Source of the DNA: a bacterium
GTDB taxonomy: Bacteria > UBP15 > UBA6099 > JAJRTR01
NCBI GenBank assembly: GCA_024278215.1
Contig: JAJRTR010000086.1
Coordinates: 1-27,919 of the forward strand
Reading direction: 5' to 3'
Length of the DNA: 27,919 nucleotides
In this document: positions 1 through 27,919 of the stretch, piece by piece
Layout of the letters: every line of letters begins with the position of its first letter
Position numbering within the stretch: the stretch's first letter is position 1
Program-made: the position numbers and the translations under genes
Notes under the pieces: model-generated
What the model saw: only the letters and a program-made list of their open reading frames with translations
What the model was told of the DNA's origin: nothing
The model's database searches: none

Positions 1-13
1 ACATCTGAAATTT

Positions 14-88
14 CTGGAATGCAACGACTGTGTCGTTGCAACTGTGAAGAAGTCGCATTTCGCAAAAACTGACGTTTTTGCATTCCAG
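14..88. repeat. BIME-like pair of inverted REP hairpins
   Basis: The stretch is bounded by CTGGAATGC (14-22) and its inverted copy GCATTCCAG (80-88). Inside are two perfect 8-bp hairpins: GCAACGAC-TGT-GTCGTTGC (21-39) and GCAAAAAC-TGAC-GTTTTTGC (62-81). Each hairpin is preceded on its outer side by the same CTGGAAT head, in opposite orientation. This head-plus-hairpin pair is the architecture of bacterial interspersed mosaic elements (paired REPs). A 27-bp identical copy of the left unit (13-39) recurs at 9152-9178. That the RAYT transposase in this window mobilises it is inference. Confidence 0.6.
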
Positions 89-127
89 GATTTTCTGATA
101 GTGCCGTTAAACTCAAAATCCGCGGGT

Positions 128-153
128 TGTCATTCTGAGCGAAGCGAAGAATC
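128..153. repeat. Dispersed intergenic repeat motif (fragment)
   Basis: The motif TCATTCTGAGCGAAGCGAAG followed by AATC lies here. I recall this motif as a frequent dispersed intergenic repeat in many environmental bacterial genomes. It occurs once in this window, so its repeat status rests on recollection, not on a second copy here. Confidence 0.35.
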
Positions 154-235
154 GTCAGGTGTTTAACGCATTATTTTCAATGTCCCCCGTGAACAGTTAC
201 GTTTCCTTTTTATCCGTTGAACGGAAACACGCCTT

Positions 236-781
236 TTAACGATGTTCCTCTTCCAGCATCTCTTTTAATTTTTTTAAAGCGCTGTGCATACGACCGAGCG
301 CGGTATTGAGAGGGCAATCGAGAATGTCGGCGATGTCCTTGAAAGGAAGACCGGCATATTCCCTGAGAATCACCACGTCGCGCTGCCCGGGCGGTAGTTC
401 GAGAATGAGACGGCGTATCGTGCGTGCCTGTTCGTCGATCCGGTACTCCTCTTCAGGGCCCCTGACGGTCTCGAAGGATTGTTCCGCGTCGCGGGTACGC
501 TCAGCGCGGGTTTTCACGCGCCGCAGGGCGTCCATGAGTGCATTGTCCGCGATCTTGAACATCCAGCTGGAGAACTTGCGGGAAGTGTCGAACCTCCGCG
601 CGCCGTTCATTATTTTGATGAATACCTCCTGGAGCACTTCCTCGGCGGTCTCACTGCCGACGCCCGGCCTCATGGCAATAAACCTGTAGAGCGGCCCGCG
701 GTATCTTTCGTACAGTTCGTCGAAAGCTTCCGCGTTTCCACTCGTGAACAGTTCCATAAGTTCTTCGTCGGTCCTGCCCAA
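236..781 (-). CDS. ECF-type RNA polymerase sigma factor
   Basis: A 181-residue sigma-70 family factor of the extracytoplasmic-function type, with only regions 2 and 4. Region 2 spans about residues 20-88 (AEEVLQEVFIKI; FSSWMFKIADNALMDALRR). Region 4 spans about 122-175 (LPPGQRDVVILREYAGLPF, then a helix-turn-helix DIADILDCPLNTALGRMHSA). Length is normal for the group. The start is a TTG at 781, with a weak GGAAAAG 9 nt upstream; no better start is visible. It would direct core RNA polymerase to a stress or envelope regulon, but no anti-sigma gene is adjacent (left side is repeats, right side a divergent CNNM gene), so the signal is unknown. The cytoplasmic role and family are confident; the regulon is not inferable. 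Confidence 0.9.
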   Translation of the reverse strand: MGRTDEELMELFTSGNAEAFDELYERYRGPLYRFIAMRPGVGSETAEEVLQEVFIKIMNGARRFDTSRKFSSWMFKIADNALMDALRRVKTRAERTRDAEQSFETVRGPEEEYRIDEQARTIRRLILELPPGQRDVVILREYAGLPFKDIADILDCPLNTALGRMHSALKKLKEMLEEEHR

Positions 782-1074
782 GCTTGTCTTTTCCGTTCTA
801 TCAGTATCTACGCGCCGGGTGTGCGAAATATTTGATTAATATCACAAATTTTTCGACCATGCCGTCGTCACTGCAATATTGTATTAGAAAACAGTAAAAA
901 TCGGGAGACAGGCTTCGTTTTTTATGCGAATCCGGTCTCATCCGGTTTGCCGACGACCGGACAAAAATCTTTTCACTTTCCAAAATAAGCGCGATCTGAT
1001 GGAATATAATATGTATGGTGGAATATACAATTAACGGCGGTGAGGAGTTTATTTACAGTTCAAACTGAATCAAG
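782..1074. other. Divergent intergenic spacer
   Basis: The 293-bp gap separates the divergent ECF sigma gene and the CNNM gene. It holds a TATAAT at 1005-1010, listed separately, and small CCGGT/ACCGG dyads around 928-960. I see no gene or RNA. Confidence 0.5.
1005..1010 (+). promoter_or_regulatory. Possible -10 box for the CNNM gene
   Basis: A perfect TATAAT lies 65 bp before the GTG start of the CNNM gene. No recognisable -35 hexamer sits 16-18 bp upstream, so this is a tentative or activator-dependent promoter. Confidence 0.3.
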
Positions 1075-2454
1075 GTGGAACCATATCTAATATCAGGATT
1101 CTTACTGCTGCTGCTTCTTTTTGTCGGAAGCGCAGTCTTTTCCGCGACGGAAACGTCTCTTATTTCGCTGAGCCGGAGTCGCCTGCGCCTGTTGCAGGAG
1201 GAGCATCCGCGCATGGCGAAGTATTTCGAAGCATGGATAGAAAACCCCAACCGCCTGCTCACCACAATGCTCATCGGCATCAATGTGCTGAATATTACAT
1301 CGGCGATCGTCGCCGAAAACCTCATTTAGTATTTTGTTAAAGAATGGAAGTTGCCCGAATGGTCGGGAACGGTGATAAGCATCGGGTTTGTCTCGGTATT
1401 CGTGCTGATATTCTGTGAGTTCATCCCGAAGATCGTGGCATATCACAATGCGCCCGAATACGCAACGAAACTGATCAGGCCGCTGCTGATTTCCGACAGG
1501 ATACTATCGCCGCTGGGCAACACGCTGCTCTGGGTGGGAAACGCGATAATAAAGATGTTCGGCGGCAAGGGCGGCATACCGCAGAGTTCATATGTTTCAG
1601 AAGCTGAGATCATACACATGGTCGACCGCGGCGAGCGGCAGGGTGTACTGGAAAAAGATGAAAGCGATATGATCCGCAGCATATTCGAGTTCGGAGAGAC
1701 GCAGGTGAAAGAAGTGATGGTGCCGCGCCCCGACATGCACTGTGCCTCCGCGGATTCCACCGTAATCGAAATAGCGAGATTCATCGACGAGGTCAATCAC
1801 TCGCGAATCCCCGTTTTCGACGGCAACGAAGATAATATTGTCGGCATCATAAACTCGAACGCCATACTGAAAGCCCTGCGCGAAGGACGCGACAATGAAA
1901 ACATCAGGCCGATTCTGCGTGAGGCGTACTTTGTCCCGGAATCGAAAATGGTGGACGACCTGCTGCACGAATTTCAGTCGATGCGCGCACACATAGCGAT
2001 AGTGATCGACGAATACGGCAGCACGGCCGGCCTCGTGACGATCGAGGATGTAATCGAGGAGATCGTGGGCGAAATACGCGACGAATACGACACTGAAGAA
2101 CCGCTCTACCGCTGGACTTCCGGGGACACTGTCCGTGTGAACGCCCGCATGGATGTAACCGAACTCAACGAAATACTCGACATAAAATTGCCTGATGAAG
2201 AAGGCTACGAATCGCTGGGCGGACTCATTATGAGCCAGCTTGGCCGGCTGCCCCGCCAGGGTGACGCCCTTACTATCGACGATATAGAACTTGTCGTCGA
2301 AAAGATGGCCGGTCGCCGCATAATAAACGTACTGATCCGCATCCCGACGAAGCGCCGCGAGCATGAGCCCGAACACGAACCTGATGCCGACAGCGGGAAT
2401 AAAAACGGCTCCGGCGGCACGCGCAGCCAGGAAAACATGGAAGATAATTTATGA
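1075..2454 (+). pseudogene. CNNM/HlyC-CorC family membrane protein, broken by in-frame TAG
   Basis: The two reading frames 1075-1329 and 1351-2454 are in the same phase and are separated only by a TAG at 1327-1329. Conceptual translation across it gives a ~459-residue CNNM-family protein. It has an N-terminal membrane domain (LLLLLFVGSAVFSATETSLIS; ENPNRLLTTMLIGINVLNI; FCEFIPK), then a CBS pair (EVMVPRPDMHC; HSRIPVFDGNEDNIVGIIN; HIAIVIDEYGSTAGLVTIED), then a CorC_HlyC domain (about 2110-2350). The family is linked to Mg2+/Co2+ handling at the inner membrane. The stop falls in the membrane domain, so neither fragment should work alone. The GTG at 1075 is chosen because an in-frame TGA lies at 1066. 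The TTG at 1351 could restart translation but lacks a good ribosome site. Nonsense mutation, sequencing error and readthrough are all possible. The 3' end overlaps the permease gene as ATGA. Confidence 0.85.
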
Positions 2455-3827
2455 CACCGACCGCCATAGGAATTCTGCTTTTCTGCGTCTTTTTCGTTTT
2501 CGCCGCGCTGATGTACACCGGCAGGATGCCCGCGCTTATCGCCCTGCCGCTCATGGCCGCGGCGCTGTATGTTGTGGGCGGCGTTTTCTACCACGAGGTT
2601 TCATTCACATATCCCGGCTCGAACGCGGTGGTTTTTCTCAAGGATTTCGTGCGCGTGGTAATCGAGGAGGGAATGCCGCGGCTCCTGAAATATGTCATCA
2701 CTGTGCTGCTGGGAGCAGTACTGGCGGAGCTGCTGAAAGCAAGCGGCGTGTCGAGAACAATCATCCGGTGGGCGTCGGAACTCGGCGGGGACAACAAAGT
2801 TGTGATGTGCCTGCTGCTGACCGGTGCGACGGCGCTGCTGTTCACATCGCTGGCGGGCCTCGGCGGCGTGATCATGGTAGCGACCATCGTGCTGCCGGTG
2901 CTGTTGAGCCTGGGAATCAGCGCGCCGGTCGCCGGCTCGATCTTCCTGCTGGGCATGAGCCTGGGCGGCGCGTTCAACCCTGTAAACTGGGCACTGTTCA
3001 TAAATGTGCTCAAGGCCGGCGGCATGGAAGAGTCAGTCGCTTATGAAAAACTCCTGTCCTTTGTAGTTCCCTTCGCGGGTATATTCCTTGTCGTAATCGT
3101 TGCGTTCATATTGCTGAACGCGCGGAAAGCGGCGTCGGCGTTCTGGGCCGTGCAGCGCAAGAGCGCGGCGGGAGACGCTCCTGCCGCGGGCGGGCTCGCC
3201 CTGCTGTCGCCCGTAGTACCTATTTTCCTTATTCTAAGCTTCAACATCGCCGACATGCTCACGAAAAAAGACATATATGATTTTCCGATAAACACGGCGC
3301 TTCTCATAGGTGTCATCTACTGCCTCATCACCACTGGCCGCGGCCCCAACGGCAGGTTTCAGAGAATGGCGAAGGCAATATTCGACGCGATAAGCGCGTC
3401 CGCGCCGGTCATCGCCCTCATAATCGGCATCGGCATGACAATCCGCGTCGTGTGGGACCCCGCTGTGAGCACATACATGGAGCCCGTGCTGAAACAGATA
3501 ATCCCCGGTTCGCCAATATTATATGTAATAGTTTTCACGGCGCTGGCGCCGCTCGCGCTCTATCGCGGGCCGTTCAACGTATGGGGTATGGGCATCGCGG
3601 TGGGCTCGATAATCATTTCCACAGGAGTGCTGCCGCCGGTGGCCGTCATGGGAATGCTTTATTCCGTCGGAATGATACAGGGAGTAAGCGACCCGACGAA
3701 CACGCACAACGCGTGGATCGCCGGTTTCCTTGGCGAAGATGTTAATGTTTTCACACGAAAAACACTTCCTTATACATGGCTGCTGGCCGCGGCCGGCCTC
3801 ATTCTCGCGGCTTTCAAATTTTTCTGA
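2451..3827 (+). CDS. Multi-span inner-membrane permease (ion-transporter-superfamily-like)
   Basis: A 458-residue, very hydrophobic protein with roughly 10-12 predicted membrane segments. Glycine-rich re-entrant-like stretches (LLFTSLAGLGGVIMVATIVLP; FLLGMSLGGAFNPVNWALF) are repeated in style in the C-terminal half (ALAPLALYRGPFNVWGMGIAV; SVGMIQGVSDPTNTHNAWIAG). This duplicated layout resembles the ion-transporter superfamily (GntP, CitMHS, C4-dicarboxylate permeases). The substrate cannot be told; an organic anion is a guess from family resemblance. The start ATG overlaps the CNNM stop (ATGA), so the two are translationally coupled. If the upstream TAG stops ribosomes, expression of this gene would depend on the internal restart. 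Confidence 0.6.
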   Translation: MTPTAIGILLFCVFFVFAALMYTGRMPALIALPLMAAALYVVGGVFYHEVSFTYPGSNAVVFLKDFVRVVIEEGMPRLLKYVITVLLGAVLAELLKASGVSRTIIRWASELGGDNKVVMCLLLTGATALLFTSLAGLGGVIMVATIVLPVLLSLGISAPVAGSIFLLGMSLGGAFNPVNWALFINVLKAGGMEESVAYEKLLSFVVPFAGIFLVVIVAFILLNARKAASAFWAVQRKSAAGDAPAAGGLALLSPVVPIFLILSFNIADMLTKKDIYDFPINTALLIGVIYCLITTGRGPNGRFQRMAKAIFDAISASAPVIALIIGIGMTIRVVWDPAVSTYMEPVLKQIIPGSPILYVIVFTALAPLALYRGPFNVWGMGIAVGSIIISTGVLPPVAVMGMLYSVGMIQGVSDPTNTHNAWIAGFLGEDVNVFTRKTLPYTWLLAAAGLILAAFKFF

Positions 3828-3866
3828 TTATCCTTATACTTTTATCAAATTATTGGAAGAAATCAC

Positions 3867-5384
3867 ATGCCGGAAAATACTGAAGACCTGTTCAACGTAC
3901 CTTTTGTAGACCTCGACTACGACGATCCCGACAGGATATTCACACGTATGCTCGAAGAAATACAGCAGAAGGAGCGCATCAGCCTGCTCGCGCTGACTTT
4001 CCCCGTGGAAGAAGAGAAAAACACCTGCGTAACACTCTCACTGTCCGGCGGAAAAACAAACTGGGAAAGTCGCAGGTTCAACAACCCCGAGTCCGAACCG
4101 GACATTGCGACAATAATCAGCGGAAAGCCCAAGGCGACAAACGATTTCACCGGCACGGGAAACACCGACTGGGAGAGAATCAGGGGCTGGGTCGAAGGCG
4201 CGACATCCGCAATCTGTGTGCCCCTCGTGCATGAGGAAAAGGTCTTCGGCTGCGCCACCGCGATACGCAATAACGGCGCAGAAGCCGCATCAGAAAACGC
4301 TATCGAGCAACTTGCGCTTGCGCTCAAGCCCTATTCGGTTTCTATTTATGTCACCAGGATCATGAGGATGTGGATAAAGAAAATCAGCCACATCAATTCA
4401 CTTATTCATGTCAGCACACTGATAAGTTCCAGCCTCGATCTCGACCAGATACTTGAATATGCGCTGATCACGGCCTCGTCCATATCGAACGCCGAGGCGA
4501 GTTCGCTACTGTTGCTGGATGAAGAATCGCAACGGGCATATTTCAAAGCGGCGATCGGCGCGAGGGCGGATGAACTGAAAAACTATCATCTGGAACCAGG
4601 TGAAGGCGTCGCCGGCTGGGTGGCGCTCCATGGCCGGCCTCTCAATGTTCCCGATGTCACGGTCGAGCCAAGGTTCAGCAGCAGGATCGCGGATGCTGTG
4701 GATTTTCCCGTGCGCAACATGCTCTGTGTGCCACTGAAGGTGAAGAAAAAAACACTCGGCGCGCTCGAAGTTCTGAACAAAAAAGACGATGCCGCCGGCT
4801 TCGACTGGATGGACATGACATCGCTGATCGCAATCGCCAATCAGGCGGCGGTCTCCATCGAAAACTCGCGCCTCTACATGGATGCTATCACCGACCCGCT
4901 CACAGGCGTGTACTCCCGGCGCTTCTACCAGAACCAGTTCCGAAAAGAAGCGGAAAAAGCTAAAAGGAGCGGCACCAACCTTTCACTGCTCGTGTTCGAC
5001 ATCGATAATTTTAAAATATTCAACGACACCTACGGCCACGAGACAGGCGACGTCGTTTTGCAGAAAGTCGCCGGGATAATTAAGAATAACCTCAGGCTGT
5101 CCGATACTGCCGCCCGCTACGGAGGCGAAGAATTTGTCGTGATCCTTCCGGACACCGACCGTGAGGACGCGAAAATGATCGCCGAACGAATACGCGCCCG
5201 CATCGCGGCTGCAACTATTGACAACAGAGATGAAGACATCTTTGTGACAATCAGCGGGGGAGCGGCCACCTATCCTCTGGACACCAACCGCTACGAAAAT
5301 CTTTTCTTCCAGGCCGACCACGCCATGTACGTCGCTAAACAAGCCGGAAAAAACATCATCAAAACCTCCGCCGACTCCGCATGA
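3867..5384 (+). CDS. GAF-domain diguanylate cyclase (GGDEF)
   Basis: A 505-residue soluble signalling protein that would make cyclic di-GMP from two GTP. A degenerate GAF-like domain occupies about residues 20-150. A clear GAF domain spans about 185-335 (SSLLLLDEE, GEGVAGWVA, NMLCVPLKVK, LGALEVLNKK). A GGDEF domain spans about 340-500. The catalytic loop reads GGEEF (419-423), a functional variant. An RLSD I-site (410-413) sits five residues upstream, so product inhibition is expected. There is no membrane segment, so the GAFs presumably sense a cytoplasmic ligand. GGAAG lies 8 nt before the ATG. It stands alone 39 bp after the permease and before a long spacer. No phosphodiesterase (EAL/HD-GYP) is nearby. 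Confidence 0.92.
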   Translation: MPENTEDLFNVPFVDLDYDDPDRIFTRMLEEIQQKERISLLALTFPVEEEKNTCVTLSLSGGKTNWESRRFNNPESEPDIATIISGKPKATNDFTGTGNTDWERIRGWVEGATSAICVPLVHEEKVFGCATAIRNNGAEAASENAIEQLALALKPYSVSIYVTRIMRMWIKKISHINSLIHVSTLISSSLDLDQILEYALITASSISNAEASSLLLLDEESQRAYFKAAIGARADELKNYHLEPGEGVAGWVALHGRPLNVPDVTVEPRFSSRIADAVDFPVRNMLCVPLKVKKKTLGALEVLNKKDDAAGFDWMDMTSLIAIANQAAVSIENSRLYMDAITDPLTGVYSRRFYQNQFRKEAEKAKRSGTNLSLLVFDIDNFKIFNDTYGHETGDVVLQKVAGIIKNNLRLSDTAARYGGEEFVVILPDTDREDAKMIAERIRARIAAATIDNRDEDIFVTISGGAATYPLDTNRYENLFFQADHAMYVAKQAGKNIIKTSADSA

Positions 5385-6074
5385 TGACTCCGCCCTACAC
5401 TCAAAACGTCGATACAAAGTTGATTCGTGTGTAAAAAGTCACGGATGACATTTGTCAACAGACAATAAGCGACAATAGAGAACTCGCAAAGAGCGTTTTT
5501 GTGCATTTCCGCCGACTTTAACAACAACGGCTGTATTGAAAATGATGTAACACTAAAAAACAGCGTTACCAGTCCCTGTTTTTCGCACATTAAAAATGTG
5601 GTTGCTTTTAACTCACTTTTATGTCGCACACCCTCCGGAATTCCACGACTTTACTTCAGATGTCTAAAGTGTTGCAGAATAACTAATTACACACGATGCA
5701 AAGTTGACACGACACCATGTTGTTTCACGATCCTACATACGCAATTCTTATTGATAAACGCTTTATCTCATATAGCTAACGCTTTATTAGTCAAATTTAT
5801 ATTTGCATAAAAATCTTCGGGGCGATAATGTAATAGACAATGTAATAGATAATATGATATGTGCAAGCTGTAAATATTGGAAAAAGGGCTTGTGAAAAAA
5901 ACAAAAAAAAGTTTGTGCATTTTACCACAATCGCTTGACACGCTTGATTGTTTCACATAAAATTCAGCGATTGTTATGCAATCCGGCAGGTGTTCACCTG
6001 TTAACGCTTAAAGTTTTAAAAGATTTTTATGGAGATGTTGAAGACCGGCGCAACCAGCCGGCGCAACTTGGGAA
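5385..6074. other. Long AT-rich intergenic region upstream of nuo
   Basis: This 690-bp stretch has no convincing gene and is visibly more AT-rich than its flanks. It contains a 12-bp tandem duplication (AATGTAATAGAY at 5827-5838 and 5839-5850) and two 10-bp direct repeats AACGCTTTAT at 5757 and 5778. It also contains the nuo promoter (5935-5963), a perfect CAGGTG-TT-CACCTG dyad (5987-6000) and a 10-bp direct repeat CCGGCGCAAC (6045-6054, 6058-6067) just before nuoE. Short open frames here have no family signature and no ribosome site. Confidence 0.55.
5935..5963 (+). promoter_or_regulatory. Sigma-70 promoter of the nuo operon
   Basis: TTGACA (5935-5940), a 17-bp spacer and TAAAAT (5958-5963) form a near-consensus housekeeping promoter. 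The expected transcript start is near 5970, giving a leader of about 105 nt. That leader contains the dyad CAGGTG-TT-CACCTG (5987-6000), placed where a repressor operator or an early mRNA hairpin could act. Confidence 0.75.
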
Positions 6075-6542
6075 ATGGATTTTTCGGCTGAAACAAAAGA
6101 ACGTATCGAGAAGATTAAAAGCAGGTATCCCAGTGTGATGGCTGCTCTGCTTCCGACGCTGCATCTTGCGCAGAAGGAATTCGGTTACATATCCTCCGAG
6201 GTGGAAGAATATGTGGCCGGTTATCTTGATCTGCCTGTGACGCATGTGCACGGCGTTGCGACGTTCTACACGATGTACAATAAAAAGCCGGTCGGCAAGT
6301 ACCACATACAGGTCTGCACAAACATCTCCTGTTCGCTTCTCGGGGCGGACCATCTTTTCGATTACCTTTCAAAAAAGCTCAAAATCGGCGATGGGGAGAC
6401 TACGGAAGACAAGAAGTTCACGCTTTCGAGCGTCGAGTGTCTCGGTTCGTGCGGCACTGCGCCGGTGATGCAGATAAACGATGATTATTACGAAGATTTG
6501 ACTGAAGAGAAAATAGATGAAATTCTGAAAGGCCTCGAATAA
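6075..6542 (+). CDS. nuoE: NADH-quinone oxidoreductase subunit E
   Basis: The 24-kDa subunit of complex I, 155 residues and full length. It has a thioredoxin-like fold carrying the N1a [2Fe-2S] cluster. All four cluster cysteines are visible: C81 and C86 (CTNISC), C122 and C126 (CLGSC). Conserved HGVATFYTMY lies at about 59-68. It works with NuoF in the NADH-oxidising peripheral arm on the cytoplasmic face. The ATG at 6075 has GGGAA directly against it, an unusually short ribosome-site spacing, but no other in-frame start is credible. It is the first gene after the operon promoter and lies 25 bp before nuoF. Confidence 0.95.
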   Translation: MDFSAETKERIEKIKSRYPSVMAALLPTLHLAQKEFGYISSEVEEYVAGYLDLPVTHVHGVATFYTMYNKKPVGKYHIQVCTNISCSLLGADHLFDYLSKKLKIGDGETTEDKKFTLSSVECLGSCGTAPVMQINDDYYEDLTEEKIDEILKGLE

Positions 6543-6567
6543 GTCGCGGAGCGGCTACGAATTTTAT

Positions 6568-7881
6568 ATGAGCGAAGATATAAAAAGACTCACAAGATTC
6601 GTCGACGACGATAACCAGCGCCACATAGACACGGCGATGGGCAACGGCGTTTATGACGGGCTAAAAAAGGCGCTGGAAGAACACCAGCCCAAAGACATTG
6701 TTGATATACTGAAAGCGTCGGGGCTGCGAGGACGCGGCGGTGCGGGATTCCCGACGGGGCTAAAATGGAGTTTCGTGCCGGTAAAAGCCGAAAAGCCCAA
6801 ATATCTCTGTTGCAATGCAGACGAAGGCGAGCCGGGCACGTTCAAAGACCGTCTCATTATGGAGCGCGACCCTCACATGCTGATCGAGGGGATCGTAATC
6901 GCGTGTTACGCTATCGGTATCAGGGACGCATACATTTATATAAGGGGCGAGTTCGTCAAACCGGCGGATATACTGGACGAAGCTATCGACGAAGCCTACG
7001 AGAAGGGTTTTCTGGGCGAAAATATACTTGGCAAGAACTTCGAATGCCACATAACAGTGCATCGCGGAGCGGGCGCTTATGTATGCGGCGAAGAGACGGG
7101 GCTGATCGAATCTCTCGAGGGCAAGCGCGGCCAGCCGCGGCTGAAACCGCCGTTCCCGGCGATCGTGGGTGCTTTCCAGGGGCCGACGGTCGTCAATAAC
7201 GTCGAAACACTCTCGAATGTGCCGTGGATCATTGTCAACGGAGCGGAAAAGTATGCGGAAGTCGGTTCGGAGCGGAATCCCGGCACGAGGATTTTCGGCG
7301 TGAGCGGAATGGTCGAGAAACCCGGCCTCTATGAATTGCCCATGGGCACGACATTACAGGAACTGCTCGATATTGCAGGCGGTGTTAAGGACGGCAAGAA
7401 ACTGAAGGCGATTATACCCGGCGGTTCGTCCGCGCCGGCTATGAGTCCGAAAGAACTCGACACGAAGATGGACTTCGACAGCCTGATGAAGGCGGGAAGC
7501 ATGGCGGGTTCGGGCGGTATGATCGTGCTGGACGAAACAGTATGCCTGGTGCGTGTGACGCGGCGTCTGCTCGAGTTCTACGCGCATGAAAGCTGCGGGC
7601 AGTGCACGCCGTGCCGCGAGGGAGTGCCGTGGATGCTGAGGATTGTCAGAAACATAGAACTCGGCAAGGGCAAGATGAGCGACATAAAACAGATACTAAA
7701 GATTTGCGATAATATAAAGATGAGAACCCTCTGTCCGCTGGGTGACGCGGCCGCGATGCCTACGGAAGGGTTTGTGAAGAAGTTCAAAAGCGAGTTTACG
7801 AAACACATACAGACGGGCGAATGCACGGTGGGCGGCCCGCTCGGCTGCGACAGGCGGCCGAGGAAAATCGACCATCACTGA
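6568..7881 (+). CDS. nuoF: NADH-quinone oxidoreductase subunit F (NADH/FMN binding)
   Basis: The 51-kDa subunit, 437 residues, which oxidises NADH through FMN. The nucleotide-binding motif GRGGAGFPTG is at 55-64 and the FMN/NADH segment NADEGEPGTFKDR at about 83-95. The SLBB region lies at about 245-300. The N3 [4Fe-4S] ligands are C343, C346, C349 (ESCGQCTPCREG) and C389 (TLCPLGD). The protein appears complete and active. Normally nuoG follows; here nuoH begins 21 bp later, so the 75-kDa subunit carrying the remaining N-module clusters must be encoded elsewhere or replaced. Confidence 0.96.
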   Translation: MSEDIKRLTRFVDDDNQRHIDTAMGNGVYDGLKKALEEHQPKDIVDILKASGLRGRGGAGFPTGLKWSFVPVKAEKPKYLCCNADEGEPGTFKDRLIMERDPHMLIEGIVIACYAIGIRDAYIYIRGEFVKPADILDEAIDEAYEKGFLGENILGKNFECHITVHRGAGAYVCGEETGLIESLEGKRGQPRLKPPFPAIVGAFQGPTVVNNVETLSNVPWIIVNGAEKYAEVGSERNPGTRIFGVSGMVEKPGLYELPMGTTLQELLDIAGGVKDGKKLKAIIPGGSSAPAMSPKELDTKMDFDSLMKAGSMAGSGGMIVLDETVCLVRVTRRLLEFYAHESCGQCTPCREGVPWMLRIVRNIELGKGKMSDIKQILKICDNIKMRTLCPLGDAAAMPTEGFVKKFKSEFTKHIQTGECTVGGPLGCDRRPRKIDHH

Positions 7882-7902
7882 GCCGGAGTGTAAAGAAGCT
7901 GA

Positions 7903-8997
7903 ATGCTTGAATCAATTGGTATCGACAACGAAACGCTGATCATGCTGGGGATCACGGCAGTGAAGATAGTTGCCGTGTTCGCGGTGGTCATCACGGGCGT
8001 GGCGTACTACAGTCTGGCCGAGCGCCGGTTCAGCGCGTTTATGCAGGACAGACTCGGCCCCAACAGGTGTGGACCCAAGGGTTTGCTCCAGCCGCTGGCC
8101 GACGGTGCCAAATTCCTCTTTAAAGAAGACATTATTCCTAATCATGTGGACAAGACGCTTTTCCTGCTGGCCCCGATACTGACCATAGTGCCCGCATTCA
8201 TCACATTCGCGGTTGTGCCGTTCGGCACTTCAGTCGAGATTCTCGGTCAGACTGTGCAACTCCAGATAGCGGAAGTGAATGTCGGCGTCCTTTATATACT
8301 GGGCATCGTATCGCTCGGCGTGTATGGTATCGTTATCGCCGGATATTCCTCGAACAATAAGTACACGCTGCTGGGCGGCCTTCGCGGCTCGGCGCAGATG
8401 ATAAGTTACGAACTCTCGATGGGACTGAGCATCATCGGCTTGCTCATGGTCTATGAGTCGCTTTCGCTAAGCAACATGGTAACAATGCAGAGCGGATATA
8501 TATCGTGGTTGCCGTTTATTCCCAAGTGGGGTTGTGTTGTGCAGCCGCTGGGGTTCCTGATATTTCTTGTCGCGGCATTCGCGGAAACCAACAGGGTGCC
8601 TTTCGACCTTCCCGAGGCCGAAGCGGAAATCGTAGCGGGCTACCACCTCGAGTACAGCAGTATGAAGTTCTCGATGTTCTTTATGGCCGAATACTCGAAT
8701 ATGATAACGTCCGCGGCACTGATGACGACGCTGTTCTTCGGCGGCTGGCTGCTGCCGTGGGGGAACGGATACGTAACGGCATTGCCGGCGGTGGCAAGGG
8801 CACTGGTGCAGATAGGCGTGTTCACCGGCAAGGTGTTGCTGTTCAGCTTCCTGTTTATATGGGTCAGGTGGACGCTGCCGCGATTCAGGTATGACCAGTT
8901 GATGGACCTCGGCTGGAAAGTAATGCTCCCGCTGGCGCTGCTGAATATCGTCGGCACGGGCGCGTATTATATGATAAAAATGATGCTTCTGCGCTGA
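7903..8997 (+). CDS. nuoH: NADH-quinone oxidoreductase subunit H
   Basis: The 364-residue membrane subunit that joins the peripheral arm to the membrane arm and forms part of the quinone tunnel. Conserved features include YYSLAERRFSAFMQDRLGPNR (about 27-47), GPKGLLQPLADGAKFLFKED (about 48-67), and the acidic loop ETNRVPFDLPEAEAEIVAGY (about 228-247). About eight membrane segments are visible and the length is slightly above average. It lies 21 bp after nuoF. nuoI, its usual downstream partner, is missing: a 223-bp hairpin-rich spacer follows. Confidence 0.96.
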   Translation: MLESIGIDNETLIMLGITAVKIVAVFAVVITGVAYYSLAERRFSAFMQDRLGPNRCGPKGLLQPLADGAKFLFKEDIIPNHVDKTLFLLAPILTIVPAFITFAVVPFGTSVEILGQTVQLQIAEVNVGVLYILGIVSLGVYGIVIAGYSSNNKYTLLGGLRGSAQMISYELSMGLSIIGLLMVYESLSLSNMVTMQSGYISWLPFIPKWGCVVQPLGFLIFLVAAFAETNRVPFDLPEAEAEIVAGYHLEYSSMKFSMFFMAEYSNMITSAALMTTLFFGGWLLPWGNGYVTALPAVARALVQIGVFTGKVLLFSFLFIWVRWTLPRFRYDQLMDLGWKVMLPLALLNIVGTGAYYMIKMMLLR

Positions 8998-9023
8998 CGC
9001 GGCAGGAGAAATATCACTAGGAG

Positions 9024-9057
9024 CGATGCATTCTCAAACTTGCTTGAGGATACATCG
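9024..9057 (+). other. Strong stem-loop after nuoH
   Basis: CGATGCATTCTCAA pairs with TTGAGGATACATCG around the loop ACTTGC. Only one C/A mismatch and one T/G wobble break the stem. No T-run follows, so an intrinsic terminator is unlikely; an mRNA-stability hairpin fits better. Confidence 0.55.
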
Positions 9058-9152
9058 AAGTACAAATAAAACTTAACGTGAAAGCTGGAGTTTTCGTTCT
9101 CATTCGTTTCCAGTGTGTACTTTGGAAACGATGAAAGACAGATAAATATAAT

Positions 9153-9178
9153 CTGGAATGCAACGACTGTGTCGTTGC
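9153..9178. repeat. Single REP-like hairpin unit
   Basis: CTGGAAT followed by the perfect hairpin GCAACGAC-TGT-GTCGTTGC (9160-9178). Positions 9152-9178 are identical over 27 bp to 13-39, the left half of the BIME-like pair at the window start. Confidence 0.65.
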
Positions 9179-9220
9179 GTCAATAAGATAGAGGACGGAA
9201 TCGGTACGGACTGAACAAAA

Positions 9221-9745
9221 ATGGTAATGCCGACACTGACACAGATACTGTTTTACTCGACGGCGGGATTCGCGGTGCTGTGCGCGCTTCTGGTGATACT
9301 GCACCCGAACGCGATCCGCAGCGCTCTGTTCCTCGTGCTCACTTTATTTGCCGTTGCTGTTCTTTACATACTTCTTAATGCGCAGTTTATCGCGGCGGTG
9401 CAGGTGATAGTCTATGCCGGTGCGATAATGGTTCTTTTCCTGTTCGTCATCATGTTGCTGAACGCGGGCGAAACGCTCGAAGGATTGAAACACCCGATGC
9501 GGAAGATTTTCGGGTTCTTATTCGGCATCGCAGTGCTGGGGCAACTTCTGGCGATAGCGCATGTGGCGACAATCGCCGGTGCGCGCCAGGGCGGCGTCAC
9601 GCAGGAAATGGTGGCAAAAGCCGGAAACACGGAACTTCTCGGAATGTTGCTGTTCTCGAAATACATATACCCGTTCGAGGCGGTTTCGATATTATTGCTG
9701 ATGGCTATCATCGGTTCAGTGATACTTGCAAAGAGGAAACTATGA
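9221..9745 (+). CDS. nuoJ: NADH-quinone oxidoreductase subunit J
   Basis: A 174-residue membrane subunit with five predicted membrane segments. The conserved middle helix region [24 protein letters not shown] (about 58-81) carries the family's pi-bulge helix, which couples quinone chemistry to proton movement. Length is typical. The ATG at 9221 lies just after the hairpin spacer; a second ATG two codons on (9227) is a possible alternative. The stop overlaps the nuoK start (ATGA). Confidence 0.95.
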
Positions 9746-10044
9746 TAGGGCTTAACGATTATCTCATACTAGCGGCGATACTGTTCGCAATAGGTGTGAC
9801 GGGCGTGCTGACCCGGCGCAACGCCATAGTGATCTTCATGTCCATCGAGTTGATGCTCAACTCGGTGAACCTGACGTTTGTCGCTTTCGCGCACTTTATG
9901 AATTCGCTGGACGGGCAGATATTCGTATTCTTTATCATGACGGTCGCGGCGGCCGAGGTGGCTGTGGGACTGGCGATAATTATCTCTATCTTCCGAAACA
10001 AAAAGACTGTAAATGTCGATGACATGAATATTATGAAATGGTGA
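9742..10044 (+). CDS. nuoK: NADH-quinone oxidoreductase subunit K
   Basis: A 100-residue membrane subunit with three membrane helices, full length. The conserved buried glutamates of the proton pathway are visible in [11 protein letters not shown] (Glu at about 36) and in [14 protein letters not shown] (Glu at about 72). It overlaps nuoJ by 4 nt and nuoL by 7 nt, so these three are translationally coupled. Confidence 0.96.
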
Positions 10045-12332
10045 ACGAGTTGCAGGAAGCGGCACAAAACACAATTACACAATGGGCGTGGCTGATACCG
10101 CTCTTTCCCCTGGCCGGTGTTCTGATCAACGGCTTTTTCGGAAAAAAGCTGTCGAAAACGACTGTCGGCCTGCTGGCTTGCTTTACCGTCCTTTGCTCAT
10201 TCCTTCTTTCAATAGCCTGTGTGGCGCAACTCGCCGGTATGCCGGTCGACGCGCGGCGCGTGATCGTCGATGTTTTCCCCTGGATCGCGGCCGGAACCAC
10301 AAAGATCATGTTCGGCATAATGCTGGACCCGCTTTCTTCGGTGATGATACTTGTCGTTTCCGGAGTAGGTTTTATCATTCACGTCTATTCACTCGGCTAC
10401 ATAGAAAACGACCCGGGATATAAGAGATTTTTTACATACCTCAATCTTTTTACATTTTCGATGCTGGTGCTGGTGCTGGCCAACAGCCTTGCGCTGCTCT
10501 TTGTAGGCTGGGAACTGGTCGGGCTGTGCTCGTATCTGCTCATCGGCTTCTGGTATCACAAAGACTCCGCCGCCGATGCGGGTAAGAAAGCATTCATTGT
10601 CAACAGGGTAGGCGACTTCGGTTTCCTGCTCGGCATGCTCGCGATTTTCTGGATATTCGGATCACTCAATTTTAAAGACATATTCCATACGCTCGAAATC
10701 AACGCGGCGGTGACACCCTGGTTCATGGGAGCGGGCACGATGCCCGTGAAGACCGCCTTGAGCGCGGCGACACCGATACTGGGGCTGCCTCTTGTAACGA
10801 TCATTACACTCGCGCTGTTCCTTGGCGCGACGGGAAAGTCGGCGCAGATTCCGCTCTATGTGTGGCTGCCCGACGCGATGGAAGGTCCGACGCCCGTCAG
10901 TGCGCTGATACACGCGGCGACGATGGTCACGGCGGGCGTATACATGGTCGCGCGCCTCTCGATGCTCTTTGCGCTGTCTTCGACAACAATGATGGTGGTG
11001 GCAATCGTCGGCGCGGCGACTGCGATTTTTGCGGCTACGATCGGCCTTGTACAGAACGACATCAAGCGCGTTCTGGCTTATTCGACTGTCAGCCAGCTCG
11101 GCTATATGTTCCTCGCCTGCGGCGTAGGCGCGTTCTCCGTCGGCGTATTCCACCTGATGACGCACGCCTTCTTCAAAGCGCTGCTCTTCCTGTGTTACGG
11201 CGCGGTGATCCACTCCTGCGAACACGCTTTCCACGACGCGGGCAGCCATGCGGACCCGCAGGATATGAGAAACATGGGCGGCCTGTGGAAATATATGAAG
11301 ATCACCTGGTTCACATTCCTGATCGGCTCGATGGCAATCGCGGGCGTTCCCGGACTGTCCGGTTTCTTCAGCAAAGACGAAATTCTCTGGAAGGCATTCA
11401 ACGCGCCGTTCAGTTTGACGATAGGCGGCTTCCCGCTTGGTAGTATCCTGTGGGCGGTCGGCGCCCTGGCGGCGGTGATGACCGCGTTCTACATGTTCCG
11501 CCTGATATTCATGACGTTCCACGGAAAAGAAAGACTTCCGCAGAACGCGCATCCGCACGAATCGCCACCGGCAATGACGATAGCGCTTATCGTACTCGCT
11601 TTCGCGGCTACAGTCGGCGGCTATGTCGGTGTGCCACATGTAATAAAAGATATGGGCATAAATGTCGGCAACGAAAGTTTCTATAAATGGCTGGAACCTG
11701 TGTTCGAGCCCGCCCAGACGATAATCGCGGAAGGCGGAGCCCTCGAAGCGATAGACTTCTCGAACGGCGGCGAAGAAGTCGGCGTGCAGAACACACTCGC
11801 GGCAGGCATCACGGGTCTGAACTTCGCCAAACACGGTCAGGAAGGCATCATAACTCCTGAGGCAGGCAACGTGGCGGTTGCGCATCGGGAATCCGAAAAC
11901 GAGGCTGCCGCAACCCACAGCGAAAAGCAGAGCGCACACGAGAATGTCGCGCTCGAAAAGAAACTCATGAACATCTCGATTGTTCTCGCGCTGCTCGGTA
12001 TATTCGTCGCCTTCATCATGTACAACCGTAACCCGCAGATACACCATGACATCCGCGAGGGCCTCGGCGTAATACATACGGTGCTTTTGAATAAATACTA
12101 TGTCGACGAAATCTACTACTATACAATTGTGCTGCCCGGAAGAGTCTTCTCCGAGTTCTTCCTGTGGAAGTTCTTCGACGTGTGCATAATCGACGGAATA
12201 GTGAACGGCGTCGCGCTGCTGGTGCGTGGAGTGAGCGCCGTAGTCAGAAGGATACAGACCGGGGTGGTTATGAATTACGCCCTTGTAATAGTGATAGGAA
12301 TACTGGCGATACTCGCGTACTACATATTTTGA
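10038..12332 (+). CDS. nuoL: NADH-quinone oxidoreductase subunit L (long form)
   Basis: A 764-residue antiporter-like proton-pumping subunit at the tip of the membrane arm. Conserved parts include [17 protein letters not shown] (the Glu of helix 5), the lysine helix [21 protein letters not shown], and [16 protein letters not shown]. The C-terminal lateral (HL) helix and final helix follow ([13 protein letters not shown] onward). It is clearly longer than the common ~610-650 residues. Part of the excess is a hydrophilic, charged stretch of about 90 residues (about 545-635, with GGEEVG and [14 protein letters not shown]) before the lateral helix. The ATG overlaps the nuoK end. Confidence 0.95.
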
Positions 12333-12370
12333 TAAAGAGAGGCTTGTAAAAGCCTGACGGAGACCGGAAA

Positions 12371-13936
12371 GTGGATCAAGTGCAGTTTCCAATATTAAGC
12401 TTCATCGTATTTTCACCGCTGGTGGGAGCGGCTCTTTGCCTGCTGTGCAAAAAAGGCGAGACGGCGCGCATGACGGCGCTTCTGACATCTATTGTCAATC
12501 TCGCGTTCTGCCTCCTGATTCCGCTTAAGTTCGATCCGTTGTCGGCCGCGTTCCAGTTCCAGGAAAAGAAGGAATGGATCGCAAGCCTCGGGATCAGCTA
12601 CCACCTCGGAATAGACGGCATCAGCTACCTTCTGGTGCTGCTCACGTCGATCATCACGCTGGTCTGCGTGCTGTCCTCGTGGAATTACATACAGAAGAAA
12701 TTAAAAGAATATTACATGTTCATGCTGCTGCTCGAAGTCGGCATGCTGGGCGTTTTCCTCTCGATGGACCTCTTCCTTTTCTACATCTTCTGGGAAGCGA
12801 TGCTGATACCGATGTACTTCCTGATTGGCATCTGGGGCGGCGAGCGGCGAGTATACGCGGCAGTTAAGTTCTTCATATATACGATGGTGGGAAGCGTGCT
12901 GATGCTCGTAGCCATTCTCGCCCTGTTCTTTATCCACAAAGAAGTAGCCGGCTTCGCGTCGTTCGACATTATGGACGTAATGAAGATCGTGCTGCCCGCC
13001 AAAGTGCAGATATGGATGTTCGCGGCATTCGCGCTCGCGTTCGCCATCAAAGTGCCGATGTTCCCGTTCCACACATGGCTGCCCGACGCGCACGTCGAAG
13101 CGCCCACAGCAGGTTCGGTCATACTCGCGGGCGTACTGCTCAAGATGGGGACTTACGGCTTCCTGCGGTTCACGATGCCGCTGTTTCCATACGCCGCCCG
13201 ATACTTCTCGCCGCTGATCTGCACACTGGCGGTTATCGGAATAATATACGGCGCGCTGGTCGCGATGGTGCAGGTAGACGTAAAGAAACTCGTCGCGTAC
13301 TCCAGCGTGAGCCACCTCGGATTCGTAATGCTCGGCCTGTTCGCACTGAACATGCAGGGCATCGAGGGTGGCATGATACAAATGATAAACCACGGGTTCA
13401 GCACAGGCGCGCTGTTCCTCATTGTTGGGATGCTCTACGAACGGCGCCACACGAGACTGATCAGCGAATTCGGCGGACTCGCCAAAGTCATGCCGGTGCT
13501 GTTCACATTCTTCCTGATAACGACGCTTTCATCCATCGGCCTGCCGGGACTCAACGGATTCGTCGGCGAGTTCCTCATACTCGTGGGCTCATGGCAGAAT
13601 AACATATACCTGACAATGCTCGCGGCGACGGGCGTGATTCTCGCGGCCATCTACATGCTGTGGATGTTCCAGAGAATGATGTTCGGCGAAGTGAAAAATC
13701 CGAAAAACAAAAATCTCAAGGACCTCAGCCTTCGCGAGATAATCGTGCTACTGCCCATGATGCTGTTCATATTCTGGATCGGCATCTACTCGCAGCCGTT
13801 CATGCGTCCGATGGATGCAACGGTCGAGAACTTTATCAAAAACTTCAATGTAAAATACAAGGCGACGGTTGAACTGCCTGAAGGGTCGACCGGTCTCATT
13901 CTCGACGAGTCCGACCTGGAATTGAGTGAGGAATAG
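12371..13936 (+). CDS. nuoM: NADH-quinone oxidoreductase subunit M
   Basis: A 521-residue antiporter-like proton-pumping subunit with about 14 membrane segments. Conserved elements include [20 protein letters not shown] (the helix-5 glutamate), [20 protein letters not shown] (the pumping lysine) and [19 protein letters not shown]. Length is normal. The start is a GTG at 12371, with GGAG 8 nt upstream. It ends with TAG, which shows TAG is an ordinary stop in this genome. The gap to nuoL is 38 bp and to nuoN 6 bp. Confidence 0.96.
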
Positions 13937-13942
13937 TTTTAC

Positions 13943-15424
13943 ATGCAACTGGACATGACGATCACATCCTACGACTTCAGCATGATCTGGCCGCAGATCG
14001 CGGTGGTCGTGTTCCTGCTCGCCGGCCTCCTTGTCGATCTGCTCGACAAGCGCGGCGAGACCACCACTATCGGCATCTTCTCCATCTTCGGCATGATCGT
14101 CGCGGGCGCTTTCACTATCGGACTCTGGAACAGCGCGGCAACTGTTTTCGACGGTATGATCATCGTCGATAATTACTCGCTCGTCTTCAACCTGATATTC
14201 ATTCTCGGCTTCATTCTCACTGCCCTCATTTCCATACGCTCGCTGCCCCGTGAGGGCTACAACTACAGCGAATACTACATATTGCTCATGGGCGCCACTC
14301 TCGGCATGATGATAATGGCTTCCGCAGGCAACCTGCTCACGGTGTTCATCGGAATAGAAACCCTTTCGATATCTCTCTACGTTCTCGCCGGATTCGCCCG
14401 CAAGAGAGAAGAGTCCAACGAAGCGGCACTCAAATATCTCCTTCTCGGCGCATTCTCAACAGGTTTTCTGCTCTACGGTATCGCCCTGATATATGGAACA
14501 ACAGGAACGACCGACCTTACGGGCATAAGAGATTTCTTTATACTCAGCCAGTCAGGACCTTCCATTGTACTGATCGCGGGCGTCATGCTCCTGCTCGCGG
14601 GCCTGATGTTCAAAGTATCGCTCGTGCCGTTCCACATGTGGGCACCCGATCTCTACCAGGGTGCTCCGACACCTGTCGCTGCCTTCATGTCCACGGGCGC
14701 GAAAGCCGCCGCGTTCGCCGTATTGTTCAGAGTGCTCGTCACGGCCCTGCCCGCAATGATCGAATACTGGAGGCCGGTGCTCTATGTCATCGCAATCCTG
14801 ACAATGACCATCGGCAACATAACCGCAATCTCGCAACAGAACATCAAGCGAATGCTCGCCTTCTCGAGCATCGCCCACGCGGGCTATCTGGTAATCGCAA
14901 TACTCGCCTTCAACCAGCTCGGCGCAACCGCAATAATGTATTATCTGCTCGTCTACACCCTGATGAACCTCGGCGCGTTCGGTGTGCTGGCGGCCATGCG
15001 CCGCAAGAACCAGGCGAATGAAACACTCGCAAGCTTCGCGGGACTCGCGAACCGTGCCCCATTCTATGCCGCCATGATGGCCGTCTTCATGCTGTCGCTC
15101 GCAGGCATACCGCCAATGGCCGGTTTCATCGGCAAGTTCATGATCTTCAGTGCCGCCATAAAAGAGTATTCAGCCGGGCAGTCCGACATGCTTCCGCTGG
15201 TCATTATCGCCGTCACAAACGCGGTCGTCTCGGTTTTCTTCTATCTGCGCGTGGTAGTCGTAATGTACATGAACGAACCGGAGCAGGACCTCGACTCCGA
15301 ACCTGTCAATCTCGCTGCCGGCCTCTCGCTCATCATATCCGCCGCCGGAATATTCTTCCTCGGCATTGTCCCGAGCTATGCGCTCGATTTCATACAGAAC
15401 GCAATCCTCAATCTGCCGAAATAA
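13943..15424 (+). CDS. nuoN: NADH-quinone oxidoreductase subunit N
   Basis: A 493-residue antiporter-like proton-pumping subunit, the last gene of the operon. Conserved parts include FIGIETLSISLYVLAGFAR (the helix-5 glutamate), LMFKVSLVPFHMWAPDLYQGAP (the pumping lysine), NIKRMLAFSSIAHAGYL and GIPPMAGFIGKF. Length is normal. GAGGA ahead of the ATG lies inside the nuoM 3' end, 6 bp separating the genes. No simple terminator follows; the structured repeat at 15469-15646 lies just downstream between convergent genes and may end transcription. Confidence 0.96.
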   Translation: MQLDMTITSYDFSMIWPQIAVVVFLLAGLLVDLLDKRGETTTIGIFSIFGMIVAGAFTIGLWNSAATVFDGMIIVDNYSLVFNLIFILGFILTALISIRSLPREGYNYSEYYILLMGATLGMMIMASAGNLLTVFIGIETLSISLYVLAGFARKREESNEAALKYLLLGAFSTGFLLYGIALIYGTTGTTDLTGIRDFFILSQSGPSIVLIAGVMLLLAGLMFKVSLVPFHMWAPDLYQGAPTPVAAFMSTGAKAAAFAVLFRVLVTALPAMIEYWRPVLYVIAILTMTIGNITAISQQNIKRMLAFSSIAHAGYLVIAILAFNQLGATAIMYYLLVYTLMNLGAFGVLAAMRRKNQANETLASFAGLANRAPFYAAMMAVFMLSLAGIPPMAGFIGKFMIFSAAIKEYSAGQSDMLPLVIIAVTNAVVSVFFYLRVVVVMYMNEPEQDLDSEPVNLAAGLSLIISAAGIFFLGIVPSYALDFIQNAILNLPK

Positions 15425-15863
15425 TCTCTATCCCTCATATTTCACAAACGCAGTTTCAATAATCGTAAGATCCAATTGCAAAATTATGTTCGTAGCGAGG
15501 TCGAGCGAAATTGTTCAGAGCAAGGCGGAGGTGTAAAATCCTCGCAGGCGTACTTGTAGAGTACGTCGAGGACGATTTCGCGCCGACAACGCAGCTACGG
15601 ACAATAGCAGCCGACCGCAGCAGAATCAGAATATTGCAATTGGCTCGTAAGAACGCCTGTGGTACAAGGCGCGGCAAGTGAGAAGTGGGGGAGCAACTGT
15701 AAGTATATGTTCGATCCCGAATCGCCGTCGCAACGCAGTAAAGTAGGCGTCCGGGAAGATTTTCCGGATTTCTTCTTCGAGAAAGAAATACGGGCTATCC
15801 TTATTCAATTCGCCCAAGGCTTTCTCGTAACGATCCCTGGTTCGGTAATGTACGATAAAGAGA
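15425..15863. other. Convergent intergenic region with repeat copy A
   Basis: This 439-bp gap separates nuoN (+) and the PorV/PorQ-like gene (-), which converge. The left part is the palindromic repeat at 15469-15646. The rest (15650-15860) has an open frame on the minus strand (a TTG-started 63-codon stretch with an upstream extension) whose protein has no family signature and whose end runs into the repeat. I treat it as non-coding or a decayed remnant. Confidence 0.5.
15469..15646 (-). repeat. ~178-bp palindromic dispersed repeat, copy A
   Basis: This copy is inverted relative to copies B (26148-26326) and C (27745-27919). It has terminal inverted repeats around CCAATTGCAA. The inner nested hairpin reads, on the minus strand, CCTCG ACGTACT ctaca AGTACGC ct GCGAGG. 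It lies exactly between two convergent genes. I see no transposase ORF inside, so it is a MITE-like or structured non-autonomous element. Confidence 0.8.
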
Positions 15864-16829
15864 TTACAGATTAAGTGTGTAGGACAGGAAGTGTGCGTCC
15901 TGAAAGAGGGTAATGTCGCGGTCGCCGGAGACTGAAGGTAGAAAATTTTTTATTATTGCGTAATCGAGCCGGAGTGATCCGAAACGCGCACCGCCGCCAT
16001 AGGTGGCCATGCCGTTCATGCTGCCGGTGCGCAGATATATCCTGTCGTCGAACGCGCGTTCGACGCCCGCAAACCATCGCAAGTCGACTCCCGATCTGAA
16101 ACCAAACTCGATATCCGCCGCGGCGAGTGTATCCGCTTTCGGGTCGGCCCTGTAGGCCGCGCCCACAGTTAACTTGAGGCCGGCGGCTCTTTTCTTTTCG
16201 CCCTCGCCCGGTTTGAATAGCCGGGACAGGCCGCGCACATTTATACCATACGACATGCCGCTGCCGGTTTCGTAGTAGAAGCTGAAACCGCCGCCTGTCT
16301 GAAACTCCTGCCTCGCCGCGATGTTTTCTCCCGTGTGGCGGTACCAGTTCGAGTCGAGGTATCCGGCGGAAGTATGCCTGATTCCCTGTCTCAAGTCGGC
16401 GAGTGCCGCGCGCCGTTCACGGCCCCTGTAGCGTTCCTTTTTCTTTATGACATTGTTTGTATCCATGTAATCTATACCCCACTCGCCTGGTACAGTGAAC
16501 CCGAGCCCGAGGACCGTGTCGCCCCGAAGAGGAATGGTAATACCGGTAGTGTCGGAGTCCAGTTGATCGAGATTTTTTCTTTCGCCGGGGAAGTGTCGGA
16601 GGCTATGATTGCCGGAGATGGCGAGGCGGTTGGAGCGCAGGGCGGCGGAAGGGTTCCAGAACATGCCGATGGGGTCGCCGCCCACGGCAGTGAACGCGCC
16701 GCCCATGCCGACGGGCCGGGGCGCGGTTTTCAAAAGGTAGTCGGCTGCCGTGTCAGACAGGGCAAGTGCCGCGAGTGGGAAAAACAGGACGGTTAAAACC
16801 GCCGGGATTATGAACCTCCAGGGTCTCAT
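15864..16829 (-). CDS. PorV/PorQ-like outer-membrane beta-barrel protein
   Basis: A 321-residue exported protein. A signal peptide covers about residues 1-24 (FIIPAVLTVLFFPLAALALS). Then comes the hallmark segment of the PorV/PorQ/UPF0164 group, APRPVGMGGAFTAVGGDPIGMFWNPSA (36-62), where a conserved glycine-rich loop precedes a FadL-like barrel. The rest alternates hydrophobic and polar residues as beta-strands would and ends in an aromatic-poor strand (FLSYTLNL). Its outer-membrane location is inference from this pattern. The ATG overlaps the ELM1-family stop as TAATG, so the two genes are coupled. In Bacteroidetes, PorV/PorQ relatives serve type IX secretion, but nothing here shows that system. 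Confidence 0.7.
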   Translation of the reverse strand: MRPWRFIIPAVLTVLFFPLAALALSDTAADYLLKTAPRPVGMGGAFTAVGGDPIGMFWNPSAALRSNRLAISGNHSLRHFPGERKNLDQLDSDTTGITIPLRGDTVLGLGFTVPGEWGIDYMDTNNVIKKKERYRGRERRAALADLRQGIRHTSAGYLDSNWYRHTGENIAARQEFQTGGGFSFYYETGSGMSYGINVRGLSRLFKPGEGEKKRAAGLKLTVGAAYRADPKADTLAAADIEFGFRSGVDLRWFAGVERAFDDRIYLRTGSMNGMATYGGGARFGSLRLDYAIIKNFLPSVSGDRDITLFQDAHFLSYTLNL

Positions 16830-17980
16830 TATTCCCGCATTGCCCCTTTTCCCGGTGGTGAACCGAAGAATCGCCGCTCGATCTCGAGCGCGACTTTTCT
16901 GGATTCATCCAGTGGTTTGAAACCGCGCTGCCTGCGCCGCAGCACGGCTGTAACATTCTGGTTCAGTTCCTCGATTGTCGTGTATGTTATGTAGTCCTCT
17001 GCCATGAGATCTTCGAAAAGTTTCTCGAATTTATTTCTTTTTCGTTTTTTACCGACTTTGATGACAACGGCGTACTTGCCTCCCGATATGATTTCCGAGA
17101 CCATCGAAACGCTGTCTTCCGTGACGAGCACTATCTCGCTGAGTCCGATGATGCCCGGCACAGGGTTTTCGGAGTCTTCGGACGCGAGCAGAAGGTAGGC
17201 GTTGGCCGGGTGGTCTTCGAGCAGCTCTTTCACCTTTTTTTCAGCTTAAGGCGTAGTACGCCGCGAGGTTGTGGTGAGCAGGGAAAGGTCGTTTTCCTCG
17301 CAGAGCAGAAGCACCTCCTGCATGAGTTCCTCCGCAAGCGCGGCGTTTATGTAGTTCAGTGAACTGTCACCACCGATGAGCAGGCCCAGCGGACGGTTTA
17401 CATCGCCGCGAAGCCTGGGGTACAGCGTTACCGCTTCCGCGAAAATGAAACCCTCAGAGATATGGCTTGTCGCTCCCATTGTGTAAATAATGTTGTCGCC
17501 CTTGCATTTATCCTGATCGTGTCGCGGTGCCACAACGAGATCGAAATCATTTGTCGACAGCATCGAAGGCCTCATGCAGACGACAGTCCTGGAGCCCCAT
17601 ATCCTGCTGAGCAGATACGTTACAGGGTGTGTGAGAGAGCCAGCGCTGATAATGAGGTCCGGCGAAAATTTCAACAGGCTCGTCATCGGCGCGTTTGTTA
17701 TCCGTTGTATCCAGAACAGGATAAGAGGTTGCGAAAAATTGATGCGCCGCGCAAGAAACGATACGAAAACAAGAAACAAGTAGTACGGCTTGCTTATTTT
17801 TATCTCGATCTTTTTGCCGATTACGTTTCGCAGCTTGCGGACAACACCCTCGGTCTGGTGTATATGCCCCCTCTTACCGTCACTGACGATAAGTATACGC
17901 TTTTTCACTTTCGGCGGTCTTCTGTCCGGGTACATTTTTCGGCTCTTTTCAACAAAAGCACTTTTGAGAGCTATTAACAT
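16829..17980 (-). pseudogene. ELM1-family (DUF1022) protein, split by in-frame TAA
   Basis: Two frames, 17980-17246 and 17233-16829, are in the same phase and joined through a single TAA at 17248-17246. Together they give a ~383-residue member of the bacterial family annotated as mitochondrial fission ELM1-like, a glycosyltransferase-B-like fold. Visible motifs are ILIVSDGKRGHIHQTEG (about 28-44), PDLIISAGSLTHPV, FDLVVAPRHDQD, LGLLIGGDSSLN and LLTTTSRRTTP before the stop. AEKKVKELL, IGLSEIVLVTEDSVSMVSE and SGGKYAVVIKVG follow it. Relatives usually read P-E-A at the break, so GAA to TAA (one G-to-T change) explains it. The C-terminal piece holds a conserved loop, so truncation should inactivate it. 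A promoter lies at 18030-18058 and the stop overlaps the next gene. Confidence 0.82.
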
Positions 17981-18029
17981 ATTTTACCCACAACGGTGAA
18001 ATATGCGGGGTAGAAGATATGCTTCTCCA

Positions 18030-18058
18030 CTTATACATTCTATTAGCAGATTTTCCAA
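18030..18058 (-). promoter_or_regulatory. Promoter of the ELM1-PorV/Q pair
   Basis: On the minus strand, TTGGAA (18058-18053), a 17-bp spacer and TATAAG (18035-18030) form a good sigma-70 promoter about 50 bp before the ATG at 17980. A 15-bp inverted repeat AGAAG-CATAT-CTTCT (18026-18012) covers the expected transcript start and may be an operator. Confidence 0.6.
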
Positions 18059-18217
18059 AAATCAAACAGCCTGGGGGGGGTTGCGAAAAAGAAGATGGAA
18101 ATTCAGATACGAGTTGCAGCATTGCAAACAGGATGCCGACTTATTGTTACACAGGCCCTTAATAATCGGCTCGACGGAATACGTGCCAGGTAATGATGTG
18201 CTTATCACCAATGCGGG

Positions 18218-19282
18218 TTAAAATGAAGGTGAATAAACCATTATCCTGTCATCGGGGCCGGTTCCCGAAAGTACGGCGGCGCGACCGCTTTTGTTTGTGA
18301 AGAGAGTTTCCACTTCGTTGGGATTCACATAGAGTGCCGAATCGAACACGACGACTCCGACACCGAGATTGATGTCTTCTTCCTCGAACGCGCCGCCCGG
18401 TTCCAAACCCTTGCGGCCTATCATGGCATGTGATGAGAGAATCTCCGGGTCGGGCTCTGTGAGCGAACCGAAAGAATGCAGTGCATCCGCGGCGGCCTGC
18501 GGGAAGAAGACTCCGGGACCGATGTTGACAGCGGCGGCGATGAATGTACCCGGCGGCAGGTTATTCAGAAACTCCGCCATCTTGTAGCCTGCTTCAGGGT
18601 CCACGAACATATTGAAACCCCTCGATGATTCCACGCCATTCCCTCCGGGAGAAAAGGAAACGATATGATAACCGGAACTGTTCTTCGAATACTTTACTCC
18701 ATCAACATATATACCGAAGTATCCATTCCAGGCCCCCGAAGACAGCACAAAAACAGTGTGGTTCAACATGTCGGAAAACGGACTCTTCCCGACAGCGCCT
18801 TCCATCAGGTAGAACTCAAAGCCTGCCGTGCGCAGCAGCATGTAAGCCTCATAAAGAGTTTTGCCGGAAACAGCAGGGATAATACCGCTCGCTTCCGCCT
18901 CAGCCACAGACGTATCCGTCCAGCCCACAGGGGGGAGCCCCGCCGATTTTTCCGACTGTGCCGATGCTTCGATATAAATTCTTATACTCGATGCTTTTGC
19001 GCCGTTGTCCACAAGCCAGGAAAAGAGTTGCTTATTAGTGCCCGGTCTGTCGGGTGTGGCTCCAAGTTTTTCTGTAATTGTTATGAGGTCGGCTTCAATA
19101 GATTCAATGACGATCAGGCCGTCGGATGTCCTGATTGTGAGGGTTCTCCGTTCCTGTTTTTGCGCGTTGCCGGCAGGCACTGGTTCTGCAACGGCGGAAG
19201 CGGTGAAAACAAGAACCGACAAGAGGACAATCCATACAACCGGCATACATTTTATACTTCCGTCATATCGAAATACACTCAC
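18218..19282 (-). CDS. Exported ILEI-domain (FAM3/PANDER-like) protein
   Basis: A 354-residue protein with a signal peptide (about 14-33; VVWIVLLSVLVFTASAVAE). Its second half matches the interleukin-like EMT inducer (ILEI) domain known from animal FAM3 cytokines and from O-linked glycan enzymes and bacterial envelope proteins. The match runs from FVLSSGAWNGYFGIYVDGV (178-196) through SSRGFNMFVDP (219-229), MAEFLNNLPPGTFIAAAV (235-252) and ALHSFGS (267-273) to SHAMIGRKGLEPGGAF (284-299). The first half (about 45-165) is not recognised. The GTG start overlaps the upstream stop as GTGA and has AGGAG 7 nt upstream. It is the last gene of the lptD-like operon. The ILEI assignment is by motif reading; the biochemical role is unknown. 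Confidence 0.72.
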   Translation of the reverse strand: MSVFRYDGSIKCMPVVWIVLLSVLVFTASAVAEPVPAGNAQKQERRTLTIRTSDGLIVIESIEADLITITEKLGATPDRPGTNKQLFSWLVDNGAKASSIRIYIEASAQSEKSAGLPPVGWTDTSVAEAEASGIIPAVSGKTLYEAYMLLRTAGFEFYLMEGAVGKSPFSDMLNHTVFVLSSGAWNGYFGIYVDGVKYSKNSSGYHIVSFSPGGNGVESSRGFNMFVDPEAGYKMAEFLNNLPPGTFIAAAVNIGPGVFFPQAAADALHSFGSLTEPDPEILSSHAMIGRKGLEPGGAFEEEDINLGVGVVVFDSALYVNPNEVETLFTNKSGRAAVLSGTGPDDRIMVYSPSF

Positions 19283-20868
19283 AGGTATCTCCTTATGCTG
19301 ATGCCGAATCCGGGGCGGAAAACCCTGCTCTTGACAGTCTCGATGTACAACTCGATGGGGAAATCGTATTTCCAGATACGCATGAATTTCGATAGTCCGA
19401 TCTTCACGCTTCGCCCGTAAACCGCGCCATCACCCTCGCGTGAATAATCGAGGTCGATGAAAATGGAATCGAGATCAAATCTCGCGAGCGGGTCCTTAGG
19501 ATCGAAGTAATTTCTCGTTCGCATGAAAGAGACGAAAAAACTTTCCCACAGTGGGTCGGTGGGCTCGCCCGTTATGTCCATGAAGTCATTGTTGTATCTT
19601 AGAAAAATAAGATAGTCGCGCCCTATTCCGAGGTTGAGATCTACACCGCCTTCCATCCATGAATTGCTGCCTCTTCCGATTACCTGGATATTAGCTTCGC
19701 CCGAAAATATATATTTACTCCCCGACCACCCCTTACGATTCTTCCCCAGTTGCGTTACCAGCAGAAAGTCCGTATTAAAATAATCGTCTATCTCTCCCTC
19801 GTCATTGAAGTCCTGTACCTTCAGGTTGCCGAACCTTCCCTTGTAATATGTGCGTTCGTTTCCGCCTTCAAGCCTGTACTGGTATCCGAACCGGTCTACC
19901 TTCATAGCAAAGCCCGAGTGCCCCGACGGATTCACCACCTCGATACCTTCATATCGCGTGATAAACCTGCTTTCCTGTGCGCCGAAGCCGAGTTCCACAT
20001 GAGTTGTTCCTTTTACAATCCGGTCTATGTTGCCGACGTTCGCATAAAACCTGTTGTCGTCGTGGACCAGGTTGAAGCCGAAGCGGGAACTGTGCAGATC
20101 ATTTATGTGGTCAAGCCGCCACTTGCTTTTCACATCCCCGCTCAGCCGCTGATTCTTCGTCACTCCCACAGTGCGCTTGTCGAATTTCTCGAAAAGATTC
20201 TCGACTATCAGGCTCCACTTGAAATCCTCCTGTCTGCCGAAAAAGAATGTACCGTCCAGGTCGCGCCTGTTTGTACGGTTGAGAATATCTTTGAATTTCA
20301 GGTATGCCAGACCTTCGTATTTAATATCCGCCACAAGGCCTTCGGTGGATGAGTTGTCTATATCCACCTGCGCTTTTTTAGTTATCTTCGGCACCACCTG
20401 AATCATCAGGTGTCTCTTGCTTCCGCCGAAGTCCGGGTGGATGCTGCCTGTTATCGGTATCGAAAACGGGATGGAAAGAAAGACCCTCTTGGGCGGAATT
20501 TTGACTTTCGCCTCGTTGCCTTCAGGTGTGATCAGGCGAAGCGTGACACCCCGCGCGAGGCTCTTGTCTTCGATCAGCACCGGAATAACTATTGTTTCTT
20601 CCGATTCCCGTGCCGCTTTCACGATTCCGACTTTCGCCGACCTGGCCGTGCCCCCAACTTCGAGTTCGAGCACATCGCCGGGGCTCACTTTACCTTTGTG
20701 CTGTATGAAACCCGGCATACCGTCAATCGACACCGCGAATCCCGCGTTAACCTGTTCCGGTGTTGCCGTGAAAACAACAGTTTCGTCTTCGCAAAACGCA
20801 ATAATCGGCAACACGAACAACCAGCACATAATATGCAACAGAAACACTATGCTGGTTCGTGTTCTCAT
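19279..20868 (-). CDS. Predicted outer-membrane beta-barrel protein, unknown function
   Basis: About 529 residues from the ATG at 20868, which opens a good signal peptide (MRTRTSIVFLLHIMCWLFVL, then PIIAFCEDE). An upstream ATG at 20949 would add 27 hydrophilic residues; it sits 3 nt after the previous stop and cannot be excluded. An N-terminal soluble beta-rich domain (about 30-145) precedes a long region of alternating strands (YYKGRFGNLKVQDF, DYLIFLRYNNDFMDI, IFIDLDYSREGDGAVYGRSV). The C-terminus (FGISIRRYL) is typical of barrel proteins. No family name is recognised. It sits between a small exported protein and the ILEI protein, with a 4-nt overlap to the latter, suggesting they act together in the envelope. 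Confidence 0.65.
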   Translation of the reverse strand: MRTRTSIVFLLHIMCWLFVLPIIAFCEDETVVFTATPEQVNAGFAVSIDGMPGFIQHKGKVSPGDVLELEVGGTARSAKVGIVKAARESEETIVIPVLIEDKSLARGVTLRLITPEGNEAKVKIPPKRVFLSIPFSIPITGSIHPDFGGSKRHLMIQVVPKITKKAQVDIDNSSTEGLVADIKYEGLAYLKFKDILNRTNRRDLDGTFFFGRQEDFKWSLIVENLFEKFDKRTVGVTKNQRLSGDVKSKWRLDHINDLHSSRFGFNLVHDDNRFYANVGNIDRIVKGTTHVELGFGAQESRFITRYEGIEVVNPSGHSGFAMKVDRFGYQYRLEGGNERTYYKGRFGNLKVQDFNDEGEIDDYFNTDFLLVTQLGKNRKGWSGSKYIFSGEANIQVIGRGSNSWMEGGVDLNLGIGRDYLIFLRYNNDFMDITGEPTDPLWESFFVSFMRTRNYFDPKDPLARFDLDSIFIDLDYSREGDGAVYGRSVKIGLSKFMRIWKYDFPIELYIETVKSRVFRPGFGISIRRYL

Positions 20869-20952
20869 ATAAATGTTACAACTCGTTTCTCGATGCCGAC
20901 CCCATTCGTCGGACTGATTCCCCGTTTCCGCAGTCCGCAGGTCTTCCATTAT

Positions 20953-21489
20953 CTATTCATACATCTCATAAATAATTATCTCTGAAAAAGGCTCGGTATT
21001 TGTTAGAATCACAATCGTACCCTCTGAAAGATACAACATTCTGCCGCGTTCCTGTTCCGACATTTTCTCCATTTCACTACTTGAGAGCGTTTTGAAACCG
21101 AACACCGTCAACACCCTGTCGGCACGTGACGCATCCAGGCCCTCGACAGGCGGAATGATGCCCCTTAGAACAGCCTCCCGGAGCGGCAGCACAGTCGTCT
21201 TGTAAACCTCGGACATGTCGGAGACGCCCGGCAGTACGAAAACTTCATATTTAATGTCGTTGCCAAATCTGTTCTTAATCAGTTCGATAAAATCATCAGC
21301 TGTTTCTATTCCCTTGAAACCCTCGTGTTTCATCGTTTCAATTTCATCGAGAATTTTTGTGTCCGCATAAAGGAGAACCGCGCGACCGTCCAGTTCCACA
21401 GTCATGGATTCAGGCTCACCGGCCGATACACGGGCTGCACAGCAGACAACGATTATAAATAATAAGGAAATGTACAGAACTCTTCTCAA
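20953..21489 (-). CDS. Small exported protein of unknown function
   Basis: 178 residues with an N-terminal signal peptide (VLYISLLFIIVVCCAARVSA, likely cut before GEPES). The mature part is mixed alpha/beta and acidic, ending in FSEIIIYEMYE. No family is recognised. The start is a TTG at 21489 with GGAG 8 nt upstream inside the previous gene's end; the gap is 3 nt, so it is translationally coupled. It ends with TAG. It is predicted periplasmic and probably a helper of the beta-barrel protein encoded next. Confidence 0.6.
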   Translation of the reverse strand: MRRVLYISLLFIIVVCCAARVSAGEPESMTVELDGRAVLLYADTKILDEIETMKHEGFKGIETADDFIELIKNRFGNDIKYEVFVLPGVSDMSEVYKTTVLPLREAVLRGIIPPVEGLDASRADRVLTVFGFKTLSSSEMEKMSEQERGRMLYLSEGTIVILTNTEPFSEIIIYEMYE

Positions 21490-21492
21490 TAT

Positions 21493-21777
21493 TCACTTCT
21501 CCCCGGTATTCTCTTCGCCGTCAGACATCGCAGATGCCTCATCGACCAGGTTTTTGCCCTCAATGATGTCTGCAAGCAATTCTGCATATTCAGTAGATAA
21601 TTCCTCGATATATGCTTCAAGATCGAAAGGATTGTGCAACTCGTCTTCCCTGTCGCGCAGCTCTGTAAGCCGTGCTTCGACTTCGGCGGGAACAGGCCGA
21701 TCATGGTAGAACGTATTTATCCATTTTTTTGTATTCAGGAACAGCCGGGCGCGCAACGGCAGCGCCTGCAAATTCAT
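21493..21777 (-). CDS. Small soluble protein of unknown function
   Basis: 94 residues without a signal peptide, acidic and likely helical (AEVEARLTELRDREDELH; AYIEELSTEYAELLADIIEG), so a short coiled-coil is possible. The gene is kept because it sits exactly between two genes with 3-nt gaps on each side, in the same direction, with AGGA just before its ATG. No family is recognised. Confidence 0.55.
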   Translation of the reverse strand: MNLQALPLRARLFLNTKKWINTFYHDRPVPAEVEARLTELRDREDELHNPFDLEAYIEELSTEYAELLADIIEGKNLVDEASAMSDGEENTGEK

Positions 21778-21780
21778 TTC

Positions 21781-22239
21781 CTAACTCCGGATGCAATACC
21801 ACAGTTCCAATAATGACTCGGATTTCTCCGCCTCCGGTTTCAGGTTATAAATATCCACAAGGCGGCGTCTGAAAAACAGAGTGTCGCCATGGCCGTTTCC
21901 GGAAGCGGCGACGTTCAGATAATCGGCGAAAACATTGCCGAGCATAACAAGCGAATTTTGATATTCGTGTGTCAGGTGATCCAGAAGCAGGTCGTGGTTC
22001 TGGAGCATGTCCTGATAAATGGTGTGCTGCGGGAACATTACGGGATTGGGTTTCAGGCGCCCCCTGCTGACTCGTGTCAACTCCGTTTGCTGGAGCCTCA
22101 TAACCGCTCTGGTCACCGCAATACTGTTGACCTGTGTCAGATTAACCTTATCGTCTCCCGCTGTTGTTTCGGCGCACAGGACCGACACGCCGACAGCGAT
22201 GAAAGCTAACGTGAGCAATGTAAAAAAAGCTTTTTTCAA
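21781..22239 (-). CDS. Small exported protein of unknown function, coupled to lptD
   Basis: 152 residues from a TTG at 22239 that overlaps the lptD-like stop as TTGA, with AGGA 7 nt upstream. This start gives an ideal signal peptide (LKKAFFTLLTLAFIAVGVSV, cut near LCAETTA). A longer frame reaching ATG at 22326 would bury this peptide and overlap lptD by 91 nt, so I reject it. The mature part looks helical (SIAVTRAVMRLQQTELTRVS; LLLDHLTHEYQNSLVMLGNV). No family is recognised. It is predicted periplasmic and could be a small partner of the LptD-like protein. Confidence 0.6.
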   Translation of the reverse strand: MKKAFFTLLTLAFIAVGVSVLCAETTAGDDKVNLTQVNSIAVTRAVMRLQQTELTRVSRGRLKPNPVMFPQHTIYQDMLQNHDLLLDHLTHEYQNSLVMLGNVFADYLNVAASGNGHGDTLFFRRRLVDIYNLKPEAEKSESLLELWYCIRS

Positions 22240-23693
22240 TTTGCATTCCTGCCGGGTACTTTTATCTGCATTCTCAACCCGATACTTCTTTGTTCCGCTC
22301 TCCATGACAATATGAATTTCAGACACTCCCAGTGCCGCACGAAACCATAAACGATTTCGTCGAATTCCGAGTTTTCGACATCATATTGCGCGTCGATCAT
22401 GATGCGGTTTCTCCTGCTCAGCTTTATTACATTGTAGTAGAAAAGCTTCTCATTTGTATCGACCAGGTCTGAATACAGCGGTGTCGAGCCTTCGTAGCGG
22501 AACGACATATACTGGAGTCTGAAGAAAGCATCCTCCGGGTCTCCTGTCGCTGCTTCGAGCCCCGAACCCCATATCCGGTATTTCCTGAAGTTTGTATAAA
22601 TAGCATATCTGCCGTCGCCGAGTACAGCATATTTGATTTTCCCTTTATTATTCAAGGGATACCTGGCGTCGAAGTTGAGAAAAGCACGGTCGAGCGGTTT
22701 GCGCAACTGTGCTTCCTTTATTCTGCCGATCTCGAGGCTCGTGCCGACTATCAGTTTTGTATCCTGAAACCTGCCTGCTGTTTTCGAAATGTGCAAAGTC
22801 GGCAGATTCCACACCTGGACGGGATCGAAGTACCTGAAATATCCAGTGTTCTCCTTATACTGTTTGCCGAGCCGGACAGTCATATCGTAATCTCCGAGCG
22901 TCTGCCTCAGACGCGCTTCGGAAAAAAGACCGTCGTTGGCGTAGTAGTTCATGTAAAACCCGAGGTCTCTGCCCCTGTTCATTTTTCTGGTCGCGTCGGC
23001 TTTAAGCTCCACTCCTCCGTAATCCGCGTAGCCAAGCGAAGGAGGCGAGAAACTCCATGCGCCGACATCCATTCCCGATTTCCGGACGCCCGTACCGAAA
23101 AGCATAGTCGAGTACGAAGGCCATTTCAGGATTTTGTGGCCCTTCAAATAAAATGATAGTTTGTGGAATTTTGCTTTGCCGTCGGGTTGTATGCCGACAC
23201 TCCTGGCTTCGACATAGTACTCTTTGTTTTCCATACAGCATGTTGTCGCGATTACATCTCTCATCAACATGCTTCCATCAGGCCGAATCTCCATTTCGGA
23301 AGCCGCGAAATTTGTGCCTTCCATGCTGGCCTTAACATCTTTCATCGAGCCGAGTTCCTTATCGTAATCGTAACTGAAAGAAGCGCCTGTAAAAACGAGT
23401 TCCCCAATATGCAATTTAAAATAATCGTCGGTGCTTGCCCGGTTTTCCTTGCTGTTGATCTCGAAGTTGTTCGCATCAATGACGAAATGCCTGAATTCTA
23501 TATGTACACTTCCCGACGCTTCATACACGCCCCGGCTTTCGTTGTAATGGAAACTGTCGGCTTCCAGACTCAGGGCGCCGCCCTCTTCAAGTGTTTCGAT
23601 AAAGTCGCCTTCTAAAGATGTCCGGCCATAAGCTGTTGATGAAATTACCCATAATGTCAAAAGCAGTAAAGCAAAAACTGTGAATCTTGTCAT
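22236..23693 (-). CDS. lptD: LptD/OstA-like LPS transport protein
   Basis: A 485-residue exported protein. A signal peptide spans about 1-23 (FTVFALLLLTLWVISSTAYG). An N-terminal OstA/LptA-type jelly-roll follows (about 38-150: ALSLEADSFHYNESRGVYEA, SGSVHIEF, LHIGELVFTGASFSYD, EMEIRPDGSMLMRDVIATTC). Then comes a barrel domain with many strand-like segments (GRDLGFYMNYYAND, KAKFHKLSFYLKG). LptD inserts lipopolysaccharide into the outer leaflet. This one is much shorter than the ~780-residue proteobacterial protein but within the range of short LptD-like proteins in other phyla. An adjacent CC pair (ATTCC) may matter for disulfides. It heads a six-gene operon with a promoter at 23723-23752. Symbol assigned by domain order, not by full alignment. 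Confidence 0.7.
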   Translation of the reverse strand: MTRFTVFALLLLTLWVISSTAYGRTSLEGDFIETLEEGGALSLEADSFHYNESRGVYEASGSVHIEFRHFVIDANNFEINSKENRASTDDYFKLHIGELVFTGASFSYDYDKELGSMKDVKASMEGTNFAASEMEIRPDGSMLMRDVIATTCCMENKEYYVEARSVGIQPDGKAKFHKLSFYLKGHKILKWPSYSTMLFGTGVRKSGMDVGAWSFSPPSLGYADYGGVELKADATRKMNRGRDLGFYMNYYANDGLFSEARLRQTLGDYDMTVRLGKQYKENTGYFRYFDPVQVWNLPTLHISKTAGRFQDTKLIVGTSLEIGRIKEAQLRKPLDRAFLNFDARYPLNNKGKIKYAVLGDGRYAIYTNFRKYRIWGSGLEAATGDPEDAFFRLQYMSFRYEGSTPLYSDLVDTNEKLFYYNVIKLSRRNRIMIDAQYDVENSEFDEIVYGFVRHWECLKFILSWRAEQRSIGLRMQIKVPGRNAN

Positions 23694-23971
23694 ATTCCAT
23701 TTTCCGTTCAGTCAATATGAATCTTATAGTATTGCGTCCGGACCGTATGCAACTTGTTTTATTATACAGCTTATTATTGTTATGAGCATGAACAGCATCA
23801 GGTTACAATTATAGCAACAAAACAACGAAAAAAAAACGGCCGGCTCCGGTTTGTACGGATAGCTCGCCCGGCGATGTTGTTTGTGGGTTCGACACCGGGG
23901 GTGGAAATGAATTGGAATTAGCCCGCACCAGTGAAAAATGCGGTCAAAGATAAATGCAGGGGTATTCGAAA
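23694..23971. other. Intergenic spacer between transposase and lptD-like gene
   Basis: The 278-bp gap holds the lptD promoter near its left end (23723-23752). A poly-A run followed by CGGCCGGCTCCGG lies near 23826-23847. I see no gene or RNA. Confidence 0.4.
23723..23752 (-). promoter_or_regulatory. Promoter of the lptD-like operon
   Basis: On the minus strand, TTGCAT (23752-23747), an 18-bp spacer and TATAAG (23728-23723) lie about 30 bp before the ATG at 23693. A second TATAAT (23766-23761) upstream lacks a -35 partner. Confidence 0.45.
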
Positions 23972-24535
23972 TCAATAAACCGTATAAGACGGCGGATCGA
24001 CGCTGTCAATCGAAACGGGGACACGACCGGGTTTGCCGATGTAATCGGAGTAACTCGACCATGGATAATCCTCAGCGAATTCCACCAGTCCTTTTTTTAC
24101 AGGATTGTTGTGCAGCTTTTCGAGATGCTCGATAAATGAATCATAGTCGGTGATGTCCTCGTCATAGAACCGCCTGCGCCACACCTTGCGTGAAAAATCC
24201 CTCGCGATCTTTATCTTCTGGCCGGTGTACGTTTTGAAGTTGCTCACAAACCTCGAGATCGTCCACTCGACAGGCCGCATAAGAAGATGAATATGATTGG
24301 GCATAACAACATAACCGTTGATTATAATATGTCCGTTTTCAATGTGGTGCGTCAAAGAGCGGCACAGGATTTCGTTAACTTCATCGGTTAAGAAAACCGC
24401 CCTCTTCCTGTACGTGAAGATGGTAATCATTTTACAGCCGATAAAGGGTGGCTCATTTTCATAATTAAATTCGTTTTCACGATCATCTTCATTTTCCATA
24501 TCAAACTTGTTTTCGTGTTCAGTCGAATCCGGCAT
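23972..24535 (-). mobile_element. REP-associated (RAYT/Y1, IS200-like) transposase
   Basis: 187 residues. The HUH single-strand nuclease motif is plain: VVMPNHIHLLM with H81 and H83, preceded by IENGHIIINGY. The likely catalytic tyrosine is Y103 in NFKTYTGQKI. The C-terminal signature HNNPVKKGLV with PWSSYSDY (about 142-163) is typical of the domesticated RAYT branch. It would nick and join single-stranded REP hairpins. No flanking terminal repeats mark it as a self-mobile IS, in keeping with single-copy RAYTs. The first ~30 residues are unusual: a Glu/Asn/Asp-rich low-complexity tail (HENKFDMENEDDRENE). If this tail is not translated, the start would be a later codon. A repeat end-fragment lies 42 bp upstream. 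Confidence 0.88.
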
Positions 24536-24576
24536 AACTCAATTTTATATCACATGATCAGCGTCTGCAACAGTAA

Positions 24577-24628
24577 CTGTTGACAATTGCAGCCGACCGC
24601 AGCCGAATCAGAATTTTGCAATTGACTC
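24577..24628 (-). repeat. End fragment of the ~178-bp repeat (copy D)
   Basis: About 52 bp match the first end of copy C when inverted, running from CTGTTGACAATTGCAGCCGA to the terminal inverted repeat TTTTGCAATTGACTC. The remaining ~120 bp are absent. It lies between the RAYT and the tRNA-Ser promoter. Confidence 0.75.
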
Positions 24629-24692
24629 TTCAGAATAAGCCGCCTTGAATCCGTGCATATTGAGAATACCGGTGTGCACATAGCTTTCCATA

Positions 24693-24721
24693 TTGACATC
24701 TGTGGATAAGAGTTTTATTAT
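24693..24721 (+). promoter_or_regulatory. Promoter of tRNA-Ser
   Basis: TTGACA (24693-24698), a 17-bp spacer and TATTAT (24716-24721) stand 7 bp before the first base of the mature tRNA, so the transcript has almost no 5' leader. Confidence 0.75.
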
Positions 24722-24728
24722 TTGTCCC

Positions 24729-24815
24729 GGAGGGATGGCCGAGTGGTTGAAGGCACTGGTCTTGAAAACCAGCAGGGCGGCAACGTCCTCGGGGGTTCGA
24801 ATCCCTTTCCCTCCG
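24729..24815 (+). tRNA. tRNA-Ser(UGA)
   Basis: An 87-nt class II tRNA. The acceptor stem pairs GGAGGGA (24729-24735) with TCCCTCC (24808-24814), discriminator G 24815. The D-arm region GGCCGAGTGGTTGAAGGC is standard for serine. The anticodon arm CTGGT-CTTGAAA-ACCAG (24756-24772) gives anticodon TGA (24763-24765). A long variable arm follows, then GGTTCGAATCC in the T arm. CCA is not encoded. It reads UCA and UCG/UCU wobble serine codons. Confidence 0.95.
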
Positions 24816-24850
24816 TTACGATTATCATGTCACCTGAATGCTGAAGCGGG

Positions 24851-25903
24851 TTAATCCTCATCAATAAAAACACGAAGATTATTATTTCCCGCCTGTATGC
24901 TGCATCGGAGTTTTCTGAGGGCCTTGACTTCGATCTGCCTGATGCGTTCGCGCGTGACGCCGAATTCCCGACCGACGATTTCAAGTGTACAGGGAACTCC
25001 CGTATCGAGTCCGAAGCGCATCTCGATGATGCGGCGCTCTCGGTAGGAGAGGACAGCGAGTGTCTTGCGCAATTCGTCGTGTAGAACCGACGCCGAGTTC
25101 TGTTCCTCGACAGAAGGATTCGAGTCGTCCTTGATGAATTCGATGAGAGAGCTGTCGGAATTTTCGCCGACGGAAGAGTATAGTGAAAGGGGAGTTCGGG
25201 CGGATTGGAAAAGCTCCGCGATTTTTTTCTGCGGCAGGTTGATCTTCTCGGCTAATTCTGCCGATGTGGCTTTGCGTCCGAGGTCTTTGTTAAGTTGTTG
25301 AGATGTATTTATCAACTGCCGTGTGGCATCGGACACATGTATGGGTTTCCTGATTGTCGAGCCGTGCTGCGAGAGGCTTCTGACAACACTCTGGCGTATC
25401 CACCATGTTGCGTAAGTGCTGAAGCGGGTGCCTTTTCTGTAGTCATACTTTTCGACCGCGCGAATCAGGCCAAGATTCCCCTCCTGGATCATGTCCATGA
25501 AAGATATGTTGGTCATTCCCGTGTATTTTTTTACTATGGAGATGACGAGCCGCAGGTTGGATTCGATCAGCTTGTGGAAAGCGTCCTGGTCTCCGGCTTC
25601 GACTCGTTTGGCCAGGGCAAGTTCCTCGTCGCGTGTGAGAAGGGGAACACTTCCGACATCCCTCATGAAAAGCTGGACGGACATCTCTGCGTTATTCGTC
25701 ATCGAATCGCTGCCCGGGTGCTCGTTGTTTGAACTTTCGGTGACGGAGATTCCGTTCCTGTCGAGGCAGTCCATTAGTTTGTCGATATTGATTTTATCAA
25801 ATTCCGGGTTGCTGTCGATGATATCAATAATTTCATCATTGCTGACGCTTCGTTTGGGCAGGATTTCATTAACAATTTGCTGAAACACAGCTACGGTATT
25901 CAA
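24851..25903 (-). CDS. RpoD-type (sigma-70) RNA polymerase sigma factor
   Basis: 350 residues. Region 1.2 is at about 75-107 (SVQLFMRDVGSVPLLTRDEE). Region 2 is at about 110-182, with the -10-reading helix FSTYATWWIRQSVVRSL. Region 3 is at about 190-260 (TSAELAEKINLPQKKIAEL) and region 4 at about 275-335, with the -35-reading helix EFGVTRERIRQIEVKALRKL. The N-terminus (1-60) is predicted helical, like a short region 1.1. It is either the housekeeping factor or a close group 2 relative (RpoS-like); the segment after region 2 reads TIRKPIHVSDAT rather than the usual RPIRIPVHM, favouring group 2. The start is TTG with GGAG 7 nt upstream. The consensus promoters in this window match such a factor. 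Confidence 0.93.
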   Translation of the reverse strand: MNTVAVFQQIVNEILPKRSVSNDEIIDIIDSNPEFDKINIDKLMDCLDRNGISVTESSNNEHPGSDSMTNNAEMSVQLFMRDVGSVPLLTRDEELALAKRVEAGDQDAFHKLIESNLRLVISIVKKYTGMTNISFMDMIQEGNLGLIRAVEKYDYRKGTRFSTYATWWIRQSVVRSLSQHGSTIRKPIHVSDATRQLINTSQQLNKDLGRKATSAELAEKINLPQKKIAELFQSARTPLSLYSSVGENSDSSLIEFIKDDSNPSVEEQNSASVLHDELRKTLAVLSYRERRIIEMRFGLDTGVPCTLEIVGREFGVTRERIRQIEVKALRKLRCSIQAGNNNLRVFIDED

Positions 25904-25974
25904 AGGTATCTCCGTTTAATCCGCGTATAAAAACCGGTGGTGGCCGGGAACCACTTTCTTTTAAACCGTTTGAG

Positions 25975-26019
25975 AAATTTCGCTCGACCTTGTTACAAAC
26001 ATAGTTTTGCAATTGGCTC
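25975..26019 (+). repeat. End fragment of the ~178-bp repeat (copy E)
   Basis: About 45 bp match the second end of copies A to C, from AAATTTCGCTCGACCT to the terminal repeat TTTTGCAATTGGCTC. It lies in the leader of the sigma-factor gene, about 130 bp before copy B. Confidence 0.75.
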
Positions 26020-26023
26020 TTAT

Positions 26024-26051
26024 ATTATAACTTAACTTATGCGTTTGTAAG
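26024..26051 (-). promoter_or_regulatory. Possible promoter of the sigma-factor gene
   Basis: On the minus strand, CTTACA (26051-26046), a 16-bp spacer and a perfect TATAAT (26029-26024). The resulting ~110-nt leader would carry repeat fragment E. Confidence 0.45.
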
Positions 26052-26071
26052 ATTTTCAGTCGGAATTATAA

Positions 26072-26114
26072 GGGACATAACCGGCATTTGCCATTTGATT
26101 CCGGACCGTGTCCC
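26072..26114. repeat. Imperfect GGGACA/TGTCCC stem-loop
   Basis: GGGACATAACCGG (26072-26084) can pair with CCGGACCGTGTCCC (26101-26114) with a small bulge and a 16-nt loop. No second copy is clear in the window, so its nature is unresolved. Confidence 0.35.
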
Positions 26115-26147
26115 CGGAAATCCGCTCCATAAAAACATCCGTTTAAT

Positions 26148-26326
26148 GAGCCAATTGCAAAATTCTGATTCTGCTGCAGTCGGCTGCTATTGTCCATAGC
26201 TGCGTTGTCGGCGCGAAATCGTCCTCGACGTACTCGGCGAGTACGCTTGCGGGGATTTTGCACCTCCGCCTTGCTTCTGAAAAATTCCGTTAGACCTCGC
26301 TACGAACATAATTTTGCAATTGGTTC
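26148..26326 (+). repeat. ~178-bp palindromic dispersed repeat, copy B
   Basis: The element is complete from GAGCCAATTGCAAAATT to AATTTTGCAATTGGTTC. The terminal inverted repeats pair over about 15 bp. The central hairpin CGTACTC-ggc-GAGTACG is at about 26229-26245. It lies between the terminator of the cold-shock gene and the sigma promoter. Confidence 0.85.
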
Positions 26327-26331
26327 TAATG

Positions 26332-26369
26332 ATAATTAAAAAAGCCCTGCCTCAACAGGGGCAGGGCTT
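26332..26369 (-). terminator. Rho-independent terminator of the cold-shock gene
   Basis: On the minus strand a perfect 10-bp stem AAGCCCTGCC/GGCAGGGCTT (arms 26360-26369 and 26342-26351, 8-nt loop) runs into TTTTTAATTATC. It lies 22 bp after the cold-shock stop codon. Confidence 0.9.
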
Positions 26370-26390
26370 AATGATTTCAATTTCTCGAGA

Positions 26391-26597
26391 TCAGTCGCAG
26401 GCGAATACGTTTGATGCCTGGTCGCCTTTGGGGCCGGACACGGTCTCGAATTCAACCGCCTGGCCTTCTTCGAGGGTCTTGTAGCCTTCGGTCATGATGA
26501 CGGAATAATGTACGAAAACATCTTTTCCATCTTCACGTTCAATGAAGCCGTAACCCTTTGAAGCATTGAACCACTTTACTGTTCCTTTTTCTTTCAC
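26391..26597 (-). CDS. csp: Cold-shock protein (CspA family)
   Basis: A 68-residue OB-fold protein that binds single-stranded RNA/DNA as an RNA chaperone. RNP1 is KGYGFI (14-19) and RNP2 is VFVHY (27-31). [20 protein letters not shown] is canonical and the length is typical. The start is a GTG at 26597 with AAGGA about 11 nt upstream. A strong promoter at 26795-26823 implies a leader of about 190 nt, as in cold-regulated cspA genes. A clear terminator follows. Confidence 0.95.
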
Positions 26598-26794
26598 GTT
26601 TACACGTTCCTTTCTTTGCTGCCCGCCTTCAGTCCGTCAATATCAGGCCGCTCCAAGTCTTCTGTTATCAAACTCTACCTGGATTCCGTCTATTCAGCAC
26701 TTTATTATCGGGCTTTTCTGAGTTGTTCTGGATCTGAATTTAGAAGGGACTTCTTTATTCGTTTTTACACAACAACTTCATATCGACAAGTTGA
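26598..26794 (-). promoter_or_regulatory. Long 5' leader of the cold-shock gene
   Basis: About 190 nt separate the predicted transcript start (near 26788) from the GTG. A CAACTT/AAGTTG dyad sits at its beginning (about 26773-26793). The length matches thermo-sensing cspA-type leaders. No ORF on either strand here looks real. Confidence 0.5.
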
Positions 26795-26823
26795 AGTATA
26801 ACGCTCCACGGACATAATGTCAA
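26795..26823 (-). promoter_or_regulatory. Promoter of the cold-shock gene
   Basis: On the minus strand, TTGACA (26823-26818), a 17-bp spacer and TATACT (26800-26795). The -35 hexamer contains the TGA stop codon of the upstream gene. Confidence 0.7.
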
Positions 26824-27662
26824 TCGAAAGCTTTGTAAACAAGGTAACCGAGCGCGCCGCCGACGGCGTAGCGCACGAGCATGTTTTTCTTGCGTTTTTT
26901 GAACGCGAGACGGCGCAATTGTTTTTCTGTCTCGCGCTGTGTCACTGCAAGCCGAAGTGTTTCAGGCACCATCTGCGAATATTCCGTGAAGTGGCCCACG
27001 ACCCTGTGGTTACCGTCGACAATCACGATGTGCGCCTTTTCGCGCTGGTTGTTGAGTCCGAATAATTTGTAGATGTCGGCGTGCATGTCGGCGACGAGCA
27101 TAAACCTGTTCTCAAGCTTGTAGCCCAGTTCGATATTCTTTTCTTTCAGCGCTGCTTTCAGTTTATTGATATTTTTACGATATTCTTTTTTGAGAATCTT
27201 CTTCACAACCGGTCGCAGTATCTTGCTGTTGTGCTTTGAAGTGTCCGCGACGCATACAAAAAGGATGCCTTCGCCGGGCTGTTCTTCAAGCGTGATCCTC
27301 TCCAGCCAGTCGATAGCTTCATCCGCGGTTTTTTCGTTTCCGAACCCGTATACAATGATCCAGTCTTTAAGCTGTTCGGCATTTATCAGCCTGTTGTTTA
27401 TGTCTTTGATCGTGAAACGTTCTATCCTGGTGCCGACCGGTATCCTCCAGTCCGGATCATCAGTTTCCGACCGTTCCTGCCGTGTGTCTGTCGCCTGTTC
27501 TGCGACCGATGCGGCTTCCGCTCCGGCCGGCGCATGTTCGACAGCTCCGGTTTTCTCTATTCTTATGTCGGTTCCCGATTCTGTTTCCGCGAAAAGCATT
27601 ATTGCTGAAAAGAGAACAACAGAAGTGAAGATCATGAGTGATGAAAGCAGTCTGCCTGTCAT
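26820..27662 (-). CDS. Exported thioredoxin-fold-like protein without CxxC
   Basis: 280 residues from the ATG at 27662, which has AGGAGG 5 nt upstream and opens a signal peptide or anchor (LLSSLMIFTSVVLFSAIMLF). A start at 27704 would lie upstream of the predicted promoter and is rejected. A low-complexity Ala/Glu linker (about 30-70) follows. Then comes a region shaped like an AhpC/TSA-type or YtfJ-like thioredoxin fold: PVGTRIERFTIKDINNRLIN, DWIIVYGFGNEKTADEAIDW, GILFVCVADTSK, RFMLVADMHADIYKLFG, AHIVIVDGNHRVVGHF. The redox CxxC is absent and only one cysteine remains, so a disulfide role is unlikely. The basic C-terminus (LRRLAFKKRKKN) precedes a short hydrophobic segment. The fold is inference. 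Confidence 0.6.
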   Translation of the reverse strand: MTGRLLSSLMIFTSVVLFSAIMLFAETESGTDIRIEKTGAVEHAPAGAEAASVAEQATDTRQERSETDDPDWRIPVGTRIERFTIKDINNRLINAEQLKDWIIVYGFGNEKTADEAIDWLERITLEEQPGEGILFVCVADTSKHNSKILRPVVKKILKKEYRKNINKLKAALKEKNIELGYKLENRFMLVADMHADIYKLFGLNNQREKAHIVIVDGNHRVVGHFTEYSQMVPETLRLAVTQRETEKQLRRLAFKKRKKNMLVRYAVGGALGYLVYKAFD

Positions 27663-27689
27663 AGTTCCTCCTAAGAACAAATATCGTGT

Positions 27690-27718
27690 ATTATAGGATG
27701 TCAAATGATAAATGTTAA
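27690..27718 (-). promoter_or_regulatory. Promoter of the thioredoxin-fold-like gene
   Basis: On the minus strand, TTAACA (27718-27713), a 17-bp spacer and a perfect TATAAT (27695-27690). The short ~20-nt leader carries the AGGAGG ribosome site. Confidence 0.7.
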
Positions 27719-27744
27719 GAGCTATACTTGTGCGTTATTCTACA

Positions 27745-27919
27745 GAGCCAATTGCAAAATTCTGATTCGGCTGCGGTCGGCTGCAATTGTCAACAGCTGC
27801 ATTGTCGGCACAAAATCTTCCTCGACGTACTCTACAAGTACGCCTGCGGGGATTTTGCACATCCGCTTTGCTTTAGTCCAATTTCGCTCGACCTCGCTTC
27901 GAACATAATTTTGCAACTG
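27745..27919 (+). repeat. ~178-bp palindromic dispersed repeat, copy C
   Basis: It starts with GAGCCAATTGCAAAATT and runs to the window edge at TTTTGCAACTG, so only the last few bases may be missing. It is in the same orientation as copy B. The central hairpin CGTACT-ctaca-AGTACG is preserved although the surrounding sequence differs at many positions from copies A and B. Confidence 0.85.

Follow-up and report, generated by a model that had tools for sequence, protein, structure and literature searches.

A conserved gene block of the phylum UBP15 encodes a shortened LptD paralog, a KdoT-family protein, and a set of exported proteins

A real and conserved operon for envelope proteins lies on the minus strand of the window, by which we mean the whole 27,919-nucleotide (27.9-kb) contig analyzed here. 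The draft genome to which it belongs (G000, from the uncultured candidate phylum UBP15) comprises 207 contigs and 4.55 Mb. The first gene of the operon, A, encodes an LptD-type protein that is shorter than the genome's normal LptD and additional to it, and the genes BC, D, E, and F that follow form a conserved, co-inherited set. We tentatively propose, at somewhat less than an even chance, that the block is a UBP15 envelope module that helps with the final stages in which LPS/LOS, or a glycolipid closely related to it, is built or displayed at the outer membrane. The preliminary description had suggested a dedicated outer-membrane assembly or glycolipid system made of six genes behind one promoter. 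The conserved block, the LptD type of A, and a KdoT-family ELM1 protein agree with such a system, whereas the single promoter found no support and the six genes are five.

Organization and conservation of the gene block

Based on the ORF map, the genes are tightly coupled on the minus strand as described, except that two of the six, B and C, are parts of one gene, which leaves five. A (22236–23693) encodes a 485-residue LptD paralog, or "mini-LptD", with a signal peptide, a β-taco (residues ~39–197), and a barrel (residues ~220–481). BC (21493–22239) encodes a protein with a signal peptide, D (20953–21489) a 178-residue exported protein with an IPPVEGL...GF motif, E (19279–20868) an exported protein with an N-terminal domain and a probable outer-membrane barrel, and F (18218–19282) a protein with a signal peptide, a D-type domain, and an ILEI/FAM3 domain. 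When all products were searched against Pfam and NCBIfam, BC, D, and E matched no family. A overlaps B by 4 nt (TTGA) and E overlaps F by 4 nt (GTGA), and the B/C, C/D, and D/E gaps read from the ORF list are 3 nt each; the D/E gap counts from the first ATG of the E ORF at 20949, whereas the start of E supported by homology is the ATG at 20868. The ELM1 gene (16829–17980) and a gene for a PorV/PorQ-like exported probable barrel (15864–16829) come next on the same strand. The latter protein scores 27.9 bits against the NCBIfam PorV cut-off of 90 and is PorV-like only. The block ends at this gene, which faces the nuo genes. A promoter scan returned 11 promoter-like sites against 9.2 expected, which is chance level; the minus-strand stretch immediately ahead of A had none.

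Six other UBP15 genomes, all of the same taxonomic order as the window genome, were compared. In four of them (G003–G006), tblastn and ORF maps show the order A-BC-D-E-F-ELM1-PorV, and in G002 A-BC-D-E stand in the same order, with the contig ending inside E. Because the order is kept in five genomes, a chance arrangement is ruled out. Wherever a relative has these genes, they travel together, and the ELM1-PorV pair, adjoining in the window and four relatives, extends the operon, as the preliminary description had thought possible. Identity of the relatives' proteins to those of the window is ~37–38% for A, 31–35% for BC, 28–34% for D, ~52–53% for E, 35–36% for F, and 65–71% for ELM1. The sixth genome, G001 (78% complete), gave no match to the operon of A or to D or E; LpxC was likewise not found there, so that absence of the operon from this genome is not proven. 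Among named records, gene E is carried by UBP15 and by further uncultured MAGs, such as UBA6099 and ADurb.Bin236.

In the relatives, genes for a PEMT/ICMT-like methyltransferase, for GT4 enzymes, and for a member of the GT9 (heptosyltransferase) family lie downstream of PorV. In the window genome, the glycosyltransferase cluster does not adjoin the block, and what is conserved there is the core block only. Tandem, fused-looking GT4 ORFs were observed in the relatives' cluster 3' of PorV (L012:12318-14498 and L011:11522-13781). Additionally, an SLH-domain protein, OmpM-like by size and context, is encoded directly upstream of A in f3 relatives (L010:10503-12164, L012:2387-4048, and L013:4580-6238); the homolog in the window genome lies on another contig (L111) and not beside the operon.

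BC is a single ORF of 223–256 residues in five of five relatives (L010–L014). In the window, B (21781–22239) and C (21493–21777) share one frame and are parted by a TAG (21781–21783, minus strand), which aligns to Ser without an indel, and the homology of BC crosses the TAG site and extends to the second phylum described below. C is therefore not a gene of its own, which explains why C alone has no signal peptide. Similarly, ELM1 is a single 367-residue ORF in the relatives, and the window copy is cut by a TAA (17246–17248, minus strand). Across 61 gene-level matches (~630 kb of the window genome against ~676 kb of relatives), the only credible in-frame stops are those in BC and ELM1; two further flagged cases trace to the end of an alignment and to an ORF extended in the wrong frame. 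TAG/TAA recoding was set aside because the ~60 compared genes contain no other credible in-frame stop, and a split of BC into two functional proteins was discarded, since the second of them would have no signal peptide. Re-initiation could yield two fragments, with the second half of BC remaining in the cytoplasm.

That both stops fall within one block suggests local decay, and the module may be decaying in this genome. It is a tenable possibility, although we lean against it, that the operon is degenerating here, the stops in BC and ELM1 having made the system non-functional and A, D, E, and F being on the way out. The confinement of the credible stops to this block argues for such degeneration. 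However, A, D, E, F, and PorV are intact and free of frameshifts, ELM1 retains 69% identity across 359 residues through its stop, and the assembly is a MAG, in which the stops could instead be base errors or the product of strain mixture. Degeneration in this genome is compatible with any function in the relatives.

The LptD paralog and the KdoT-family protein

The earlier assignment of A as LptD-like was borne out by profile and by fold. In an hhalign comparison, A matched a profile of the phylum's own LptD over residues 17–231 (probability 98.4, E 8e-15), and against PDB sequences LptD ranked first (E 2.5e-7), with LptA at E 3e-4. The AlphaFold2 model of A is only fair (pLDDT 66, pTM 0.44) and has ~15 barrel strands; its 15 best Foldseek matches are all LptD, with Z up to 17.9 against LptD and about 11 against LptA/LptC. 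The Pfam LptD barrel (PF04453) has no match in A. This domain matches no gene in the phylum, true LptDs included, and is thus not decisive for A; homology to the LptD of L015 served as the LptD marker instead.

As in LptD, a β-taco is joined to a barrel in A, Cys residues lie in the N-domain and at the C-terminus, sequence likeness extends over the N-terminal ~230 residues, and the overall folds are alike. In contrast, LptD has about 760 residues, whereas the 485 residues of A leave too little for 26 strands, and the barrel of A is about half the size. When the barrel of A (residues 220–481) was compared alone with 16-strand exopolysaccharide barrels, it superposed on PgaA (Z 14.5, rmsd 4.0), PelB (Z 13.6), and BcsC (Z 13.2), with rmsd 4.0–4.4 across the three. 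In the model, the barrel is nearer in size to these than to the 26-strand LptD and also resembles them in shape; A differs from them in the β-taco ahead of the barrel and in that no synthase genes were recognized with it.

Cys152, in an [ST]TC motif, and Cys457, near the C-terminus, are invariant in six of six A sequences. Their positions correspond to sites of the LptD interdomain disulfides, which in E. coli are C31–C724 and C173–C725 (PMC12644819). The full-length LptDs of the phylum have two Cys at each of these places, whereas A has one invariant Cys on each side and so lacks the two disulfide pairs of LptD. Toward the C-terminus, A aligns only weakly with LptD (E 0.019).

A scan of genome contigs with the single sequence of A gave no match. 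The separate full-length lptD that the preliminary description had asked about was found at G000:C107:14793-16925, after an LptF/G-like gene. LpxC is present in the window genome and five relatives. Since the genome has its own full-length LptD as well as LpxC, A is additional to the normal pathway and not a replacement for it; unlike that LptD, A is set among uncharacterized genes. No LptE-like sequence was recognized as a partner of A. Directly after the full-length LptD, a conserved putative lipoprotein with no Pfam match is a candidate LptE of the phylum (L040:8956-9639, L015:6233-6949, and L016:8688-9401). Moreover, L017:1-2124 encodes a 708-residue protein with repeated LptC/LptA-type (OstA) segments that runs off its contig, a candidate for an unusually long periplasmic bridge.

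The ELM1 gene provides a further link to LPS. In A. baumannii, A1S_2903, an "ELM1-like mitochondrial fission protein", is needed for core LOS (PMC10936431); in vitro it is KdoT, a CMP-Kdo transferase acting on Kdo2-lipid IVA, and its SRRT motif is important for activity (PMC12856342). The window ELM1 reads TTTSRRTTP at this motif (SRRT at 17255–17266, minus strand, shortly before the TAA), and TTTSRRT is found in the relatives too. The GT-B family PF06258 matched the full-length protein of a relative at 3.7e-56 and the two window halves at 3.8e-28 and 3.4e-16. ELM1 is a member of the KdoT family with the key motif, and CMP-Kdo transfer to Kdo2-lipid A is predicted from its sequence. It shares with A1S_2903 the ELM1 family, the SRRT motif, and, in the relatives, an LPS-core-type gene context, and differs in that the window copy is split by a stop codon and its activity is a prediction. 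We found no literature report of KdoT in an operon with outer-membrane proteins. Collectively, the family of ELM1 and the glycosyltransferase neighbors in the relatives strengthen the link to an LPS glycolipid, and the relatives' gene context favors LPS/LOS.

BC, D, E, and F and their occurrence in a second phylum

The domain that makes up D recurs as the N-terminal part of F (hhalign E 3e-8), and a profile of D matches F at 8.6e-6. An initial impression of D as a PASTA domain came from the sequence only and was dropped, no profile supporting it. For E, the AlphaFold2 model was unusable (pLDDT 37), a simple amphipathicity test gave no clear barrel signal, and PDB sequences gave no credible match; a second outer-membrane barrel is plausible. 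The ILEI domain of F (PF15711, residues 204–292) scores 39.2 bits against a cut-off of 27, and the best PDB matches of F are the POMGnT1 stem (5ggj) and FAM3 (FAM3B). In POMGnT1, Arg129, Asp179, and Arg207 bind GlcNAc (PMC9802357). A chain-numbering offset of 86 brings Arg129, Asp179, and Arg207 onto matching residue types in the PDB alignment; the residues of F aligned to them all differ, and the triad is absent. F differs further from POMGnT1 and FAM3 in being an exported bacterial protein that combines this domain with a D-type domain. That F binds sugar is a guess from its fold.

Profile searches traced the set beyond UBP15. Among 386 sampled genomes, the E profile matched nine, of which six belong to UBP15 and three to a single distant genus, and the D profile matched the same nine; neither D nor E was found in about 320 other sampled genera. 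With the combined profile used around the distant genus, four genomes of that genus and two of UBP15 matched among 385, and nothing else. We take this genus to be probably Thermodesulfobium; its genome has 1,898,865 bp. BC-D-E adjoin there in the same order as in UBP15, and cross-phylum profile comparisons gave E-values of 5e-18 for gene E, 3e-10 for D, and 2e-6 for BC. F is unlinked to them (L168:9973-11037), and this ortholog matches the ILEI domain (2e-11; PF15711, 44.7 bits) and the UBP15 F profile (6e-11).

LpxC is present in the distant genus, and the genes seen beside BC-D-E include none that is LptD-like. A copper-amine-oxidase-N protein is encoded upstream of BC, and heptose-type genes (PfkB and cytidylyltransferase families) lie ~5–7 kb from BC-D-E. 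Small ExbD-like and ExbB/MotA-like genes, whose Pfam matches are below the cut-offs, were also observed upstream (L142:13053-13845). Furthermore, both phyla have an IMP dehydrogenase-like gene, GuaB3-type by eye, that lies upstream of the BC-D-E genes by a few kb (L010:17352-18512 and L142:16185-17339), hinting at an old common neighborhood.

Because BC-D-E-F occur in the second phylum with no neighboring A, "an LptD operon" is too simple a description of the system, whose core function may be distinct from the insertion of LPS as such. We infer that BC-D-E-F are an ancient core shared by two phyla and that A is a UBP15 addition. The core function may be a neighboring step, such as quality control, lipid modification, or tethering.

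Possible functions of the module

The tentatively favored reading is that of an accessory station for the assembly of LPS/LOS, or a related glycolipid, at the outer membrane, a function we infer from the genes and their context. In this scheme, the lipid A inner core would receive Kdo from the KdoT-like enzyme while still in the cytoplasm, and the ordinary Lpt bridge would then export the glycolipid. The β-taco of A might accept this glycolipid or a subset thereof, and the small barrel of A might place or modify it at the outer membrane, working with E as a second barrel and with BC, D, and F in the periplasm. Counting against LPS assembly are the second phylum, where no A-like neighbor was seen and F is unlinked, the missing ILEI triad, the size of the A barrel, the modest quality of the A model and its weak C-terminal match to LptD, the distance of the glycosyltransferase cluster from the block in the window genome, and the two broken genes in this genome.

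A somewhat unlikely alternative takes the core as its starting point. BC-D-E-F would be an undescribed outer-membrane assembly system of deep-branching diderms, at least UBP15 and the Thermodesulfobium-like lineage, possibly energized by the PMF through the ExbB/ExbD-like proteins in the latter, and UBP15 would have recruited the miniature LptD and the Kdo transferase for a modified or second LPS-type glycolipid.

The superposition of the A barrel on PgaA, PelB, and BcsC, the ILEI-type domain of F, and the glycosyltransferases nearby in the relatives would also suit an exopolysaccharide or capsule exporter, in which A and E form the outer-membrane pore, BC, D, and F act as periplasmic scaffold and glycan handlers, and the β-taco is a borrowed adaptor. 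We consider this unlikely, because no polysaccharide synthase, polymerase, or flippase was recognized in the block, the BC-D-E genes of the second phylum stand beside no synthase, LptD ranks first among matches to the whole of A, and the β-taco and cysteines point to a lipid A-type cargo.

Equally doubtful is a module for assembling or tethering outer-membrane proteins or the surface layer of an SLH-type envelope, for example by folding or anchoring barrels, for which the LPS link would be positional only. The OmpM-like SLH-domain gene upstream of A in the f3 relatives, the PorV-like barrel within the block, and the copper-amine-oxidase-N and ExbB/ExbD-like genes before BC-D-E in the second phylum are consistent with it. 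However, the SLH gene of the window genome does not adjoin the operon, the ExbB/ExbD matches fall under the Pfam cut-offs, and the KdoT-family enzyme is co-conserved in UBP15.

The insertion of LPS is regarded as the work of a single LptDE complex. If the accessory-station reading is true, a second, shortened LptD would mean that some bacteria split or extend the last insertion step. This shortened LptD is kept in most sampled genomes of the phylum and is encoded with uncharacterized exported proteins and a KdoT-type enzyme. Moreover, BC, D, and E, families new here and common to two distant diderm phyla, mark unexplored ground in outer-membrane biogenesis. If the second lineage is Thermodesulfobium, some of its members are in culture, which would open the core to direct experiment.

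Finally, the window contains seven copies of a TTTTGCAATTGRYTC-type repeat against 0.36 expected, some of them oppositely oriented (15469–15646, 24614–24628, 26005–26326, and 27745–27759). A Y1/IS200-type transposase gene (PF01797) lies in the same window at 23972–24535, and together the repeats and this gene look like a member of the REP/RAYT family.
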